The notes below the pieces were generated by a model, which was given only the letters and a program-made list of their open reading frames with translations, was not told where the DNA came from and searched no databases. Shown here piece by piece: positions 1-64,000 of a stretch of 64,000 nucleotides of DNA; within the stretch, counting starts at the first letter, position 1, and every line of letters begins with the position of its first letter. Source of the DNA: Ruminococcus sp. (GTDB taxonomy: Bacteria > Bacillota > Clostridia > Oscillospirales > Acutalibacteraceae); the NCBI GenBank assembly GCA_017411385.1, contig JAFQQF010000002.1, forward strand, positions 26,651 through 90,650, given 5' to 3'. The position numbers and the translations under genes were made by a program.

Positions 1-1502
1 ATTCTGTCTTCGTTGTTCTTCACAGCCTCCGCACGCACAGGGTACAGGGGTGAACGGGTGGTGTTGATATCAAAGTTATCGTAGCCGTAGATACGGGTGA
101 TTTCTTCGATAATATCTGCCTTGATGGTAACATCCTTTGTAGCTCTCCAGGAGGGAACAACTACTGAGAAGTTGTCACCCTCAAGTGTAACCTTGAAGCC
201 TAAATCTGTGAGAGTCTTAACGATAGTGTCGTTGCTAATCTCAATACCTGTGTAGCGGTCTACAAAGTTTTTGTCAAAGTCAAGAGTTACTGTGTCGTAC
301 TTGTATGCATACTCGTCTGTGAGAGCAGATACAACTTGAGCACCGCCGTCATATTTCTTCAGAAGATTTATAAATCTGCCGATTGCAAGAGTAGTCATCT
401 CAGGGTCAAGGCACTTTTCGTAGCGCATGGAAGCATCTGTTCTGTGAGCAAGACGTACTGTGGACTTACGGATGGAAACTGCATCGAAGGTAGCAGACTC
501 AAGTGTGAGGGTTGTGGTATCCTCAACAATCTCAGAGTCAAGACCGCCCATAATACCTGCAATAGCAACAGGAGTGTTGTCGTTGCAAATCATCAGAGTA
601 TTTTCGTCGATGTTGCGCTCAACACCGTCAAGAGTCTGGAAGGTGAAGGGAGTATCAAAACGCTTGATGCGGATTTTCTCTACCTTTCTTGAGTCGAAGG
701 CGTGCATGGGCTGACCAACCTCCAGCATAAGGTAGTTAGTAAGGTCAGCAAGGAAGTTGATGCCTCTCATACCGCAGTAGAAAAGGCGGATTCGCATATT
801 AACAGGGCTGATGCTGCGGGTGATGTTTTCAACCTGCATACATGAGTATCTCTGGCACAGAGGGTCCTCGATTTTCATATCAATCTTTCTGAGATTGTTG
901 TACTGAGTAAGCTCCTCGCACTCAAGGGCTTTGAGCTCTCTGCCTGCTAAGGCTGCAAACTCACGTGCAAAGCCGTAGTGGCTCCAAAGGTCAGGTCTGT
1001 TTGTGAGGGATTTGTTGTCAATCTCAAAAACAATATCGTCAATAGCGTAAAGGTCCTTGATGTCGGTGCCGTTTTTGACGTCTTCTGTAATGTCCATAAT
1101 GCCTGAGTGGTCGTCGGAAATACCGATTTCTGCCTCGGAACAGCACATACCATGTGACTCAAAGCCTGCAAGGGGTCTGGGTGCAATCTCAATTTCTCCG
1201 AGCTTTGCACCAACCTTGGCAAAGGCGGTCTTCATACCAACTCTGACATTAGGTGCACCGCAAACAACGTCTGTAAGCTTGCCGTCGCCTGCATCAACCT
1301 TTAAGAGGTGGAGCTTCTTTGACTCGGGGTGGTCTTCAACAGATACAATCTCAGCAACTACAACACCTGAAAGGTCTGCACCCTTGAAGAAAATCTCGTT
1401 TTCAACCTCAGCAGTTGAAAGTGAAAGTTTATGGATAAGCTCGAGTTTGTCAAGACCTGAGAGGTCTACGAAATCCTCAATCCAATTCATTGATAATAAC
1501 AT
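1..1502 (-). CDS. pheT: phenylalanine--tRNA ligase beta subunit, 3' end beyond window
   Basis: Beta subunit of the cytoplasmic PheRS heterotetramer that charges tRNA-Phe. The frame is open without a stop from the start at 1502 to the left edge, so about 500 of the usual ~790-800 residues are present. The N-terminus carries the tRNA-binding (OB-fold) region with VVVAEIVSVEDHPESKKLHL, then the B3/B4 editing region (YCGMRGINFLADLTNYLMLE, GQPMHAFD, IAGIMGG) and the start of the B5 domain (IIEEITRIYGYDNF). The start at 1502 is preceded by a GGAGGGCGAC site; an alternative Met lies four codons in. It follows pheS by 14 bases and is co-transcribed from the T-box leader. Confidence 0.96.
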   Translation of the reverse strand, partial: MLLSMNWIEDFVDLSGLDKLELIHKLSLSTAEVENEIFFKGADLSGVVVAEIVSVEDHPESKKLHLLKVDAGDGKLTDVVCGAPNVRVGMKTAFAKVGAKLGEIEIAPRPLAGFESHGMCCSEAEIGISDDHSGIMDITEDVKNGTDIKDLYAIDDIVFEIDNKSLTNRPDLWSHYGFAREFAALAGRELKALECEELTQYNNLRKIDMKIEDPLCQRYSCMQVENITRSISPVNMRIRLFYCGMRGINFLADLTNYLMLEVGQPMHAFDSRKVEKIRIKRFDTPFTFQTLDGVERNIDENTLMICNDNTPVAIAGIMGGLDSEIVEDTTTLTLESATFDAVSIRKSTVRLAHRTDASMRYEKCLDPEMTTLAIGRFINLLKKYDGGAQVVSALTDEYAYKYDTVTLDFDKNFVDRYTGIEISNDTIVKTLTDLGFKVTLEGDNFSVVVPSWRATKDVTIKADIIEEITRIYGYDNFDINTTRSPLYPVRAEAVKNNEDR

Positions 1503-1516
1503 ATTTGTCGCCCTCC

Positions 1517-2569
1517 TTATTCGTCGTCTGTGAACTGCTCAAGCACCTTGAGTCTGCCTGAGTTCAAATCGCGGATGTCCTTTACACCGTACTTCATCAT
1601 TGCAAGTCGTGTAAGGCCAAGACCGAAAGCAAAGCCTGTGTACTCTTCGGGGTCAATACCGCCCTCGCGGAGTACGTTGGGATGAATCATACCGCAGGGG
1701 CAAAGCTCAAGCCAACCGCTCTGCTTGCAGGAGGGACAGCCCTCGCCGCCGCAGATAAGACAGCTTATGTCAAGCTCAAAGCCGGGCTCAACGAAGGGGA
1801 AGAAGCCGGGGCGAAGACGAACCTTGATGTCTTTTCTGAACACCTCGGAAAGCATTGTTTTCATAAAGTAAATAAGGTTGGAGATGGAAATATCCTTGTC
1901 AACCATAACACCCTCCATCTGGAAGAAGGTGTTTTCGTGGCAAGCATCTGTTGCTTCGTTACGGAAGCATCTGCCGGGAAAGATAGCCTTGATGGGCACA
2001 CCGTTTTCAATGAGGTTTTTGCCGTACTTCTTAAGGATTGCGTTCTGTGCGGCAGAGGTGTGGGATTTGAGAAGCTGACCGTTCTGGAGATAGTAGGTGT
2101 CCTGCATATCACGTGCAGGGTGGTGCTTGGGGATGTTGAGAGCCTCAAAGCACTCATAGTCGGTAACTACCTCGGGATAGTCGATAACTGCAAAGCCCAT
2201 GGATTTAAAGATGGTTTCACACTGACGCTGTACCAGTGTAATAGGGTGATATGAGCCTCTGTCAAGGTTTGCAGGGGTGGTAATGTCAAACACGGGCATA
2301 GAGTCAAGCTCTTTCTGAATTTCCTGCTCTTTGAGTGCCTGTGCCTTGTCATCAATCTGCTGTGTGGCATATTCTTTAAGCTCGTTTACCTTTGCGCCAA
2401 AGGTTTTCTTTTCTTCTACAGAAAGGTCCTTCATACCCTTTAAGAGAGCAGTAATGCTACCCTTTTTGCCCAGATACTCAACGCGCCTTGCGTCAAGCTC
2501 TGCTGTTGTTTTGGCAGATGCGACTTTGTCTGTGATTTCATTTTTTAATGCAATGATTTTTTCGTCCAT
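1517..2569 (-). CDS. pheS: phenylalanine--tRNA ligase alpha subunit
   Basis: Catalytic alpha subunit of PheRS, 350 residues, close to the usual ~340. The N-terminal coiled coil (residues 1-90, KKGSITALLKGMKDLSVEEKK) is followed by the class II synthetase core: motif 2 with PGRCFRNEATDACHENTFFQMEG, and motif 3 GFAFGLGLTRLAMMKYGVKDIR near the C-terminus. A CxxCxGEGCPSCKQSGWLELCPCGM stretch (residues ~270-295) holds five cysteines in two clusters and may bind zinc. This extra cysteine cluster is seen in some Firmicutes PheS but is not universal. The start has an AGGATATTT site upstream. It is the first gene after the phenylalanine T-box. Confidence 0.97.
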   Translation of the reverse strand: MDEKIIALKNEITDKVASAKTTAELDARRVEYLGKKGSITALLKGMKDLSVEEKKTFGAKVNELKEYATQQIDDKAQALKEQEIQKELDSMPVFDITTPANLDRGSYHPITLVQRQCETIFKSMGFAVIDYPEVVTDYECFEALNIPKHHPARDMQDTYYLQNGQLLKSHTSAAQNAILKKYGKNLIENGVPIKAIFPGRCFRNEATDACHENTFFQMEGVMVDKDISISNLIYFMKTMLSEVFRKDIKVRLRPGFFPFVEPGFELDISCLICGGEGCPSCKQSGWLELCPCGMIHPNVLREGGIDPEEYTGFAFGLGLTRLAMMKYGVKDIRDLNSGRLKVLEQFTDDE

Positions 2570-2589
2570 AAATATCCTCCGTAAAAAAA

Positions 2590-2854
2590 TAAAACGCCCT
2601 GCGTGAGTAAATTCACGCAGGGACGAATAATATCCGTGGTACCACCCTGATTTTTGCTTTGTTTAAGAAGCAAACACTCCTGCGACCTGTAACGGGGTCT
2701 GCCGTCAAGACCTACTGGAATTTCAGCCTTGCCGCTCAGAAGGGAACTTCACATTATCTGTATTGCTGGTTGCTCTCAGCCTGTGACAACCATTCTCTTT
2801 AGCAAGACCTTGATAAAGCTACTTTCTTCGTCATAGCGTTTCACTACAATATCA
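2590..2854 (-). promoter_or_regulatory. T-box riboswitch (phenylalanine) for pheST
   Basis: On the minus strand the leader contains the conserved T-box sequence AGGGTGGTACCACGG (plus-strand 2634-2648), just before a terminator hairpin with 10-bp arms (2597-2606 and 2613-2622) and a U-rich tail. Upstream lies the Stem I region, with a GTGAAG motif followed by TTC at 2744-2746, a phenylalanine codon at the expected specifier position, and a TGAGC after it. Uncharged tRNA-Phe should stabilise the antiterminator and allow pheS-pheT transcription. The specifier register is my reading; a second TTC lies at 2739-2741. Confidence 0.93.
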
Positions 2855-2860
2855 AAATTA

Positions 2861-2889
2861 ATATTATCACTAAATTGTTAATTTGGCAA
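2861..2889 (-). promoter_or_regulatory. promoter of the pheST T-box transcript
   Basis: Minus-strand TTGCCA (2884-2889), 17-base spacer, TAATAT (2861-2866). It places the transcript start near 2854, immediately before the Stem I region of the T-box. Confidence 0.6.
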
Positions 2890-2897
2890 GTGTTTTG

Positions 2898-2926
2898 TTG
2901 AAAAAAGAGAATGAGTGTGCTATACT
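2898..2926 (+). promoter_or_regulatory. promoter of the 2961 gene
   Basis: TTGAAA (2898-2903), 17-base spacer, TATACT (2921-2926). It overlaps the 5' part of the longer open frame and so supports the internal ATG at 2961 as the true start. Its -35 lies only 8 bases from the -35 of the divergent pheST promoter. Confidence 0.55.
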
Positions 2927-2960
2927 AAGCAGTAGATTACTCATAGGACAGGTGAATATT

Positions 2961-3512
2961 ATGGACACTTTTTGCGAACAAGTTGTAAAACGTCAGTCGG
3001 GAATTAAGCAAAAGCTTATTTCAGCTTTGCTTATTAGCTTTTTTGCTGTGATAGAATTGCTTTTTATTATGATTTATACCGTTATTGCAGACCCGGCTGT
3101 GCAGATTTTCTTTCTTTTAATGACCTTTATGGTGGCTGTTGTGGCAGTTACTGTGCTCATAATTGCTCTGCCCCGTATTAATAAGGTTGAGTTTGATTAT
3201 TCCGTTATGGGCAATATCTTCTATGTTGATAAGGTTATCAACAAGAAAAGCCGTAAAAAGTTTGTGAAGCTGGAAATCAGCTCCATTGAGGATATGGGTA
3301 AGATTGAGGGGGACAATATTCCTTCTGACAAATATGCCCGTACCCGTGATTGCTCAAACGGCAATATGGAGGACAGCTACTACTGTGTATATCGAGAAAG
3401 CGGCAAGGGCAAATGCCTGCTTATTTTCTCCCCTAATCAGAAGATTATCGACGGTATGCGTCCTGCTATGACAAGAGAAATGGTAGTTAAGCTTTTCTAT
3501 AACAAAAAATAA
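2961..3512 (+). CDS. small membrane protein of unknown function (DUF6106-like, tentative)
   Basis: 183 residues starting at the ATG after GGACAGGTGAATATT. Two hydrophobic helices (residues ~20-45 and ~50-75) are followed by a soluble tail of about 105 residues with a FDYSVMGNIFYVDKVINKK segment and a C-terminal YCVYRESGKGKCLLIFSPNQK segment. The shape, two membrane spans plus a basic cytoplasmic domain, resembles short Clostridia proteins grouped as DUF6106; this match is from memory and tentative. It is separated by nine bases from the NAD(P)HX dehydratase gene and probably shares its transcript. No enzymatic motif is visible. Confidence 0.75.
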   Translation: MDTFCEQVVKRQSGIKQKLISALLISFFAVIELLFIMIYTVIADPAVQIFFLLMTFMVAVVAVTVLIIALPRINKVEFDYSVMGNIFYVDKVINKKSRKKFVKLEISSIEDMGKIEGDNIPSDKYARTRDCSNGNMEDSYYCVYRESGKGKCLLIFSPNQKIIDGMRPAMTREMVVKLFYNKK

Positions 3513-3521
3513 GGTGATAAT

Positions 3522-4400
3522 ATGACAGTTACAGATAAAAGAATTGTCAAAAAAATATTGCCCCAAAGACCAGCCTGCGCCAATAAATACAGCGTAGGCT
3601 CTTTGCTTTGTGTATGTGGCAGTTACTCTTTCGCAGGAGCGGCTGTGCTTTGTGCAAGGGCGGCGCTTCGTACAGGGGCGGGACTTGTCCGCGTGGCGGT
3701 GCCAAGGAGTATTTATCCGATAGTTTCATCTTGTGTGCCGGAGGCGGTTTTTCTTGTTCTTCCTGAGAATGAGCAGGGGTGTATAAGCTCAGAGGCGATT
3801 GAGGAAATTATAAAGAGTGCCAACAAATCGGATGCTGTGGTTATGGGTTGCGGAAGTAAGCTTTGCAGAGATACAGAGGAGCTGGTTTTATCTCTTGTGT
3901 GTGAATGCAAAACGCCTCTTTTGCTTGATGCAGACGGAATAAATGCACTCTCAAAGCATATAAATGTTTTAAAGGACAGAGTGTATCCCTTGGTGCTTAC
4001 CCCTCATGAAGGCGAGATGTCGAGGCTTACAAGCTTGGCTTCGGAGCACATCAGAGAAAACCGACAGGAGATAGCAAAGAGCTTTGCTGACGAATACGGT
4101 GTAACCCTTCTTCTCAAAGGCAAGGGCACCATCATTGCAAGCAAAAACTCCGAAGGCTATATGAATCCCACGGGTAATGCAGGAATGGCAGTAGCAGGAA
4201 GCGGCGATGTGCTTTCGGGAATGATAGGTGCCTTGATGGCACAGGGGGCGGATGCTACCCTTTCTGCTGTGGCAGGGGCTTTCCTGCATGGTCTTGCAGG
4301 AGATATTGCAAAGGAAGAGCTTACCGAGTATTCACTCATTCCTTCTGATATTATTGAATATATACCAAAAGCTATAAAGGAATGTATTGACTCAGAATAA
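3522..4400 (+). CDS. nnrD: ADP/ATP-dependent (S)-NAD(P)H-hydrate dehydratase
   Basis: Repairs hydrated NAD(P)H (NADHX/NADPHX) back to NAD(P)H. The 292-residue protein is the stand-alone YjeF C-terminal (ribokinase-like) domain; the N-terminal epimerase half found in the fused enzyme is absent. Diagnostic segments are GSLLCVCGSYSFAGAAVLCA near the N-terminus, PLLLDADGINAL and VLTPHEGEMSRL in the middle, and NPTGNAGMAVAGSGDVLSGM, the nucleotide/catalytic Asp loop, near residue 225. An AAGGTGATAAT site precedes the ATG. The end overlaps the next gene by 14 bases. Confidence 0.93.
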   Translation: MTVTDKRIVKKILPQRPACANKYSVGSLLCVCGSYSFAGAAVLCARAALRTGAGLVRVAVPRSIYPIVSSCVPEAVFLVLPENEQGCISSEAIEEIIKSANKSDAVVMGCGSKLCRDTEELVLSLVCECKTPLLLDADGINALSKHINVLKDRVYPLVLTPHEGEMSRLTSLASEHIRENRQEIAKSFADEYGVTLLLKGKGTIIASKNSEGYMNPTGNAGMAVAGSGDVLSGMIGALMAQGADATLSAVAGAFLHGLAGDIAKEELTEYSLIPSDIIEYIPKAIKECIDSE

Positions 4401-4926
4401 GTTCAATGTAACCTTGTTTTTTCAGAGGCTCTTTGTGAAGCGGATTTGTTTGTTTTTTATTTGTGCTGTGATTTGTACCCTCGGTGCCTGCGGTAACAGG
4501 TCTGTACCGTTGCCTGTTCTTGATTTTTCTGCACAGGTAAGTATCTGTGATGATTATGGTTTGAAGGACTTGGAGGCTGAGGTTAACTCCACAATGCAGG
4601 GAGCTGTTACTATAAAGCTGACCTCTCCTGATGAACTGTGGGGGCTTACCTACAAGTGGAGCGACGGCTTTGAGCTTATTTATGACGGGCTTCATTGCAA
4701 AACCCAGAAAGGCTATATGCCCGAGGAGGCTTTTGCTGAGGCTCTCTATAATGTTTTTTGTGCACTTTCCCGTGTTGAGCAGTACTCGTCTTTTACCGGT
4801 GCGGTTGCTTTGTACGAGGGACAGTGCAACAGCGGTCAATACAAAGTTATCACAGAAAAAAAAGGTTATATACAAAATATTTCTATAGAAGAAATAAACC
4901 TTTCGGCAGATTTTACTTATGAATAG
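4387..4926 (+). CDS. lipoprotein with LolA/GerS-like domain
   Basis: 179 residues. The best start is TTG at 4387, with AAAGGA 5-6 bases upstream and the frame overlapping nnrD; no ATG is available near the signal sequence. A hydrophobic segment ends in the lipobox TLGAC (Cys about residue 34), so the mature protein is predicted to be lipid-anchored outside the membrane. The body (DFSAQVSI..., GAVTIKLTSPDELWGLTYKW, FELIYDGLHCKT) resembles the LolA-like fold of GerS-type lipoproteins of Clostridia, which act in spore germination. That similarity is by eye and function is uncertain. Confidence 0.72.
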   Translation: MTQNKFNVTLFFQRLFVKRICLFFICAVICTLGACGNRSVPLPVLDFSAQVSICDDYGLKDLEAEVNSTMQGAVTIKLTSPDELWGLTYKWSDGFELIYDGLHCKTQKGYMPEEAFAEALYNVFCALSRVEQYSSFTGAVALYEGQCNSGQYKVITEKKGYIQNISIEEINLSADFTYE

Positions 4927-4930
4927 AGAA

Positions 4931-4963
4931 AACACCTGACAAATTTTGTCAGGTGTTTTTTGT
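4931..4963. terminator. bidirectional terminator
   Basis: Ten-base arms AACACCTGAC and GTCAGGTGTT with a short loop and T-runs on both sides. It lies between the convergent lipoprotein gene and the pot operon and can serve both. Confidence 0.88.
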
Positions 4964-4966
4964 TGC

Positions 4967-6835
4967 TTAGCTTGTGGATGCTTCAATGAACTTCTCTTGC
5001 ATATAGTTGTAAATATCAGCAGGAGTGTTTGAGTACATATAGCATTTATCAAGGTATTCCTTTGAGGGGTAAATCAGAGTGTTGTTTCTTATTTCCTCAT
5101 CAAGGAGTGCCACCGCTTCTTTGTTGGGGGAAGCGTATCCGATGTATTCGCTGTTGGAAACGCCAACCTCAGGCTCAAGCATAAAGTTTATGAACAGTTC
5201 TGCAAGCTCGGGGTTTTCTGCGTTCTTGGGAACACACATAGCATCAACAAAGAAGTTTGTGCCTTCTTCGGGCAGACAGTAGTTAAGGGACTCGTTGTTA
5301 TCCATCATATAATAGATGTCGCCTGCATAGTAGGGAGCAATGGCTGACTGGTCACATTCCATAAGGTCGTAAACCTGATCCATTACATAATTCTGAACAA
5401 GAGGCTTTTGCTCCTTGAGAAGCTCGCAAGCCTTGTCGATGTCCTCTTTAGAGGGGTTAGAGGGGTCTATTCCCAACCTTTGCATTGCAATGGCAAGTGC
5501 ATCACGGCTGTTGTTGAACATAAGAATTTCGCCCTTGTCAGCCTCGTTCCAGAGAGCATCAAAGCCTGTAACCTCACCTGATACCATATCCTCGTTGTAG
5601 CAAATTGCCACAACACCCCAAGTATAGGGTACGGAGTATTCATTGTTTGGGTCATAGGGCAGATTTTTGTATTCATCTGCAATGTTTTTGTAGTTGGGGA
5701 TATTGTCAAAATCAAGGGGCAGAAGCATATCCTCTGCAATCAGCTTACCAATCATATAGTCGGAAGGAATGATAACGTCATAGCTTTCGTTTTGAATCTT
5801 TGCGTACATTTCTTCGTTGGACTCATATTCATTGTAATTGACTTTAACATTGTATTTCTTTTCAAACTCAGCAATAACATCAAGGGTGCCGTCTTCGCCG
5901 TTTGCGATATTTTCACCCCAGTTGAATACATTGATTACTGCGGTGTAGTTTGAGCATCTGGAATAGCCCACAACTCCTCCTATAACAATAATAAGAGCAA
6001 GGGCAAGGCATAGCATCTTCTTTCCTTTGTTTGCGTTGTTTACATCTTTGTTTTTCTTTTCTTTGTTTGCACCGGAAATGTTGGTGATAATGAGTACAGC
6101 AAAGATAATTACAAAGAGGATAGTAGATAAGGCGTTGATTTTGGGCGAAACCCTCTTTTTGAGCATAGTGTAAATCTCAATGGGGAGAGTCTGCATTTTG
6201 CCGCTTGTAAAGAAAGAGATGATAAAGTCATCCAGAGAGTAAGTGAAGCTGATAAGAAAACCGGAAACAATACCGGGAAGCAGCTCGTGGATTACCACCT
6301 GAAAAAATGCCTGAAGCTGAGTACAGCCCAAATCCTGAGCCGCTTCAAAGAGGTGGTTGTCCATTTGTCTGAGCTTTGGAGTTACCGAAAGAATAACATA
6401 AGGGGTACAGAAGCCGATGTGGGATAAAAGCAGGGTAACAAATCCGTTCTCAAAGTTGAGAATTTGGCCCAGAAAAACAAACAGGAGCATCAGGGACATA
6501 CCTGTTACAATTTCGGGATTGATGATAGGTATGTTGGACACAGTCTGAATTATTTTTCTTTTTGCACCCTTGAAGTTATACATACCCAAGGATGCCACAG
6601 TACCCAGTATTGTGGAAAATAAAGCAGCCAGCAAAGCAACAATGAGAGTGTTGCCCAGAGCTGTCATAATTGCTTGGTCCTGAAACAGCTTTATGTACCA
6701 ATCAAAAGTAAATCCGCTCCAAACGGAGGATTTGCTGTCGTTGAAGGAGTAAGCAATGAGCACCGCAATGGGAGCATAGAGAAAAATGAAGATAAGCCCG
6801 ATGTAGAGCTTCTTTCCGAGAAACAGTTTTTTCAT
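4967..6835 (-). CDS. potCD: fused polyamine ABC transporter permease (PotC) and substrate-binding protein (PotD)
   Basis: Residues 1-260 are a PotC-type inner-membrane permease: five to six transmembrane helices and the EAA loop [25 protein letters not shown]. After a lysine-rich linker (KEKKNKDVNNANKGKK) a further membrane helix (LALALIIVIGGVVGYS) leads directly into a PotD-type binding protein (NVFNWGENIANGEDGTLDVI, YDVIIPSDYMIGKL, TWGVVAICYNEDMV, CDQSAIAPYYAGD). Normally these are separate genes; here the binding protein is tethered to the permease. The ATG overlaps the stop of potB by four bases. The substrate is inferred as spermidine/putrescine from family resemblance; PotD relatives may take other cationic amines. 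Confidence 0.93.
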   Translation of the reverse strand: MKKLFLGKKLYIGLIFIFLYAPIAVLIAYSFNDSKSSVWSGFTFDWYIKLFQDQAIMTALGNTLIVALLAALFSTILGTVASLGMYNFKGAKRKIIQTVSNIPIINPEIVTGMSLMLLFVFLGQILNFENGFVTLLLSHIGFCTPYVILSVTPKLRQMDNHLFEAAQDLGCTQLQAFFQVVIHELLPGIVSGFLISFTYSLDDFIISFFTSGKMQTLPIEIYTMLKKRVSPKINALSTILFVIIFAVLIITNISGANKEKKNKDVNNANKGKKMLCLALALIIVIGGVVGYSRCSNYTAVINVFNWGENIANGEDGTLDVIAEFEKKYNVKVNYNEYESNEEMYAKIQNESYDVIIPSDYMIGKLIAEDMLLPLDFDNIPNYKNIADEYKNLPYDPNNEYSVPYTWGVVAICYNEDMVSGEVTGFDALWNEADKGEILMFNNSRDALAIAMQRLGIDPSNPSKEDIDKACELLKEQKPLVQNYVMDQVYDLMECDQSAIAPYYAGDIYYMMDNNESLNYCLPEEGTNFFVDAMCVPKNAENPELAELFINFMLEPEVGVSNSEYIGYASPNKEAVALLDEEIRNNTLIYPSKEYLDKCYMYSNTPADIYNYMQEKFIEASTS

Positions 6836-7626
6836 ACTCCCACCGCCTCCTCATCTCCGAAACGGTTCATTACAACCATAAACACAAGGATGACAATCAT
6901 CAGAAGCAAGGCGATTGCGGATGCCGTGTGTTTGTCGCTCTTGTAGAGCATCTCAATTACGTCGCCAATCATTCTGTTATTGGGGCCGCCCAGATACTGG
7001 GATACGAGGAAGGTACTTGCAGAGGGCACAAATACCATAGTAACACCGGAAATAATACCGGGGACAGAAAGCGGGAACACAACCTTGCGGATTACGTGTA
7101 GTTTGTTGCATCCCAAGTCCTGCGCCGCCTCAATGAGGCTTTTGTCAATCTTTCCCATAACTGTTGTTAGGGGCAAAATCATAAAGGGCAGGAACTCGTA
7201 CACCATACCAAGCACAACCGCACCGGTGTTATACATCAGCGGAATGTCGATTCCAAGCATATTTAAAAAGGAATCAAGAGGGCCGTTTGTCTGCAGAAGC
7301 AGTACCCATGCACGGATTCTCAGAAGGAAGTTCATCCACATAGGCACCATTATCAGCATTGTGTAGGTGCTTTGTGCTCTTTCTGAGCTTCTTGAAATAA
7401 TGTAGCTCAGCGGGTATGCAAGCACAAGGCAGATTGTGGTGGATAGAAAAGCAACCCAGAGAGAATACAGGAACTCATCCTTGTAATTAAGTGCTTTTTG
7501 CAGAAATATAAGGGTGAAATTGCCGTTATCATCTCTGCAGGTGTTGCTGATAATGAGTATCAGGGGGACAAGAGTAAATACAAACATCCACAAAAGATAG
7601 GGGATAATCAGCTTTTTAGTTTTCAT
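6832..7626 (-). CDS. potB: polyamine ABC transporter permease PotB
   Basis: Inner-membrane permease of 264 residues with six predicted membrane helices and the conserved cytoplasmic loop [27 protein letters not shown] that contacts the ATPase. PotB pairs with the PotC half of the downstream fusion to form the channel. Its start overlaps the end of potA by 11 bases and its stop overlaps the fusion start, so translation of all three is probably coupled. The protein has normal family length. Confidence 0.93.
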
Positions 7627-9034
7627 CGCTGACCTCCTGGTCGTTTACGGGTGTGATTACTGCCTGTGAAAAATTAAAGCAGATGGGAACATAAGTGGCA
7701 ACCTGTTCGTCTTGTGCGCTATGCATAATCCATTTGCGTTCGTCGGATTCAAGGATAATCTCGTTGTGAGCACCCTTCCATATAACCGACTCAACAAACA
7801 CATCAGTCAGCTGACCAACACCCTCACCGTCAACATAAAGACCTTCTGGAGGAAGCTGGATATTGAGCTTGGTTCCCTTGGGATAAAAGCCATTGTGGAG
7901 CTCAAGCTCTTTGCCTTCAACAGAAATTGTTACCACGGGGGAATCCTCAGAGGAGTCTATAACCTCAGCGGTGAACTCATTGTAGGGAGTGGGGAAGAGC
8001 TTGTTCATAATGTGAATGTTGTCGGGAGATACACGCATACCGATGCGACTGCCTGCAGGGCTTGAAACCGTGGAGTGAATCAGCAGAATACAACCGCCAA
8101 CCTTAACCTCCATTTCGTAGTGAACACCCTTGAACACTACGCCGGTAACGTCACCCACAAGGGTGCCCTCCTCGGGAGCTGTAACCTCAATATCCTCGGG
8201 ACGGATAACAATATCCACGGGAGTGTTTTCGCCAAAGCCCTTGTCAACACATTTGAAGTCGCTTCCGAGTATGCGTACTCTGTAGTCTGAGAGCATTGTG
8301 CCGTCGAGGATGTTTGCTTCGCCGATGAAGTCAGCAACGAAGGCATTTGCAGGTTCGTTATAAATATCAATAGGAGTACCTATCTGTTCAATCTTACCGT
8401 TGTTCATTACCACTACGCGGTCGCTCATAGTCAGAGCTTCCTCTTGGTCGTGGGTAACATATACAAAGGTTTTCTTTGTCATTTTCTGAATTCTCTTCAG
8501 CTCAATCTGCATATCCTTGCGAAGCTTCAGGTCAAGTGCACCCAAAGGCTCGTCAAGAAGAAGCACATCAGGGTCGCACACAAGGGCACGAGCAATGGCA
8601 ACTCTTTGCTGCTGTCCGCCTGAAAGCTTTGAAACAGCTCGCTTTTCGTAGCCCTTAAGGTCTACGATTGCAAGCATCTTTGTTACCTTTGCTTTGATTT
8701 CATCCTTGGGAAGCTTTTTTAGCTTCAGTCCGAAGGCGACATTATCAAATACATTAAGGTGGGGAAACAGAGCGTACTTCTGAAAAACGGTGTTTACATT
8801 TCGTTTGTTGGGAGGAGTACCATTGATACGCTTACCCTCATAAAACACGTCACCGCTGTCAGGCTCCAAAAATCCGCCTATGATTCTGAGAGTTGTGGTT
8901 TTTCCGCAACCCGAAGGACCAAGAAGCGTTATGAACTCCTTGTCCGTAATATCCAAATCTATATTGTTAAGTATCACTTCACCGTCAAATTTTACGTTGA
9001 TATTCCTAAGTGAAACAATTTGTTTCTGTTCCAA
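7616..9034 (-). CDS. potA: polyamine ABC transporter ATP-binding protein PotA, extended C-terminus
   Basis: ATPase of the importer. Residues 1-235 hold Walker [10 protein letters not shown], the signature [15 protein letters not shown], Walker [13 protein letters not shown] and the switch His in [11 protein letters not shown]. The C-terminal part (residues 236-472) starts as a TOBE_2 regulatory domain ([12 protein letters not shown]) and continues with a second TOBE-like stretch ([18 protein letters not shown]). At 472 residues it is about 100 longer than typical PotA (~350-380). It is the first gene of the operon; no PuuR-like regulator gene precedes it, unlike some Firmicutes pot operons. 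Confidence 0.95.
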
Positions 9035-9122
9035 AAAACAACACCCCCGAAAGTTTTTAAATTACTTTACTGAATTTTCTTATAAAAATACACGCAAAAT
9101 GTCATAATGTGTAAATTTATAC

Positions 9123-9151
9123 AGTATAGAATTATATATTTAATCTGTCAA
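9123..9151 (-). promoter_or_regulatory. promoter of the pot operon
   Basis: Minus-strand TTGACA (9146-9151), 17-base spacer, TATACT (9123-9128), about 90 bases before the potA start. Near-consensus sigma-A promoter. Confidence 0.8.
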
Positions 9152-9346
9152 TTTGTCAATTTGTTTTCGCAGTATTTCTTAAATAAAATTTTATTGCGGT
9201 AGCAGACGAAAGCGACAGCTTCAGAGGTGCGGGGGTCAGGGGAAGATATAAACCATATTAACCATATAAATAGGCGTATAAGCACAGGCTGTGCAAAACA
9301 ATGAAATTTAGATAAAATATTACCATATAATCGTTTATTTAGCACC
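9152..9346. other. non-coding stretch between divergent pot operon and amylase gene
   Basis: AT-rich DNA with no convincing gene. A minus-strand open frame (9148-9360) lacks a good ribosome binding site and is probably chance. Between about 9195 and 9245 is a markedly GC-richer patch (with GAGGTGCGGGGGTCAGGGGA) unlike its surroundings, possibly a decayed gene end or intergenic repeat copy. Confidence 0.5.
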
Positions 9347-9376
9347 TTGTTATTTAGCAATTTAGTTTGATATAAT
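9347..9376 (+). promoter_or_regulatory. promoter of the amylase gene
   Basis: TTGTTA (9347-9352), 18-base spacer, TATAAT (9371-9376), about 55 bases before the start codon. Confidence 0.65.
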
Positions 9377-9431
9377 GTTATACGTAAGGGTTTTGGCTTT
9401 ACACGAAATTTATGTGAAAGGAATGTTATCT

Positions 9432-12335
9432 ATGAAAAGAGTAAAAAGACTTATGTGTCTCCTGCTTGCAATGATTACAATTGTTTCTCTTTGCACAGTT
9501 GGTTTCACAGCACAGGCTGCTGTTGCTGATACAGCAGAGGTTTCTGCGGCATATCCCACAGCTGCAGATGATTTTACTTGGGATAACGCAACGGTCTACT
9601 TCCTTCTGACAGACCGTTTCAACAACGGCAACACATCAAACGACCACAGCTACAACCGCGGACTTACCCAGAACGGCTCCGTTGCTTCTTACAACACCGT
9701 AGCTGCTTTCCAGGGCGGTGACTTCAAGGGTATCACCCAGAAGATTAACGAGGGCTATTTTGATGACCTCGGTATCAACGCAATCTGGGTTGCAGGTTGG
9801 TTTGAGCAGATTCACGGTTACGTAGTAGGCGGTGACGGTAAGAAGAGCTTCCCTCACTATTCCTACCACGGCTACTATGGTCTTGACTTTACCGAGCTTG
9901 ACAAAAACTTCGGTACAGAGGCTGAGTTCAAAGAGATGATTGACACAGCCCACAAGCACGGCATCCGTATTGTTCTTGACGTAGTTGTTAACCACCCCGG
10001 TTACAACACAATCTATGATATGAACGAGTATAATTTCGGTACACTTACCGGCGATTATATGAACGTTCACTACAACTACAGCAGCATCAATCAGGACAAA
10101 TACCATGGTTGTATCAGATACGAAAACGGTAATGCTTCTGACTGGGCAAACTGGTGGGGTAGAGATTGGCTGCGTGCAGGTATGGCAGGCTACGATAACA
10201 ACGGCGGCGGCGACCTGACAGGTTCTGCCGGTGCTTATCTGCCCGACTTCAAGACAGAAAACACAGCTACAGTAAGTGTCCCCAAGCTCCTTCAGAACAA
10301 GTGGACAAAAGAGGGTACTTACAATGCAAAGATGAGCGAGATTGACCAGACCTTCAAAACCTACAACCTTGGTAATAAGACTGTTATCAACTATCTTGTT
10401 GCATGGTACACAAAGTGGGTTGAAGAGTACGGTATCGACGGCTTCCGTTGCGATACTGCAAAGCATATTGAAGCATCCGGCTGGAAAAAGCTTTCTGAGG
10501 CTTGCACAAAGGCTCTTCAGAACTGGAGAAAGGCTAACCCCAATGCAGTAGGTGCAGACTGGGACGAAGATTTCTGGATGACAGGTGAGCACTTTGGTCA
10601 GGGCGTTTCTAACAACCACTACTATCAGAACGGCTTTGATTCAATGATTAACTTCTCCTTCTCTGCCGACAACAAAGGTAACGGCGCTAACGGTATGAAG
10701 AAGACAGGTAACCTTAATCAGACATACGCTGATTATGCAAACCAGATTAACAATAACCCCAACTTCAACGTTCTTACATACATCTCTTCTCACGATACAG
10801 GTCTCTGCCGTGACGACCTCTACTATCAGGGTTCAGCACTCCTGCTTCTGCCCGGTGGTGTTCAGATCTACTACGGTGATGAAACCAACCGTTCAAGAGT
10901 AGAGTGTACTATGCACGACCACACAGTAAGAAGCTTTATGAACTGGAACGGTATGGATAAGAACGTTCTTGCTCATTGGCAGAAGGTTGGTACCTTCCGT
11001 AACAACCACGTTGCAGTCGGTGCAGGTTCACACACAAATCTTTCTGCTTCTTCCGGTACAGCTTTTGCACGTACATATAACAAGAACGGTGTTACAGACA
11101 AGGTTGCTTGCGTAATTGCAGCAAATGCTAACTCCAACATCACAATCACACTTAACAACACCTTTGCTAACGGCACAGTTGTTCGCAACGCTTATGACGG
11201 CAAGACTGCAACTGTTGAGGGTGGCAAGGTAACATTCAACTCAGGCGCAAGAGGCACAATCCTTGTAGAGCTTGCAGATGGCGATACACCCACACAGCCC
11301 ACAACTGCAAAGCCCACAGAGGCTCCCACACAGCCCACAACTGCAAAGCCCGTTGAGCCTGCAGTTTATGTAATTCTCGGTGATGCAGACCTTTCTGAGA
11401 TTGTAAACGTTAAGGATGCAACTCTCATTCAGAAGGTTGTTGCAGAGCTCGAAACTATTTCCGGCAAAGCTAACATTGCTGCTGACGTTGACGAAAACAA
11501 AGTTACCAACATCAAGGATGCTACTGCAATCCAGAAGTATGTTGCAGAGCTCGAGTCTGGCTGCAGAGTAGGTGAGAAGGTTAAGGTTTCAGGCGGTTCT
11601 GATGAGCCTCTTCCCTCAAACCCCACAACTCCCTCAAACCCTGAGCCCACAGAAGCTCCCACAGATGCTCCTTCTGATGGCACAATCGACCTTACTCAGA
11701 TTGAGGGTCAGATTATCATCCTTGCAAACAACACTTATGCAACTCCCTATCAGCACAACTGGACTGACGGCGGCAACCCCCATAACACATGGCCCGGTGA
11801 GCCCCTCATGCAGTTTGGTCCTTACTATGCTGCTATTGTTCACGATGAAGCTAATATGATTATCTTCAACGACAACGGCGGTGCTCAGACAGATAACCTG
11901 TCAATTCCCGGCGAGTTTGCTATCTTTGATATGTCCACAAATTCTTGGGCTGGCAACCTTGCAGATTACTTTGATGTAACAAAGTTCCCCACACAGGGTT
12001 TTGATGTTCCTGTTGTTCCCGGTCCCGGCCCTACTCCTACAACACCTGTTGAACCCGATCCCTCAGGTAACTACATTTACTTCAGAGATGCAGCAGGCTG
12101 GGGTACAGTTTACTGCCACTATTGGTCTGATAACGGCGGTTCAGTATGGCCCGGCGATCAGATGGAGAATGTAGGCGGCAACCTTTACAGATTTGCTGTT
12201 CCCAATGATTATACAGGCGCAATGTATCAGAATATTGTATTTAATATTGGTAGCAATGTCACTCAGACAGGTAACCTTACTGCTGAACTCGGCAGAGCAT
12301 TCAACAACCAGTCAAATCAGTGGGAAGATAAGTAA
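9432..12335 (+). CDS. secreted alpha-amylase (GH13) with internal dockerin and two CBM26-like modules
   Basis: 967 residues from the ATG after GAAAGGAATG. Residues 1-30 are a signal peptide ending in TAQAA. The GH13 barrel (about 35-610) shows region I DVVVNHPGYN, region II DGFRCDTAKH (nucleophile Asp ~340), region III TGEHFG (acid Glu ~384) and region IV SSHDTG (Asp ~455); FEQIHGYVVGGDG and HYSYHGYYGLDF resemble the MalS-like GH13_19 group. A TQPTTAKPTEAP linker leads to a type I dockerin (about 645-712), two calcium-loop repeats with VKDATLIQK and IKDATAIQK. Two starch-binding modules like CBM26 follow (about 758-850 and 878-967, each with a WPG motif). It should hydrolyse starch outside the cell, tethered through the dockerin to a cohesin. 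Confidence 0.96.
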   Translation: MKRVKRLMCLLLAMITIVSLCTVGFTAQAAVADTAEVSAAYPTAADDFTWDNATVYFLLTDRFNNGNTSNDHSYNRGLTQNGSVASYNTVAAFQGGDFKGITQKINEGYFDDLGINAIWVAGWFEQIHGYVVGGDGKKSFPHYSYHGYYGLDFTELDKNFGTEAEFKEMIDTAHKHGIRIVLDVVVNHPGYNTIYDMNEYNFGTLTGDYMNVHYNYSSINQDKYHGCIRYENGNASDWANWWGRDWLRAGMAGYDNNGGGDLTGSAGAYLPDFKTENTATVSVPKLLQNKWTKEGTYNAKMSEIDQTFKTYNLGNKTVINYLVAWYTKWVEEYGIDGFRCDTAKHIEASGWKKLSEACTKALQNWRKANPNAVGADWDEDFWMTGEHFGQGVSNNHYYQNGFDSMINFSFSADNKGNGANGMKKTGNLNQTYADYANQINNNPNFNVLTYISSHDTGLCRDDLYYQGSALLLLPGGVQIYYGDETNRSRVECTMHDHTVRSFMNWNGMDKNVLAHWQKVGTFRNNHVAVGAGSHTNLSASSGTAFARTYNKNGVTDKVACVIAANANSNITITLNNTFANGTVVRNAYDGKTATVEGGKVTFNSGARGTILVELADGDTPTQPTTAKPTEAPTQPTTAKPVEPAVYVILGDADLSEIVNVKDATLIQKVVAELETISGKANIAADVDENKVTNIKDATAIQKYVAELESGCRVGEKVKVSGGSDEPLPSNPTTPSNPEPTEAPTDAPSDGTIDLTQIEGQIIILANNTYATPYQHNWTDGGNPHNTWPGEPLMQFGPYYAAIVHDEANMIIFNDNGGAQTDNLSIPGEFAIFDMSTNSWAGNLADYFDVTKFPTQGFDVPVVPGPGPTPTTPVEPDPSGNYIYFRDAAGWGTVYCHYWSDNGGSVWPGDQMENVGGNLYRFAVPNDYTGAMYQNIVFNIGSNVTQTGNLTAELGRAFNNQSNQWEDK

Positions 12336-12373
12336 TTATCCCATCAAATAAAAAGCCAAAATATAAATAAACA

Positions 12374-12409
12374 AACAGCCTCTTCCAAACTCGGAAGAGG
12401 CTGTTACTT
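12374..12409. terminator. terminator between amylase and acyltransferase genes
   Basis: Thirteen-base perfect arms (12374-12386 and 12393-12405, AACAGCCTCTTCC) with a six-base loop between convergent genes. Confidence 0.85.
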
Positions 12410-12423
12410 TTATGTCTAAGTAT

Positions 12424-13494
12424 TTACTTTTTTATTTTATACTCGTCTTTTCTGAACCAGTTCATCACAGGAGCAAGCATCTTGTCCCAGTGCATACAAG
12501 GCCAGAGCACATATTCAAAGGGCTTGAGAGAAAGCATAAGGGTAAGCACGACTGCATAAACACAGAGAACAGGTAACAGGAATACGGGAAGTGTGTCCTG
12601 AAACATTTTGTAGAAGAATGTAAGACCGATGATGTATTGAACAGGTCTGTGCAGAGCGTATACGGTAAGCGTTCTTGACCCGCTCCATGTTATAACAGGA
12701 ATTCTCTTGTTAGGTATAAGCGAAAGAACAGCAAAGCTCACAAGTGCAGATATACTCATTGCAAGTAGTCGTAAAAAACCTCCGATATAGTGATTAATAC
12801 CGCCGAACTCATAGTAAGGATGGTTGCCTGTAAACAGATAACGCAGTGCGTATGATGCATCAAGTGTCAGAAAAAAGAAGGTAAACAATGTAACAAGAAA
12901 AACAGCGGAGCATATTCTTACCCAAGGCTTATTTACCCATTTGAGTACATCCTCGGCGTTGAGAATACAGCCAAGATAAAAGAAGGGGAAGAATACAATA
13001 ATACGGGACATAACAAGGATATTACCGATTTCGTTAACGTACCCAATTAATATTGCAACTATTATGCTTGCGAGAAGTGTTCTCCATGGCTTGCAGTTTC
13101 TCAGCAGATGGGCAATCATAATGTGAAACGCAGTTGCAAAAATATACCAGGAAACGCTGTTGTCGCTTAAAAGCTCAAAAGAGGAGGTTCCTTTAAGAGC
13201 CAGAACCACAAAGTAGATTAGTCCCTTCATAAATAAATTAAGTAGCAGATAAGCAATAACTTTTTCATATTTGAAGGGTGTGGTGAAAACTGTCTTTTTT
13301 GCAAAGAGTCCTCCGATAAATATAAACAGAGGCATATGAAAAGAATTGATGCACAACTGAGCCCATAGCATTGCATCACCATTGTTAATAAGACCGCCGG
13401 TCATAGAATGACCTAAGAGTACGCAGACAATTAGAAAGAACTTGGCGTTGTCCCATTTGGCAACTCTTTCGGTTGGTTTTGATAAATTTCTCAC
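12424..13494 (-). CDS. membrane acyltransferase, acyltransferase_3 family
   Basis: 356-residue integral membrane protein with about ten hydrophobic helices. The N-terminus AKWDNAKFFLIVCVLLGHSM carries the conserved family pattern with the active-site-region His, followed by FHMPLFIFIGGLFAKK, typical of OafA/WecH/OpgC-type enzymes that transfer acyl groups to surface sugars. The acceptor cannot be read from sequence. It stands alone, convergent with the amylase gene and in the same direction as the HAD gene upstream. Cell-envelope or exopolysaccharide modification is the likely role. Confidence 0.85.
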   Translation of the reverse strand: MRNLSKPTERVAKWDNAKFFLIVCVLLGHSMTGGLINNGDAMLWAQLCINSFHMPLFIFIGGLFAKKTVFTTPFKYEKVIAYLLLNLFMKGLIYFVVLALKGTSSFELLSDNSVSWYIFATAFHIMIAHLLRNCKPWRTLLASIIVAILIGYVNEIGNILVMSRIIVFFPFFYLGCILNAEDVLKWVNKPWVRICSAVFLVTLFTFFFLTLDASYALRYLFTGNHPYYEFGGINHYIGGFLRLLAMSISALVSFAVLSLIPNKRIPVITWSGSRTLTVYALHRPVQYIIGLTFFYKMFQDTLPVFLLPVLCVYAVVLTLMLSLKPFEYVLWPCMHWDKMLAPVMNWFRKDEYKIKK

Positions 13495-13566
13495 AATAAA
13501 CCTCCTCTAACCAAATTTAACTCAATTATATTGGATTTGCTCTGCGTCTGTCAATATAGACAAGAT

Positions 13567-13605
13567 AAAACCGCAGTACAGCAAATAGCAGGTACTGCGG
13601 TTTTG
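13567..13605 (-). terminator. terminator of the HAD phosphatase gene
   Basis: Minus-strand hairpin with arms AAAACCGCAGTAC and GTACTGCGGTTTT separated by 12 bases, just downstream of the HAD stop codon. It is nearly symmetrical. Confidence 0.8.
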
Positions 13606-13612
13606 TGCAATT

Positions 13613-14467
13613 TTAATTTTGAGCTGAAATACTTTTGAGCTGATTTTGATTGATATCTGTGAGAGTATCGCAAATTGCAATCTTGCGGATAATGTTCTGC
13701 ATAGCTGTTTCAAGCTCACCGCCCTCGGAGTAATCGGCAGGAAAGATGAAGTTTACTCTGTCTTTTACAAGGAGCTCCTCAACCTTGTGCCTGTCACCCT
13801 TGGGATAAACAGCAATGGATGTGCCCGAGTACGCCTTCATCATTTTCATACAGGGTACGTCAGAGAGTCCGTCGCCTATGTAAATCATATTGGAGAAGGG
13901 AACACGCTTTGAGTCATCGGGCATAGAGCGGTTCAAATCCTCGTCGTTGGATACATCCAACACACCCTTATTTATTCTGTAAACAAACTGGGTTTTGTTG
14001 GTGTAGTTAACAGCGGTTTTGGGCCAAGCCGCCTCACCTGTTTCGTCAAAGTAGTATTCACAGGCAAAGATTTCTTTGAAAAAGGGTGCGATAGGTGTTC
14101 CCTCAATTATCTCTTTCATTCCCGAGGAGATGATGTAGTGCTCAACCTCAACGCCTTGTTCTTTTCCAAAATCGTTTATCCTTTCAAACCAGCTTTCAAC
14201 CCCCTCAAAGAACTCAACAGACTTGCCGTGGTTGACCAAATCCTCACGTCTGAGAGCTTTTCCATGACGTTTCGATTCGCGGATGGATGCATACATATAA
14301 GCAAGGATGCCGTCCATTTTCTGCTCTCTGCCAAAGTCATTTGCTTTTTTCCAAAATTCAGAGCTTTCCATACCAAGACTGGGAATCAGAGCAAAGTCCT
14401 GCATATCTCGGGTGCTGAGAGTTTTATCAAAGTCGTACATTATGGCGACTATAGGCTTGGAAGTCAT
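13613..14467 (-). CDS. HAD-family phosphatase
   Basis: 284 residues. Motif I is DFDKTLSTRD (nucleophile Asp about residue 12), motif II HYIISSGMKEIIEG, and motif III IYIGDGLSDVPCMKMMK, the phosphoserine-phosphatase-like pattern. An inserted cap (about residues 30-110) is present. Function is a phosphomonoester hydrolase of unknown substrate in the cytoplasm. A GGAGTGATATT site precedes the ATG at 14467. It has its own terminator and 26 bases separate it from the cyclophilin gene upstream. Confidence 0.88.
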   Translation of the reverse strand: MTSKPIVAIMYDFDKTLSTRDMQDFALIPSLGMESSEFWKKANDFGREQKMDGILAYMYASIRESKRHGKALRREDLVNHGKSVEFFEGVESWFERINDFGKEQGVEVEHYIISSGMKEIIEGTPIAPFFKEIFACEYYFDETGEAAWPKTAVNYTNKTQFVYRINKGVLDVSNDEDLNRSMPDDSKRVPFSNMIYIGDGLSDVPCMKMMKAYSGTSIAVYPKGDRHKVEELLVKDRVNFIFPADYSEGGELETAMQNIIRKIAICDTLTDINQNQLKSISAQN

Positions 14468-14493
14468 AATATCACTCCTTGAGGTTCGAGTAA

Positions 14494-15387
14494 TTACTGA
14501 GCCTTGTAGGTTGTAATTTCTACGGAGATAAGCTTAACGTCTTCTGTGGGCTTGCTGTTGTCGTCAACCTCAACGGCTGCAATAGCATCAACAATGTCCA
14601 TACCGTCAATAACCTGTGCGAAAACTGTGTGACCTCCCTTTGCTCTCAGAGCACCGTCAAGGTGGATGTTACCACCGTTTGCTTTGTAAAGATCCATTGT
14701 TTCCTCAGAGATTGCATAGCTCAGAGGAGCAATGCCGCCGATGTAGTTTTCAATGAATGCATCAGCATCCTGATACTGAGAAACAAAGGTTGCACCATAC
14801 TGCTGTGCCCACTGAGTGTAAAGCTGTGTGTAGTATTCGTAGGATTTATCGTAGTCAATGCTTTCTGCGTCAAAGGACTCAGCGCCTGCCTGATTTATGA
14901 AGAACTGGCTTCCGTTGGTGTTAACACCACTGTTTGCCATAGCAACGGAACCGCGGATGTTGTAGAGAGTATCACAGAACTCGTCTTCAAAAGCTGAGCC
15001 GAAAGCACTTGTTCCGCCTGTGCCGTTGTGGTTTTCATAGTCACCGCCCTGAATCATAAAGTCGTTGATTACACGGTGGAAAATAGTGTTGTTGTATTTG
15101 CCGTCTTTTGCAAGGGTGATGAAGTTTTCAACAGCCTTGGGAGCGTTTTCGGGGAAGAATCTCCAGGTGATGTCGCCCATGGATGTGTGAAGAATTGCAA
15201 TTTCATCACCTTCCTTGGGATTTTCAAGCTGATAACCTACCTTGTTTTCTGTGTCGTGCTTAACGTTAGCGTTTACCTCGGGCTTGCCGTCGTTGTTGCC
15301 TTTTGACTCACAGCCTGTAAGTGCGAAGGTACAGCCTACAGTAAGAAGAGTTGCAAGTGCAACACAAATAAGTTTTTTCAGTTTCAT
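14494..15387 (-). CDS. lipoprotein peptidyl-prolyl cis-trans isomerase (cyclophilin)
   Basis: 297 residues with a signal sequence and lipobox ALTGC (Cys 26), so the enzyme acts on the outer face of the membrane, probably in folding of secreted proteins. The cyclophilin core starts near residue 60 and shows FHRVINDFMIQGGD (catalytic Arg), GTGGTSAFG, GSVAMANSG and NGSQFFINQ. A segment of about 75 residues (tyrosine-rich, SIDYDKSYEYYTQLYTQWAQ) is inserted before the closing HTVFAQVIDGMDIVDAI strand, making it longer than the usual ~200-residue form. The start has an AAAGGAAAC site. Confidence 0.93.
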   Translation of the reverse strand: MKLKKLICVALATLLTVGCTFALTGCESKGNNDGKPEVNANVKHDTENKVGYQLENPKEGDEIAILHTSMGDITWRFFPENAPKAVENFITLAKDGKYNNTIFHRVINDFMIQGGDYENHNGTGGTSAFGSAFEDEFCDTLYNIRGSVAMANSGVNTNGSQFFINQAGAESFDAESIDYDKSYEYYTQLYTQWAQQYGATFVSQYQDADAFIENYIGGIAPLSYAISEETMDLYKANGGNIHLDGALRAKGGHTVFAQVIDGMDIVDAIAAVEVDDNSKPTEDVKLISVEITTYKAQ

Positions 15388-15434
15388 AAGTTTTGTTTCC
15401 TTTCAGTTTTACATTTATATATTCACCTTAAAAC

Positions 15435-16106
15435 TCAAGAGAGAGTTTCTGTAATGGTGACATCACCGATAACGTTGAAGTTGTCTATGTATGGGTTGCC
15501 TCCCTTTTCGTCCATAAACTCAATGGCTGTGGCGATGGAGGTGTAGCCTTCCTTGGCAACATCGAATTCCAGCGTGATAAGAGTGTTATTGTCTGTAAAG
15601 TTGTAGCCTGCAACATTTGAGGCGTTAAACAGAACTCTACCTGTAATATTTGCGTTGTAAATAACAGAGCCTAGGTTAGGGAACATTTCTGAGTCAGAGG
15701 TGTGTCTGAACCAAAGGATGGAGTCGTCATAGGTGAGAGAAGCCTGAATGTTTTCGATAGCCTTTGGCGTCTTAAGGTAACAGGTGTAAACAATTCTGTC
15801 CCCGACTTTTACGGAATGCTCCTGCCCGCCTACGTTGACAGTTGCGTATTTTGGTGTTTCGTCACGGTCAACAGGCTTTGCAACAGGAGTGTTGTTGTCG
15901 ACCTTTTCTGTTGATTCAGTTACTTCAGCCGTTGTTTCGGGTGTAGTAGTGATTTCCTGTGTATCAGATGTTAAAGTCTTTGTTGCATCTGTGACTGTGG
16001 TTACAGCCTCGTCAGGGGTGGTACCTTCTGTACCCTTGCAACCTGTGAGAGTGCCAAGTATTGCCAAAAGCAAGCAAAGGCACACAAGCCAAAGATTTCT
16101 TTTCAT
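15435..16106 (-). CDS. lipoprotein with a cohesin-like domain
   Basis: 223 residues. A signal peptide with lipobox TLTGC (Cys 23) is followed by a Thr/Glu-rich linker (residues 24-85) and then a single beta-rich domain of about 135 residues. The domain pattern KVGDRIVYTCYLKTPKAIENI, QASLTYDDSILWF, then ITGRVLFNASNVAGYNF and NTLITLEFDVAKEG is the layout of cohesin modules: an opening two-strand motif, a Y(D)D/S segment, and a later LxxLxFxV strand. If correct it displays a cohesin at the membrane surface and could hold dockerin proteins such as the amylase. Other carbohydrate-binding beta sandwiches have similar patterns, so the call is moderate. Confidence 0.68.
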   Translation of the reverse strand: MKRNLWLVCLCLLLAILGTLTGCKGTEGTTPDEAVTTVTDATKTLTSDTQEITTTPETTAEVTESTEKVDNNTPVAKPVDRDETPKYATVNVGGQEHSVKVGDRIVYTCYLKTPKAIENIQASLTYDDSILWFRHTSDSEMFPNLGSVIYNANITGRVLFNASNVAGYNFTDNNTLITLEFDVAKEGYTSIATAIEFMDEKGGNPYIDNFNVIGDVTITETLS

Positions 16107-16258
16107 ACATATCTCCTTCCTGATACTATTACAATATATCTATTTTACAGCATTTTTATAGTTTTTTCAATAGATAAATATGTTTATCCCACAGGAATAT
16201 AAAAAACTCCCTCTACATAGAAATAACTATGAAAGAAAATTTAGCGGAGGCTGAAAAT

Positions 16259-17182
16259 ATGAGGGACTTTTTACCTGAAGGATGTCTTATGGATACTCAG
16301 GATAATTCTGTGTGTATGGAGAGCATTTCTTCTCTTTGCGAGGCATATCGCGAGCAGAGAATTCTGGAAGCCCGTGCGACTGTCTGCGATGCAAACCATA
16401 ACCTTACTGTGGATTTGGGATGCATACGGGGGATTATACCGCGTAAAGAAGGGGCTCTGGGAATCAGAGAAGGCAGAGTCAGGGATATTGCAGTTATATC
16501 CCGCGTCAACCGACCGGTAAGCTTTGTGATAACTGGCTTTGACAGGGACGAAAGTGGAGCTACTGTTGCAACACTTTCCCGTGAGCTTGCACAGAAAAGA
16601 TGTATGGATGATTATGTGAGTACTCTTAGGGTGGGGGATGTGGTGGATGCAAGGATAACCCACCTTGAAACCTTTGGTGCATTTGCTGATATCGGTTGCG
16701 GAATAGTGGCACTTCTGCCTATTGACGCAATTTCTGTATCCAGAATTGAGCATCCTTGTGAGCGGTTTACCGTTGGTATGGATATAAAGGCGATAATCAA
16801 ATCCATTGAAAACGGCAGAATAAGCCTGAGCCACAAGGAGCTTTTGGGCACATGGCAGGAGAATGCAGATAATTTCAGAGCAGGAGAAACCGTTGCAGGA
16901 ATTATCCGTTCTATTGAGAATTACGGTGCCTTTGTAGAGCTCTCTCCCAACCTTGCAGGACTTGCAGAAAGCAAGGATTCTGTTCGTGTAGGACAGCAGG
17001 CGAGTGTCTACATAAAAAGCATCAATCCCGAAAAAATGAAGGTGAAGCTGATTATTGTGGAAACCTTTGATTATAAGTACAGTCCTCAGAAGCCCAAGTA
17101 CTTCTTCGAGGGTGAGCATATGGATGAGTTTTTGTATTCGCCGGCTAATTGCGAAAAGAGGATTGTGTCAACTTTTTCATAA
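16259..17182 (+). CDS. S1 RNA-binding domain protein
   Basis: 307 residues. ATG at 16259 is preferred because GCGGAGG lies eight bases upstream; the in-frame ATG at 16229 has no site. Three S1-like beta barrels can be traced: a degenerate first one (ILEARATVCDANHNLTVDL), then LRVGDVVDARITHLETFGAFADIGCGIVALLPID, and FRAGETVAGIIRSIENYGAFVELSPNLAGLAES. This is the arrangement of the short ribosomal S1-like proteins of Clostridia, which bind single-stranded RNA. It stands alone with its own terminator. Confidence 0.88.
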   Translation: MRDFLPEGCLMDTQDNSVCMESISSLCEAYREQRILEARATVCDANHNLTVDLGCIRGIIPRKEGALGIREGRVRDIAVISRVNRPVSFVITGFDRDESGATVATLSRELAQKRCMDDYVSTLRVGDVVDARITHLETFGAFADIGCGIVALLPIDAISVSRIEHPCERFTVGMDIKAIIKSIENGRISLSHKELLGTWQENADNFRAGETVAGIIRSIENYGAFVELSPNLAGLAESKDSVRVGQQASVYIKSINPEKMKVKLIIVETFDYKYSPQKPKYFFEGEHMDEFLYSPANCEKRIVSTFS

Positions 17183-17191
17183 GAATACTGC

Positions 17192-17222
17192 AAAGGCTCT
17201 GTTTGATAAGCAGAGCCTTTCG
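17192..17222 (+). terminator. terminator of the S1-domain gene
   Basis: Arms AAAGGCTCTG and CAGAGCCTTT (17192-17201 and 17211-17220) followed by TCGTTG; short U-rich tail. Confidence 0.7.
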
Positions 17223-17326
17223 TTGTACCATAAACGGTACTCTGAGTTTTTGCGATGTGTTTTTCGGTTGACAGGCAAGGGTGTGGAATGATATGATTTG
17301 TGTATAAAGAAAAGGAGGCTGTGTGT

Positions 17327-18610
17327 ATGCCCGATAACATTAAATTTGCACTTTTGCTGGGTGTTTTGACCTTGGTGGCAGTTTTGCTTGTTGTTCTTCT
17401 TGTAAGAAGCTTCAAGGGCAACAAGGATAATTCAGAACAGCTGGCAAGAAAGCTCAGAGAGGAATCTCAGAAGGATAATGCCATACTGCGTCAGGAGGTA
17501 AGCTCAAGTATTCAGCAGTCTGTAAAGACTATGGGTGATATGATTGCCCTCAATCAACAGCAGGGCACAGAGAATCAGACAAGACAGATGGCACAGCTTG
17601 AAGAAAGGTTCAAAACCTTTTCACTAGAAAATGAGCAGAAGCTGGAGCTTATTCGTGGTACGGTAGAAAAACGTCTGCAGTTTATGCAGGAGGATAACAA
17701 CCGCAAGCTTGACGAAATGCGTCAGACCGTTGACGAAAAACTACAGCGTACATTGGAAGACAAGATGACAAAATCCTTTGCCCTTGTTAATGAGAGGCTG
17801 GAGCAAGTGTATAAAGGCTTAGGTGAGATGCGTACCCTTGCTGTTGGTGTGGGTGACCTTAAAAAGGTGCTTTCAAACGTAAAGACAAGAGGTATATTGG
17901 GTGAAATTCAGCTTGGCTCAATACTCAAGGAAATACTTGCTCCCGAGCAGTATGAAGAAAATGTGGCAACAAAGCCCAAGAGTTCAGAGAGAGTAGAGTT
18001 CGCAGTAAAGCTTCCTGCTGAGGACGAGGGCTTTATATATCTGCCTATTGACTCAAAGTTCCCCGGCGATACCTACGCTGCCTTGCAGGATGCTTACGAG
18101 TCCGGCTCACCTGAGCTTGTAGAGTCTGCAGCAAAGGCTCTGCTTACAACCCTTAAAAAGGAAGCAAAGGATATTCGCGATAAGTACATAAGCACACCCT
18201 ATACCACAGAGTTTGCAATTATGTTCCTGCCCACAGAGGGGCTGTATGCTGAGGCTGTGAACCGCGGAATGGTGGAGGCTTTGCAGAGGGATTACAAGGT
18301 GAATATTGCAGGTCCAAGCACTATGGCGGCTCTGCTTAATTCACTGCAGATGGGCTTTAAGACCTTGGCTGTGCAGAAGCGTTCTGCAGAGGTATGGCAG
18401 ATTTTAGGCTCAGTAAAAACCGAGTTTGAAAAGTTCAACGATGTGCTTACTCTTACTCAGCAACGTTTAGACCAAGCAAACTCCGAGCTTGATAAGCTTG
18501 TGGGAGTACGCACACGTCAGATTTGCAGAAAGCTTTCTTCCGTTCAGGCTAACACCACCCCCTTAGAGTCTTACTCAACGGCGGAGCTTGCCGAGAATAC
18601 GGCGGAATAA
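17327..18610 (+). CDS. rmuC: DNA recombination protein RmuC
   Basis: 427 residues starting at the ATG 8 bases after AAAGGAGG. One N-terminal membrane helix (FALLLGVLTLVAVLLVVLLV) is followed by a long coiled coil (residues ~45-165) and the nuclease-like RmuC core: LSNVKTRGILGEIQLGSILKEIL, EFAVKLPAEDEGFIYLPIDSKFP and EFAIMFLPTEGLYAEAVNRG. RmuC limits inversions at short inverted repeats in other bacteria. The length matches the family. It lies alone between two terminators. Confidence 0.94.
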   Translation: MPDNIKFALLLGVLTLVAVLLVVLLVRSFKGNKDNSEQLARKLREESQKDNAILRQEVSSSIQQSVKTMGDMIALNQQQGTENQTRQMAQLEERFKTFSLENEQKLELIRGTVEKRLQFMQEDNNRKLDEMRQTVDEKLQRTLEDKMTKSFALVNERLEQVYKGLGEMRTLAVGVGDLKKVLSNVKTRGILGEIQLGSILKEILAPEQYEENVATKPKSSERVEFAVKLPAEDEGFIYLPIDSKFPGDTYAALQDAYESGSPELVESAAKALLTTLKKEAKDIRDKYISTPYTTEFAIMFLPTEGLYAEAVNRGMVEALQRDYKVNIAGPSTMAALLNSLQMGFKTLAVQKRSAEVWQILGSVKTEFEKFNDVLTLTQQRLDQANSELDKLVGVRTRQICRKLSSVQANTTPLESYSTAELAENTAE

Positions 18611-18633
18611 TTTTAGATTGTAATATAAATTGT

Positions 18634-18668
18634 AAAGAGCAGTAAGCGGAAAACTTACTGCTCTTTGT
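18634..18668. terminator. bidirectional terminator
   Basis: Thirteen-base arms AAAGAGCAGTAAG and CTTACTGCTCTTT between convergent rmuC and the XRE regulator; the right arm overlaps the end of the regulator gene. Confidence 0.82.
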
Positions 18669-19305
18669 TTTTATATTTGCGTTTTGGAATTCTGTGTGTG
18701 CTTTGGTTGGGATATTTTATTCTTGACCATAGCAGGATGATGACCTGACCGGGGATTCCCAGAGTGTAGAGAATCCAGAAGTTAAAACCAAAGGGTAAGA
18801 ACGATATGTGCAGGGAAATCAGCACTGTCCACACAAGCAGGGAAATGATTATGTAGTTTCTGCGTCGGTTGAACCATAATGAGTTAAACACAAGCCAAAC
18901 AATCATTGATACAGGCAGGGCATACATAAAAGCTAAGGTGTGTAGAAAGTTTGTTTCCAAGGGAACCATATCCAGCACAACGAAGGCAATGGTAGCAATT
19001 AACCACACCAGAAGTATGCACATACCTGTGATGAAAATGTGGTTTTTCTTACGGTTGGCATCTTTGAGCTTCATTCCCGAATCATCCACATCCTTGTGCG
19101 GAGTTACAAGGTAGTCAAGGTTTACACCGAAGATTTCTGCAATGTGCATCAGAACGGTAACATCAGGGATTGATTCGCCTCGTTCCCATTTTGACACTGC
19201 CTTATCGGAATAGTTAAGCTCGCCTGCAAGGTCAATCTGAGTCATACCCTTTGCAAGTCGAAGCTGTGTTATGTTTTTTGCAATGATTGATTTTATTTCG
19301 TCCAT
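18655..19305 (-). CDS. XRE-family regulator with C-terminal membrane domain
   Basis: 216 residues. The N-terminal helix-turn-helix (residues 8-62) reads ITQLRLAKGMTQIDLAGELN, YSDKAVSKWERGESIPDVTVL, the standard Cro/C1 type. The rest has four hydrophobic helices (residues ~85-195) and a basic tail. Membrane-tethered XRE regulators of this form are common in Clostridia and are often autoregulatory or respond to envelope signals, but no ligand can be read. An AGGAGGA site precedes the ATG. Confidence 0.87.
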   Translation of the reverse strand: MDEIKSIIAKNITQLRLAKGMTQIDLAGELNYSDKAVSKWERGESIPDVTVLMHIAEIFGVNLDYLVTPHKDVDDSGMKLKDANRKKNHIFITGMCILLVWLIATIAFVVLDMVPLETNFLHTLAFMYALPVSMIVWLVFNSLWFNRRRNYIIISLLVWTVLISLHISFLPFGFNFWILYTLGIPGQVIILLWSRIKYPNQSTHRIPKRKYKNKEQ

Positions 19306-19409
19306 AGTGTCCTCCTCTTGAGGGTTAATTGTTTGTCATGAAAGCGTCTGACGTGCTTGTTAGATAAGCGACTTTTATGCTGTAAATATGTAAAGTAAAA
19401 GCGATTCTT

Positions 19410-19431
19410 CTGTAGAGTTGCAATTCTACAG
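19410..19431. promoter_or_regulatory. 22-bp palindrome, candidate operator
   Basis: The two 11-base halves CTGTAGAGTTG and CAATTCTACAG are reverse complements except for one G/T pair, with no spacer. It lies between the XRE gene start and its promoter. A related interrupted copy (GTAGAGTTG ... CAACTTCTAC) is at about 19515-19540. Symmetry without a loop suggests a dimeric protein site, possibly for the XRE protein itself. Confidence 0.45.
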
Positions 19432-19447
19432 GAGTTTTTGCATGTAT

Positions 19448-19476
19448 ATCATACCATATTTTTTTTGCTAAATCAA
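19448..19476 (-). promoter_or_regulatory. promoter of the XRE regulator
   Basis: Minus-strand TTGATT (19471-19476), 17-base spacer, TATGAT (19448-19453). Confidence 0.55.
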
Positions 19477-19583
19477 TGCCTGAAACTGTGAATTTTACTG
19501 GGCTTCTACTGTGAGTAGAGTTGATTTTTGCAACTTCTACGCATAAGGGGAGTACCTGTATAGAGAAAAAATACATCTGTAGG

Positions 19584-19612
19584 TTGAGTGCGCAAGGCGA
19601 TGGGCATATAAT
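19584..19612 (+). promoter_or_regulatory. promoter of the HlyIII-GT8-PlsC operon
   Basis: TTGAGT (19584-19589), 17-base spacer, TATAAT (19607-19612). A short GC-rich hairpin (GTCCGAC ... GTCCGGC region) follows in the leader. Confidence 0.55.
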
Positions 19613-19672
19613 ATGCGTGTTAATTTTATTGTCCGACTTTTGTCCGGCTTTTTTTGAAGGAAGGTAACTGTA

Positions 19673-20359
19673 ATGACTAAAGTAAGAACTCCGCGAACAA
19701 AACTCAAGGACAGAGTATTGCCTGATTACACTCGCGGTGAAGAAATTTTTAATATGGTTTCTCATATTGTAGGTGGCGGCTTCGGCGTGATTGCCCTTGT
19801 GTTGGGAGTTGTGTTTTCAGCACTCAAAGGGGACCCTTGGGCGGTGGTCAGCTGTGCAATCTACGGAGCATCCCTAATTATTCTTTATACAATGTCCAGT
19901 GTGTATCACGGACTTGTGCCCGAAGGCGCTAAAAAGGTTATGCAGGTTTTAGACCATTGCACCATTTATTTTCTCATAGGCGGAACCTACACTCCCATTG
20001 TTTTGTGTGCTATCCGCGATGTTTCTCCTGCATGGGCTTGGACACTGTTTGGCATTGTGTGGGGACTTGCTGCTGTGGGTATAGTGTTTGCCGCTATTGA
20101 CCACAAAAAGTACTCAAAGTTTTCAATGGCTTGCTATATCGGTATGGGTTGGTGTGTTGTAATTGCCGCTAAGGCTACCTTGCAGGCAATACCTCTGAGA
20201 GGCCTTATGTGGCTTCTTCTGGGCGGCATTGCATATACAATAGGTGCTGTAATTTATGTAATCGGCAAAAAAAAGAGATATATGCATTCTGTGTTTCACA
20301 TCTTTTGTCTTTTAGGAAGCATATTTCAGTTTGTCTGCATTTTCTTTTATGTTATCTGA
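19673..20359 (+). CDS. hemolysin III / YqfA-type membrane protein
   Basis: 228 residues with seven predicted membrane helices. Conserved family features are the N-terminal GEEIFNMVSHIVGGGFG, YTMSSVYHGLVP with the conserved His, VLDHCTIYFLIGGTYTPI, and the C-terminal MHSVFHIFCLLGS. Members relate to the PAQR/CREST superfamily of putative membrane hydrolases; the hemolysin name is historical. It is the first gene of a close-packed run with two glycosyltransferases and two acyltransferases, which suggests a role in membrane lipid or envelope metabolism here. Confidence 0.92.
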   Translation: MTKVRTPRTKLKDRVLPDYTRGEEIFNMVSHIVGGGFGVIALVLGVVFSALKGDPWAVVSCAIYGASLIILYTMSSVYHGLVPEGAKKVMQVLDHCTIYFLIGGTYTPIVLCAIRDVSPAWAWTLFGIVWGLAAVGIVFAAIDHKKYSKFSMACYIGMGWCVVIAAKATLQAIPLRGLMWLLLGGIAYTIGAVIYVIGKKKRYMHSVFHIFCLLGSIFQFVCIFFYVI

Positions 20360-20364
20360 TTGCT

Positions 20365-21222
20365 ATGAACATTTTGTATAGTGGAGATAAAAATATAGCA
20401 GACGGACTTATACTTTCCTTACTGTCTTTGACTGAGCATTGCACGGAACCCCTCAGAGTTTATGTGCTGACAATGAATTACAAAGATGATGACAGAGTGT
20501 GTGAGGCATTACCTGATTCATTCGCATACTTTTTGAATGAGTTTCTCAGAAAGAAAAATCCTGAAAGCTTTCTTAAACTCTATGATGTTTCTGCTCGTTT
20601 TGGGCGTGAGGTTCCCTCTGCTAATATAAAAACAAGATTTACCCCCGGTTGTATGCTCAGACTTTTTGCGGATGAGGTGGAAGATATTCCTTCAAAGATT
20701 TTGTATCTTGACAACGATGTGCTTTGTCGCGGGGATATATCCGAAATATACAATACCGACATTACTGATTTCGAGCTGGCAGGGGTGCCTGATTATTACG
20801 GCAGATGGTTTTTTAGCCGTAAGCCTTTTAAGTTTGATTATCTGAATTCAGGTGTTTTGCTTTTGAATATGGATAAAATCAGAAGTACGGGGCTTTTCAA
20901 AAAAAGTCGAGAACTTTGCTGTGAGAAGCAGATGTTTATGCCTGACCAATCTGCACTTAACAAGCTTTGCGCTGAAAAGAAAATTCTGCCTAGGAAATAT
21001 AACGAACAGAGAAAGCTGAAAACCGATACTGTGCTTCAGCACTTTACTACTAGCTTTCGCTTTTTTCCTTATATACACACAGTGACAGTCAAGCCGTGGC
21101 ATATAGACAAGCTTCACAATGTGCTAGGACTTTACTGCTATGATGAGCTTTTTGAAAAATATATGCAACTAAAAAAAGAATATACAAAAGCGATTGAAGA
21201 TTACAAGGAGGCTGTAATATGA
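20365..21222 (+). CDS. family 8 glycosyltransferase (first of two)
   Basis: 285 residues. The frame is open upstream into the HlyIII gene, but MNILYSGDKNIADGLILSL is a normal GT8 N-terminus and its ATG lies five bases after the HlyIII stop; no clear ribosome binding site is seen, so translation is probably coupled. The metal-binding DxD is in ILYLDNDVLCRGDI, followed by LNSGVLLLNMDKI and PDQSALNKL, and a C-terminal HFT/KPWH segment. GT8 enzymes use UDP-glucose or UDP-galactose with retention. The acceptor is unknown. Confidence 0.9.
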   Translation: MNILYSGDKNIADGLILSLLSLTEHCTEPLRVYVLTMNYKDDDRVCEALPDSFAYFLNEFLRKKNPESFLKLYDVSARFGREVPSANIKTRFTPGCMLRLFADEVEDIPSKILYLDNDVLCRGDISEIYNTDITDFELAGVPDYYGRWFFSRKPFKFDYLNSGVLLLNMDKIRSTGLFKKSRELCCEKQMFMPDQSALNKLCAEKKILPRKYNEQRKLKTDTVLQHFTTSFRFFPYIHTVTVKPWHIDKLHNVLGLYCYDELFEKYMQLKKEYTKAIEDYKEAVI

Positions 21223-22175
21223 ATAAAAATGTAATTCCTGTATTTTTTACTATTGATGACGGATACGCACCTTTTTTGAGTGTTGCCTTAGGCTCTGCTA
21301 TCAAAAATTCATCAAAAGAAAACAATTATAAAGCAATTATCCTCCACGAGGATTTGAGCAAAGAGAATATAGAAAAGCTTCAGAGTCTTGCTACAGATAA
21401 CTTTACTGTAGAGTTTGTCCAGATGAAAGATGGTCTTGAGAGTATTACCGACAGAATGTCAAACCGACTTCGTTGCGACTACTTTACTCTTACCATATAT
21501 TTCCGTCTGTTTATACCTGCAATGTTCCCTCAGTTCGACAAGGGCATTTATATTGACAGCGATGTGGTTGTTAAGGGCGATTTAGCAGAGCTTTTTGAAA
21601 CAGAGCTTGGTGATAATTACATCGGTGCCTGTGCAGATAAATCCGTAGTGGATGTGCCTCCTCTGGCACGCTATATGGAAGAAGCCGTGGGCGTTGACCG
21701 TCATAGCTATATAAACTCAGGTGTGCTTCTTATGAACCTTAAGAAGCTTCGCGAGGTTGAGCTTGACAGCCATTTTCTGAGCTTGCTTAATACATATCAT
21801 TTTGACTGTATTGCCCCCGATCAGGATTACCTCAATGCAATGTGCTCGGGAAAAATTCTGTATCTTTCAGACGCTTGGGATGCGATGCCGACAGAGGATA
21901 AGCCTGAGATTGAGGATGTAAAAATCATTCATTACAACCTGTTTTCTAAGCCTTGGTGTTATGATAATATCCAGTATGGCGATGTGTTCTGGGATTACGC
22001 ACAGGACTCTGAATATCTGGAAGATATAATAGCATACAAGGAAAGCTATTCAGACGAGCAGAAGGAGTCAGACAGCAAGTGCCTGCAGCTTCTTGTAAAC
22101 CGCGGTGCTCAGATTGCTGCATCACAGATTACGTTCAAAAGAGTTTTTGAAAGCGGAGAGAAGGTCAGATTATGA
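21219..22175 (+). CDS. family 8 glycosyltransferase (second of two)
   Basis: 318 residues; the start overlaps the previous stop by four bases (ATGA) and AAGGAGGCTGT precedes it. N-terminal IPVFFTIDDGYAPFLSVALGS, DxD in GIYIDSDVVVKGDLAELF, HSYINSGVLLMNLKKLRE, and the C-terminal IIHYNLFSKPWCYD give a complete GT8 (LgtC/GspA-like) enzyme. It is related to but clearly diverged from its upstream neighbour. The pair followed by PlsC-type acyltransferases points to glycolipid or glycosylated envelope polymer synthesis. Confidence 0.92.
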   Translation: MNKNVIPVFFTIDDGYAPFLSVALGSAIKNSSKENNYKAIILHEDLSKENIEKLQSLATDNFTVEFVQMKDGLESITDRMSNRLRCDYFTLTIYFRLFIPAMFPQFDKGIYIDSDVVVKGDLAELFETELGDNYIGACADKSVVDVPPLARYMEEAVGVDRHSYINSGVLLMNLKKLREVELDSHFLSLLNTYHFDCIAPDQDYLNAMCSGKILYLSDAWDAMPTEDKPEIEDVKIIHYNLFSKPWCYDNIQYGDVFWDYAQDSEYLEDIIAYKESYSDEQKESDSKCLQLLVNRGAQIAASQITFKRVFESGEKVRL

Positions 22176-23044
22176 TTATCGGAGATAAAAGAGAGCTTGT
22201 AATTGAGAATATAAGCACCGCTGCCCAGAATGGTGATTTTCACACTAAGGTAGAGGTTGGCGACCCTGTACTCACACATGAGGAAAGTGTGCGTATTATT
22301 GAAACTTACCTTGATAAATCCGACACTCTTTCATTCAAAGCAAAATCATACGTAGCAAGAAAGATTGCAAACCTTCTGACACGTACTTTGAATAAAAATA
22401 CAGAGATTAAAGGATTTGAAAATCTTGACGGGCTTACAGGTGGTGCAATCATCACAAGTAACCATTTTAGTCCTCTGGATAATACCGCAGTCAGACATTT
22501 AACACGTAAGCTTGGCAAAAAGCGTATTAACATTGTCAGTCAGGAAACAAATCTTGCAATGCCCGGTCTTGTAGGCTTCCTTATGAACTATGCAGATATT
22601 ATTCCCATTGCTGACAATAAACGTTATATGCAGAGAGATTTTATGTCTATTCTCTCTGATTTACTGCAAAATGATGAGTATGTGCTTATTTATCCTGAGC
22701 AGGAAATGTGGTTTAATTACCGCAAGCCAAGACCTCTCAAGCGCGGTGCATATTACTATGCAGCAAAGCTTTCGGTGCCGGTTGTTTCCTGCTTCGTTGA
22801 GATGCAGGATTTGCCTCAGGAGGATACAGAGGATTTTTACAAGGTTAAATACATTGTTCATATCCTGCCTACAATTTATCCCGATAAGAATAAAACCGTA
22901 AAGGAAAACAGCATTGAAATGTGCCGTCTTGATTATGAGCAGAAGAAGCAGGCATATGAGAAAGCATACGGCAAACCTCTGGTGTATGACTTTGAGGAGG
23001 ATGACATTGCAGGTTGGATGGGAAGCGAGAAGCACACAGCATAA
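22172..23044 (+). CDS. PlsC-type lysophospholipid acyltransferase (canonical motif)
   Basis: 290 residues; start overlaps the GT8 stop by four bases. The catalytic HX4D motif is in TSNHFSPLDNTAVR (about residue 95) and the substrate-binding motif is IYPEQEMWFNYRKPRPLKRG. No strong membrane helix is apparent, so it is probably peripheral. Family members acylate 1-acyl-glycerol-3-phosphate or related lyso-lipids. About 90 residues precede the motif, longer than in minimal PlsC. Confidence 0.85.
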   Translation: MIIGDKRELVIENISTAAQNGDFHTKVEVGDPVLTHEESVRIIETYLDKSDTLSFKAKSYVARKIANLLTRTLNKNTEIKGFENLDGLTGGAIITSNHFSPLDNTAVRHLTRKLGKKRINIVSQETNLAMPGLVGFLMNYADIIPIADNKRYMQRDFMSILSDLLQNDEYVLIYPEQEMWFNYRKPRPLKRGAYYYAAKLSVPVVSCFVEMQDLPQEDTEDFYKVKYIVHILPTIYPDKNKTVKENSIEMCRLDYEQKKQAYEKAYGKPLVYDFEEDDIAGWMGSEKHTA

Positions 23045-23808
23045 TGAACAAAGAAAGAATTAGATATTATAAAGATTTCACAGAGGACTTTGAGAAGGCA
23101 CCCGAGCAGAATATGAGGCTTTCTGAGGATTACAGATACATCAGGGAGAAGCGAGGCGAGAGATTTCTCTCTGCTTTGATTTACGCTTTGGCTGTGGTGT
23201 TCGGTTTTCCCTTTTGCAAGCTTCATCTTGGTGTGAAGTATAAAAACCGCAAGGCTTTCAGAGCTGTCAAAAAACAGGGCGCTTTTATTTATGCAAATCA
23301 TACTCAGCCTGTAGGTGATGTTTTTTTGCCTGCGTTGGCATGTTTTCCTAAGAGAATCTATACAGTAGTCAGCCCCGCAAACCTGTCCTTGCCTGTGATT
23401 GGAAAGGTGTTGCCCTACTTGGGTGCTTTGCCTGTGGCTGATACTCTAAGCAATATGAAAAAATTCAATAGTGCTGTTGAAAGAAGAATCAAAGACGGTA
23501 AAATTGTTACAATCTATCCTGAGGCTCACGTGTGGGAATACTGCACACAGCTCAGACCTTTTAGCGAAACTTCCTTCAAATATCCTGTCAGACTTGGTGT
23601 GCCTGTGTTTGCCATGACGGTGACTTATCAGAAGAGGCGTTTTGGAACAAAACCAAAAACAACTGTTTATCTCGATGGACCTTTTTATTCTGATGAAAAT
23701 CTGAGTAGCCGTGACAGAGTAAATGACCTGCACCAAAGAGTATATTCCCGTATGCAAATGCGAATGCGACACAGCAACTATGATTATATAAAATATGAAC
23801 AGCTTTAA
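23044..23808 (+). CDS. PlsC-like acyltransferase with unusual HX5D motif
   Basis: 254 residues; the ATG shares one base with the preceding stop (TAATG). One hydrophobic helix (LSALIYALAVVFGFPFCKLHL) lies at residues ~40-60. The catalytic motif reads YANHTQPVGDVFL: five residues rather than four lie between His and Asp. The later motif IYPEAHVWEYCTQLRPF resembles the partner gene. Codon and base use are like the neighbours. It may be an active variant, or a partner of the canonical enzyme. Confidence 0.8.
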   Translation: MNKERIRYYKDFTEDFEKAPEQNMRLSEDYRYIREKRGERFLSALIYALAVVFGFPFCKLHLGVKYKNRKAFRAVKKQGAFIYANHTQPVGDVFLPALACFPKRIYTVVSPANLSLPVIGKVLPYLGALPVADTLSNMKKFNSAVERRIKDGKIVTIYPEAHVWEYCTQLRPFSETSFKYPVRLGVPVFAMTVTYQKRRFGTKPKTTVYLDGPFYSDENLSSRDRVNDLHQRVYSRMQMRMRHSNYDYIKYEQL

Positions 23809-23811
23809 TAC

Positions 23812-23850
23812 GAAAATCCTTTGCGTTTACGCAGGGGATTTTCTTTATTT
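23812..23850 (+). terminator. terminator after the acyltransferase operon
   Basis: Hairpin with GAAAATCC and GGATTTTC outer arms and TGCGT/ACGCA inner arms, then TTTATTTTTG. Confidence 0.78.
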
Positions 23851-23914
23851 TTGTTGCTGTAATAAGCAGAATGTGGTATATTTAATATATATTCGGAAAA
23901 ATAGGAGATGTAAA

Positions 23915-24406
23915 ATGATTATCCGCAAAGCACAGGCAGGAGATATTGAAGCTCTGCTTGATATTTATAACTACGAGGTGGAGAATACCACCGCTACTTT
24001 TGATTTGAACAAAAAGACCTTGGAGCAATGGAAAGATTGGTTTGATTGCCACAACACAGGTAACCATCCTCTGATTGTGGCAGAGGTAGAGGGACAGGTT
24101 GCAGGTTATGCATCTCTTTCTTCTTACAGAGAAAAAGAAGCCTACAAATCCACAGTTGAGCTTTCTGTTTATGTTGCAACAGATTTCCGCAGACAAGGCG
24201 TTGCAACGGCTTTAATGGAAGAAATACTTAAGCAGGCTCAAGAGGATGAGATTACTCATACCGTTGTTTCTGTTATTACAAGCGAGAATACAGAGAGTGT
24301 CAGCCTTCACGAAAAATTCGGGTTTAAGTATTGCGGTACCATTCATGAGGTCGGTGTAAAATTCGGCAGATACCTCAGTATCAGTAATTATGAATTGCAG
24401 GTATAA
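23915..24406 (+). CDS. GNAT-family N-acetyltransferase (phosphinothricin acetyltransferase-like)
   Basis: 163 residues from the ATG after AGGAGATGTAAA; the longer open frame upstream crosses a terminator and is not used. IRKAQAGDIEALLDIYNYEVENTTATFD is the start typical of the PAT/YncA group, and the acetyl-CoA loop is VATDFRRQGVATALM, followed by VVSVITSENTESVSLHEKFGF. These enzymes acetylate free amino acid analogues or amines such as methionine sulfoximine. The natural substrate is not known. Confidence 0.9.
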   Translation: MIIRKAQAGDIEALLDIYNYEVENTTATFDLNKKTLEQWKDWFDCHNTGNHPLIVAEVEGQVAGYASLSSYREKEAYKSTVELSVYVATDFRRQGVATALMEEILKQAQEDEITHTVVSVITSENTESVSLHEKFGFKYCGTIHEVGVKFGRYLSISNYELQV

Positions 24407-24446
24407 GCTGTTACTTGGTGCTTAATAATAGATTTCAGGTGAGATT

Positions 24447-24977
24447 ATGAGAAATTTTCTTGTTGTGGTTGATATGCAGAAGGATTTTGTTGACGGCTCT
24501 TTGGGTACCTTGGAGGCACAGGCAATAGTCGGAAATGTTGTGAAGAAAATTGAGAGCTTTCAGGGTGAAATATTCGTAACCTATGATACTCATTTTGAGG
24601 ATTACCTTGAAACTTCAGAGGGTAAGAAGCTTCCCGTTGAGCATTGCATTAAGGAAAGCGAGGGCTGGGAGCTTGACAAAAAGGTTGCAGAAGCCTTAAG
24701 CGGCAAAAACTACACCAAGGTTGAAAAGCTCACCTTTGGCTCAGTTGACCTTCCTAAGCTTATAAAAGACAGAGCGGGGAACGAGGATTTCACCGTAGAG
24801 CTTGTGGGACTTTGCACAGATATTTGTGTGGTGTCTAATGCCCTTGTGCTGAAGGCTAATTTCCCTGAAAAGAAAATTACTGTCGATGCCTCTTGCTGTG
24901 CAGGGGTGACTTTGGAAACTCACAACCACGCGCTGAGTGTTATGAGAATGTGTCAGATTGATATCATCGGCGAGTGA
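24447..24977 (+). CDS. isochorismatase-like cysteine hydrolase, probable nicotinamidase
   Basis: 176 residues. The Asp of the catalytic triad is in LVVVDMQKDFVDGSLG, the metal-side His in TYDTHFEDYLETSEGKKLP and PVEHCI, the Lys in YTKVEKLTFGS, and the Cys nucleophile in ELVGLCTDICVVSNAL. These match the nicotinamidase branch of the family. It is followed 23 bases later by nadE, so deamidation of nicotinamide to nicotinate in NAD recycling is the best reading. A related amidase activity cannot be excluded. Confidence 0.88.
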   Translation: MRNFLVVVDMQKDFVDGSLGTLEAQAIVGNVVKKIESFQGEIFVTYDTHFEDYLETSEGKKLPVEHCIKESEGWELDKKVAEALSGKNYTKVEKLTFGSVDLPKLIKDRAGNEDFTVELVGLCTDICVVSNALVLKANFPEKKITVDASCCAGVTLETHNHALSVMRMCQIDIIGE

Positions 24978-25000
24978 ATTGATAAGAAAAGGGTGAAAAT

Positions 25001-25732
25001 ATGTTTGATGTAAAAAAGGTGACTGAACAGTGTGTTCAGTGGATAAGAGAGTTTTTTGAAGACAACGGCAAAGACTGCAATGCGGTTGTTGGTATTTCAG
25101 GAGGCAAGGACAGCTCAGTTGCGGCGGCTCTGTGCGTAAAAGCTCTGGGAGTTGACAGAGTTATTGGTGTGCTTATGCCTTGCGGTGAACAGCACGACAT
25201 CGACGCGGCTTACAGCCTTGTAAATCACTTAGGTATAAAGCACTATGTAGTCAATATAAAGGATGCGGTTGAGGGAGTAAAAGGTGCTATGCCTGAAAGT
25301 TTAAAGCTAACCTCTCAGAGTCTTACCAATCTTCCTGCACGAATTCGTATGACAACTCTCTATGCGGTTTCTCAGAGTGTTAACGGCAGGGTTGTTAATA
25401 CCTGTAACCTCAGTGAGGATTGGGTGGGATACTCTACACGCTACGGTGATGCGGCAGGAGATTTCAGCCCTATGTGCCACCTGACTGTTACCGAGGTTAA
25501 GGAGATTGGCAGATACTTAGGACTTCCCTCATCCTTGGTGGACAAAACTCCCATTGACGGACTCTCAGGAAAAACCGACGAGGAAAATTTAGGCTTTACC
25601 TATGCTGTGCTTGACCGCTACATCCGCACAGGAGAGATTGAGGATGAGGAAACCAAGAACCTCATTGACAGGCGTCACAAGGCAAACCTTTTTAAGCTGG
25701 AGCTTATGCCTCAGTTCAAGCCTGAGCTTTAA
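25001..25732 (+). CDS. nadE: ammonia-dependent NAD(+) synthetase
   Basis: 243 residues. The PP-loop is VVGISGGKDSSVAAAL; further NadE features are LPARIRMTTLYAVSQ, VNTCNLSEDWVGYSTRYGDAAGDFSP and PIDGLSGKTDEENLGFTYAVLD. It converts nicotinate adenine dinucleotide to NAD using ATP and ammonia. The glutaminase (nitrilase) domain of the long form is absent, so free ammonia should be the nitrogen donor. A AAAAGGGTGAAAAT site precedes the ATG. Its upstream neighbour releases ammonia if it is a nicotinamidase. Confidence 0.96.
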   Translation: MFDVKKVTEQCVQWIREFFEDNGKDCNAVVGISGGKDSSVAAALCVKALGVDRVIGVLMPCGEQHDIDAAYSLVNHLGIKHYVVNIKDAVEGVKGAMPESLKLTSQSLTNLPARIRMTTLYAVSQSVNGRVVNTCNLSEDWVGYSTRYGDAAGDFSPMCHLTVTEVKEIGRYLGLPSSLVDKTPIDGLSGKTDEENLGFTYAVLDRYIRTGEIEDEETKNLIDRRHKANLFKLELMPQFKPEL

Positions 25733-25738
25733 TAAAAA

Positions 25739-26575
25739 ATGATATACTTATTGTTAGCAATTATTAGCAGTGCATTGGTTTCTGTGATTATGAGGCTCAG
25801 TACAAACAGGGTGAGAAATAACATTGGAATGCTTTCCATGAATTATCTTACTTGTCTTGTAATTGCTGCCGCCTTTTCAGGGATAACTACTTTATTCCCA
25901 AAGAGCACACAGCTTCCTCAAGCTCTGGGGCTGGGTGCAATTAACGGTGCGTTGTATTTATTTAGCTTTATACTTTTTCAGCGAAGCGTAAAGAAAAACG
26001 GTGTGGTGCTCTCATCTATCTTTATGAAGCTTGGGTTGCTTGTGCCCTTGGTGCTGTCAATTCTGATGTTTGGGGAAGCTCCCACAGTATTGCAGATAAT
26101 CGGCTTCTGCATTGCTATCGGTGCAATTATACTAATAAATTTGAAGACGGATGCCTCTGACACCCGTATGGGACCTCTCCTTATATTTTTGCTTCTTATG
26201 GGTGGTTCTGCAGATGCTATGAGCAAGATTTATGAAGAAACGGGACCGGTCAGTCTGTCCTCACAGTTCTTGTTTTACACCTTTTTGGTAGCCTTTGTGC
26301 TGTGCATAATTCTAATGCTTATAAAAAAGCAACGTATCGGCAGGAATGAAATCCTTTACGGTTGCCTTATCGGTATACCTAACTTCTTTTCCGCAAAGTT
26401 TTTGCTTCTGTCGCTGGACACCGTGCCTGCTGTTGTCGCATATCCTACCTTCAGCGTTGGAACCATTCTGGTTGTAACCTTGGTTGGGGTTGCAGTGTTT
26501 AAGGAAAGGCTCACAATCAAACAGATAATCGCTGCTTGTGCAATTCTCACAGCGCTGGTAATGCTTAATGTCTGA
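25739..26575 (+). CDS. EamA/DMT-family permease
   Basis: 278 residues, about ten hydrophobic helices in two halves of the EamA fold (SALVSVIMRLSTN, IGAINGALYLFSFILFQRS; second half KIYEETGPVSLSSQFLFYTFL and VAYPTFSVGTILVVTLVGVAVFKERL). Members export or import small metabolites; substrate unknown. The start lies six bases after the nadE stop with no good ribosome binding site, suggesting coupled translation. Confidence 0.85.
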   Translation: MIYLLLAIISSALVSVIMRLSTNRVRNNIGMLSMNYLTCLVIAAAFSGITTLFPKSTQLPQALGLGAINGALYLFSFILFQRSVKKNGVVLSSIFMKLGLLVPLVLSILMFGEAPTVLQIIGFCIAIGAIILINLKTDASDTRMGPLLIFLLLMGGSADAMSKIYEETGPVSLSSQFLFYTFLVAFVLCIILMLIKKQRIGRNEILYGCLIGIPNFFSAKFLLLSLDTVPAVVAYPTFSVGTILVVTLVGVAVFKERLTIKQIIAACAILTALVMLNV

Positions 26576-26602
26576 CCTATATATTAATTAATATGTAAAT
26601 AA

Positions 26603-26642
26603 TGAAAGCCACCCGAACCTATGAAAGTTTGGGTGGCTTTTG
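26603..26642. terminator. terminator between DMT permease and trkH
   Basis: Arms AAAGCCACCC and GGGTGGCTTT around a ~17-base middle, followed by TTGCGTG; usable by both convergent genes. Confidence 0.78.
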
Positions 26643-26666
26643 CGTGTATAATATTTTATTTGAGAA

Positions 26667-28109
26667 TTATCTTTTTTTCCATATAAGGGGATTAAGTCCT
26701 AAAATCAAGGGGAAGATTTCTAGTCTGCCAAGGAGCATAGCAAGGCTTAATAGTATTTTGGAGAAGGCAGAGTATTCAGCGTAGCTCAGGGTGGGGCCTA
26801 CTGTTGCAAAGCCCGGACCAATGTTGTTAAAGCACGCCAGAGTCGCACTCAGGTTTGTTTCTATGCTGAATGGCCCGATGCTCAGCAGGATGAAAATGCC
26901 GATAACTATAATCGCATAGATTACAAAGTAAGAAGCTGTGCCGCTGAGTGTTTGCTCGTCAACTCGCTTGCCGTCAAGCTTTACGATTCTTACAGAGCGG
27001 GGGTGGAGTAGCTTTTTCAGCTCTCTGAGCACAGACTTGATAAGGATTATAACTCTGGAAACCTTCAGACCGCCTGCAGTGGAGCCTGCACATCCACCGA
27101 TTACCATAAGAAGCATCAATATAGACTTGGATAAACCGGGCCACAGGTCAAAGTCTGTTGTTGCATAGCCTGTGGTGGATATGATTGATGACACCTGGAA
27201 GGTGGTCATTCTCAACACTTCTTCAATGCCGTCATACATCTTGTAGATGTTTATGGCGATAACGCCGATGCTCAGTAAAACTATTGAAACAAAGCACCAC
27301 AGCTCTGTGCTTTTGAGTACGGACTTGATTTTACCCACAAGCACCAGATAGAAGAGGTTGAAATTTAAGGCAAAGACCAACATAAAGATTGCTATTACCC
27401 ATTGCAGATAAGGGCTGTAGCCTGCAATGCTGTCCGCCTTGATACCGAAGCCACCTGTACCTGCTGTTCCGAAAGCGTGCACTATGCTGTCAAAGAGTGG
27501 CATTCCTCCGCACAGAAGCATAACTATCTCAACGGCTGTTAGAACAACGTAGATAAGATACAGTATTTTTGCTGTATCCCTTGCTTTTGGCAAAAGCTTG
27601 CCAACCTCGGGACCCGGCATCTCTGCACGCATAATGTGGATAGAACGGTCAGAGATGTTGGGTATAAGTGCCATCACGAAAACGAGAACACCCATACCGC
27701 CAATCCAGTGAGTAAAGCTTCGCCAGAACAATAATCCGTGACTCATACTCTCTATGTCAGTCAGAATTGAAGCACCTGTGGTTGTAAAACCGCTGACTGT
27801 TTCGAAGAAAGCATCAACGTAGGAGGGGATTTCTCCACTTATTACAAAGGGTAAAGCACCGAACAGTGCCATCAAAAGCCAAGCGTAGGTTACTATCGCA
27901 AAGCTTTCTTTGGCATAAATAACCTTTGTTCCGGGACGTGTGGTGAATTTGAGTATCAAGCCTGTGCTCAGACAGATTCCTATGGTAATAAGGAAAGCGT
28001 AGGCGCAGGCTTCTTTATACAGAAAAGAAACTATCAGTGGAAGTGCAAGTAAGGCTGCCTCAGCCAATGCAATATGACCGATAGTGTTCAGAACCATTCT
28101 TCTGTTCAT
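26667..28109 (-). CDS. trkH: potassium uptake transporter TrkH/KtrB family
   Basis: 480-residue membrane subunit of the Trk/Ktr potassium uptake system. Four pore loops with selectivity-filter glycines can be found: VSGFTTTGAS, GTAGTGGFG, STTGYATTDF and NIGPGFATVGP. The HWIGGMGVLVFVMAL and GGCAGSTAGGLKVSR segments are family hallmarks. It directly follows trkA with eight bases between them, so the cytoplasmic gating subunit and pore are made together. Confidence 0.96.
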   Translation of the reverse strand: MNRRMVLNTIGHIALAEAALLALPLIVSFLYKEACAYAFLITIGICLSTGLILKFTTRPGTKVIYAKESFAIVTYAWLLMALFGALPFVISGEIPSYVDAFFETVSGFTTTGASILTDIESMSHGLLFWRSFTHWIGGMGVLVFVMALIPNISDRSIHIMRAEMPGPEVGKLLPKARDTAKILYLIYVVLTAVEIVMLLCGGMPLFDSIVHAFGTAGTGGFGIKADSIAGYSPYLQWVIAIFMLVFALNFNLFYLVLVGKIKSVLKSTELWCFVSIVLLSIGVIAINIYKMYDGIEEVLRMTTFQVSSIISTTGYATTDFDLWPGLSKSILMLLMVIGGCAGSTAGGLKVSRVIILIKSVLRELKKLLHPRSVRIVKLDGKRVDEQTLSGTASYFVIYAIIVIGIFILLSIGPFSIETNLSATLACFNNIGPGFATVGPTLSYAEYSAFSKILLSLAMLLGRLEIFPLILGLNPLIWKKR

Positions 28110-28117
28110 AAGCTACC

Positions 28118-29476
28118 TCAATCAACTATATCGGCAAGGTCATAAAGAATGTGGTCTTTGCTGATAACAATAACCTTGTCGCCTGCCATAATCACATCGT
28201 TACCTGTGGGGACAATCGCCTTGCGGTTTCTGAGAATTCCTGCAATAAGAATGCTTTTTTTGAAAGTGATGTCCTTCAAAGGAATGTCTATATATTTGAA
28301 TTCAGGATGAACGTTGAATTTCAGAGCTTCAGCGTTGCCATCCATAATTTTGTAAAGCTTTTCAACGTTGCTTCCTACGCTGTTCTGCATAGCGCGAGCG
28401 TAACGCACTATAACATCGGAAATTGTTCGTCTGGGTGAAACAATCGTGTCGAGTCCCAGCTTTGCGGCAAGAGGAACAAACTCCTGCCTGTTAACCTTGG
28501 TGATAACCTTGGGAACGTTGTTTGTGGCAGCATAGTAGGAGATAAGGATGTTTTCCTCATCAATACCTGTAAGTGACACAAAAGCATCCATATTTCCAAG
28601 GCCTTCTTCGCGGAGAAGCTCCTGCTGAGCACCATCACCCAATATTACGTTAGCGCCGGGCAGTGCCTCTTCCAGCTCCTGACATCTGACAGGGTTTTTG
28701 TCAATGATTGTGACCGAGCTGCCTGAGGCAAGGAGTATTTTTGAAAGATAATAAGCAGTACGGCTACCGCCGAGAATCATAACGTTCTTAGCCTGCTTGC
28801 GGGTAATCTTCATACTTCTCAGAAGCTTGAGGATTTCAGTGGGAGCGGCAGTAAGAGCAATCTTATCTCCACCCTTAAGCTCAAAGTTACCGTCTGGGAT
28901 GAAGACATCTTCGCCGCGCTGAACAGCACAGATAAGAAACTTAGCGGTTTGCTGTTTTCTCAAATCCATAATTCTGCAGCCTGAAAGGGGAGAGTCCTCC
29001 TTGAGCACCAGCTCGATAATCTCAAAATTTCTGGTTGAGAAGGTTTCGATATGAACTGCCGAAGGGAGCTTCAGAACATTGTATATATCATAGGCAGAGA
29101 ATCTCTCGGGATTGATAGACATAGAAAGTCCCAACTGTTGCTGAAGAAATCCCAAGTTGTTCTCGTTGTATGCCCTGTCGCGGATTCGTGCGATGGTGTT
29201 CTGTGCACCCAAGGTTTTTGCGATATAGCAGGAAAGCATATTCATTTCGTCTGAGCCTGTGACTGATACGAACATATCTGCTTTGTCAACACCTGCCTCG
29301 GCAAGAATCTCGCAGTCGGTGCCGATGCCGTGAACACCCATAACATCGTATATGTTGTTGATTTCGGAAATCTTAGCTTCATCTTTATCAATGGCTACAA
29401 CCTCATGGTTTTCTTTAACAAGGCTTGAAATCAAAGCTTCTCCGACCTTGCCGCAACCGACAATTATGATCTTCAT
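28118..29476 (-). CDS. trkA: potassium transporter regulatory subunit TrkA
   Basis: 452 residues starting at MKIIIVGCGKVGEALISS, with AAAGGAGATTGCT before the ATG; the open frame extends 14 codons upstream but without a site. Two tandem RCK units are present: Rossmann folds GCGKVGEAL and GGSRTAYYLSKILLASG, each followed by a TrkA-C domain. It binds NAD(H)/ATP and gates TrkH from the cytoplasm. First gene of the trkA-trkH operon. Confidence 0.95.
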   Translation of the reverse strand: MKIIIVGCGKVGEALISSLVKENHEVVAIDKDEAKISEINNIYDVMGVHGIGTDCEILAEAGVDKADMFVSVTGSDEMNMLSCYIAKTLGAQNTIARIRDRAYNENNLGFLQQQLGLSMSINPERFSAYDIYNVLKLPSAVHIETFSTRNFEIIELVLKEDSPLSGCRIMDLRKQQTAKFLICAVQRGEDVFIPDGNFELKGGDKIALTAAPTEILKLLRSMKITRKQAKNVMILGGSRTAYYLSKILLASGSSVTIIDKNPVRCQELEEALPGANVILGDGAQQELLREEGLGNMDAFVSLTGIDEENILISYYAATNNVPKVITKVNRQEFVPLAAKLGLDTIVSPRRTISDVIVRYARAMQNSVGSNVEKLYKIMDGNAEALKFNVHPEFKYIDIPLKDITFKKSILIAGILRNRKAIVPTGNDVIMAGDKVIVISKDHILYDLADIVD

Positions 29477-29521
29477 AGCAATCTCCTTTATAAAAGTATT
29501 ATCCATCAATAAACTCACTCT

Positions 29522-29550
29522 ATATTACAACTTTTCTTAAAAAAAAACAA
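29522..29550 (-). promoter_or_regulatory. promoter of trkA-trkH
   Basis: Minus-strand TTGTTT (29545-29550), 17-base T/A-rich spacer, TAATAT (29522-29527). Confidence 0.5.
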
Positions 29551-29691
29551 TGATATTTTATATTTTCTTTTCCTTTTTATGAACATTTTATCTGTTTGGT
29601 CTTATAAAATGTGAATTCAGGAATTTATTTCCGAATGTAATCAGACTCTTTTTGCTTATAATATTAATAACCTAAAAGAAAAGGTGATATT

Positions 29692-29889
29692 ATGAATGAA
29701 AATAAAAACCCTTCCCGTTTTCCCGAGGAAATGCCTGCCGGAGAAAACAAAAAGCTTAACCACGGGGTGATTGTTGATGTTGTGCAGAGTGAGCTTTGTC
29801 CTCCGACTGCCACTCAGCCTGTAAGCCCTGCAGACACAGACTCTATCAACACGGAATTTGCAAAGCAGGCACAACAGAATAAAGCATAA
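29692..29889 (+). CDS. small hypothetical protein
   Basis: 65 residues with AAAAGGTGATATT before the ATG, a TATAAT hexamer at about 29657 and a terminator right after the stop, so it looks like a real monocistronic gene. The sequence is polar, Pro/Asn/Gln-rich (FPEEMPAGENKKLNHGVIVD, CPPTATQPVSPAD), without a signal peptide or membrane span. No family recognised. Confidence 0.6.
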   Translation: MNENKNPSRFPEEMPAGENKKLNHGVIVDVVQSELCPPTATQPVSPADTDSINTEFAKQAQQNKA

Positions 29890-29894
29890 AAAAA

Positions 29895-29937
29895 CGCACA
29901 GCAAGAGTTAGTAAAACCCGTTGCTGTGCGGTCTTTT
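29895..29937 (+). terminator. terminator of the small gene
   Basis: Ten-base arms CGCACAGCAA and TTGCTGTGCG followed by GTCTTTTTG. Confidence 0.85.
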
Positions 29938-29953
29938 TGTATAGACAAGATTA

Positions 29954-29982
29954 TTGACAAAGAAGAATATAAATTGTATCAT
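29954..29982 (+). promoter_or_regulatory. promoter of the DUF2079 gene
   Basis: TTGACA (29954-29959), 17-base spacer, TATCAT (29977-29982). Confidence 0.7.
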
Positions 29983-30023
29983 AATGTAGTATTATTATGG
30001 CTTTTTAGAAAAGGAGATGTGAA

Positions 30024-31895
30024 ATGAAAAATCTGAAAGATAACCCTGTTGTTGAAAAGGTCAGAAAGGCTTTTGACGTCTGCGGTTTGCCCCAGATGCT
30101 TTTGCTTAGAATTTTTACTGCCTTTTTCACTGTGTCGGGCGTTATGATTATGGTTCTTGACAAGCAGGGCATAGAGCCGCTTTCGAACCCTAAGGATTAT
30201 ATGGGCGAGGTTAATTTTACCATAATGCTCTTGTACTGTATCGGAGTGGTTTTTGCACTTACCCTCCTATATATGGGTTTGCCTAAAAAATTCAGGATAA
30301 TCGACCCTATTTGTACTATAGCTTCTGTTTTGTTCTTTGATTGGAAGCTGTTGTATATGCAAAACAATGTATATGCTACTGTGGGCACAGCCTTGGTTAC
30401 TCTTGTAATTGTCGCTTACGCTCTGGGTAAGTTTAAGACTCACGGCTTCTTTGAAAACAGAAAATGGTGGGTTTACGGCATAGCGGCGCTGGTTGCAACT
30501 CTTGCAATGACTGCATATATTGCGGTTTGCTCCATCTGTCATCATTATATGTTTATGACCGGTGCTGTGGATTTTGGACTCTTTGTTCAAAGCTTTCATT
30601 CCTTGGCTGACAATCTGACAGCGGTTAACAGCTGTGAGCGCGATATGCTGATGTCGCATTTCAACATCCACTCATCCTACATATTCTATCTGTTTGTTCC
30701 TATCTTCAAGATTTTTCCCTGTGCAGAAACCCTCTTGGTGCTTCAGGCAATCTTTGCAATGGGCGGTATTGTGCCCCTTATGCTCATTCTGAAAAACAGA
30801 AACTTCAAGGGGCTTTCCATGCTGGGACTCGGGCTTGCTTATGTATTAAGCATTTGCCTCATAGCACCCTGCTTCTATGATTTCCACGAAAATGCATTCC
30901 TGCCTACTCTGCTTATGTGGACTCTGTGGGCAATGGATTCAAAGAAAACAATACCCTTCTATGCTTTCTCTGTGCTGGTTTGCCTTGTGAAAGAGGACGC
31001 ACCCTTGTTTGTTATTTGTATCGGCTTGTATGCATTCTTTGAGAATAAAGGCGACAAAAAGCGTTTTCACGGTTTAGTTGTAGCATTCCTGAGTGCTGTA
31101 TATATGCTCTTTATTACAAGCTGGCTTACAAAGCATGGTGATGGTCAGAATATGACATACTGGCGTTTCGGACATCTGATGCTCGAAAGAGAACAGGGTA
31201 TGGTGGATGTGCTTGTAAATTCCCTTAAGAATCCCGGATACCTTTTCAGTACACTTTGCACCGAGGCTACTTTGCCCTTCCTTGTGCAGGTTATGCTGCC
31301 GCTGCTGTTTATGCCTTTCTTTACAAAGAAGATTCACCGCTTCCTGCTTATGGTTCCATTCGTTGTAACAAATCTTGTTGTCGGTGCTTATTACCAATAT
31401 GCAGGACAGATAGGCTATCAGTACATCTTCGGACCTGTAACCCTGCTTATATTTATGAGTGTAATTAACATTGATGATATGAGCGAAGGTGTCCGCAGAA
31501 ATATCCCCATATTGGTGTTTGCTTCATCCTTTGTATTCTTTGCTGGTATTGAGTCTTACAACACCTTCTATTATGAATATTACACAGAGAACAAGGATTA
31601 TTATGTTCGCTCAGAGGAAACTCTGCAGTCAATTCCCGAGAATGCAGTTATCGGCGGTGACTCTGTGCTGATTTCACATCTTTGCGACCGCAAGGAGGTT
31701 TATATCTTCGACAAGAATGATATGAACGCAGACAGGACAGCAATTCTTGAGCCTGACCGCTACGACTTTATTGTTCTGAGAATTAATTCTGAAGTTTATA
31801 ATTCAGCGGCACCCTTGCTTGAACAGGAGGGATACACCCTCTGGAAGCAGGCAGGAAGCCACCTTGCAATTTATAAGCATCCTAATTACAGATAA
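30024..31895 (+). CDS. DUF2079 multi-pass membrane protein
   Basis: 623 residues with about 12-13 hydrophobic helices. Features of the DUF2079 family include the first extracytoplasmic loop VDFGLFVQSFHSLADNLTAV, FNIHSSYIFYLFVPIFKIFP, YDFHENAFLPTLLMWTLWA and LVKEDAPLFVICIGLYAFFENK. The family is related in topology to lipid-linked sugar glycosyltransferases (GT-C type), but the activity is not established. The C-terminal 120 residues form a soluble domain (VIGGDSVLISHLCDRKEVYIF). It is a single-gene unit with its own promoter and terminator. Confidence 0.85.
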   Translation: MKNLKDNPVVEKVRKAFDVCGLPQMLLLRIFTAFFTVSGVMIMVLDKQGIEPLSNPKDYMGEVNFTIMLLYCIGVVFALTLLYMGLPKKFRIIDPICTIASVLFFDWKLLYMQNNVYATVGTALVTLVIVAYALGKFKTHGFFENRKWWVYGIAALVATLAMTAYIAVCSICHHYMFMTGAVDFGLFVQSFHSLADNLTAVNSCERDMLMSHFNIHSSYIFYLFVPIFKIFPCAETLLVLQAIFAMGGIVPLMLILKNRNFKGLSMLGLGLAYVLSICLIAPCFYDFHENAFLPTLLMWTLWAMDSKKTIPFYAFSVLVCLVKEDAPLFVICIGLYAFFENKGDKKRFHGLVVAFLSAVYMLFITSWLTKHGDGQNMTYWRFGHLMLEREQGMVDVLVNSLKNPGYLFSTLCTEATLPFLVQVMLPLLFMPFFTKKIHRFLLMVPFVVTNLVVGAYYQYAGQIGYQYIFGPVTLLIFMSVINIDDMSEGVRRNIPILVFASSFVFFAGIESYNTFYYEYYTENKDYYVRSEETLQSIPENAVIGGDSVLISHLCDRKEVYIFDKNDMNADRTAILEPDRYDFIVLRINSEVYNSAAPLLEQEGYTLWKQAGSHLAIYKHPNYR

Positions 31896-31907
31896 CTGAA
31901 TACTCCA

Positions 31908-31952
31908 AGCAGTCTCAGAGAAAGTGCTTTTTCTCTGAGGCTGTTTTTTCTT
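31908..31952 (+). terminator. terminator of the DUF2079 gene
   Basis: Hairpin with CTCAGAGAAA and TTTCTCTGAG arms extended by CAG/CTG, then TTTTTTC. Confidence 0.87.
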
Positions 31953-32024
31953 GCGACTTTATTGTATTTTCTGCTTTGTTAAAAGTACACATACGCGGTT
32001 TTGTTTTTTTGGAAGAATAATGAA

Positions 32025-32053
32025 TTGACGCAATAAAAAAACAAGTGTACTAT
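32025..32053 (+). promoter_or_regulatory. promoter of the LRR-dockerin gene
   Basis: TTGACG (32025-32030), 17-base A-rich spacer, TACTAT (32048-32053). Confidence 0.65.
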
Positions 32054-32108
32054 TATAGCAGACGAAGTCTTAAAAGACTATCGATAAAATAATAAAGGAG
32101 AGGTTTAT

Positions 32109-34130
32109 ATGAAAACGTGGAAAAATCTTTTAAGCATTATGTTGGCATTTCTGCTTCTGATAAGCTCAGTGTGCGTTATGCCTCTGAGTGTAAGTGCGGT
32201 ACAGAATCAATTGGTAAAGTTTGAAAACTACGAGTATATTCTGTGGGGTGACGGTAATGCGTCCATTTATTCCTGTTCTACTGATGAGGCAGAGGTTGTT
32301 GTTCCTGCTTCGATTGACGGAAAAAAGGTAAGTTCTGTTATGAGCGGTGCTTACAGTAACAATGCCGGAATTAAGTCTGTTATTGTGGAAGAGGGAATAA
32401 GATTTCTTGAACATGAGTCTTTTATGAATTGTAAGAATCTGGAGAAGGTAAGCCTTCCGTCAAGTCTTGAAAAAATCGGATATGCTGTATTTGATGGTTG
32501 TTCAAAGCTTTCTGATATTGAAATTCCCTCTAATGTAAGTGTGATTGATGATCAGGCTTTTTCGGGTTGCAAATCTCTTGCAAAAATCAATTTACCCGAT
32601 AGCCTTGAAATAATAGGCGAGTATGCTTTCTGCGATTGTGACTCTCTGACAGAAATAACAATTCCCGAAAACGCAAAAGACATCAAGAGCGAGGCTTTTC
32701 TCGCCTGTTCTTCCCTTGATGAGATTAATCTTCCCAAGGGAACTCAGTTGTGCATTGGGAAAGATGCTTTCCATGATACAGCATGGTATGAAGCACAGCC
32801 TGAGGGACTTATGTATATTGATGGCTATGTTATCGGATATAAAGGCAGAATGGAATATAACACAGAGCTTGTTTTTAAAGATGGTGCAGAGATAATAGGC
32901 AATGATTTGTTTATGAATTGTTCTGAGCTTTCAAGTGTTGTTTTCCCCGACACTATGAAAACTATCTGCAGCTATACATTCAAGGGTTGTGAGAATCTTT
33001 CTTCGGTAACCTTACCTGATTCAATCACACACATAGGATTCGGAGCCTTTGAGGAATGCAGTAACCTTAAGAGCATAACTTTACCAAAGAATATACAGGT
33101 AATAGATGCATCTTTCAGAAGAACCGGAATTGAAAAGGTGGAAATCCCGGGAACTGTTATTGATATGGAAAGTGCGTTTGCGTCTTGCTATGACCTTGTG
33201 GAGGTTACACTGGGTGATAATCTCAGCGCAATAAGCGGTTATGCTTTTAAAAATTGTGTTGCTCTGGAGTCCGTTGTTATTCCTGACAGTGTTACTGTTA
33301 TTGATACAGAAGCATTTGCAGGCTGCACTAATCTTAAGAATGTAACTTTTAATGGTTATATCGAAGATATGGGAAGCGATGTGTTTAAGGACACCGGATG
33401 GTTTGAGGCAAGCCCTGACAATATGATGTATCTGAACAATGTTATCCTTGGTTACAACGGAAGAAGGTCTGATTTGAGCAAGGTTGTGATTAAGGATGGT
33501 ACAACAGTTATCGCAGATGGTGCTTTTCAGTATGTAGAAGATTTATCTGAGGTTGTTTTCCCTCAGGGAATAAAAGTGATTGGTGACTATTCTTTCTATG
33601 CATGTAATCTCGGCGATTTGGCTATTCCCGATACTGTTGAGTATATAGGAAACTTTGCGTTTTGCGCAAGCAAGCTTTCTTCGTTGGTTATTGAAGGTGA
33701 TGCACAAATCGGCACAAGAGCTTTTATCAGCTGTCCTAATCTCAAGTCAGTAACACTTTCTGCAAGTATTGACGAAATAGGTTCCGAAGCATTAGGCACA
33801 TATTTCGGTATGACAGCACCTGTGGAAAAGTACGAGGGATTCACAATCTATGGTTACGAAGGTTCAGCTGCAGAGGAATATGCGCAGGAGATGGACTTCA
33901 GGTTTATTGACCTTAAAAATGGTATTGTCGGTGATGCGGATGCAGACGGTGTTATTACCATCAAGGATGCTACTGTAATCCAGAAATATACTGCATCTCT
34001 TGAAGAACTTACTGCTGCTACTCTTGATTTTACAGATGTTGACGGAGATACAGATGTTAACATCAAGGATGCAACAATGATTCAGAAGTACATTGCCGGA
34101 CTTACAAACAGATTTAATATAGGTATTTAA
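32109..34130 (+). CDS. secreted BspA-type leucine-rich-repeat protein with C-terminal dockerin
   Basis: 673 residues. Signal peptide to about residue 31 (PLSVSA). Residues ~45-590 are about 20 BspA/TpLRR-type (LRR_5) repeats with the recurring pattern AFxGCxxLxxIxLPxSLxxIG, interrupted twice by WYEAQPEGLMYIDGYVIGYKG-like spacers. The last 65 residues are a type I dockerin: GDADADGVITIKDATVIQK and DVDGDTDVNIKDATMIQKYI, both calcium loops intact. There is no sortase or membrane anchor, so attachment to the cell would be through a cohesin. LRR_5 proteins usually mediate surface or matrix binding; the ligand is unknown. Confidence 0.93.
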   Translation: MKTWKNLLSIMLAFLLLISSVCVMPLSVSAVQNQLVKFENYEYILWGDGNASIYSCSTDEAEVVVPASIDGKKVSSVMSGAYSNNAGIKSVIVEEGIRFLEHESFMNCKNLEKVSLPSSLEKIGYAVFDGCSKLSDIEIPSNVSVIDDQAFSGCKSLAKINLPDSLEIIGEYAFCDCDSLTEITIPENAKDIKSEAFLACSSLDEINLPKGTQLCIGKDAFHDTAWYEAQPEGLMYIDGYVIGYKGRMEYNTELVFKDGAEIIGNDLFMNCSELSSVVFPDTMKTICSYTFKGCENLSSVTLPDSITHIGFGAFEECSNLKSITLPKNIQVIDASFRRTGIEKVEIPGTVIDMESAFASCYDLVEVTLGDNLSAISGYAFKNCVALESVVIPDSVTVIDTEAFAGCTNLKNVTFNGYIEDMGSDVFKDTGWFEASPDNMMYLNNVILGYNGRRSDLSKVVIKDGTTVIADGAFQYVEDLSEVVFPQGIKVIGDYSFYACNLGDLAIPDTVEYIGNFAFCASKLSSLVIEGDAQIGTRAFISCPNLKSVTLSASIDEIGSEALGTYFGMTAPVEKYEGFTIYGYEGSAAEEYAQEMDFRFIDLKNGIVGDADADGVITIKDATVIQKYTASLEELTAATLDFTDVDGDTDVNIKDATMIQKYIAGLTNRFNIGI

Positions 34131-34150
34131 AGAGAAAATCTAATATAGAA

Positions 34151-34182
34151 AACAGCCGATTTTCATATCGGCTGTTTTTTAG
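34151..34182 (+). terminator. terminator of the LRR-dockerin gene
   Basis: Arms AACAGCCGAT and ATCGGCTGTT, six-base loop, then TTTTTAG. Confidence 0.87.
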
Positions 34183-34196
34183 TGGGTTTATCATAA

Positions 34197-34231
34197 AGAA
34201 AAACGAGCCGATACCTTTTGGGTATCGGCTC
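34197..34231 (-). terminator. terminator of the hydrogenase operon
   Basis: Eleven-base perfect arms (34205-34215 and 34221-34231, GAGCCGATACC on the plus strand); the minus-strand product is followed by a GTTTTTC tail. Confidence 0.85.
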
Positions 34232-34266
34232 TTGTTGTTTATGAAGTCTTAGTAGATTTTTAAGGA

Positions 34267-36009
34267 TTAATACTTCTTTCTCTCAACGTATGTTGTGTGG
34301 AGAAGCTCGTGTGCCTTGTGGCCGCCGGGCTCGCCAAGGTAATCCTCGTAGAGCTTTTTAACGATGGGGCTCTTGTGAGATTTTCTTAAGGGCAGACCTG
34401 CATCCTCAGCATAGAGAACCTTTGCACGCTCTGCACGGATATCTGTGTAGTTTCTGATTTCTGCAGGAACTACGGGCTGACCGCCGCCGTTTACACAACC
34501 GCCGGGACAGCACATAATCTCAACAAACTGATAATCAGCCTTGCCTGCACGGATGTCATCAAGAAGCTTTGCAGCATTCTTAAGACCGGAAGTAACAGCA
34601 ACCTTAACCTCCATACCTGCAACGTTGTAGGTTGCATACTTGATGGGCTCAGTGCCTCTTACCTCTGTGTAGTCAATCTGCTCAAGCTCTTCGCCAGAGA
34701 GAATGTCAGCAACAGAGCGAAGTGCAGCTTCCATAACACCGCCTGTAGCACCGAAGATAACAGCCGCACCTGTGAAGAGTCCGAGAGCGGGATCATACTC
34801 TTCGTCGGGAAGGGCAGTGAACTGGAGGCCTGCTCTCTTAATCATATCAGCAAGCTCTCTTGTTGTGATTACGATATCTACATCCTGAATACCATCTCTG
34901 CCCTCGTCGTCACGCTTGTGCTCGAATTTCTTAGCAGTACAGGGCATTACAGATACGCTTACGATGTTCTTGGGGTCAATGCCTTCCTTCTCAGCGTAGT
35001 AGCTCTTGATGATAGCACCTGTCATCTGCTGGGGAGATTTACAGGTGGAGAGGTTGGGCAGAAGGTCGGGATAGTAGTGCTCGCAGAACTTAACCCAACC
35101 GGGTGAGCAGGAGGTAATCATGGGGAGTACACCGCCGTTCTTTACACGGTCGATGAACTCTGTGCCTTCCTCAACGATTGTAAGGTCAGCACCGAAGTTG
35201 GTATCAAATACCTTATCAAAGCCAAGGCGTCTGAGAGCGGCAACCATTTTGCCCTCTGCATTTGTGCCCATAGGAAGTCCGAACTCTTCGCCGATAGCTG
35301 CTCTTACTGCAGGAGCGGTCTGAACGATAACTACCTTCTCGGGGTCTGCGATAGCTTCGAATACCTTTGCTGTTTCATCCTTAACAACCAGAGCGCCTGT
35401 GGGACAAACAACAGTACACTGACCGCAGGATACGCAGGATGTAGCACCAAGCTCCTGGTCGAATGCACAGCCGATTGTTGAGTCAAAGCCTCTGTGGTTT
35501 GCACCGATAACGCCAACGAACTGCTCTTTACAAGCAGCTACGCAGCGGCGGCAGAGGATACACTTGTTGTTGTTACGTACAAGGTGAGCTGTTGAGGTGT
35601 CGATGGGCTGCTCGGGGTTTTCACCTGCAAAGCGGTTCTCGTCCTCAATGCCGTATTCCTTGCAAAGAGCCTGAAGCTCACAGTTGTTGCTTCTGGGGCA
35701 GGAAAGACACTTTTTGTCGTGGTTGGAGAGAATAAGCTCCAGAGTAGTTCTTCTTGCTTCCTGAACCTTGGGAGTGTTAGTGAAAATTTCTGTTCCCTCT
35801 CTGTCAATGGGGAATACGCAAGCAGCAACAAGGCTTCTTGCACCCTTAACCTCAACAACGCACATACGGCAAGCGCCGATTTCGTTGATTTCACGCAGAT
35901 AGCAGAGAGTGGGGATTCTAATGCCGAACTGACGGCATGCATCAAGAATGGTTGTATTCTTCTCAACAGAGAAAGGCATACCATTGATTTTAATGTTTAT
36001 CATTTCCAT
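34267..36009 (-). CDS. hydA: NAD-linked [FeFe] hydrogenase catalytic subunit
   Basis: 580 residues, last gene of the operon. Order of domains: plant-type [2Fe-2S] (residues 1-75, GIRIPTLCYLREINEIGACRM), His-Cys3 [4Fe-4S] (HDKKCLSCPRSNNCELQ), two-cluster ferredoxin (CILCRRCVAACKE; CVSCGQCTVVCPTGAL), then the H-cluster domain with L1 TSCSPGW, L2 MPCTAKKFE, L3 EIMCCPGGCVNGGG, and the C-terminal SSU tail (AHELLHTTY). It produces or oxidises H2 in the trimeric bifurcating type complex with HydB and HydC. L1 has Ser where many enzymes have the second Cys. The symbol follows the trimeric hydrogenase usage. Confidence 0.95.
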   Translation of the reverse strand: MEMINIKINGMPFSVEKNTTILDACRQFGIRIPTLCYLREINEIGACRMCVVEVKGARSLVAACVFPIDREGTEIFTNTPKVQEARRTTLELILSNHDKKCLSCPRSNNCELQALCKEYGIEDENRFAGENPEQPIDTSTAHLVRNNNKCILCRRCVAACKEQFVGVIGANHRGFDSTIGCAFDQELGATSCVSCGQCTVVCPTGALVVKDETAKVFEAIADPEKVVIVQTAPAVRAAIGEEFGLPMGTNAEGKMVAALRRLGFDKVFDTNFGADLTIVEEGTEFIDRVKNGGVLPMITSCSPGWVKFCEHYYPDLLPNLSTCKSPQQMTGAIIKSYYAEKEGIDPKNIVSVSVMPCTAKKFEHKRDDEGRDGIQDVDIVITTRELADMIKRAGLQFTALPDEEYDPALGLFTGAAVIFGATGGVMEAALRSVADILSGEELEQIDYTEVRGTEPIKYATYNVAGMEVKVAVTSGLKNAAKLLDDIRAGKADYQFVEIMCCPGGCVNGGGQPVVPAEIRNYTDIRAERAKVLYAEDAGLPLRKSHKSPIVKKLYEDYLGEPGGHKAHELLHTTYVERKKY

Positions 36010-36027
36010 AGTAGTTTCTCCTTTCTC

Positions 36028-37827
36028 TTATTCCTTAACAATTGCACCGAACTTGCACTTCTCCATACAAGCTCCGCACTTGATACACTTGGACTGGTCA
36101 ATTACATGAGGCTCCTTAACCTTGCCGGAGATTGCACCAACAGGACAAACTCTTGCACAGGCAGTACAGCCCTTACACTTGTCAGCAACTACAACGTAAG
36201 AAGTCAGGGACTTACATACGCCTGCGGGACACTTCTTGTCAACAACGTGAGCAATGTACTCGTCACGGAAGAAGTTCAGTGTGGAAAGAACGGGGTTGGG
36301 AGCTGTCTGACCAAGACCGCAGAGTGCGTTGTCTTTGATGTAGTAGCAAAGCTTTTCCATCTCGTCAATAAGCTCCAGAGTACCGTTGCCGGATACAATC
36401 TGGTTGAGCATCTCAAGAAGTCGTTTTGTACCGATACGGCAGGGAGTACACTTACCGCAGGACTCGTCAACTGTGAATTCAAGGAAGAACTTAGCCATAT
36501 CAACCATACAGGTGTCCTCGTCCATAACGATAAGACCGCCGGAACCCATCATACAACCGATAGCTGTCAGGTTATCATAGTCAACGGGAGTGTCAATAAG
36601 ACGAGCAGGGATACATCCGCCGGAGGGACCGCCTGTCTGAGCTGCCTTGAACTGTTTGCCGCCGGGGATACCGCCGCCGATTTCGTAAACGATGTCGCGA
36701 ACAGTAGTACCCATGGGGATTTCAACAAGACCTGTGTGCTCAATCTTACCGCCAAGAGCGAATACCTTAGTACCCTTGGATTTCTCAGTACCCATAGATG
36801 CAAACCAATCTGCACCCTTAAGGATAATCTGGGGAATATTTGCAAAAGTTTCTACGTTGTTTTCAACTGTGGGACAGCCGTAAAGACCCTTAACTGCAGG
36901 ATAGGGAGGACGGGGACGGGGCTCACCGCGGTTACCCTCGATAGATGTCATCAGAGCGGTTTCCTCACCGCAAACGAAAGCACCTGCACCAAGACGGATG
37001 TCAAGGTCAAAGTCAAAGCCTGAGCCGAAGATGTCCTTGCCGAGAAGACCGAGCTCTCTTGCCTGGTCAATAGCAATCTGAAGACGCTTAACAGCGATGG
37101 GGTACTCAGCACGAACGTATACATAACCCTGTGTTGCACCGATAGCGTAACCTGCAATTGCCATAGCTTCGATGATACAATGGGGGTCGCCTTCCAGAAC
37201 GGAACGGTCCATAAATGCACCGGGGTCGCCCTCGTCAGCGTTACAAACAACATACTTCTGAGGTGCTTTGTTGGGAGCAGTAAGTGCCCACTTGCGACCT
37301 GTGGGGAAGCCACCGCCGCCGCGACCGCGAAGACCGGAATCAAGAACAACCTGAATAACCTCATCAGGAGTCATCTCTGTCAGAACCTTACCAAGTGCCT
37401 GATAACCATCCATTGCGATGTACTCGTTGATGTCCTCAGGGTCAATAACACCGCAGTTACGGAGTACTACTCTCTGCTGTGTTTTGTAGAAAGCTGTGTC
37501 GTTAAGAGAAACATTAGCAAGAGCCTCTGCCTCTTCTTCGCCTGTGTCAGCGTACACAAGACGCTCAACAACTCTACCCTTGAGAAGATGCTCAGAAACG
37601 ATTTCAGAAACATCCTCGGGTGTAACACGGCTGTAGAATGTGCCTTCGGGATGAATGATAACAACGGGACCGAGAGCGCAAAGACCGAAGCAACCGGTCA
37701 TTACGATTTTTACCTCATCGGTGAGTCCGTTTGCCTCAAGGGCTTTTACAAATTCATCCTGAATCTTCAGGCTACCTGAGGAAGTACAACCTGTACCGCC
37801 GCAGATAAGAACATGTGAACGAATCAT
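36028..37827 (-). CDS. hydB: NADH-binding flavin subunit of bifurcating hydrogenase (NuoF-like)
   Basis: 599 residues. N-terminal [2Fe-2S] thioredoxin-like domain (CGGTGCTSSGSLKIQ; TGCFGLCALGPVVI), then the NuoF core with FMN/NAD site GLRGRGGGGFPTGRKW and NADEGDPGAFMDR, the SLBB segment, the [4Fe-4S] site ESCGKCTPCRIGTKRL, and two C-terminal [4Fe-4S] sites (CKGCTACARVCPVGAI; CIKCGACMEKCKFGAI). It transfers electrons between NADH and the HydA clusters. It lies 18 bases upstream of hydA, with GGAGGTTTGATTT before its ATG. Family length is normal. Confidence 0.95.
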   Translation of the reverse strand: MIRSHVLICGGTGCTSSGSLKIQDEFVKALEANGLTDEVKIVMTGCFGLCALGPVVIIHPEGTFYSRVTPEDVSEIVSEHLLKGRVVERLVYADTGEEEAEALANVSLNDTAFYKTQQRVVLRNCGVIDPEDINEYIAMDGYQALGKVLTEMTPDEVIQVVLDSGLRGRGGGGFPTGRKWALTAPNKAPQKYVVCNADEGDPGAFMDRSVLEGDPHCIIEAMAIAGYAIGATQGYVYVRAEYPIAVKRLQIAIDQARELGLLGKDIFGSGFDFDLDIRLGAGAFVCGEETALMTSIEGNRGEPRPRPPYPAVKGLYGCPTVENNVETFANIPQIILKGADWFASMGTEKSKGTKVFALGGKIEHTGLVEIPMGTTVRDIVYEIGGGIPGGKQFKAAQTGGPSGGCIPARLIDTPVDYDNLTAIGCMMGSGGLIVMDEDTCMVDMAKFFLEFTVDESCGKCTPCRIGTKRLLEMLNQIVSGNGTLELIDEMEKLCYYIKDNALCGLGQTAPNPVLSTLNFFRDEYIAHVVDKKCPAGVCKSLTSYVVVADKCKGCTACARVCPVGAISGKVKEPHVIDQSKCIKCGACMEKCKFGAIVKE

Positions 37828-37842
37828 AAATCAAACCTCCGA

Positions 37843-38214
37843 TTATGCGTTTTCGCTGGCGAAGGTGTACTCTGCAACAACCTTGCCGCCTTTGATATGT
37901 TCCTCGACTACCCTCTTAGCTTTTTCGGGAGTCATTTTTACATAAGTAACTTTTTCCTTGTCAGCCTCGAAAATCTCAACTACGGGCTCGAACTGACAAA
38001 TACCGATACAACCGGTCTGAGAAACTGTAACCTTGCCTGTAAGGTCAGCTGCTGCTACCTCTTCAACAAAGGTGGAGAGTACAGGGCGTGCGCCTGCAGC
38101 GATACCGCAGGTAGCCATACCAACAACTACTCTCATTTCTCCTGAGCCTTCACGCAGAGCAACTTTGTTCTGCATTTTTTCTTTGATTGCTTGGAGTTCT
38201 GCTAATGACTTCAT
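37843..38214 (-). CDS. (2Fe-2S) ferredoxin-like protein (HndB type)
   Basis: 123 residues of the thioredoxin-like [2Fe-2S] ferredoxin fold. The N-terminal helix (LAELQAIKEKMQNKVALREG) precedes the four-cysteine pattern in GMATCGIAAGARPV and VSQTGCIGICQFEPVVEI. It matches HndB of NADP/NAD-reducing hydrogenases and sits between the signalling genes and hydB. An AGAAAGGAAAATAAAT site precedes the start. An AT-rich 87-base gap upstream may contain an internal promoter. Confidence 0.9.
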   Translation of the reverse strand: MKSLAELQAIKEKMQNKVALREGSGEMRVVVGMATCGIAAGARPVLSTFVEEVAAADLTGKVTVSQTGCIGICQFEPVVEIFEADKEKVTYVKMTPEKAKRVVEEHIKGGKVVAEYTFASENA

Positions 38215-38301
38215 ATTTATTTTCCTTTCTGATATAGAATATAAATTAATTATATATTAATGTATTAATTAATTCCTGTATAAGTTTATGGAAACCAAAA
38301 T

Positions 38302-38859
38302 TTACAGAGCGTTTATTTCTTCGTACTGCTCGTTGAGATTTTCGGTTATCCACATTATGACCTCGAAGGTATCAAGGGGAACCTCCCCTAAGACCTCTCT
38401 GAGCTCTCTTGTGTCCAGACTCACCATTCCCTTTGGCATTGTGTGCGTAAAGAGGAAGTCTACCTGAGGGTCGCCCTGTATAAGGGTGACTATTGAGCCT
38501 GTGACATCGCCCAAAGGTGTGAAGTCGATGTGGTTTTTATTGAATACGGCAGTAACCACGGTGCCGTGCTCTGTAGGGAATTCCGACTGAGGCTTTGATT
38601 TTATCTCAAAGCTTCCTCCTGTTTGTTCAGCAGAAAGCTTCAGAAGGGGAATGCCCATACCCACCTTTCTGGTGGTGCGGGTTGTGTAGAAAGGATTGCT
38701 GACGTTTCTGACAGTTTCCTCGTCCATACCGCAACCGTCATCACTGATAACAAGAGTGAGTGTATCCTCAGTTTCGTTTAGTGTGATTGTGGTAAGAGCG
38801 GCACCCGCTTTGGTGGAGTTTTTTGCTATATCAAGAATGTTCAGCGAAATTTCTTTCAT
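38302..38859 (-). CDS. histidine-kinase-like ATPase domain protein
   Basis: 185 residues. The GHKL ATPase domain spans about residues 1-110: N-box LNILDIAKNSTKAGA, G1 ISDDGCGMDE, F/G2 NPFYTTRTTRKVGMGIPLLK, and GTVVTAVFNK. No phosphoacceptor His domain is present. The C-terminal part (DTRELREVLGEVPLDTFEVIM) is not recognised. Such proteins are often found beside clostridial hydrogenase genes and may sense or signal redox state; that role is inferred. It starts four bases after the PHP gene. Confidence 0.85.
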   Translation of the reverse strand: MKEISLNILDIAKNSTKAGAALTTITLNETEDTLTLVISDDGCGMDEETVRNVSNPFYTTRTTRKVGMGIPLLKLSAEQTGGSFEIKSKPQSEFPTEHGTVVTAVFNKNHIDFTPLGDVTGSIVTLIQGDPQVDFLFTHTMPKGMVSLDTRELREVLGEVPLDTFEVIMWITENLNEQYEEINAL

Positions 38860-38863
38860 AGCC

Positions 38864-39592
38864 TCACCTTAAGGTTTCAAAAATTTTTCTTCTTACAAGC
38901 TCAGAGCTATAAGGTTCATCGTCAACGAGAAAGAAGTCGTTTTCATCGCGCATATCCCACAAATAATGGGCATCTGAGCTGATAAGAATTTTCTTTTCTT
39001 CGATAAGGGGATAGAGCTTCTTGTATTCCTCAACCTTGCTTGCATCGTGAAATTCACAGCAGTTAAAGCCTTTAATGTCGGGAAAGACACCCAAGGTAGC
39101 AATTATGCCGTTTGCCTGCCTGTCTACATGGGCAGGGTAGCAGATGCCGTTAAACTTTTCTGCAAGGGCGGGACACTCCTCAACGGTAACCGTTGTAGCG
39201 TTGGAGAGGAGGTGCTTTTCTGTGCCGATAACCTCATCCTCTGAGTTCATAATATATTGCTCGCCATATATATCCACTCGGTTCTCAAAGAGAATACGCC
39301 TTGTGTTAATCTCTTTGTCAAATTCGAGTGCATCATCCAGCTTTTCAAAGAGGAACACAACGTGGATATCCTCGGCGGTAGTCAGCTCCATGCCTGCAAT
39401 GGGAATGATGCCGTGGCGTTTTGCAGCACCGAAGAAGCCGGGGCAGTTGCGACAGGTGTTGTGGTCTGTCAGCGCCACTACATTCAGTCCGTTCAGTGTA
39501 GCCATACCTGCGATAGAATTCGGTGTGCTTTCGTCATCACCGCAGGGACTCAGGCAGGAGTGAACGTGAAAATCATAATAGTATTTGTTCAT
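38864..39592 (-). CDS. PHP-domain phosphoesterase
   Basis: 242 residues. Metal-binding motifs of the PHP domain: YDFHVHSCLSPCGDD (HxH), VALTDHNTCRNCPGF (DHN), MELTTAEDIHVV (E/H), PAHVDRQANGI and ISSDAHYLWDM. It should be a metal-dependent phosphoesterase, substrate unknown. It is one base away from the DRTGG gene in the hydrogenase operon, an association common in Clostridia. Cys residues in the second motif (CRNCPGFF) are atypical for generic PHP proteins and are typical of this operon-associated subgroup as I recall it. Confidence 0.88.
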   Translation of the reverse strand: MNKYYYDFHVHSCLSPCGDDESTPNSIAGMATLNGLNVVALTDHNTCRNCPGFFGAAKRHGIIPIAGMELTTAEDIHVVFLFEKLDDALEFDKEINTRRILFENRVDIYGEQYIMNSEDEVIGTEKHLLSNATTVTVEECPALAEKFNGICYPAHVDRQANGIIATLGVFPDIKGFNCCEFHDASKVEEYKKLYPLIEEKKILISSDAHYLWDMRDENDFFLVDDEPYSSELVRRKIFETLR

Positions 39593-39593
39593 A

Positions 39594-39926
39594 TCAAAGA
39601 GCTTTGCTTAAAGCAACGGCTATGTCGTATGCGGATTTTTCAGAGCATATTATGTTGATGCCTTTGTCTTTAGCGGCAGTCTTTATATCCTCAGAAAGCT
39701 CGACACCCTCTGCAAGAATAATGCAGGCAACGTCGGAAAGCGTTGCAACTGCAAGAATGTTGATGTTTGACATAATGGTTATCCAAGCGTCGCCCTCACA
39801 GGCTCTGCCCATAACCCAGCTTAAAAGGTCGCCGATGTAAACACCTTTAACTTCTGCTTCACCGTCTGTAATTACAACAGGGGAAAAGCCTTCAAGCTTT
39901 AGCAGTTCGTTAACTGTCACTTTCAT
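39594..39926 (-). CDS. DRTGG-domain-like protein
   Basis: 110 residues starting at MKVTVNELLKLEGFSP with AAAGGGTG immediately upstream; it overlaps the preceding gene by 17 bases. The sequence (GVYIGDLLSWVMGRACEGDAW, TIMSNINILAVATLSDVACII, GINIICSEKSAYDIAVAL) fits the DRTGG fold, which binds nucleotides or signals in hydrogenase and phosphotransacetylase contexts. Regulatory role inferred from neighbours. Confidence 0.83.
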   Translation of the reverse strand: MKVTVNELLKLEGFSPVVITDGEAEVKGVYIGDLLSWVMGRACEGDAWITIMSNINILAVATLSDVACIILAEGVELSEDIKTAAKDKGINIICSEKSAYDIAVALSKAL

Positions 39927-41202
39927 CACCCTTTGAATGGAGGAACTGAAGCAATTCGCTTCGATACATAATTGTGCAGTCCTTAATATCTGCAGTACCC
40001 TTAACCACATCTTCTGCAAAGGCTCTGCAGGTAGGTGCACCGCAGGCTCCGCAGTCAATACCCGGAAGCTCGCTTCTGAGCTTTTGAATCTCTGACATCA
40101 TACGCATACTCTCAGACATACTGGAGCTGAGTCGGGAGATTGGGTAGTAGGTGGGAAGCTCGTCAAAGAAGTAGAAGTCGGGGATGTCCTCGGGACTGCC
40201 CTTTGGAATACTTGTCTGTGAAACAGGCAGGTATCTTCTCAGAGTTTGAAGCTTTGCCTTGGCAATAAAAGGATTCTGCATTGTGAGAACTCCGCCCACG
40301 CAACCGCCTGTGCAGGCGTTGAGCTCAATGAACTCAAGTGGGGGAATGGTGTCGTTTTCGATTTCGTCGAGGATACGGTTAACGTTCTCGATTCCGTCTG
40401 CAGCAAGGTAAGCATCGTTCATCAGAGCTGTTGCCTCACCGCCCGAGGATGCCCAGCCGATGCCTATTCGTCCTGAATTGGAAATTGGCATAACATTCTC
40501 GGAATGCTTCATAGCGTTTATAAGCTGGAAGTAGATATCGCTTATTGATATCACAGCATCTACCTTACTCTTATATTCGCCAAAGCCGTTTTTGACATAG
40601 CTTGCCTTGGCAGGACAAGGAGAGATAAAGCACACGCCGATGTCTTTGTCTTCAAGCTCGGGGTGTTCTTCTTTTGCCTTGTTTCTTGCCATTAAAGCTG
40701 CAATCTCCATAGGAGGCAGCATAGGCATTATGTTTTCTTTGAGAGAGGGGAATCTGAGGCAGATAAGACGCATAACAACGGGGCAAGCGGAGCTGATGAC
40801 AGGTTTTTTGATACCTTCGCGCTTAAGATACATTCTGGTGTATGCAGAAACAAGCTCAGCGGCTGTAGCAACCTCAAACACATCGTCAAAGCCGATGCTG
40901 AGAAGTCCTTCAAGAATGAAGTTTACATCCTCAAGGTTTTCAAACTGGCCGTAAAGAGTGGGGGCGGGCAGAGCAATTTTATATTTGAAATTGTCCAAAT
41001 CCTTTAAAGTGTTGCATACAGCTTTTTTAGCTTTCTTGGGACAGCACTTGATGCACTCTCCGCAGTCGATACACCTTGCCTGATTGATTACCGCGTGACC
41101 GTTTTTGATGCGTATTGCCTGAGTGGGGCAGTGACGCAGACAGGTGGTACAACCGATACATTTATTTACATCAAGACAAACGGAATGATCATAATTGTGC
41201 AA
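39910..41202 (-). CDS. divergent [Fe-Fe] hydrogenase-like iron-sulfur protein, putative sensor
   Basis: 430 residues. Two N-terminal [4Fe-4S] sites (CIGCTTCLRHCPTQAI; CIDCGECIKCCPKKA) precede a hydrogenase large-subunit fold whose H-cluster motifs are reduced: L1-like SSACPVVMRL, L2-like FISPCPAKASY, L3-like FIELNACTGGCVGG. The C-terminus adds another iron-sulfur motif (GIDCGACGAPTCRAF). It lacks the standard catalytic motifs of HydA and resembles the group C/D hydrogenase-like proteins proposed as H2 or redox sensors. Neighbouring RsbW-like, DRTGG, PHP and ATPase genes fit a signalling role. Confidence 0.88.
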   Translation of the reverse strand: MHNYDHSVCLDVNKCIGCTTCLRHCPTQAIRIKNGHAVINQARCIDCGECIKCCPKKAKKAVCNTLKDLDNFKYKIALPAPTLYGQFENLEDVNFILEGLLSIGFDDVFEVATAAELVSAYTRMYLKREGIKKPVISSACPVVMRLICLRFPSLKENIMPMLPPMEIAALMARNKAKEEHPELEDKDIGVCFISPCPAKASYVKNGFGEYKSKVDAVISISDIYFQLINAMKHSENVMPISNSGRIGIGWASSGGEATALMNDAYLAADGIENVNRILDEIENDTIPPLEFIELNACTGGCVGGVLTMQNPFIAKAKLQTLRRYLPVSQTSIPKGSPEDIPDFYFFDELPTYYPISRLSSSMSESMRMMSEIQKLRSELPGIDCGACGAPTCRAFAEDVVKGTADIKDCTIMYRSELLQFLHSKGDESDS

Positions 41203-41240
41203 CTGTTGTCACCTGCCTCTCTCAAAAAGTAATAAGTGAT

Positions 41241-41666
41241 TTACATAAGATTAACTCTCATTGTAATGGTTGTGCCTACACCAACTTCTGATTCAATGTT
41301 CATATAGTCGGTGTAACGCTTCATATTTGGAAGACCCATACCTGCACCGAAGCCCAGTGAGCGTACGTCATCAGGTGCGGTGGAGAAGCCCTCCTGCATA
41401 GCCTGTTCAATATCCTTGATGCCGGGGCCTTGGTCCTTGAGCACGATTTCAATGTGCTCTTCGGTTACAGCAACAACGGCGGTGCCGCCGCCTGCGTGAA
41501 TAACCATATTGATTTCGCCCTCATACATGGCAATGGAAACTCTTTTAATAATATCGGGAGAAATTCCCAGCTGCCTTAAGTTTCTTTTTACCTGAGAGGA
41601 CGCCTGACCTGCAGAGGTGAAGTCATCGCCGTCAACATCAAAAGTGAATAATAACTGTTCGCTCAT
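41241..41666 (-). CDS. RsbW-like anti-sigma/serine kinase ATPase
   Basis: 141 residues, GHKL ATPase fold of the anti-sigma factor type: AGQASSQVKRNLRQLGISPD, VSIAMYEGEINMVIHAGG (N-box), IVLKDQGPGIKDIEQAM (G1) and LGFGAGMGLPNMKRYTD (G2). It could phosphorylate or sequester a partner protein; no anti-anti-sigma gene is next to it. The start overlaps the upstream DRTGG gene by four bases. Confidence 0.88.
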   Translation of the reverse strand: MSEQLLFTFDVDGDDFTSAGQASSQVKRNLRQLGISPDIIKRVSIAMYEGEINMVIHAGGGTAVVAVTEEHIEIVLKDQGPGIKDIEQAMQEGFSTAPDDVRSLGFGAGMGLPNMKRYTDYMNIESEVGVGTTITMRVNLM

Positions 41667-42016
41667 GCTTTAACCTTGTTACCTACAAGACCGTTGCTGT
41701 AAAGGATTCCGCAAGCGTCATACATACGGGTTTTTGTGGTAAGTATGACAATACCGCTTTCCTTTGCAAGCTCAATCATTTCGGGCGTAGGCAGCTTGGA
41801 ACGCACCAGAACGATACAATTCATATCCATCATCTCAGCTGTGCGGATGACCTGTGAGTTTACAAGACCTGTGAGCAGAACAGCCTGATCCTTTACAAAG
41901 GCAAGCACATCGCTCATCATATCGCTGCCGCATGCAGAGTAAACGTGATTTTCGAGGTTTTCCTCGCAGCAAGCAACTTCTGCATTCAGCAGTTCCATCA
42001 TTTTACTGATTTTCAT
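41663..42016 (-). CDS. DRTGG-domain-like regulatory protein
   Basis: 117 residues with AAGGGAG before the ATG. The order MMELLNAEVACCEENLENHV, YSACGSDMMSDVLAF, ALLTGLVNSQVIRTAEMMDM, IVLVRSKLPTPEMIELA, GIVILTTKTRMYDACGIL matches the DRTGG-type proteins of clostridial hydrogenase operons. Three Cys cluster in the N-terminal third (ACCEEN, YSACGS). It probably acts with the RsbW-like protein encoded by the overlapping next gene. Confidence 0.82.
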   Translation of the reverse strand: MKISKMMELLNAEVACCEENLENHVYSACGSDMMSDVLAFVKDQAVLLTGLVNSQVIRTAEMMDMNCIVLVRSKLPTPEMIELAKESGIVILTTKTRMYDACGILYSNGLVGNKVKA

Positions 42017-42064
42017 AAGATTAACTCCCTTTGTAAGATTTCGGAAGTATCCCCCGAGGGGTGA

Positions 42065-42562
42065 TTAGTTCATATACTTAGCAAGGATGTCGTCAACATC
42101 GTCAACTGTAAGTCTGCCGTATACTTCTTCGTTGATTGTAAGAACAGGAGCAAGACCGCAAGCACCGATGCAACGGCATGCTGTCAGAGAGAACTTACCG
42201 TCAGGTGTGCATTCCTCAGATCCGATGCCAAGACGCTCAGAAAGCTTGTCAAAAATATCGCCTGAGCCTTTAACGTAGCAAGCTGTGCCAAGGCAAACAG
42301 AGATTGTGTAATCACCCTTGGGAGTAAGAGAAAACTGAGAGTAGAAGGTGGAAACACCGTAAACCTCTTCCATAGGAACGTTAAGACCTTCTGCAATCAT
42401 AGCCTGAACCTCTAAAGGCAGGTAACCGTAGATGTCCTGAGCCTTCTGAAGCACGGGCATAACTGCACCGGGGTCATCCTTGTGAGCCTTGATTACTTCC
42501 ATGAGTTTTGCTTCCTGCTCCGCTGTGCCGGAGAAGGGAAGTGTGCTGAGTTTCTTTTGCAT
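42065..42562 (-). CDS. hydC: NuoE-type [2Fe-2S] subunit of the bifurcating hydrogenase
   Basis: 165 residues starting at MQKKLSTLPFSG after GGGAGGATATAATA; the longer frame begins inside the leader. Thioredoxin-like [2Fe-2S] fold with SVCLGTACYVKGSGDIF and SLTACRCIGACGLAPVL supplying the four Cys. It is the HydC/NuoE partner of HydA and HydB, yet it is the first gene of the operon and the other two structural genes are at the end, separated by the signalling module. Confidence 0.93.
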   Translation of the reverse strand: MQKKLSTLPFSGTAEQEAKLMEVIKAHKDDPGAVMPVLQKAQDIYGYLPLEVQAMIAEGLNVPMEEVYGVSTFYSQFSLTPKGDYTISVCLGTACYVKGSGDIFDKLSERLGIGSEECTPDGKFSLTACRCIGACGLAPVLTINEEVYGRLTVDDVDDILAKYMN

Positions 42563-42647
42563 TATTATATCCTCCCTGTAATCTGGAATATAGATTGATG
42601 AATTCAAGCAGTGACTTTACAGTATACACCACTTTACATACAACATA

Positions 42648-42676
42648 ATAGTAGCACAAAAACTTGTGATTGTCTA
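42648..42676 (-). promoter_or_regulatory. promoter of the hydrogenase operon
   Basis: Minus-strand TAGACA (42671-42676), 17-base spacer, TACTAT (42648-42653), about 85 bases before hydC. A second possible -10, TATAAT, is at 42715-42720 with a weak -35 directly beside the Rex-like site. Confidence 0.55.
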
Positions 42677-42746
42677 CAATAAATTATAGAAAAGTTTATG
42701 ATTTTATCGGATATATTATATAAAATTGCATTATTGCCCAAATTTG

Positions 42747-42762
42747 TGTTAAAAAAATAACA
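42747..42762. promoter_or_regulatory. Rex-like operator
   Basis: TGTTAAAAAAATAACA matches 11 of 12 specified bases of the Firmicutes Rex consensus core (TGTTAAnnnnTTAACA). Rex senses the NADH/NAD ratio and represses hydrogenase and fermentation genes in Clostridia. The position is upstream of hydC and next to the second possible promoter. Confidence 0.6.
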
Positions 42763-42785
42763 TATTGTGTGCGATAAGTAAAAAA

Positions 42786-42820
42786 GTGCACATTCTCGTT
42801 TAGAAACATAGAGTGTGCAC
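42786..42820 (-). terminator. terminator of trmO
   Basis: Arms GTGCACATTCT and AGAGTGTGCAC (one mismatch) with a U-rich tail on the minus strand. Confidence 0.75.
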
Positions 42821-42828
42821 TGTGGTTA

Positions 42829-43503
42829 TTATTCTGCTTTGGAATTATAAATCTCTGTAACCTTTAAGGTGTTATCTGTGACGGTGAATTTGATTTCAAA
42901 GCCTGCGTATTCAAAACCATACACTCTTTCAGAGCTGTCTATGTACGAGGGTCGGGGGTCTTGGGACAGCACCTGTAGCAGAGCAGTCCGCTTGCTTTCG
43001 GGGATAAGGCTCAGAAGCTTCTCGTCATATTCAACCTTTAGACTGTAGTCCTTGTGTTCTTCTGCAAAGCTTCCTCTTGCATCCTCGTGGCAGTCTGCAT
43101 AGGGAATATAGGGCTTTATGTCATAGATGGGGGTGTTGTCCATCAGGTCTGCACCCGATACAATCAGCACTGTCCCATGTGCGGTTTTTTTGCATCTTAG
43201 AAGCTCTACACAGGACAGTCCTATGGGGTTAGGTCTGAAGGGAGAGCGGGTGGCAAAAACTCCCACTCTTTTGTTTCCACCCAGTCTGGGAGGACGCACA
43301 GTAGGTGACCAAGGCTTGTTTTTTATCTCAGAAAACTCCCAGATTAGCCACAGGTGGCTGTATTCTTCAATACCTCTGAGGGCTTCGTCAAATCTATACT
43401 CAGGTTCAAAGACAATGACCGCTTCTGTTTGTGCAAGTCCGCTTTGCCTTGGAATTCCGAATTTTGTTGGGAAATCTGTATGGATTTTTGCAATTACTTT
43501 CAT
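42829..43503 (-). CDS. trmO: tRNA (N6-threonylcarbamoyladenosine(37)-N6)-methyltransferase TrmO
   Basis: 224 residues. SAM-dependent N6-methylation of t6A37 in tRNA-Thr(GGU) in characterised relatives. The TsaA/UPF0066 core is clear: FPTKFGIPRQSGLA, IEEYSHLWLIWEF, TVRPPRLGGNKRVGVFATRSPFRPNPIGLSCVEL, and VSGADLMDNTPIYDIKPYIPY. The C-terminal domain (LLSLIPESKRTALLQVLSQDPRPSY) is also present, so the protein is full length. It starts with a CGGAGGGCACT site and forms a single-gene unit. Confidence 0.94.
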   Translation of the reverse strand: MKVIAKIHTDFPTKFGIPRQSGLAQTEAVIVFEPEYRFDEALRGIEEYSHLWLIWEFSEIKNKPWSPTVRPPRLGGNKRVGVFATRSPFRPNPIGLSCVELLRCKKTAHGTVLIVSGADLMDNTPIYDIKPYIPYADCHEDARGSFAEEHKDYSLKVEYDEKLLSLIPESKRTALLQVLSQDPRPSYIDSSERVYGFEYAGFEIKFTVTDNTLKVTEIYNSKAE

Positions 43504-43636
43504 AGTGCCCTCCGATAGAGTGAGTCAAGTATATGTGTTTATTATATTTTGCTTTTGCTGTTTTTTCAACCTTTCGTATTGTTAAACTTATCTTACTGTG
43601 CTAATATAGAGAAAATTAAGAATTGACAGGTGGATT

Positions 43637-44815
43637 ATGAATTACAGATTAGATAAATACGGAAACAAGCTTTCTGCACTTGGCTTTGGCTGTATGCGAT
43701 TTCAGAGCAAGATGGGCAGGCTTGATTATGAAGAAGCGGAAAGAGAAATAATGGCGGCAATTGATGGAGGGGTGAATTATTTTGACACCGCGTACATTTA
43801 CCCAGGAAGTGAAGCTCTCATAGGTGAGGTTTTTGAGAAAAATAATGTGCGTGACAAAATCCATATTGCTACAAAAATGCCTCATTACCTCGTAAAAAAC
43901 AGAGAAAGCCTTGATAAGATTTTCAACGAAGAGCTTAAACGGCTGAGAACGGATTATGTAGACTATTACTTTATGCATATGCTTACAGACGTTTCCGCAT
44001 GGAATCGTATGTGCGACCTAGGAATTCTTGAGTGGATAGAGGAAAAAAAGAAAAGTGGCGCTATCCGTCAGATAGGCTTTTCTTATCACGGCAACACCGA
44101 TATGTTCTGTACTTTGGTTGATGCATACAACTGGGATTTCTGTATGATTCAGTATAACTATATGGATGAGCATTCACAGGCAGGCAAAAGAGGACTTCAA
44201 TATGCTCACAGCAATGGTTTGCCAGTTATGATAATGGAGCCTCTCCGAGGCGGCAGACTTGTAAACCGCTTGCCCGAGGAAGCCAAAAAAATCTTTGCTG
44301 ATTATGAAAAGCAGTACACTCCTGCACAGTGGGCGTTTCGCTGGCTTTATAATCAGCCCGAGGTGACAGTTGTACTTTCGGGTATGAATTCTATGGAGAT
44401 GGTAGCTGACAATATAAAAACAGCATCTGAGGCAAAGGTTGGTGAGCTTTCTTTGCACGATGAAGAAATGCTCCAAAGCGTTGTGAAGGCAATGAATGCA
44501 AAAATGAAGGTTGGCTGCACAGGCTGCGGATATTGTATGCCTTGCCCCAAAAACGTAGATATTCCCGGCGCCTTTGCTCACTACAACCGAAAGTACGCAG
44601 AAGGCTGGTTCCCTGCAATGAAGGAGCATATTATGTGTACCGCTCTGCGTAAAACACCTACGTCAATTACCAACTGCATAGGTTGCGGAAAATGCGAAAA
44701 CCATTGTCCTCAGAATATTCCTATAAGAGAAAAGCTTACAGAAGCAAAAAAAGAGCTGGAAACCCCCATATACAGAATAGCAAGGAAGGTTGCTCCGCTC
44801 TTCACGAAATTCTGA
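43637..44815 (+). CDS. aldo/keto reductase with C-terminal [4Fe-4S] domain
   Basis: 392 residues. The AKR barrel occupies residues 1-280 (LGFGCMRFQSKMGRLDYEEAE; GVNYFDTAYIYPGSE with the catalytic Asp/Tyr; DYYFMHML; IRQIGFSYHG), followed by a cysteine-rich tail with GCTGCGYCMPCPKNVDIP and CIGCGKCENHCPQNIPI, two iron-sulfur sites. This fused form is common in anaerobic Clostridia and probably exchanges electrons with ferredoxin. Substrate unknown. Start has GACAGGTGGATT before the ATG. Confidence 0.92.
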   Translation: MNYRLDKYGNKLSALGFGCMRFQSKMGRLDYEEAEREIMAAIDGGVNYFDTAYIYPGSEALIGEVFEKNNVRDKIHIATKMPHYLVKNRESLDKIFNEELKRLRTDYVDYYFMHMLTDVSAWNRMCDLGILEWIEEKKKSGAIRQIGFSYHGNTDMFCTLVDAYNWDFCMIQYNYMDEHSQAGKRGLQYAHSNGLPVMIMEPLRGGRLVNRLPEEAKKIFADYEKQYTPAQWAFRWLYNQPEVTVVLSGMNSMEMVADNIKTASEAKVGELSLHDEEMLQSVVKAMNAKMKVGCTGCGYCMPCPKNVDIPGAFAHYNRKYAEGWFPAMKEHIMCTALRKTPTSITNCIGCGKCENHCPQNIPIREKLTEAKKELETPIYRIARKVAPLFTKF

Positions 44816-44818
44816 AAA

Positions 44819-45332
44819 AACAAAAAAACCGCCCTGAGGCGGTAAAGAAAAATCTGTATAAAAGTGAAATAACCCTTGACCGTGTTTCTTTACACAACAG
44901 TCAAGGGTTATTTCTGTTCACTCTTGTTATCTAACATCGTTGTCTACCTCTCGTTTCTACAGATTTTGGATGTGACGTTGTCCTTTTCTCTCTGTTTTAC
45001 CTTTCACTTCATTTTCTTTTCGTTCTCATAAGTGAGATTTACTTGAGTGTGGTTTTCTTTGATAGGGGACATTGTCTTTCCCTAAGGTTTCTTTTGGTTT
45101 TTTTCAGAGGTTTTTGACCTCCCGATTGTTTCTTTTTTGACTTTCGTTTTTGTTTGACCTTGAAAAATTAGATTTGTAAATTTCTTTTTGGTTCTTATCT
45201 GTTTCACTTAACAGATGTTTTTGTACTATTTTATTATTGGTACTTTGTTTTTTTTGAAAGTCTTAAAAATCCAACCGTAAACCTTTAAGTTTTACCTTGG
45301 GTGCTTACCTCTTCATTGGTATCATCCTTTCT
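44819..45332 (-). ncRNA. candidate large structured non-coding RNA (~510 nt)
   Basis: No protein gene fits the 1-kb gap between the aldo/keto reductase and the lysine riboswitch. On the minus strand a TTGCAA-N17-TATATT promoter (45339-45367) is followed by A/G-rich sequence with many short hairpins: ATCTGTT/AACAGAT at ~45198-45217, GGAGGT/ACCTCT at ~45105-45122, TCTCA/TGAGA at ~45025-45037, a GTAAAAC/GTTTAC element at ~45275-45293, and a 14-bp perfect stem (44867-44880 with 44900-44913). It ends in ACCGCC/GGCGGT (44828-44843) and a run of seven U. Size, isolation and multi-stem form recall ornate large bacterial RNAs such as ROOL, but I cannot assign a family. Confidence 0.6.
44820..44843 (-). 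terminator. terminator of the candidate large RNA
   Basis: ACCGCC/GGCGGT hairpin (44828-44843) with seven U on the minus strand. It also lies 13 bases after the aldo/keto reductase stop. Confidence 0.75.
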
Positions 45333-45338
45333 GTCTAT

Positions 45339-45367
45339 AATATACCATAGGGTTCAGGTGTTTGCAA
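45339..45367 (-). promoter_or_regulatory. promoter of the candidate large RNA
   Basis: Minus-strand TTGCAA (45362-45367), 17-base spacer, TATATT (45339-45344), followed by ATAGACAGAAAGG. Confidence 0.6.
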
Positions 45368-45453
45368 GATGGAAAAATATACAAAGTTAACAGTAGTTTT
45401 TAATATAAAACGTAGAAATTGTATTGTATGCACTACAAAAATTATAAAACGCA

Positions 45454-45522
45454 TTGACATTTTGGGCGCTTTTTTGATAGAATAAAAATGTTAAGCGGTT
45501 CAAATCCGCTCTTTTCTTTTTT
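45454..45522 (+). other. promoter followed at once by a T-arm-like hairpin and U-tract
   Basis: TTGACA (45454-45459), 18-base spacer, TAGAAT (45478-45483), then AGCGGTTCAAATCCGCT (45494-45510), a hairpin identical in form to a tRNA T-arm (GGTTCAAATCC), and CTTTTCTTTTTT. The predicted transcript is only about 30-35 nt. It could be a decayed tRNA end, a decoy promoter-terminator unit or a small RNA. Confidence 0.4.
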
Positions 45523-45570
45523 GCGTTTCTGCAAAATTCGATAAAATAACAGTTTTTTGTATAAAAAAGG

Positions 45571-45598
45571 TTGACTAGGGCTATTTCTTTGGTATAAT
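45571..45598 (+). promoter_or_regulatory. promoter of the lysine riboswitch transcript
   Basis: TTGACT (45571-45576), 16-base spacer, TATAAT (45593-45598). Confidence 0.75.
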
Positions 45599-45609
45599 CT
45601 TAGCATAAC

Positions 45610-45817
45610 AAAATAGAGGTGCGGTGCTTATCAGTAGCATACATAAGTGTACGGAAATGCCGTATGCAAAAGGAATCACCGCCGAAGCCCGAATGCATTT
45701 TCCGGTGTTTAGGGCTGGGGTAATACAGAATATGTATTACACTGTCACCGAAAGGTGGAGTGCTATTTTGGTTGATTGCTTGACTTTTGACCGTGGCACA
45801 CAAGCCACGGTTTTTTG
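45610..45817 (+). promoter_or_regulatory. lysine riboswitch with terminator
   Basis: The aptamer shows the conserved elements in order: AGAGGTGCG, an AGTAGCATAC internal part, CACCGCCGAAGC, GGCTGGGG and ACTGTCACCGAAAGGTGGAG, closed by P1 (AAAATAG at 45610-45616 with CTATTTT at 45763-45769). The expression platform is an ACCGTGGC/GCCACGGT terminator (45790-45811) with six T. Lysine binding should terminate transcription of the downstream transporter. Confidence 0.93.
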
Positions 45818-45846
45818 TTTTAAATTTCTTAATTCGGAGGTTCAAA

Positions 45847-47520
45847 ATGACAAAAACTAAGAAGATTGTCCTTGCAGTTGCTGCTCTTGTAATTGTAGGT
45901 CTGCTGGTTTACGCGGCAGTATCCGGCGGTTATCTGGGCACTGTTCCCTGTATGGACTGCCACGGCACAGGTGTGGCTGAAGATGCTGCCTGTGAAACCT
46001 GTGCAGGCGAAGGTGCCGTGCAGGGTACAGTGTGGGCACTTATTCCCCCTGTGATTGCAATCGGTTTGGCACTGATTACAAAAGAGGTTTATTCCTCACT
46101 TTTCATCGGTATTGTAACAGGAGCTTTGTTCTACTCAAAGTTCAGCTTCTTGGGTACAATGGATGCAGTTATCAATGAGGGTCTTATTTCTGCTGTGAGT
46201 GATACAGCAGGTATCTTTATTTTCCTTGTTGAGCTTGGTGTGTTGGTAGCCCTTGTTAACAAGGCGGGAGGTTCTGCCGCTTTCGGCAAATGGGCTGCAA
46301 CTCACATCAAGACAAGAGTAGGTGCAATGCTTGCTACTTTCGTACTCGGTGTACTTATCTTTATTGATGACTACTTCAATTGCCTCACAGTAGGCTCAGT
46401 TATGCGTCCTGTAGCTGACAGTCACAAGATTTCCCGTGCAAAGCTTGCTTTCATCATTGATGCTACAGCGGCACCTGTATGTATGATTGCTCCCATTTCT
46501 TCATGGGCGGCGGCTGTTTCTGCTTACGCAGAAGACGGAAGAGGTCTTGACCTGTTTATCACAGCAATTCCCTACAACTTCTATTCACTTCTTACACTTG
46601 TGTTTGTAATTGCCATTTCCGTTATGGGATTTGACTACGGCTCAATGGCAATGCATGAGTATAAGGCAAAGTTTGAGGGCGACTTGGGAGTAGGCGAGCA
46701 GACAGCTGTTGAGGAAGAGGGCAACCCCAAGGGCAAGGTTATTGACCTTATTCTTCCTGTAGTTGTTCTAGTTGCTGTTTGCATATTTGCTCTTGTATAC
46801 AACGGCGGTATTCTTGACGGTACAGGCTTTGTTGATGCTTTTGCAAACACAGATGCAACCGTTGGTCTTCCTTGGGGCGGACTTATTGCTCTTGTAATTT
46901 CCATCGCTTTCCTCATTATTCGCAGAGTAATTAACTTCAAAGAAGCAATGGCAGCAGTTCCCAAGGGCTTCATTGCAATGGTTCCTGCAATCCTTATTCT
47001 TACATTTGCAACAGCACTTAAGAATATGACAGGACTTCTGGGTGCAAAGTACTTTGTTGCTGATCTTATGACAGGTGCTGCAGCAGGTCTTGCAAACTTC
47101 CTGCCCGCAATCATCTTCATTGTTGCTTGTGTGCTTGCTTTTGCAACAGGCACATCATGGGGTACTTTCGGTATTCTTATTCCTATTGTTACATACCTGT
47201 ATGCAGGTACACCCGATGCAGAGCTTATGGTTATCAGTATGTCTGCTTGTCTTGCAGGTGCAGTATGCGGCGACCATTGCTCACCCATCTCTGATACAAC
47301 AATTATGTCCTCAGCAGGTGCACAGTGCGAGCATATTGCTCACGTATCAACTCAGCTTCCCTATGCACTTACTGTTGCTATTATTTCTTTTGTAACCTAT
47401 ATTATCGCAGGATTCGTGCAGGTATGGTACATTGTGCTTCCTATAGGTATTGTGCTCACAATCGGCACACTCTTTGTAATCAAGGCAATTACTAAGAACA
47501 AAAACTTAGAGAAAGCTTAA
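45847..47520 (+). CDS. NhaC-family antiporter-type permease, predicted lysine transporter (LysW type), with CxxCxGxG insert
   Basis: 557 residues from the ATG after CGGAGGTTCAAA. The NhaC fold has about 11-12 helices with IPPVIAIGLALITKEVYSSLFIG, IDDYFNCLTVGSVMRPV, and DHCSPISDTTIMSSAGA. Control by a lysine riboswitch points to lysine import; NhaC relatives under lysine control were previously named LysW. Unusually, after the first helix there is CMDCHGTGVAEDAACETCAGEG, two exact CxxCxGxG units as in the DnaJ zinc centre, lying between helices 1 and 2 on a short loop. The symbol is left blank because lysine transport is inferred. Confidence 0.88.
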   Translation: MTKTKKIVLAVAALVIVGLLVYAAVSGGYLGTVPCMDCHGTGVAEDAACETCAGEGAVQGTVWALIPPVIAIGLALITKEVYSSLFIGIVTGALFYSKFSFLGTMDAVINEGLISAVSDTAGIFIFLVELGVLVALVNKAGGSAAFGKWAATHIKTRVGAMLATFVLGVLIFIDDYFNCLTVGSVMRPVADSHKISRAKLAFIIDATAAPVCMIAPISSWAAAVSAYAEDGRGLDLFITAIPYNFYSLLTLVFVIAISVMGFDYGSMAMHEYKAKFEGDLGVGEQTAVEEEGNPKGKVIDLILPVVVLVAVCIFALVYNGGILDGTGFVDAFANTDATVGLPWGGLIALVISIAFLIIRRVINFKEAMAAVPKGFIAMVPAILILTFATALKNMTGLLGAKYFVADLMTGAAAGLANFLPAIIFIVACVLAFATGTSWGTFGILIPIVTYLYAGTPDAELMVISMSACLAGAVCGDHCSPISDTTIMSSAGAQCEHIAHVSTQLPYALTVAIISFVTYIIAGFVQVWYIVLPIGIVLTIGTLFVIKAITKNKNLEKA

Positions 47521-47538
47521 TCAAAAGAAAAATTAAGA

Positions 47539-47574
47539 AAGACGGCTACCATTCATAAGTAGCCGTCTTTTTTT
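47539..47574. terminator. terminator of the transporter gene
   Basis: Arms AAGACGGCTAC and GTAGCCGTCTT (47539-47549, 47559-47569) followed by seven T. Confidence 0.88.
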
Positions 47575-48349
47575 ATGCTTCTATAGTCTTTCCTGTGCTT
47601 AGGTAATGAAGTCTGTTCATGTGCTTTTTCATAAACTCATATTGCTCTTTTCCCGTGCAGTGGCATGTGTAGTAAAGAGTGGGGAAGGAGTCAAGATACA
47701 AAGCGTATTTTTTGAGCGTTTCATCTAAGGGCAGCTTTGAAAAATGAAATCCTCCGATAAGTACGTCGGGCTCAAACCATTTTACAATGTTAAGCACTCC
47801 CTTGTGTGAACAACCGCTGATTAACACTTTTTTGCCGTTTTCCTCAATTAGCAGATATTGCTCGTGACGGAAATCATCAGGCTGGAAGCTTTCACCGACT
47901 TTTATGTTAAGACCGAAGCTGCCAAGTTCAAACTGTTTCTCTGCTTGATTGCAGGAATGCAGGGAAAGACCGTCTGTAATTTCGGTGCAGTCACCTGTAA
48001 ATATAAGACGCGGATTTTCTTTCAGGCTTGTGTCCATGCCGATGTATTTTTCATTGCCGTTATAGTAAGGTTTAAAAGCGTGTCGGCTCAGATATACAGG
48101 TGCGGTTTTGTTGATTTCAAGGAAGGCTGAAAGCCCACCTGTGTGGTCATAATGACCGTGAGAAATCACAGCAATGTCAATCTGTGAAAGGTCGATTGCA
48201 AGCTTTTCTGCGTTGTGTAAGAATATATCGGTCTGACCTGTGTCAAAAAGAATTTTGTGATTGTCGGTTTCAATGTAAAGTGAGAGTCCGTGCTCATATT
48301 CAAAGCAGCTGTTTTTTGCAGTGTTTTCTGTCAAAGCGGTGATTTTCAT
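47573..48349 (-). CDS. MBL-fold metallo-hydrolase
   Basis: 258 residues; start at MKITALTENTAKNSCFEYEHG after GGAGGCACAAA, rather than the longer upstream frame. The metal motif is AVISHGHYDHTGGL (HxHxDH), with further ligands in SGCSHKGVLN and YTCHCTGKEQYEFM. The layout fits the subgroup annotated as dihydropterin (methanopterin-related) beta-lactamase-like proteins in Clostridia; the actual substrate is unknown. Convergent with the transporter gene. Confidence 0.88.
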   Translation of the reverse strand: MKITALTENTAKNSCFEYEHGLSLYIETDNHKILFDTGQTDIFLHNAEKLAIDLSQIDIAVISHGHYDHTGGLSAFLEINKTAPVYLSRHAFKPYYNGNEKYIGMDTSLKENPRLIFTGDCTEITDGLSLHSCNQAEKQFELGSFGLNIKVGESFQPDDFRHEQYLLIEENGKKVLISGCSHKGVLNIVKWFEPDVLIGGFHFSKLPLDETLKKYALYLDSFPTLYYTCHCTGKEQYEFMKKHMNRLHYLSTGKTIEA

Positions 48350-48428
48350 TTTGTGCCTCCAAAAACATCTTGTTATGATATTAGCACCGAATTTGAGTTT
48401 TATCAAGAAGGAAATTTATGTTTGACTA

Positions 48429-48456
48429 TTGACTTAGAAAAGAAGTGTGGTATAAT
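48429..48456 (+). promoter_or_regulatory. promoter of the 48500 gene
   Basis: TTGACT (48429-48434), 16-base spacer, TATAAT (48451-48456). Confidence 0.65.
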
Positions 48457-48499
48457 GAATTTAGCGGTATAACACGCTAAAGCAAAGGAGGATGTTTAT

Positions 48500-50155
48500 A
48501 TGAAGAAAAGAATTTTGGCTTTGGTTATAGCTTTGTTGCTTTTGGCAGGAGTTTCTGTTGTAGGCACCTCGGCTGCTGCAAGATACAGTATCTGGGTAGG
48601 CGGTGTGCAGGTTACAAGTGACAATGCATCTGACGTTCTCGGTGACGGCACAGTTAAGTATGTTGCAAAGGAAAACTGCCTTTATCTGAATAATACACGT
48701 TTTTGTGGTGAAGAGCTTGTTGAGGGTGTGATGTCTGCGGGTGTTTACGCAGGCGGTATGGATTTAACTATTCGTTTTAGTGGAAACAATATGATTTCCG
48801 AATGGGGTGCAAATGAATGGAGCATAGGTGTCGGTGTTGAAGAAGGAAATCTTACACTTATAGGAGAAGATAGCTCTGCTTCACTTGCTATTTATTCCTC
48901 TTATACAGAAGGCTACAGTATGGGAGTATATACTACCTATAACTACGACGATATTACACAGGGCGGAGATGTTTGTGTTGATGGCGGTAATGTAACTGTA
49001 GGTTATATTGGAGGCGAAACACTTGTTGACGCAACTAGTGTAGGAATATATTGCTGTGATATGATAGTTAAGTCTGGAAATGTTGTATCTGAAGGCGGTG
49101 TTTCTTCAACGGGTGACAGCATAGGCGTGAAGGCTTACGGTGATATATTTGTTGAGAGCGGAAGCCTCACTGCAAAGGGTAAAGAGGGTGCCACCAGCGT
49201 TGGCATAAGCGTTGAAAGTGTTGAGTTTATTGATGACGTTACGGGTGATTATGTAAGCCCCGGCGGAGGATATCTGAATGTAAAAAAAGGTGCTACGGTT
49301 ACTGCCGAGGCATCAAACGGACAGGTGCATTCATTTGGCATTTCTTTAGCAAGAGGTATCAACAGCGAGGGTACTGTTACTGCGATAAGTGCTGATACTA
49401 CATATCCTGCAGGTCCCGAAGCTGTAACCACCAGCTATGGCATAGTAGGCTGGGGCCTTTCCAATATGAATTTCACAGGCGGAAAGGTAGTTGCAAAAGC
49501 AGGTTATGCATACGATTCCTGCGGAATCAATGCAATATGGGACAAGACTCTTGATTATGTGGTTGCAGGTGATGTAACCATATCTGGCGGAGCTGATGTT
49601 ACCTCTATTTCAGAGGGCGGTTATTTGTATTCTGACGGTATGTATGTTGGTGGCAACTTTAAGCTTGACTCAGGCTCGCTCTTTGCATCGGGCGGTTCGG
49701 TAACAGCCGAGAGTGAGTATTATCCCGAGTCAGGTGCTATTTTTGCAGAAGGCGACATCAATATAATCGGCGGAGTACTCAAAGCTTCAGCTACAGAGGT
49801 AACTCAAAAAGAAGGCTCTGATATTACTATTTATTCATTTGGTGATATAATCATTAGTGATAATTTGGAAGTTAATGACGGTAAGCTCGTTAACGGCGAT
49901 GAGGTTTCCTACATAATGCAGGACAGCTTTGATAAGCCGATTGTTGTCAGAGAAAAAGGCTATGCTGAGCTTGGTGATGTGAACTTTGATGAGGATATTA
50001 ACATCAAGGATGCAACTGCAATTCAGAAGCATCTGGCTTCTCTTGTGATTTTTGATGAGGAGGCACTTGCTCTGGCAGATTTTAACGAAGACGGCGGGGT
50101 GTCTATCAAGGATGCCACAGCTATCCAGAAGTTTATCGCAGGACTTGAGTATTAA
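48500..50155 (+). CDS. secreted beta-helix-like protein with C-terminal dockerin
   Basis: 551 residues; signal peptide to about residue 27 (VVGTSAAA). The N-terminal YSIWVGGVQVTSDNASDVLG then KENCLYLNNTRF is a recognised opening of secreted Firmicutes proteins. Residues ~60-480 are repeated short beta-strand units rich in Gly/Asn/Val (GGNVTVGYIGG, GDIFVESGSLTAKG, GDVTISGGADVTS), as in right-handed beta-helices; no active site is visible. Residues ~490-551 are a dockerin with INIKDATAIQKHLASL and VSIKDATAIQKFIAGL, both loops intact. Likely a cohesin-docked extracellular or carbohydrate-binding protein. An AAAGGAGGATG site precedes the ATG. Confidence 0.88.
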   Translation: MKKRILALVIALLLLAGVSVVGTSAAARYSIWVGGVQVTSDNASDVLGDGTVKYVAKENCLYLNNTRFCGEELVEGVMSAGVYAGGMDLTIRFSGNNMISEWGANEWSIGVGVEEGNLTLIGEDSSASLAIYSSYTEGYSMGVYTTYNYDDITQGGDVCVDGGNVTVGYIGGETLVDATSVGIYCCDMIVKSGNVVSEGGVSSTGDSIGVKAYGDIFVESGSLTAKGKEGATSVGISVESVEFIDDVTGDYVSPGGGYLNVKKGATVTAEASNGQVHSFGISLARGINSEGTVTAISADTTYPAGPEAVTTSYGIVGWGLSNMNFTGGKVVAKAGYAYDSCGINAIWDKTLDYVVAGDVTISGGADVTSISEGGYLYSDGMYVGGNFKLDSGSLFASGGSVTAESEYYPESGAIFAEGDINIIGGVLKASATEVTQKEGSDITIYSFGDIIISDNLEVNDGKLVNGDEVSYIMQDSFDKPIVVREKGYAELGDVNFDEDINIKDATAIQKHLASLVIFDEEALALADFNEDGGVSIKDATAIQKFIAGLEY

Positions 50156-50175
50156 AATTACATAGTAAAACAAGG

Positions 50176-50214
50176 CAAAACGGCTATGCTCGCGAAAGAG
50201 CATAGCCGTTTTGT
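50176..50214. terminator. terminator between the dockerin and LuxR genes
   Basis: Sixteen-base perfect arms (CAAAACGGCTATGCTC at 50176-50191, complement at 50198-50213) with a GCGAAA loop. Confidence 0.88.
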
Positions 50215-50259
50215 CGGTTTGTATGTTTTGGGGATAAGAAAATAGCTAATTGATATGTT

Positions 50260-50532
50260 TTAGTCTTGAGAGCCCTTGTCATGCCCGTAGCGGTGTAGTA
50301 GCTGTGCGGCAGCCTGACGGTTGTGCACGTTAAGCTTACGGTAGATTTTTTTGGTGAAATCATTGACAGTGTGCTCGGAAATATACAAGGTTTTTGCGAT
50401 ATCTGCATTTGTAAATCCGCGGGCGATGAGCTCCAGTACCTCTATTTCTCTTTTGGTCAGAACGTCAAAGGGTGAAATTACAGGTGATGCATTTTCGTTT
50501 ATATGTGCGTTGTCAATGGTTTTGTCCGACAT
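50260..50532 (-). CDS. stand-alone LuxR/GerE-type DNA-binding protein
   Basis: 90 residues, little more than the helix-turn-helix: LTKREIEVLELIARGFTNADIAKTLYISEHTVNDFTKKIYRKL. The first 25 residues are polar; no receiver or sensor domain is present. GerE-like single-domain regulators act in late sporulation in bacilli, and that possibility applies here but is unproven. An AGGAGGCTAC site precedes the start. It diverges from a second protein of the same type. Confidence 0.9.
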   Translation of the reverse strand: MSDKTIDNAHINENASPVISPFDVLTKREIEVLELIARGFTNADIAKTLYISEHTVNDFTKKIYRKLNVHNRQAAAQLLHRYGHDKGSQD

Positions 50533-50915
50533 TTTTGTAGCCTCCTTTTAGGAAGGTTATTTTATGTTTTTTGGCTTTTATGTAGCCAGAACATTCGTTG
50601 TGGTTTTACATAAGGGGAATAAATATATGATTTGTGTTTATTTTCGGTGTTTGAAAATAATTAATTGAAACATACAAAACGCCCTCTTGAATTGCATAGT
50701 TTTTCTTTGCACATAAACTCAAGTTCTGAAAAACCCCTAAAATAAGGGGTAGAAAAGCTTTTGTAAATTTTTTATAATTAAATTATAAAATACATTAAAG
50801 ATATATTTGATTGTTTTTTCTACATATATTGTAACAAAATATCCTATAATTTTCAATAAAGAAAATAATAACTATCAAGTATGGTGGAAAAACTACCAAT
50901 GCATGGAGGTGAAGA
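50533..50915. other. AT-rich spacer between two divergent LuxR-type genes
   Basis: About 380 bases with no gene. It contains a CCCCT/AGGGG hairpin at about 50734-50749 and several A/T runs. No clear TTGACA-type -35 is visible; TATAAT is at about 50844-50849 toward the plus-strand gene. Confidence 0.5.
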
Positions 50916-51197
50916 ATGATGAGTGAAAAAGCACCTGAAGAAAAAAACTACTTTTATTATCTCAATTTAGCAAGGCGGGAATATCACATTATGCTTGAAA
51001 AGTATCCTGAGATTGCTTCTCTTTCTCCACGGGAATTGGAGGTTTTTTCTTATCTGTTTTCTGACAAAACTCTTGCAGAAATTGCACAGGAGCTATACAT
51101 CACCTATTCTTCCGTGCATTTTCATTGCAAGAATATTTACAGAAAGCTGGATGTTACAGGCAGACGCCAGATTCTTATTAAGTACAAGGATATATAA
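50916..51197 (+). CDS. stand-alone LuxR-type DNA-binding protein
   Basis: 93 residues. An N-terminal 35-residue stretch rich in Tyr/Glu (KNYFYYLNLARREYHIML) precedes the GerE helix-turn-helix LSPRELEVFSYLFSDKTLAEIAQELYITYSSVHFHCKNIYRKL. No sensor domain. ATGATG starts follow ATGGAGGTGAAGA. It is related in form to the divergent 50260-50532 gene but not close in sequence. Confidence 0.88.
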   Translation: MMSEKAPEEKNYFYYLNLARREYHIMLEKYPEIASLSPRELEVFSYLFSDKTLAEIAQELYITYSSVHFHCKNIYRKLDVTGRRQILIKYKDI

Positions 51198-51344
51198 TCT
51201 TAAAACTACACAACATCAAATAACCCCTTCTAATGAAGCAGGTGCTTTCTTTGACAGGAAAGTGCCTGCTTCTTTTTGCCTAAGACTTTTATTTTTCGCT
51301 TTTGTGTGGTATACTTGTTGCATAGCTTATCGGAGGTGTATGCT

Positions 51345-52007
51345 GTGCAATATATACTAGCTTTTTTGGAAGGAATCATCACCTTTGTATCTCCTTGTCT
51401 TTTGCCGATGCTGCCAATATACATTTCTTATTTTGCAGGAGGAGAATCGGGCAAAAAGCGAAAAGCCTTCACAGGTGCTTTGGGGTTTGTTCTGGGATTT
51501 ACTCTTGTTTTTATGTGTATGGGAGCTTTGGCAGGTAGTCTGGGGGCTTTGCTTCGTAAATATCAGCTTATTATCAATATAGTTTCCGGTCTTGTTGTTG
51601 TATTCTTCGGACTCAATTACCTCGGAGTTTTTAAGCTCAATATTTTCAAAGGCTTTTCAGGTAAGGTGAAAACCGATAATATGGGATTCTTTTCCGCATT
51701 GCTTTTCGGTGTGGTTTTCTCTGTAGGCTGGACTCCCTGTGTGGGTGCTTTTTTAGGCTCGGCACTTATGCTTGCTTCCACTCAGGGGCGAGTGATTGAA
51801 GGAATGCTGATGCTTTTTGTATATTCTATGGGCTTGGGGATTCCTTTTATTCTCAGTGCGGTGCTTATTGATTACCTGAAATCCACATTTAACTTTATAA
51901 AACGCAACTATAAAGTCATAAATATAATCTGCGGCTTGCTTCTTGTCGTTGTTGGTGTGCTTATGGCAACGGGACTTATGGGCAGAGTGCTTTCACTTTT
52001 GAGTTGA
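51345..52007 (+). CDS. ccdA: cytochrome c biogenesis/thiol transport protein CcdA
   Basis: 220 residues, six helices. GTG at 51345 is preferred: CGGAGGTG precedes it and the protein then starts YILAFLEGIITFVSPCLLPMLPIYISYF with the first redox Cys in the membrane; the second is in VGWTPCVGAFLGSAL. The longer frame would add a leader of no membrane-protein character. CcdA moves reducing power from cytoplasmic thioredoxin to extracytoplasmic thioredoxin-like proteins, here the next gene. Confidence 0.92.
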   Translation: MQYILAFLEGIITFVSPCLLPMLPIYISYFAGGESGKKRKAFTGALGFVLGFTLVFMCMGALAGSLGALLRKYQLIINIVSGLVVVFFGLNYLGVFKLNIFKGFSGKVKTDNMGFFSALLFGVVFSVGWTPCVGAFLGSALMLASTQGRVIEGMLMLFVYSMGLGIPFILSAVLIDYLKSTFNFIKRNYKVINIICGLLLVVVGVLMATGLMGRVLSLLS

Positions 52008-52017
52008 GGAGAAAACA

Positions 52018-52599
52018 ATGAAGAATAAAATTACACTGATTATAATAATACTTGCAATTACGGCACTGCTTGTCGGAAGCCTTGCACTCTATAATTCTTT
52101 GTCTGACGGAGTGGATACGTCTTTGCTTTCTTCGGATGCAACAGACGGCTCTAACAACTCTGAGAATTCCCAAAATCCTAGTGTTTCTGCACCTGACTTT
52201 ACTGTATATGATGCAGACGGCAAGGCGGTGAAGCTTTCGGATTTTTACGGTAAGCCTACAGTGGTGAATTTCTGGGCGAGCTGGTGCTCTCCTTGCAAAA
52301 TGGAGATGCCTGACTTTGAAGAAAAGTATAATGAGCAGGGAGATAAGGTGAATTTCCTTATGGTGAATATGACAGATAACTCCCGTGAAACCGTGAAGAT
52401 TGCATCTGAATTTATCGCTTCTCAGGGTTATACTTTTCCTGTGTATTATGATACTGAGCAGAGTGCGGCAATAGCCTACAGTGTGTATTCTTTGCCCACA
52501 ACCTATTTTATTGATGCAAGTGGTAACATAGTCACCTATGCATCAGGAGCCATAAACGCAGAAACATTGCAGACGGGCATAGATATGATAATGAATTGA
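52018..52599 (+). CDS. membrane-anchored TlpA/ResA-like thioredoxin
   Basis: 193 residues: one N-terminal membrane helix (ITLIIIILAITALLVGSLAL), a Ser/Asp/Asn-rich spacer, and a TlpA-type redoxin domain with FWASWCSPCKMEMP (active CxxC) and the cis-Pro in SVYSLPTTYFIDASG. It receives electrons from CcdA encoded ten bases upstream, and should reduce disulfides outside the membrane. Two conserved neighbour genes of this kind are a known pair. Confidence 0.93.
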   Translation: MKNKITLIIIILAITALLVGSLALYNSLSDGVDTSLLSSDATDGSNNSENSQNPSVSAPDFTVYDADGKAVKLSDFYGKPTVVNFWASWCSPCKMEMPDFEEKYNEQGDKVNFLMVNMTDNSRETVKIASEFIASQGYTFPVYYDTEQSAAIAYSVYSLPTTYFIDASGNIVTYASGAINAETLQTGIDMIMN

Positions 52600-52603
52600 T
52601 TTA

Positions 52604-52636
52604 GACAGCAAGCCGAAAGGTTTGCTGTTTTTTCTT
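52604..52636 (+). terminator. terminator of ccdA-tlpA
   Basis: Arms ACAGCAAGCC and GGTTTGCTGT, GAAA loop, then TTTTTTC. Confidence 0.85.
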
Positions 52637-52663
52637 TACAATTCTGCTTTGGGGTTGTATCAT
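52635..52663 (+). promoter_or_regulatory. promoter of the GH13 gene
   Basis: TTTACA (52635-52640), 17-base spacer, TATCAT (52658-52663), partly overlapping the preceding terminator tail. Confidence 0.55.
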
Positions 52664-52692
52664 AGAAGTATAAATATACGGAGGTTTTTGTT

Positions 52693-53973
52693 ATGGCTTT
52701 TGATACTGATAAGACTCTCAGAAATCAGGTTATGTATTCTGTTTTTGTACGCAATTATTCAAAGGAGGGAACCTTTGAGGGTGTCAGAAAGGATTTGCAG
52801 AGAATCAAGGATTTAGGGGTGGATATAATCTGGCTTATGCCTGTGCATCCCCTTGGAGAAAAGGCAAGAAAAGGAACCCTCGGCAGTCCCTATGCCATAA
52901 AGAATTACCGCGAGATAAACCCCGAGTTTGGTACTTTAGAAGATTTCAAGGCACTTGTATCCGATATACACAATCTTGGAATGAAGTGTATTATTGATGT
53001 TGTTTATAATCACACATCTCCTGATTCTTGGCTGAGCGTTCATCATCCCGAGTGGTTCTATCACAAAGAAGACGGCTCCTTTGGCAATCGCGTTGGAGAT
53101 TGGACAGATATTATCGACCTTGATTACAGTAACAGGGAGCTGTGGGATTATCAGATTGATACCCTTAAAATGTGGGCAGAGATTGTAGACGGCTTCCGCT
53201 GTGACGTTGCCTCCTTGGTGCCTCTTGAGTTTTGGGAAAGAGCCAGAAGAGAGGTTGCACCGGTGAGAGAAAACTGCATCTGGCTTTCAGAGAGTATTGA
53301 GCACGGCTTCATCCGATATATCCGCAGTCAGGGTATGACGGCACTTTCCGACAGCGAGATTTACAGAGCTTTTGATATTGCCTACGACTATGATACGGCA
53401 GGGGAGTTTGTGGATTGCCTGCTCCAAAAGATAAGTCTTGCGGATTATGCAAAGGTTCTGAATCTGCAGGAAACCATATATCCCGATAACTACGTGAAGC
53501 TCCGTTTCCTTGAAAATCACGACAGACCCCGTGCACATCAGCTTATTGCCGATGAAAATGAGCTTCGTGCGTGGACTGCCTTTATGTATTTTCAGAAGGG
53601 TATGCCCCTTGTGTATAACGGACAGGAGGTAGGCGAAAAGCATCTGCCGTCATTGTTTGATAAGGATACCGTTGATTGGGATGTAAAGGTTGACCTTACA
53701 CCTCTTATGAAAAGGCTCGCAGAAATCCGCAGGGACGAGATTTTTGCAAACAGTGATTATTGCGTGTCTGTCCCCTGTGAGGGTGTGCTTATGGCTGTGC
53801 ACAAAACCAAGGACAGTAAAATTACAGGCGTTTTCCCTGTGAAAACCTCATCGGCTCTTGTTTGTGTTGATGTTCCTGACGGTGTCTACACAGACCTTAT
53901 CTCCGGTGAAAAGGTTGAGGTTAAATTCGGTATGCTCAGCGTGCAGGATGAGGCTGTTATTATCAAGAGCTGA
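52693..53973 (+). CDS. cytoplasmic GH13 glycoside hydrolase
   Basis: 426 residues without a signal peptide. The GH13 barrel shows DVVYNHTSPDSWL (region I), IVDGFRCDVASLVP (region II, Asp nucleophile about 176), WLSESIEHGF (region III, Glu), and FLENHDRPRAH (region IV, Asp). The LGSPYAIKNYREINPEFG and WLMPVHPLGEK segments are those of intracellular oligosaccharide-acting amylases. It probably degrades maltodextrins imported from starch broken down outside the cell. Start after ACGGAGGTTTTTGTT. No CBM, dockerin or linker is present. Confidence 0.92.
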   Translation: MAFDTDKTLRNQVMYSVFVRNYSKEGTFEGVRKDLQRIKDLGVDIIWLMPVHPLGEKARKGTLGSPYAIKNYREINPEFGTLEDFKALVSDIHNLGMKCIIDVVYNHTSPDSWLSVHHPEWFYHKEDGSFGNRVGDWTDIIDLDYSNRELWDYQIDTLKMWAEIVDGFRCDVASLVPLEFWERARREVAPVRENCIWLSESIEHGFIRYIRSQGMTALSDSEIYRAFDIAYDYDTAGEFVDCLLQKISLADYAKVLNLQETIYPDNYVKLRFLENHDRPRAHQLIADENELRAWTAFMYFQKGMPLVYNGQEVGEKHLPSLFDKDTVDWDVKVDLTPLMKRLAEIRRDEIFANSDYCVSVPCEGVLMAVHKTKDSKITGVFPVKTSSALVCVDVPDGVYTDLISGEKVEVKFGMLSVQDEAVIIKS

Positions 53974-54002
53974 TACACAGAAACTATATAGGGAGAGATT
54001 TG

Positions 54003-54875
54003 ATGAAGGGCTGGCTTGTTGTCAATGCGTTTCTTGAGTCTTATAAATTCAAGGATATTTACGAGCTTTTACTTTTAAGTGCGAAGGCTCACAATATAGA
54101 AATTCAGATGCTCACAACGGCACAGGTGTCTGGCGTAGTAGGTGAGGCTTTTGCTGAAAATGAACTTCCGGATTTTGCTCTTTTCTGGGATAAAGACGTG
54201 CTCCTTGCAAGACAGCTTGAGAGTAAAGGAGTGAGGCTTTTTAACTGTGCAGATGCAGTAGAAGCCTGCGACAACAAAGCGCTCACGGCTATTAAACTGT
54301 CAGAGGCAGGAGTCAGAACTCCACGCACGATTATTGCACCAAAAACCTTTGAGGGTGTGGGTTATACTGACCTTTCCTTTGCTTATAGGGCAATAGAGAA
54401 GCTGGGGCTTCCTGTAGTTATCAAGGAGTCCTACGGTTCCTTCGGCATGCAGGTTTATCTTGCTCATAATAAGGATGAAGCTGTGGAGATTGTAAAAAAA
54501 CTCGGGCATAAGGAGTTTATTATGCAGGAGTTTGTTACTACAAGCCGAGGCAGGGATTTGCGTGTCAATGTAGTTGGGGACAAGGCCGTTGCTACAATTT
54601 ACCGCTACAATGACGAGGATTTCCGCTCAAACCTCACAATCGGCGGAAAAATGCGTGCTTTTGATATATCGGAAGAACAGGCAGAGGAGGCTTTGAAAGC
54701 CTGCAGAGCACTTAAGCTTGACTTTGCAGGAGTGGATGTAATGTTTGGTGAAGACGATGAGCCTGTAATTTGCGAGGTTAACTCTAACACACATTTTCGC
54801 ACAACATTGGATTGCACAGGTGTAAACCTTGCTGATTTAATAATGGAGCATATAGCAAAGGAAATGATAAAGTGA
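54003..54875 (+). CDS. RimK-type ATP-grasp ligase (first of two)
   Basis: 290 residues. The ATP-grasp fold is visible from CDNKALTAIKLSEAGVRTPRTI through LPVVIKESYGSFGMQVYL, KEFIMQEFVTTSRGRDLRVNV, DEDFRSNLTIGGKMRAF and VDVMFGEDDEPVICEVNSN (metal-binding Glu/Asn). ATG at 54003 follows GGGAGAGATTTG; the TTG just upstream is in frame but less likely. RimK-type enzymes form C-N bonds between an acid and an amine. The substrate is unknown. It overlaps its paralogue by four bases. Confidence 0.87.
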   Translation: MKGWLVVNAFLESYKFKDIYELLLLSAKAHNIEIQMLTTAQVSGVVGEAFAENELPDFALFWDKDVLLARQLESKGVRLFNCADAVEACDNKALTAIKLSEAGVRTPRTIIAPKTFEGVGYTDLSFAYRAIEKLGLPVVIKESYGSFGMQVYLAHNKDEAVEIVKKLGHKEFIMQEFVTTSRGRDLRVNVVGDKAVATIYRYNDEDFRSNLTIGGKMRAFDISEEQAEEALKACRALKLDFAGVDVMFGEDDEPVICEVNSNTHFRTTLDCTGVNLADLIMEHIAKEMIK

Positions 54876-55681
54876 AGGGCTTGCTTGTATACACAACAAA
54901 GGATGCACAGGTAAACGGCTGGTTTATTAATCACCTCATTGAAGAAGCTGAAAAGCTCGGGGCAGAGCTTGAGCTTGTGCTTTGCGACGATGCCGTTGCC
55001 TTTGATGCAAAGCTTTATGAGAACTATGATTTTTGTATAAACAGAAGCCGTTTTCATGAAATAAACTGTAAGCTTAAAGCTTTCGGTGTGCGTTGCTTTA
55101 ATAACACAAAAACCATCGAGATTGCAAATGATAAATATAAAACCCATGAGCTGTGCAGAGCCTTGGGTGTTCCTGTGATGGAAACCTGCCTTTTTACTAA
55201 GGAAAGTGCAGAGAGCATAGAGTATCCCTGTGTGCTTAAATCGGTGAGCGGTCATGGGGGAAAAGAGGTTTTCTGGCTTAACAGTAAAGAAGATTTGCAG
55301 AGCACAACCCTTGAACCTCACAAGCAGTATATTTTGCAGAAGCCTTGTTCACACACAGGCGTGGATGTGAGAGTTTACGTTTTGGGTGGAGAGATTGTTG
55401 CAGGTGTGAAAAGGTCGTCGGAAAACAGCTTTCGCAGTAATTATACCTTAGGCGGTAAGGCGGAGGTTTTTGAGGTGACAAAGGAGCAAAGGCAAGCTAT
55501 ATCCTGCTTGCAAAAAGAGCTTCAGACAGATTATGCAGGCTTTGATTTTATACTTCATAACGGTGAGTGGGTGCTCAATGAAATAGAGGATGCAGTAGGG
55601 TCGCGAATGCTCTACTCCTTATATGATTTTGATATTGTAATATTGCTTTTAAAATATATTTTGACACCTCTGCAAAGCTAG
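54872..55681 (+). CDS. RimK-type ATP-grasp ligase (second of two)
   Basis: 269 residues, starting with GTG overlapping the previous TGA. Same fold as its neighbour: NDKYKTHELCRALGVPVMET, YPCVLKSVSGHGGKEVFWL, YILQKPCSHTGVDVRVYVLGG, SENSFRSNYTLGGKAEVF, DYAGFDFILHNGEWVLNEIEDAVGS. The two proteins are clearly homologous but diverged in the N-terminal substrate region. Both keep the ligase motifs. They may act in sequence or as a heterodimer. Confidence 0.85.
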   Translation: MKGLLVYTTKDAQVNGWFINHLIEEAEKLGAELELVLCDDAVAFDAKLYENYDFCINRSRFHEINCKLKAFGVRCFNNTKTIEIANDKYKTHELCRALGVPVMETCLFTKESAESIEYPCVLKSVSGHGGKEVFWLNSKEDLQSTTLEPHKQYILQKPCSHTGVDVRVYVLGGEIVAGVKRSSENSFRSNYTLGGKAEVFEVTKEQRQAISCLQKELQTDYAGFDFILHNGEWVLNEIEDAVGSRMLYSLYDFDIVILLLKYILTPLQS

Positions 55682-55710
55682 ATTTTATGCGGATAAATGC
55701 CGTTTTTTTG

Positions 55711-55739
55711 TTGACAAGTAAACTTCGTTTTGGTAGTAT
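55711..55739 (+). promoter_or_regulatory. promoter of the first blaI
   Basis: TTGACA (55711-55716), 17-base spacer, TAGTAT (55734-55739). GTAAACTTCGTTT within the spacer is imperfectly symmetrical and may be a BlaI operator. Confidence 0.7.
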
Positions 55740-55782
55740 AAGAACAGGGAAATTATGTAATTGATTTACAGGAGGAATTTAT

Positions 55783-56142
55783 ATGTCAACACCTAAGATT
55801 TTTGAAAGCGAGTATCGCTGCTGTCTTATCGTTTGGGAAAACCAGCCTCTCAAGAGCAACGAGCTTGCAGAACTTTGCAAGGAGCGTCTTGGCTGGGCAA
55901 GAACAACCACCTATACCGTACTCAAGCGTCTTTCAGACAGAGGTGTTCTTAAGAATGAAAAAACAATAGTAACCGCTCTTATCAGTAAGGAGCAGGCTCA
56001 GATTGCCGAGATGGACGAGATGATTGAAAAGAAGTTTGAGGGTAGCTTGCCTGCATTTATGGCAGCCTTTGTCAACGGCAGAAAGCTCAATACCTCTGAA
56101 GCAGAAGAACTCAAAGCTCTGATTGACAATGCAAAGGAGTAA
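55783..56142 (+). CDS. BlaI/MecI-family repressor (first of two)
   Basis: 119 residues of winged-helix BlaI type: YRCCLIVWENQPLKSNELAEL, RLGWARTTTYTVLKRLSDRGVLKNEKTIVTALIS, and the C-terminal dimer helix DEMIEKKFEGSLPAFMAAFV. BlaI dimers repress promoters until a BlaR1-type membrane protease responds to a signal. AGGAGGAATTTAT precedes the ATG; the sensor gene follows 30 bases downstream. No beta-lactamase gene is nearby. Confidence 0.93.
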   Translation: MSTPKIFESEYRCCLIVWENQPLKSNELAELCKERLGWARTTTYTVLKRLSDRGVLKNEKTIVTALISKEQAQIAEMDEMIEKKFEGSLPAFMAAFVNGRKLNTSEAEELKALIDNAKE

Positions 56143-56172
56143 TTCCTTCTTTCGTGAAAGTTCAGGTTCTTT

Positions 56173-57522
56173 ATGACACAGTTGTTTTATAGCGTTCTTA
56201 ACGTAAGCATAACCGCAAGTGTTGTTGCATTGGCGGTTATGCTTTTGCGTCTTTTATTGAAGGGTACACCCAGGTGGCTTAGCTGTTTGCTGTGGGGTTT
56301 GGTGGCGGTGAGGCTACTGTTTCCTATAGGAGTTGAAAGCGAATTTTCAATGATGCCTGATTTGTCACAGGTGCAAAGGGAAGCATCCGTAAAGCTAACG
56401 TCTGAGTATACGGACTACAAGCAACCTGTTACGCAGAGTGTGCAGGAGGATACACAAAGCTTAGCGTCTGCAGACAGCAGTGCAGCCATTGTCATAAAAG
56501 CAGGCAGAATTGCAGCTTTTGTATGGGTTTCGGGTGTGGGAGTTATGCTTGCTTACGCCGGCTTGTCCTATGTTATTATGGGGATTAGGCTTAGGGACTC
56601 TGTTTTGCTCAGAGAAAACATCCGCCAAAGCGACAAGGTGGATTCTCCTTTTATCTTCGGTTTGCTCAAACCAGGTATTTATATTCCCTTCCGAATGAAG
56701 AAGAGGACAGAAAAATACGTTATTGCTCACGAAAAGGCACATCTTAAACGCCTTGACCATTTTTGGAAGCCGTTGGGCTTTTTGCTTCTGAGTATCCATT
56801 GGTTTAACCCTTTGATGTGGCTTAGCTACACACTCCTTTGCAGGGATATTGAGGTTGCCTGCGACGAAAAGGTAATCAAGGAGTTTTCGCTCAATAAGCG
56901 TAAGGATTATGCCCGTGCCCTTCTAGACTGCAAAATGCCTCAGAAATCTAAGCTTGTGTATCCTGTTGCATTTGGCGAGGTGGGAGTCGCTGAGCGTATC
57001 AAGAAAACACTCAGATACAGAAAAACATCTTCTGTGCTTATAGCGGTTGCAGTTGTGATGATTTCGGCGGTGTCTTTAGGTTTGCTCACAGACCCTGTAA
57101 GCAGTGCGCAAGCACATTTTGTTACATCTGATACAAGAGTAACAGCTGGCTATGAAAAGCCTACCGAGCCTCCTACAGAACCTCCCACAGAGCCTCCTAC
57201 GGAACTTCCCACAGAGCCTTTTGCTGAGGTGTATGATGAATACGAGGAGTACGAATACGACTATTCCGAGGATGGTTCTTACTACGAGGAGGAGCAGGTT
57301 ACTGTGATGGTGCCTAAACCTGAGCATGATTTTGTACCTTCGTGGGTTGATGAGAACGGTAGTGCGATTAGTGTGTGGGATTATAACAGTACTGTCTTAG
57401 ATAAACAAAACCCCTTCTGTTTCTTTGGAAACGGTAATTTCAGTTCCTATCAACCTAATGTTTACGATGCGTTTTCGTCGTATAATCAATCCGACAATAT
57501 ACCCGTCATAAAAATATGGTGA
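56173..57522 (+). CDS. BlaR1-type M56 membrane metallopeptidase (first of two)
   Basis: 449 residues. Four membrane helices and a zinc protease motif VIAHEKAHLKRLDH (HExxH), with FNPLMWLSYTLLCRDIEVACDEKVIKE supplying the third ligand region. After the last helix (VLIAVAVVMISAVSLGLL) the extracellular part is only about 150 residues: a PTEPPTEPPTEPPTE repeat, then Tyr/Glu/Asp-rich and Asn/Tyr-rich stretches, with no penicillin-binding domain. So a non-beta-lactam signal is likely. It should cleave the BlaI encoded upstream. Confidence 0.9.
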   Translation: MTQLFYSVLNVSITASVVALAVMLLRLLLKGTPRWLSCLLWGLVAVRLLFPIGVESEFSMMPDLSQVQREASVKLTSEYTDYKQPVTQSVQEDTQSLASADSSAAIVIKAGRIAAFVWVSGVGVMLAYAGLSYVIMGIRLRDSVLLRENIRQSDKVDSPFIFGLLKPGIYIPFRMKKRTEKYVIAHEKAHLKRLDHFWKPLGFLLLSIHWFNPLMWLSYTLLCRDIEVACDEKVIKEFSLNKRKDYARALLDCKMPQKSKLVYPVAFGEVGVAERIKKTLRYRKTSSVLIAVAVVMISAVSLGLLTDPVSSAQAHFVTSDTRVTAGYEKPTEPPTEPPTEPPTELPTEPFAEVYDEYEEYEYDYSEDGSYYEEEQVTVMVPKPEHDFVPSWVDENGSAISVWDYNSTVLDKQNPFCFFGNGNFSSYQPNVYDAFSSYNQSDNIPVIKIW

Positions 57523-57534
57523 ATTAACCGAAAC

Positions 57535-57572
57535 ACCCCTGACAATACTAAGGTAAAAGTATTGTCGGGGGT
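57535..57572 (+). promoter_or_regulatory. hairpin covering the sigG ribosome binding site
   Basis: A 15-bp stem pairs 57535-57549 with 57558-57572 (one U-G pair, eight-base loop AAGGTAAA). Its right arm contains the GGGGG that is the only Shine-Dalgarno-like sequence before the TTG start of sigG. It could block translation of read-through mRNA from the upstream BlaR1 gene. It may also act as a weak terminator, though the following U-tract is poor. Confidence 0.62.
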
Positions 57573-57578
57573 ATTGTT

Positions 57579-58364
57579 TTGCAATATACAAAGGTTGAAA
57601 TCTGTGGAGTAAACACTTCTCAGCTGAAGGTCCTGAAAGAAAAAGAAAAACGAGAGCTTCTGCTTGTCATCAAAAACGGCACAGAAGAAGAAAAACGCAA
57701 GGCACGCGACAAGATGGTACAGGGGAATTTACGCCTTGTGCTGTCGGTAATACAGCGGTTTGCAAACCGAGGGGAAAACCCCGATGATTTATTTCAGGTG
57801 GGGGTTATCGGACTTATTAAAGCCATTGATAATTTCGACCCTAATCTGGATGTTAAATTTTCTACCTACGGGGTACCTATGATAATCGGTGAGGTGCGAA
57901 GATTTCTGAGGGATAATAACCCCATAAGAGTCAGCCGAAGTATGCGCGACACCGCCTACCACGCAATGCAGATAAAAGAAATGCTCACAAATAAAAACGG
58001 CGAAGAACCTTCAGTTGAGCAAATTGCCAAAGAGATGGGTGTACCCAAGGAGCAAGTGGTGCTTGCTTTAGAGGCTATAGTGGAGCCTGTGTCACTTTAT
58101 GAGCCTGTTTTCTCTGACGGCTCGGACACAGTCTATGTTATGGACCAAGTGGGGGATAAACGCACCGACGAGGATTGGCTTGACGAGATTGCTTTGAAAG
58201 AGTCCATCAGAAAACTTTCCGACAGAGAGAAGAAGATATTGGGACTTAGATTTTTTAAAGGTAAAACACAGATGGAGGTTGCCGAGGAAATCGGCATCTC
58301 TCAGGCACAGGTCAGCAGAATTGAAAAGAACGCCCTTGATACTATCAAGAGAGAGGCGTTTTGA
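57579..58364 (+). CDS. sigG: RNA polymerase sporulation sigma factor SigG
   Basis: 261 residues. The N-terminus KVEICGVNTSQLKVL is the signature of SigG, distinguishing it from SigF. Region 2 (MVQGNLRLVLSVIQRFANRG, DDLFQVGVIGLIKAIDNFDP, FSTYGVPMIIGEVRRFLRDN), region 3 (GEEPSVEQIAKEMGV) and region 4 (MEVAEEIGISQAQVSRIEKN) are complete. It directs late forespore genes. The start is TTG at 57579; upstream ATT codons are less likely and no ATG is close. The usual neighbours spoIIGA and sigE are absent here. Confidence 0.95.
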   Translation: MQYTKVEICGVNTSQLKVLKEKEKRELLLVIKNGTEEEKRKARDKMVQGNLRLVLSVIQRFANRGENPDDLFQVGVIGLIKAIDNFDPNLDVKFSTYGVPMIIGEVRRFLRDNNPIRVSRSMRDTAYHAMQIKEMLTNKNGEEPSVEQIAKEMGVPKEQVVLALEAIVEPVSLYEPVFSDGSDTVYVMDQVGDKRTDEDWLDEIALKESIRKLSDREKKILGLRFFKGKTQMEVAEEIGISQAQVSRIEKNALDTIKREAF

Positions 58365-58396
58365 GAGCCTTCGCCTCAAGGGGATGCCATAATACA

Positions 58397-58438
58397 AAAA
58401 CAGGATGCAAACCGCCTAGGTTTGCATCCTGTTTTTTG
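58397..58438. terminator. bidirectional terminator between sigG and blaR1-type gene
   Basis: Seventeen-base arms (58397-58413 and 58419-58435) around GCCTA, with A/T runs on both sides, between convergent genes. Confidence 0.9.
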
Positions 58439-58447
58439 TTTGTCGGG

Positions 58448-61084
58448 TTATTCTTCTAATAATGGTTTTGTAAAGAAAGCTTGCTTGGTGGATACATTAT
58501 ATATGCAGTATAGAGAAAGTGTATCGGGCTTTTCATTAGAACTTCTGAAAGGCCACCAGTTTAGTAATTCACCGGGAACCGTATTTGTTGGTGTGCTTGG
58601 TAAGAATAGCAGAAATTCGTCAGAAGCTATATGTGACGATTCTTGATTATCCGTAAGTCCGTAAGGATATGATGTTACGTGTTTTACCCCGTTATCTATA
58701 TACGTATCTCCGCGTGTACCTTCGTAGCTTAATGTTTCAAGTGTCAGGGCATATGTGTAATCGTTGATTTTTTGAAGATTGCTGAATTTTCCACTGTATT
58801 CACATTTGTAAATAGTACCATTTGGGTACTCTTCGGTTGAGGCTCCTTGGTCAGCATCCCTGTGTTCGCCGACAAAGCTTCCATCTTTGTTTAGATGAAT
58901 TGAGGAATACCAAGCTCCAGCACCGCTTGAAAAATACAGTTTCGTATCCTCAAGTGCTTCAAAATCAAGATACAAATTTTGTCCTTGAACTATGTTTGTG
59001 CTTTCTTTGGGTTCGAGTTCAAAAATATCTCCGTCGGTAAATGGTTGCTTTGCTTCCTCATTGGGAGAGTATTTGTACTTGGGTATATCTGCAGATTTGT
59101 CCGCTATGAATTTGAGGTTTTCAGCATCTAATACCTCAAAGACATACTTGTTTCCGTCATCGGCAGTAAGGGTGAGTACGTTACCCTCTGTTGAGTATTT
59201 GCCTGTGGGCACATAGGAGCTCAGTGACGACAAGGTGAACTTAAAATCCCTTGTCCGTCTGTAAAGGGTAATCTGAGGGCGCATAACATCTGTGGTGTTG
59301 TTGCAGTAGTAATGTGTCACATCCTTGGCTTCAAAGCTTTCGTTTGTACCTTGTGAGGAAGAAGCACCTGTGTAAGGATACTGAAAATCTAACCAAACTT
59401 TTTCTCCTTTGCTTGAAAAAGGTGACTCAAAGCGGTAGGTGCCTGCTGTATCAATATTAATGTTATACAGGCTGTATTTGTGGGTGAAGGTGCCCTTTGC
59501 AGGGACAATGTAGCCTATATCCTCCCAAGCGTATTCACCGCTTCGGCAGTTTATCCATTCGCCGTTTTCGAGCTTATAAATATAGAACTGTTCACCGCAG
59601 GTGAAGTCGTGGTCGTTGTCATTTTTCCACATAACCTCAATGTAGGGCTTGGCAGCTGTGAGGTTAAGGTCAACTATTTGGGCGGATATACCCTCTCGGT
59701 CGGAGCCTGAGTTTGTGGTTTTGTAGCCGTTTTCTTCAAAGTCGGGTACCTTTGTCACCTCAAAGTCAATCCATGCCTTGTACTCGGTGGGGAAGGTGTC
59801 GCCTTTGTTTTTGAGGAATGTGCTCTCAAAGCGGTATGTGCCGACTTCGTCAATCTCGATGTTCCACAAATCGTAGGAGTGTTTGAACGAACCTTTTTCA
59901 GGTATAATATAGCCGATGCTCACAAAGGCATAATCGCCTCTGCGGATGTTTACCCATTCGCCGTTTACGTATTTGTAAACGTAGAACTCCTCTCCGCAGG
60001 TGTAGCTTTCGCTGTTTTTGTTCTTCCATTTTACTTCGATGTAAGGGTTTTGCTCTGAATCCTCTGCAATTTCAAGCTCTAAAAACTCAAGGGAAACTCC
60101 CTCAATATCCGAGCCTGAGTCTACAACCTTTACGCCGTAAGGGTTGTTTTCCACAGGGTTTGTAAGGAAACCGACAGAAAGAGCAATGCAGAGAATTATT
60201 GCTACAATGGTAATCCAGAATGCAGGCTTTTTGTAGTTTAATACGGTCTTTATCCTCTGTTTCACAGAAACCTCGCCAAATGCAAGGGGACAAGCGGCAA
60301 TCATACGCCTTGGTACGCTGCAGTTGAGGAGTGCCGTAGAGTATTCTTTCTTTTGTTGAAGCTCCATATCCTTGATAACCTTTTCGTCGCAGGCTGTTTC
60401 AATATCTCTGCACAGGAGTACGTAGGCAACCCACAAAAGGGGATTGAACCAGTACACGGAAAGCAGGAGAAATCCCAAAGGCTTTATTAAGTGGTCACGT
60501 CTTTTAAGGTGTGCTTTTTCGTGACTGAGTACATATTCCTGCTCGGTAGAGCTAAGGGTTGAGGGCAGGTAGATTTTAGGCTTTATTACACCTAAGATAA
60601 AGGGTGTGTTTATTGAGTCGCAGATATAGATGTTTTTATCTATAGGCATAGATATTTTCACCTTGCTTTTCAGGCGAAGGTAGCTTACAAGAGTGTAAAT
60701 AAGCATGCCTGCTACACCTGCAAGCCAGATTATGGTAGCAACAAAAAGTATAATCTGCACAGGGTTGACGCTTGCACCTGCTTGGGGTGCAAGGCTTTCG
60801 GAGATAACAGGGTTTACTGAGCTGTTGAAAAACTCAACCCCTGTGTGAATCTGAGGCTCTTGTGCGTAGATAATCTCAGGGGGTACGGTTTCGGCACTGG
60901 GAATAAGACTTAATACGCTTTCTGTTGAAAAGGGGAATATAAGCCTCAGTCCTACCAAGCCCCACAAAAGCACGGTTATCCATTTTGGGGCTTTTTTGAG
61001 AAGAAGTCTGAGTATGATTACCGCAAGGGCAATCCACCCTGCAGTGATGCTCATATTAAGAAGATGCAAAAATACAGTTTCCAT
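58448..61084 (-). CDS. BlaR1-type M56 membrane metallopeptidase with large extracellular sensor
   Basis: 878 residues. Residues 1-310 form the membrane protease: helices, VLSHEKAHLKRRDH (HExxH) and LCRDIETACDEKVIKD, then AFWITIVAIILCIALSVGFL. The extracellular half begins with two homologous ~125-residue Ig-like repeats, each with a CGEEFYVY/CGEQFYIY, NGEWVN/NGEWIN, and GTYRFES core (Big_14-like), followed by a Ser-rich linker and a C-terminal beta-rich domain containing DVMRPQITLYRRTRDFKF and GKYSTEGNVLTLTADDG. No penicillin-binding domain. Two bases separate it from its blaI. Confidence 0.9.
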   Translation of the reverse strand: METVFLHLLNMSITAGWIALAVIILRLLLKKAPKWITVLLWGLVGLRLIFPFSTESVLSLIPSAETVPPEIIYAQEPQIHTGVEFFNSSVNPVISESLAPQAGASVNPVQIILFVATIIWLAGVAGMLIYTLVSYLRLKSKVKISMPIDKNIYICDSINTPFILGVIKPKIYLPSTLSSTEQEYVLSHEKAHLKRRDHLIKPLGFLLLSVYWFNPLLWVAYVLLCRDIETACDEKVIKDMELQQKKEYSTALLNCSVPRRMIAACPLAFGEVSVKQRIKTVLNYKKPAFWITIVAIILCIALSVGFLTNPVENNPYGVKVVDSGSDIEGVSLEFLELEIAEDSEQNPYIEVKWKNKNSESYTCGEEFYVYKYVNGEWVNIRRGDYAFVSIGYIIPEKGSFKHSYDLWNIEIDEVGTYRFESTFLKNKGDTFPTEYKAWIDFEVTKVPDFEENGYKTTNSGSDREGISAQIVDLNLTAAKPYIEVMWKNDNDHDFTCGEQFYIYKLENGEWINCRSGEYAWEDIGYIVPAKGTFTHKYSLYNINIDTAGTYRFESPFSSKGEKVWLDFQYPYTGASSSQGTNESFEAKDVTHYYCNNTTDVMRPQITLYRRTRDFKFTLSSLSSYVPTGKYSTEGNVLTLTADDGNKYVFEVLDAENLKFIADKSADIPKYKYSPNEEAKQPFTDGDIFELEPKESTNIVQGQNLYLDFEALEDTKLYFSSGAGAWYSSIHLNKDGSFVGEHRDADQGASTEEYPNGTIYKCEYSGKFSNLQKINDYTYALTLETLSYEGTRGDTYIDNGVKHVTSYPYGLTDNQESSHIASDEFLLFLPSTPTNTVPGELLNWWPFRSSNEKPDTLSLYCIYNVSTKQAFFTKPLLEE

Positions 61085-61086
61085 AT

Positions 61087-61449
61087 TTAACCCTCCTCGT
61101 ATGTGTCAATAAGTTTTCTCAGCTCAATAATTTCTTCCTTAGAAAGCTGCTTACGCTTTGTAAATGCTGCCACAAATGCAGGCAGAGAGCCGTCAAAGGT
61201 TTCCTCTACAAATTTTTCGCTTTGCATAGCGTAAAATTCTTGTCTGGAAATAAGAGAGGTGACTACCCCTTTTTCATTTTTGAAAATGCCTTTCTCACAG
61301 AGCTTCCTCAGTACTGTGTAGGTGGTGGGCTTTTTCCAAGAAAGCTCACCCTCGCAGAGTTTTACAAGCTCTCCTGAGGGGATAGGCTCATTCTCCCATA
61401 TAAGGTCAGCAAATTTTGATTCTACAACTCCAAGCTTGATGTCTTCCAT
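61087..61449 (-). CDS. BlaI/MecI-family repressor (second of two)
   Basis: 120 residues, winged helix: FADLIWENEPIPSGELVKLC, ELSWKKPTTYTVLRKLCEKGIFKNEKGVVTSLIS, and C-terminal EKFVEETFDGSLPAFVAAF. It is clearly paralogous to the first BlaI (the SLPAF and TTYTVL segments are shared). AGGAGGTATAAAT precedes the start. First gene of the blaI-blaR1 pair. Confidence 0.93.
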   Translation of the reverse strand: MEDIKLGVVESKFADLIWENEPIPSGELVKLCEGELSWKKPTTYTVLRKLCEKGIFKNEKGVVTSLISRQEFYAMQSEKFVEETFDGSLPAFVAAFTKRKQLSKEEIIELRKLIDTYEEG

Positions 61450-61514
61450 ATTTATACCTCCTTTGTTGTAAGGTGAGATTTTGTTTTACTTGTGTGGTTT
61501 ATTGTCAGTAAACC

Positions 61515-61535
61515 CGCTATGTTTAGTTTATAGCG
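61515..61535. promoter_or_regulatory. inverted repeat over the second blaI promoter, candidate operator
   Basis: CGCTAT (61515-61520) and ATAGCG (61530-61535) flank the -10; GTTTA/TAAAC units at about 61497-61513 and 61521-61525 add further symmetry. Confidence 0.45.
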
Positions 61536-61553
61536 AATAAACCAATTTGTCAA
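61525..61553 (-). promoter_or_regulatory. promoter of the second blaI
   Basis: Minus-strand TTGACA (61548-61553), 17-base spacer, TAAACT (61525-61530), embedded in the inverted repeat. Confidence 0.65.
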
Positions 61554-61704
61554 CAGGTTTTGTGTTTGTATTCTGCACAAAGATTTATTGTTTTCTCTGT
61601 GCGTTATGACGATAAAATATGATTTTACTTTTTCACTTTCGTGTGTTAAAATGTAATATAGATAATCCGACAGCTTTTAAAAAATTAACTTATGAGGTGG
61701 AATT

Positions 61705-62004
61705 ATGACAAACAATATTGATGATAAAGCTTTGACATTGTTATGTGAGGCAATATTATCCCTTGAAACCGTAGAGGAGTGCAAAAGCTTTTTGGAGGAT
61801 GCTTGTTCTGCAATGGAGCTCAAAACCATATCTCAGCGTATGGTAGTGGCAAAGATGCTTTCAGAAAAAAGCGTTTACAGCAAGATTATTGAGGAAACAG
61901 GAGCTTCAACGGCTACCATAAGCCGTGTTAACAAAAGCCTCGAATACGGCGCAGAGGGTTATCGTCTTGTGCTTTCCCGAATGAATAAGGAGCAGGAGCT
62001 GTAA
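61705..62004 (+). CDS. YerC/YecD-family TrpR-related DNA-binding protein
   Basis: 99 residues. The TrpR-superfamily helix-turn-helix is clear: ILSLETVEECKSFLEDACS, AMELKTISQRMVVAKMLSE, GASTATISRVNKSLEYGAEGY. AGGTGGAATT precedes the ATG. YerC/YecD proteins are common in Firmicutes and are not tryptophan repressors; target unknown. The stop is one base before the methyltransferase gene, so the two are coupled. Confidence 0.92.
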   Translation: MTNNIDDKALTLLCEAILSLETVEECKSFLEDACSAMELKTISQRMVVAKMLSEKSVYSKIIEETGASTATISRVNKSLEYGAEGYRLVLSRMNKEQEL

Positions 62005-62005
62005 A

Positions 62006-62743
62006 ATGGCATACGAGGTCTTTGCGGATTTTTATGATAAGCTGACGGGTAACGTTGGTTATAAGGAGCGTGCAGAATACATTCTGAGCGTACTTGATAA
62101 GCTGAATCACCAAGCAGGACTTACCCTTGACCTTGCCTGCGGCACAGGCTCGCTTACTCTGGAATTAAAGAAACAGGGAGTGGATATCTACGGAATAGAC
62201 GGCTCTCCCGATATGCTCTCTGTAGCATTGCAAAAAGCATCGGATGAAGGTGAGCAGATTCTTTTTCTTTGCCAAAAGATGCAGAGTATTGATTTGTACG
62301 GTACTATTGATACCTGTGTGTGCACCCTTGACAGCATAAATCATCTGACAAACAAACAGGATGTGCAGAAAACCTTCCAGAGGGTTTCTCTTTTTATGAA
62401 CAAGGGCGGAGTTTTTCTTTTTGATGTCAATACTGTATATAAGCACAGATGTGTGCTTTCAGACAATGTGTTCGTGTTTGATACCGACGAGGTGTACTGT
62501 GTGTGGCAGAATACCCCTGACGAGGATAACAAGGTTAATATCTCTCTTGATTTCTTTATCCCGGAGGGTAAGAGCTACTATCGTATCACCGAGGAGTTTT
62601 CAGAACGTGCATACACTATGGAAGAGCTTAACGAGATGCTCACAAAGGCAGGCTTTAAGGTTGAGGCTGTGTTCGGCGATATGACCTTTGATGCACCTTC
62701 GGAAGACGAACAGAGAATAATAGTTGCAGCACGGAAAATTTAG
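62006..62743 (+). CDS. class I SAM-dependent methyltransferase
   Basis: 245 residues. SAM-binding motif I is TLDLACGTGSLTLELKKQG, motif II-III IYGIDGSPDMLSVA and IDTCVCTLDSINHL, followed by GGVFLFDVNTVYKH. The ADFYDKLTGNVGYKERAEYIL start is typical of a Firmicutes family often coupled with YerC-like or Hsp33 genes. Substrate unknown. Confidence 0.9.
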   Translation: MAYEVFADFYDKLTGNVGYKERAEYILSVLDKLNHQAGLTLDLACGTGSLTLELKKQGVDIYGIDGSPDMLSVALQKASDEGEQILFLCQKMQSIDLYGTIDTCVCTLDSINHLTNKQDVQKTFQRVSLFMNKGGVFLFDVNTVYKHRCVLSDNVFVFDTDEVYCVWQNTPDEDNKVNISLDFFIPEGKSYYRITEEFSERAYTMEELNEMLTKAGFKVEAVFGDMTFDAPSEDEQRIIVAARKI

Positions 62744-62757
62744 TGTATAATTGTAGG

Positions 62758-62776
62758 GCAGGGGCTTGCTCCTGCT
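62758..62776. repeat. short palindromic intergenic element
   Basis: GCAGGGGCTTGCTCCTGC is almost self-complementary and stands out as GC-rich in an 85-base AT-rich spacer before hslO. It resembles short palindromic repeats found in intergenic DNA of Clostridia, but no second copy was seen in this window. Confidence 0.35.
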
Positions 62777-62828
62777 GTCGGTTTGTTTTAATATAAAAAG
62801 TGATTATTTACAGCTTGGGAGAATATAT

Positions 62829-63707
62829 ATGAATAAGATTATCAGATGCATTACAAGCGACGGAGCGGTTATGGCTTCTGCCATTGATTCATCCGACCTT
62901 GTGTATGCTGCACAGAAGATACACCGTACCTCAAACGTAGCAACAGCGGCTCTGGGCAGACTGCTCACAGCGGCTTCTATGATGGGTGCACAGCTTAAAC
63001 AGAAGGATGCAACAATTAGCTTGCGTGTTGCAGGTGACGGTCCCTTGGGTGTTGTTATTGCGGCTTCTGACAGCGACGGTTACGTAAGAGGCTACGTAGA
63101 AAACTCAAATTGTGTTACCGAGCATTACCAGAACGGCAAGCTCAATGTGGGCAAGGCTGTAGGCGAGGGTGTTCTCAATGTTATGAAGAAGCTCCCCGGT
63201 GCTGAGCCTTACATCGGTCAGGTGCCGTTAGTCAGCGGTGAGATAGCAGAGGATATTACAAGCTATTATGCCACAAGCGAACAGCTTCCTACCGTTTGTG
63301 CGCTGGGTGTGCTTGTTGATAAAACTACAGGCGAGGTGCTTTTTGCAGGCGGTTTGCTTGTTCAGCTTCTGCCCGGTGCCTTTGAGGACACTATCGAGAA
63401 GCTTGAAAAGAACGTTCACGATATGGATTCTGTCACCGCCATGCTTACAAAGGGTTATACTCCTCTTGATATGGTGCACGAAATTCTCAAGGGCTTTGAG
63501 GTAGAGGTGCTTGACGAGATGGAAGTGGGGTATCGTTGCGGCTGTACACGCGAATCTCTGGAGAATGTGATTATCGGTCTGCCTGAGGACGAGATAAGGG
63601 AACTTCCTGACGAAACGGGTGTTGCATCTGCTACTTGCCACTTCTGCAATAAGAAGTATGTTTTCACACAAGAAGACCTTGAAAACCTGATTAAAAAGAA
63701 AAATTAA
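62829..63707 (+). CDS. hslO: redox-regulated chaperone Hsp33
   Basis: 292 residues from MNKIIRCITSDGAVMASAID, with a GGGAGAATATAT site; the longer frame runs through the spacer and is rejected. The N-terminal Hsp33 fold shows TAALGRLLTAASMMGAQLK and LRVAGDGPLGVVIAASDS; the C-terminal zinc switch has YRCGCTRE and ATCHFCNKKYVFT, the CxC and CxxC pair. Oxidation releases zinc and activates the holdase. It lies upstream of a tRNA cluster. Confidence 0.95.
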   Translation: MNKIIRCITSDGAVMASAIDSSDLVYAAQKIHRTSNVATAALGRLLTAASMMGAQLKQKDATISLRVAGDGPLGVVIAASDSDGYVRGYVENSNCVTEHYQNGKLNVGKAVGEGVLNVMKKLPGAEPYIGQVPLVSGEIAEDITSYYATSEQLPTVCALGVLVDKTTGEVLFAGGLLVQLLPGAFEDTIEKLEKNVHDMDSVTAMLTKGYTPLDMVHEILKGFEVEVLDEMEVGYRCGCTRESLENVIIGLPEDEIRELPDETGVASATCHFCNKKYVFTQEDLENLIKKKN

Positions 63708-63735
63708 AATTTTCAAAAAAAGTTTCAAAAAAGTA

Positions 63736-63764
63736 TTGACTTTTTGATGTGGATGTTGTATTAT
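63736..63764 (+). promoter_or_regulatory. promoter of the tRNA operon
   Basis: TTGACT (63736-63741), 17-base spacer, TATTAT (63759-63764), about 30 bases before tRNA-Val. Confidence 0.75.
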
Positions 63765-63794
63765 AATACGCGTCACGAAAAATGGCAACCACGT

Positions 63795-63870
63795 GGGAGC
63801 ATAGCTCAGCTGGGAGAGCATCTGCCTTACAAGCAGAGGGTCACAGGTTCGAGCCCTGTTGTTCCCACCA
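63795..63870 (+). tRNA. tRNA-Val (TAC)
   Basis: 76 nt with encoded CCA. Acceptor GGGAGCA pairs with TGTTCCC (one G-T), the anticodon loop CTTACAA gives TAC, and the T-arm is CAGGTTCGAGCCCTG. Confidence 0.96.
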
Positions 63871-63873
63871 TGT

Positions 63874-63950
63874 GGCCCGGTAGTTCAGTTGGTTAGAACG
63901 CTAGCCTGTCACGCTAGAGGTCGACGGTTCGAGCCCGTTCCGGGTCGCCA
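63874..63950 (+). tRNA. tRNA-Asp (GTC)
   Basis: 77 nt with encoded CCA. Anticodon loop CTGTCAC gives GTC; acceptor GGCCCGG pairs with CCGGGTC; T-arm ACGGTTCGAGCCCGT. Three bases after tRNA-Val. Confidence 0.96.
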
Positions 63951-63958
63951 TTTTTTTT

Positions 63959-64000
63959 GCCTCTGTAGCTCAGTTGGTAGAGCAGGGGACTGAAAATCCC
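63959..64000 (+). tRNA. tRNA-Phe (GAA), 5' part
   Basis: GCCTCTGTAGCTCAGTTGG start, D-arm and anticodon loop ACTGAAAAT (GAA) are present; the window ends in the 3' strand of the anticodon stem. Confidence 0.9.

Follow-up and report, generated by a model that had tools for sequence, protein, structure and literature searches.

Does the interval at positions 44819-45367 of the window (that is, the whole stretch of 64,000 nucleotides analysed here) produce a large structured RNA from a promoter of its own, as the original prediction proposed, and if so, to which kind of RNA does the product belong and what might it do?

The locus and its main RNA

The interval holds no genes between an AKR-like gene with iron-sulphur motifs on its left (43637-44815, plus strand) and a lysine riboswitch on its right (RF00168, 45606-45773, plus strand), the latter lying ahead of an NhaC-type transporter gene; both protein genes were named by eye. 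This riboswitch belongs to the downstream NhaC-type gene and not to the structured RNA unit, given that none was found in the element loci of 19 relatives. The minus strand of the interval folds at -124 kcal/mol (z -6.8), with 0/100 shuffles equally stable, and the interior of the window copy alone gives a z of -5.3. The gene-free interval, the structured minus strand and the TTGCAA-N17-TATATT promoter had all been anticipated, and are recovered here as follows:

45339-45367, minus strand: main promoter read from the sequence, with -35 TTGCAA (45362-45367), -10 TATATT (45339-45344) and a spacer of 17
44866-45332, minus strand: main RNA of about 467 nt, from its inferred start (about 45332-45335, placed from the -10 box) to the end of the 3' hairpin
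44822-44843, minus strand: second, GC-rich terminator read from the sequence, ACCGCC-UCAG-GGCGGU followed by a U-run

Elsewhere in the window, a T-box leader (RF00230, 123.7 bits) lies at 2616-2843 on the minus strand, and 63795-64000 on the plus strand holds tRNA-Val, tRNA-Asp and one more tRNA, truncated where the window ends.

A family with conserved ends

It is near certain that the unit represents a structured RNA family, and it was found in other species, as the original prediction's call for homologous regions in related genomes had supposed. We collected 161 copies with 153 distinct 80-nt 3' cores, every one of them from a genome that either belongs to the window's class or carries a label such as Clostridia or Firmicutes. 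After removing identical copies, the working set was 162 3' modules, one of which (L146_5710) is a palindrome read backwards; 139 of the 162 had a 5' module at the first score and start cut-offs, and the 23 without it comprise 8 with less than 700 nt upstream, this one artefact, and 14 diverged copies in which a weaker 5' module does appear once the threshold is relaxed (E 3e-5 or better). These 14 were left out of the 5'-ORF, promoter, interior, arm, divergent-RNA and box counts given below, their exclusion not affecting the anti-Shine-Dalgarno count of the 3' modules. The main promoter has a spacer of 17 in 129 of the 135 copies (of 139) in which it was located.

A covariance model of the 3' module matched 20/200 genomes of the window's family, 43/297 of its order, 9/393 of its class and 1/299 of its phylum, its own genome included in each case; apart from that genome, the matches amount to 8/392 in the class and 0/298 in the phylum sample. 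By DNA search, a match was found in 15/60 genus genomes (E 0.01) and 38/300 family genomes (E 0.001), some of these matches being weak and partial, and when named GTDB genomes were scanned for a pattern, at least 115 stretches matched. Among the 80 matches listed are Oscillospiraceae, Clostridia, Clostridiales, Eubacteriales, Firmicutes, Ruminococcus, Lawsonibacter and Faecousia, many of them from animal gut. Across copies the ends are conserved and the interior is not, with a main RNA of about 230-550 nt; relatives of the window-copy interior were found in 7/161 genus genomes including its own, and in 3 of them (own included) the whole query matched at 83% or more.

The 3' module: a 9-codon ORF ending inside a covarying hairpin

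44947-44952, minus strand: Shine-Dalgarno GAGAGG of the 3' ORF, from the module alignment and the anti-Shine-Dalgarno energy
44908-44937, minus strand: 3' micro-ORF MLDNKSEQK*, 9 codons and a stop, with a synonymous excess in frame
44866-44914, minus strand: 3' hairpin of 17 bp, with the ORF stop codon inside its 5' arm, from covariation

The original prediction saw no plausible reading frame across the interval; we find two micro-ORFs with Shine-Dalgarno sequences, the longer of them conserved at the codon level. The 3' module runs from the Shine-Dalgarno through ATG-TTA-GAT-ANY-AAG-ANN-NNN-CAG-AAA-stop to a hairpin that encloses the stop. The ORF has exactly 9 codons plus stop in 155/162 modules, the seven exceptions being two of ten codons, three of eight codons, one with the stop lost and the palindrome artefact, and the 156 stops read are TGA (81), TAA (63) and TAG (12). 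In 101 sequences, the hairpin shows two-sided changes at 14 of its 17 pairs, and the middle base of the stop codon is paired in the stem as A-U in 58 and as G-C in 43, so that stop-codon changes are compensated, and therefore both the reading frame and the stem have been kept. A U-run follows the hairpin in 130/162 modules. This near-3' stem and its terminator had thus been placed correctly, with the predicted length of 14 bp giving way to the 17 bp of the family stem.

Counted over distinct codon pairs one base apart, 28 of 76 differences in the frame of the ORF are synonymous against 15.2 expected, compared with 13/87 (19.1 expected) and 11/66 (13.0 expected) in the other two frames. Variants such as MTDFKTEQR keep the residue pattern despite many base changes, and judged by these codon statistics the 9-codon frame looks translated. 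Codons 4 and 6 are most variable at their second base, an unusual pattern if the peptide is what is conserved. The original prediction had also warned of a conserved short peptide as the source of conservation: such a peptide is indeed present, but it takes up only some 30 of about 470 nt and leaves the arms of the interior unexplained.

The 5' end: a 3-codon ORF behind an extended Shine-Dalgarno

45305-45316, minus strand: 5' micro-ORF ATG AAG AGG TAA (MKR*), behind the extended Shine-Dalgarno AGAAAGGATGAT (45321-45332)

A 5' start is identifiable in 120/139 copies and in the other 19/139 there is none; where it exists, the ORF has exactly three codons in 102/120 copies (MYR, MNR, MKR, MYK and others), with a UAA stop in 99/119 and a variable last sense codon (R, K, N, T, S or I). 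Pairing energies with the anti-Shine-Dalgarno were computed against the 16S tail read from one genus and one order relative. The median is -16.0 kcal/mol at the 5' leader of the 114 copies with an AUG (of 135), that is, a strong Shine-Dalgarno near the inferred 5' end in the manner of a STAB-SD, and -14.1 kcal/mol at the 3' module (n=160); the 46 window ORFs of at least 200 codons used for comparison, some of them possibly spurious, give -9.9.

The remaining 21 of the 135 copies have no 5' AUG and a median of -7.4 kcal/mol, still better than their own shuffles (p 3e-6), and this much weaker pairing argues that a 5' ribosome is not universal. In 17 of these 21 the 5' end folds at -5 kcal/mol or lower, but 5'-end hairpins are also predicted in 74/114 copies with AUG, and thus no clear substitute for the missing AUG emerges. 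A 5'-leader hairpin enclosing the AUG, predicted in 72/114 copies, was rejected since covariation is absent.

The interior: variable in sequence, complementary to itself

45197-45216, minus strand: interior hairpin AUCUGU/ACAGAU, from the minimum-free-energy fold, with comparable hairpins in relatives by eye
45156-45194, minus strand: interior hairpin with the conserved block UUUACAAAUCUAAUUUUUC, stem base GAACC/GGUC (AGUC/GACU in the relative L236)
45107-45121, minus strand: interior hairpin GAGGU CAAAA ACCUC, from the minimum-free-energy fold
44974-45076, minus strand: long arm with outer stem GACAAUGUCC (45067-45076) / GGACAACGUC (44974-44983), from native versus swapped arms
45024-45037, minus strand: long-arm tip hairpin UCUC-ACUUAU-GAGA; window long-arm duplex -14.4

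The 133 interiors fall into 77 blastn groups, the largest of 8, and are mostly unalignable between copies. Self-complementarity is nevertheless kept in the face of this sequence variation. Native pairing between the 50 nt that immediately precede the 3' module and the interior 65-175 nt upstream reaches -23.0 kcal/mol, compared with -16.6 when partners are swapped between copies (113 copies, p 4e-28, this and the other p-values being descriptive only because the copies are related). The native pairing beats all 20 swaps in 40/113 copies and is stronger than that with the copy's own partner reversed (-16.6) in 97/113. The 5'-side arm behaves alike (-17.4 native vs -13.8 swapped, 69 copies), and a control stretch further upstream shows little difference (-17.1 vs -15.6, p 0.06, 38 copies). 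The fold z of the interior has a median of -2.9, lying below -2 in 89/133 copies and above 0 in 2/133, and 41/139 copies have a recognisable tip hairpin, its loop reading [AG]CUU[AG].

Covariation, which the original prediction had proposed as a check, is seen family-wide at the 3' hairpin and is formally thin near the window copy, where together with its five closest relatives only 1/43 RNAalifold pairs shows a two-sided change. The block UUUACAAAUCUAAUUUUUC stands in 5 of these 6 aligned sequences, the window included, as a reading by eye of a hairpin that RNAalifold does not contain. The interior structure of the window copy hence rests on the family-wide test of native against swapped arms and on this by-eye reading. 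The covarying 3' hairpin and the native arms give good support to the central proposal, namely a structured RNA that has a promoter and a terminator of its own.

The divergent promoter, the short RNA and the shared box

45454-45483, plus strand: divergent promoter TTGACA-N18-TAGAAT, from the sequence
45490-45522, plus strand: short divergent RNA GUUAAGCGG..., essentially an intrinsic terminator
45407-45420, plus strand: shared box AAAACGTAGAAATT between both promoters, from the spacing of AGA[AT] to the main +1

What had been described as a nearby T-arm-like hairpin turns out to be a terminator: it ends a short transcript that runs divergently from 45490 to about 45522 and has counterparts in most other copies. 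The divergent promoter was located in 127/135 copies, three of the others being too near the locus end and five without a match; its RNA begins GUUGGG..., meets an intrinsic terminator at once and has a median end at 28 nt. Placing sites by a fixed start-site distance of 146, terminator-like sequence was found in 82/118 copies against 31/590 control windows. The promoter pattern used in the test of complementarity between the two RNAs fixed part of the +1 letters, and letter counts there are biased accordingly.

The inferred start-site distances in these 127/135 copies cluster at 135-136 (10 copies), 139-140 (3), 145-148 (83) and 155-159 (31), classes that span 7, 2, 55 and 17 interior groups, with nothing at 141-144 or 149-154; the window copy has 158. 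The main classes, 136, 146-147 and 157-158 bp, are one helical turn apart, and given that five interior groups hold two classes each, full-turn steps have occurred more than once. Between the promoters, the box AAAACrCAGAAAT was found in 118/127 copies, 80-81 bp from the main start in 104/118. Its distance to the divergent -35 is 19 nt in 8/10 copies of the 135-136 class, 29 nt in 57/74 of the 145-148 class and 40 nt in 26/31 of the 155-159 class, with 28-29 nt in the three copies of the 139-140 class. These steps of one helical turn suggest, as far as spacing can, a protein bound at the shared box that would be required to face both promoters, and a specific DNA-binding regulator would be expected from the apparent phasing. 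As readings of the box, a CodY site and a cre site were considered and are not supported.

Antisense control by the short RNA was rejected, the native duplex with the main RNA (-24.7) being no better than the swapped one (-24.0; p=0.12, 122 copies). The divergent start CCCAACa is present in only 3/14 diverged copies, and the short RNA is therefore probably missing or changed in that subgroup. L074, L078, L103, L108, L123, L151, L152, L160, L174 and L179 have no CCCAACa in the stretch read and a main -35 of TTGACA, often together with the ORF MYR* or MYK*. This absence speaks against the short RNA being essential; the family, for its part, gains support from the diverged 5' modules and from full-turn steps having recurred, and our estimates are left unchanged.

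Neighbourhood and mobility

Neighbour genes vary between copies and are mostly unrelated, with an apparently random orientation (45/42 and 47/44), and no gene family is common to more than 8 loci. The 8 loci that share an mnmG-like neighbour (named by eye) are probably one clade. The nearest downstream ORF lies on the same strand in 44 copies and on the opposite one in 47, which is not the arrangement of a riboswitch or attenuator leader.

Adjacent copies at one locus are mostly tandem (15 in the same and 3 in opposite orientation, one of the latter an artefact). In L067, L093, L097, L170 and L175 they form arrays of 2-3 copies about 520-580 bp apart, in which the second and third positions each have their own interior group and the order is kept. 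Model searches, with reverse-strand palindrome matches set aside, gave 1-4 copies per genome, few of them alike, and a k-mer filter reduced 139 copies only to 138. The copy in G028 adjoins the same NhaC-type gene region as the window copy, and five other genus genomes (G055, G016, G025, G011 and G039) have this region with no element match beside it; in 13 genus genomes, no site was seen in which both flanks are present and the element is absent.

Two exact patterns gave 0 matches in viral contigs, phage records gave none, and plasmids gave no full match. In seven conjugative Providencia/Proteus plasmids (H1-H7), 66 nt of a hypothetical gene match the inter-promoter control region at 81% identity, and this is probably chance in AT-rich DNA.

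What the unit may do

What the sequences show directly are the two ends, the micro-ORFs, the interior arms and the phasing of the promoters. The explanation that we tentatively prefer, its mechanism being inferred throughout, is that of a structured RNA bookended by ribosomes held on micro-ORFs with strong Shine-Dalgarno sequences. From two promoters set in helical phase around one box, a single locus would express a structured RNA (about 230-550 nt) and, in the majority of copies, a divergent terminator RNA some 30 nt long. Unusually strong Shine-Dalgarno sequences would hold ribosomes at both ends of the main RNA, where the 3- and 9-codon ORFs would let them load and stop without ever entering the folded interior. 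Together with the 3' hairpin, these ribosomes would keep exonucleases (at the 5' end, RNase J) off the RNA and tether it to the translation machinery, with the folded interior acting as a regulatory RNA. Shields and tethers fit best with conserved ends, a free but folded interior, two unusually strong ribosome sites and almost immediate stops, and the shield reading has precedents in 5' ribosome-binding-site stabilisation in Bacillus (PMC3997798) and mini-ORF protection (PMC8708949). Speaking against it, the codon-level conservation of nine residues exceeds what bookending needs, a universal 5' ribosome is at odds with the AUG-less copies, and no covariation backs a 5' hairpin as its substitute.

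That same conservation makes a micropeptide gene the strongest rival, one that we rate only a little below the preferred reading: the product would be the 9-residue peptide M-L-D-x-K-x-x-Q-K and the RNA its structured leader, with the upstream 3-codon ORF controlling translation. The synonymous excess, confined to the ORF frame, and the residue pattern kept in the variants speak for it, but interiors that mostly resist alignment set the unit apart from a conserved riboswitch or attenuator, a secretion signal is not seen, and the second-base variability of codons 4 and 6 sits badly with it. In a further rival reading, both ORFs would be translation-titrating minigenes that sequester ribosomes or peptidyl-tRNA, in a dormancy or toxin-like role perhaps controlled by the short RNA, and the divergent layout resembles that of tisB/istR. 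The strong Shine-Dalgarno, the three codons and the prevailing UAA also match features of toxic minigenes recounted in PMC8708949. We regard this as improbable, however, since the last sense codon of the 5' ORF varies, the two RNAs are no more complementary natively than when swapped, and 19 copies lack a 5' start.

A slimmer chance still goes to a mobile or selfish element that is not autonomous and depends for its spread on an enzyme encoded elsewhere, a reading to which the mostly unrelated neighbours, the random-looking orientation, the patchy distribution crossing orders and the five genus genomes with an NhaC region but no adjacent element would point; the few and dissimilar copies per genome, the kept order of tandem paralogues, the G028 copy beside the same NhaC gene and the viral, phage and plasmid searches all point the other way. 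Least probable by far, and disfavoured, is a cluster of terminators and promoters with no functional RNA, whose fold would be a by-product of A-rich composition. Single interiors do have a modest z, and long-distance helices form in shuffles as well (a fraction of 0.68, vs 118/128 native), yet the covarying 3' hairpin, the native arm pairing, the codon conservation and the phased promoters are left unaccounted for.

Returning to the ribosome-bookended RNA, its fullest version would be a new Clostridia class with a hypervariable self-complementary interior, two bookending ribosome-loading micro-ORFs and usually a phased divergent RNA of about 30 nt, working as a ribosome-tethered regulator of fast-evolving targets; this we advance only as a doubtful possibility. 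If true, gut Clostridia would gain a widespread RNA class whose 3- and 9-codon ORFs are so short that annotation passes them over, and one could ask in a natural setting whether both ends of a noncoding RNA can be capped by ribosomes that sit on micro-ORFs.

Comparison with known systems

The original prediction had suggested a known class such as ROOL or else something undescribed. Among 4227 Rfam families, including ROOL, GOLLD, OLE, raiA, 6S and tmRNA, none reached its gathering cut-off on the window copy or on the copies in the loci of 19 relatives, permissive searches giving only sub-threshold matches there, and a literature search on RNA families and precedents, partly aimed at the latter, found no description of the element. 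ROOL, GOLLD and OLE (PMC12286853) and the raiA motif (PMC11706538) are stand-alone structured bacterial RNAs, and so is the element, but unlike them it has an interior unconserved in sequence, twin micro-ORFs and a phased divergent RNA. The small RNA family Gut-1 (RF01706) has two matches in L076 (7465-7543, plus strand; 7639-7718, minus strand), about 2 kb from the element copy and not on it. A human-gut catalogue holds 3161 gut RNA candidates (PMC8040213), and an unnamed one of these may be a piece of the element family.

B. subtilis transcripts, above all those that are not translated, are stabilised when their 5' end has a ribosome binding site or a hairpin (PMC3997798), and the Shine-Dalgarno of a mini-ORF is recounted as protecting an mRNA (PMC8708949); STAB-SD leaders, the hbs mRNA and mini-ORF protection are covered by works cited in PMC3997798. 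The strong Shine-Dalgarno near the 5' end is shared with these cases, as would be the ribosome shield that we propose; there the protected RNA is an ordinary mRNA, in contrast to an element with Shine-Dalgarno sequences at both ends and no large gene.

In the type I toxin-antitoxin systems, such as tisB/istR, a divergent short RNA faces a structured transcript with a small ORF, and the element has the same layout; unlike in these systems, its two RNAs have no specific complementarity, and its peptides of 3 and 9 residues are hydrophilic and not membrane toxins. The nearest broad kind is the dual-function small RNA, such as SgrS and RNAIII, in which a regulatory RNA and a small ORF share one transcript. 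The element shows structure and codon conservation and may be such an RNA, if its small ORF is translated and it also functions as an RNA; it differs from SgrS and RNAIII in having one ORF of 3 and one of 9 codons at its two extreme ends, and many sequence-diverse copies that share one conserved frame.
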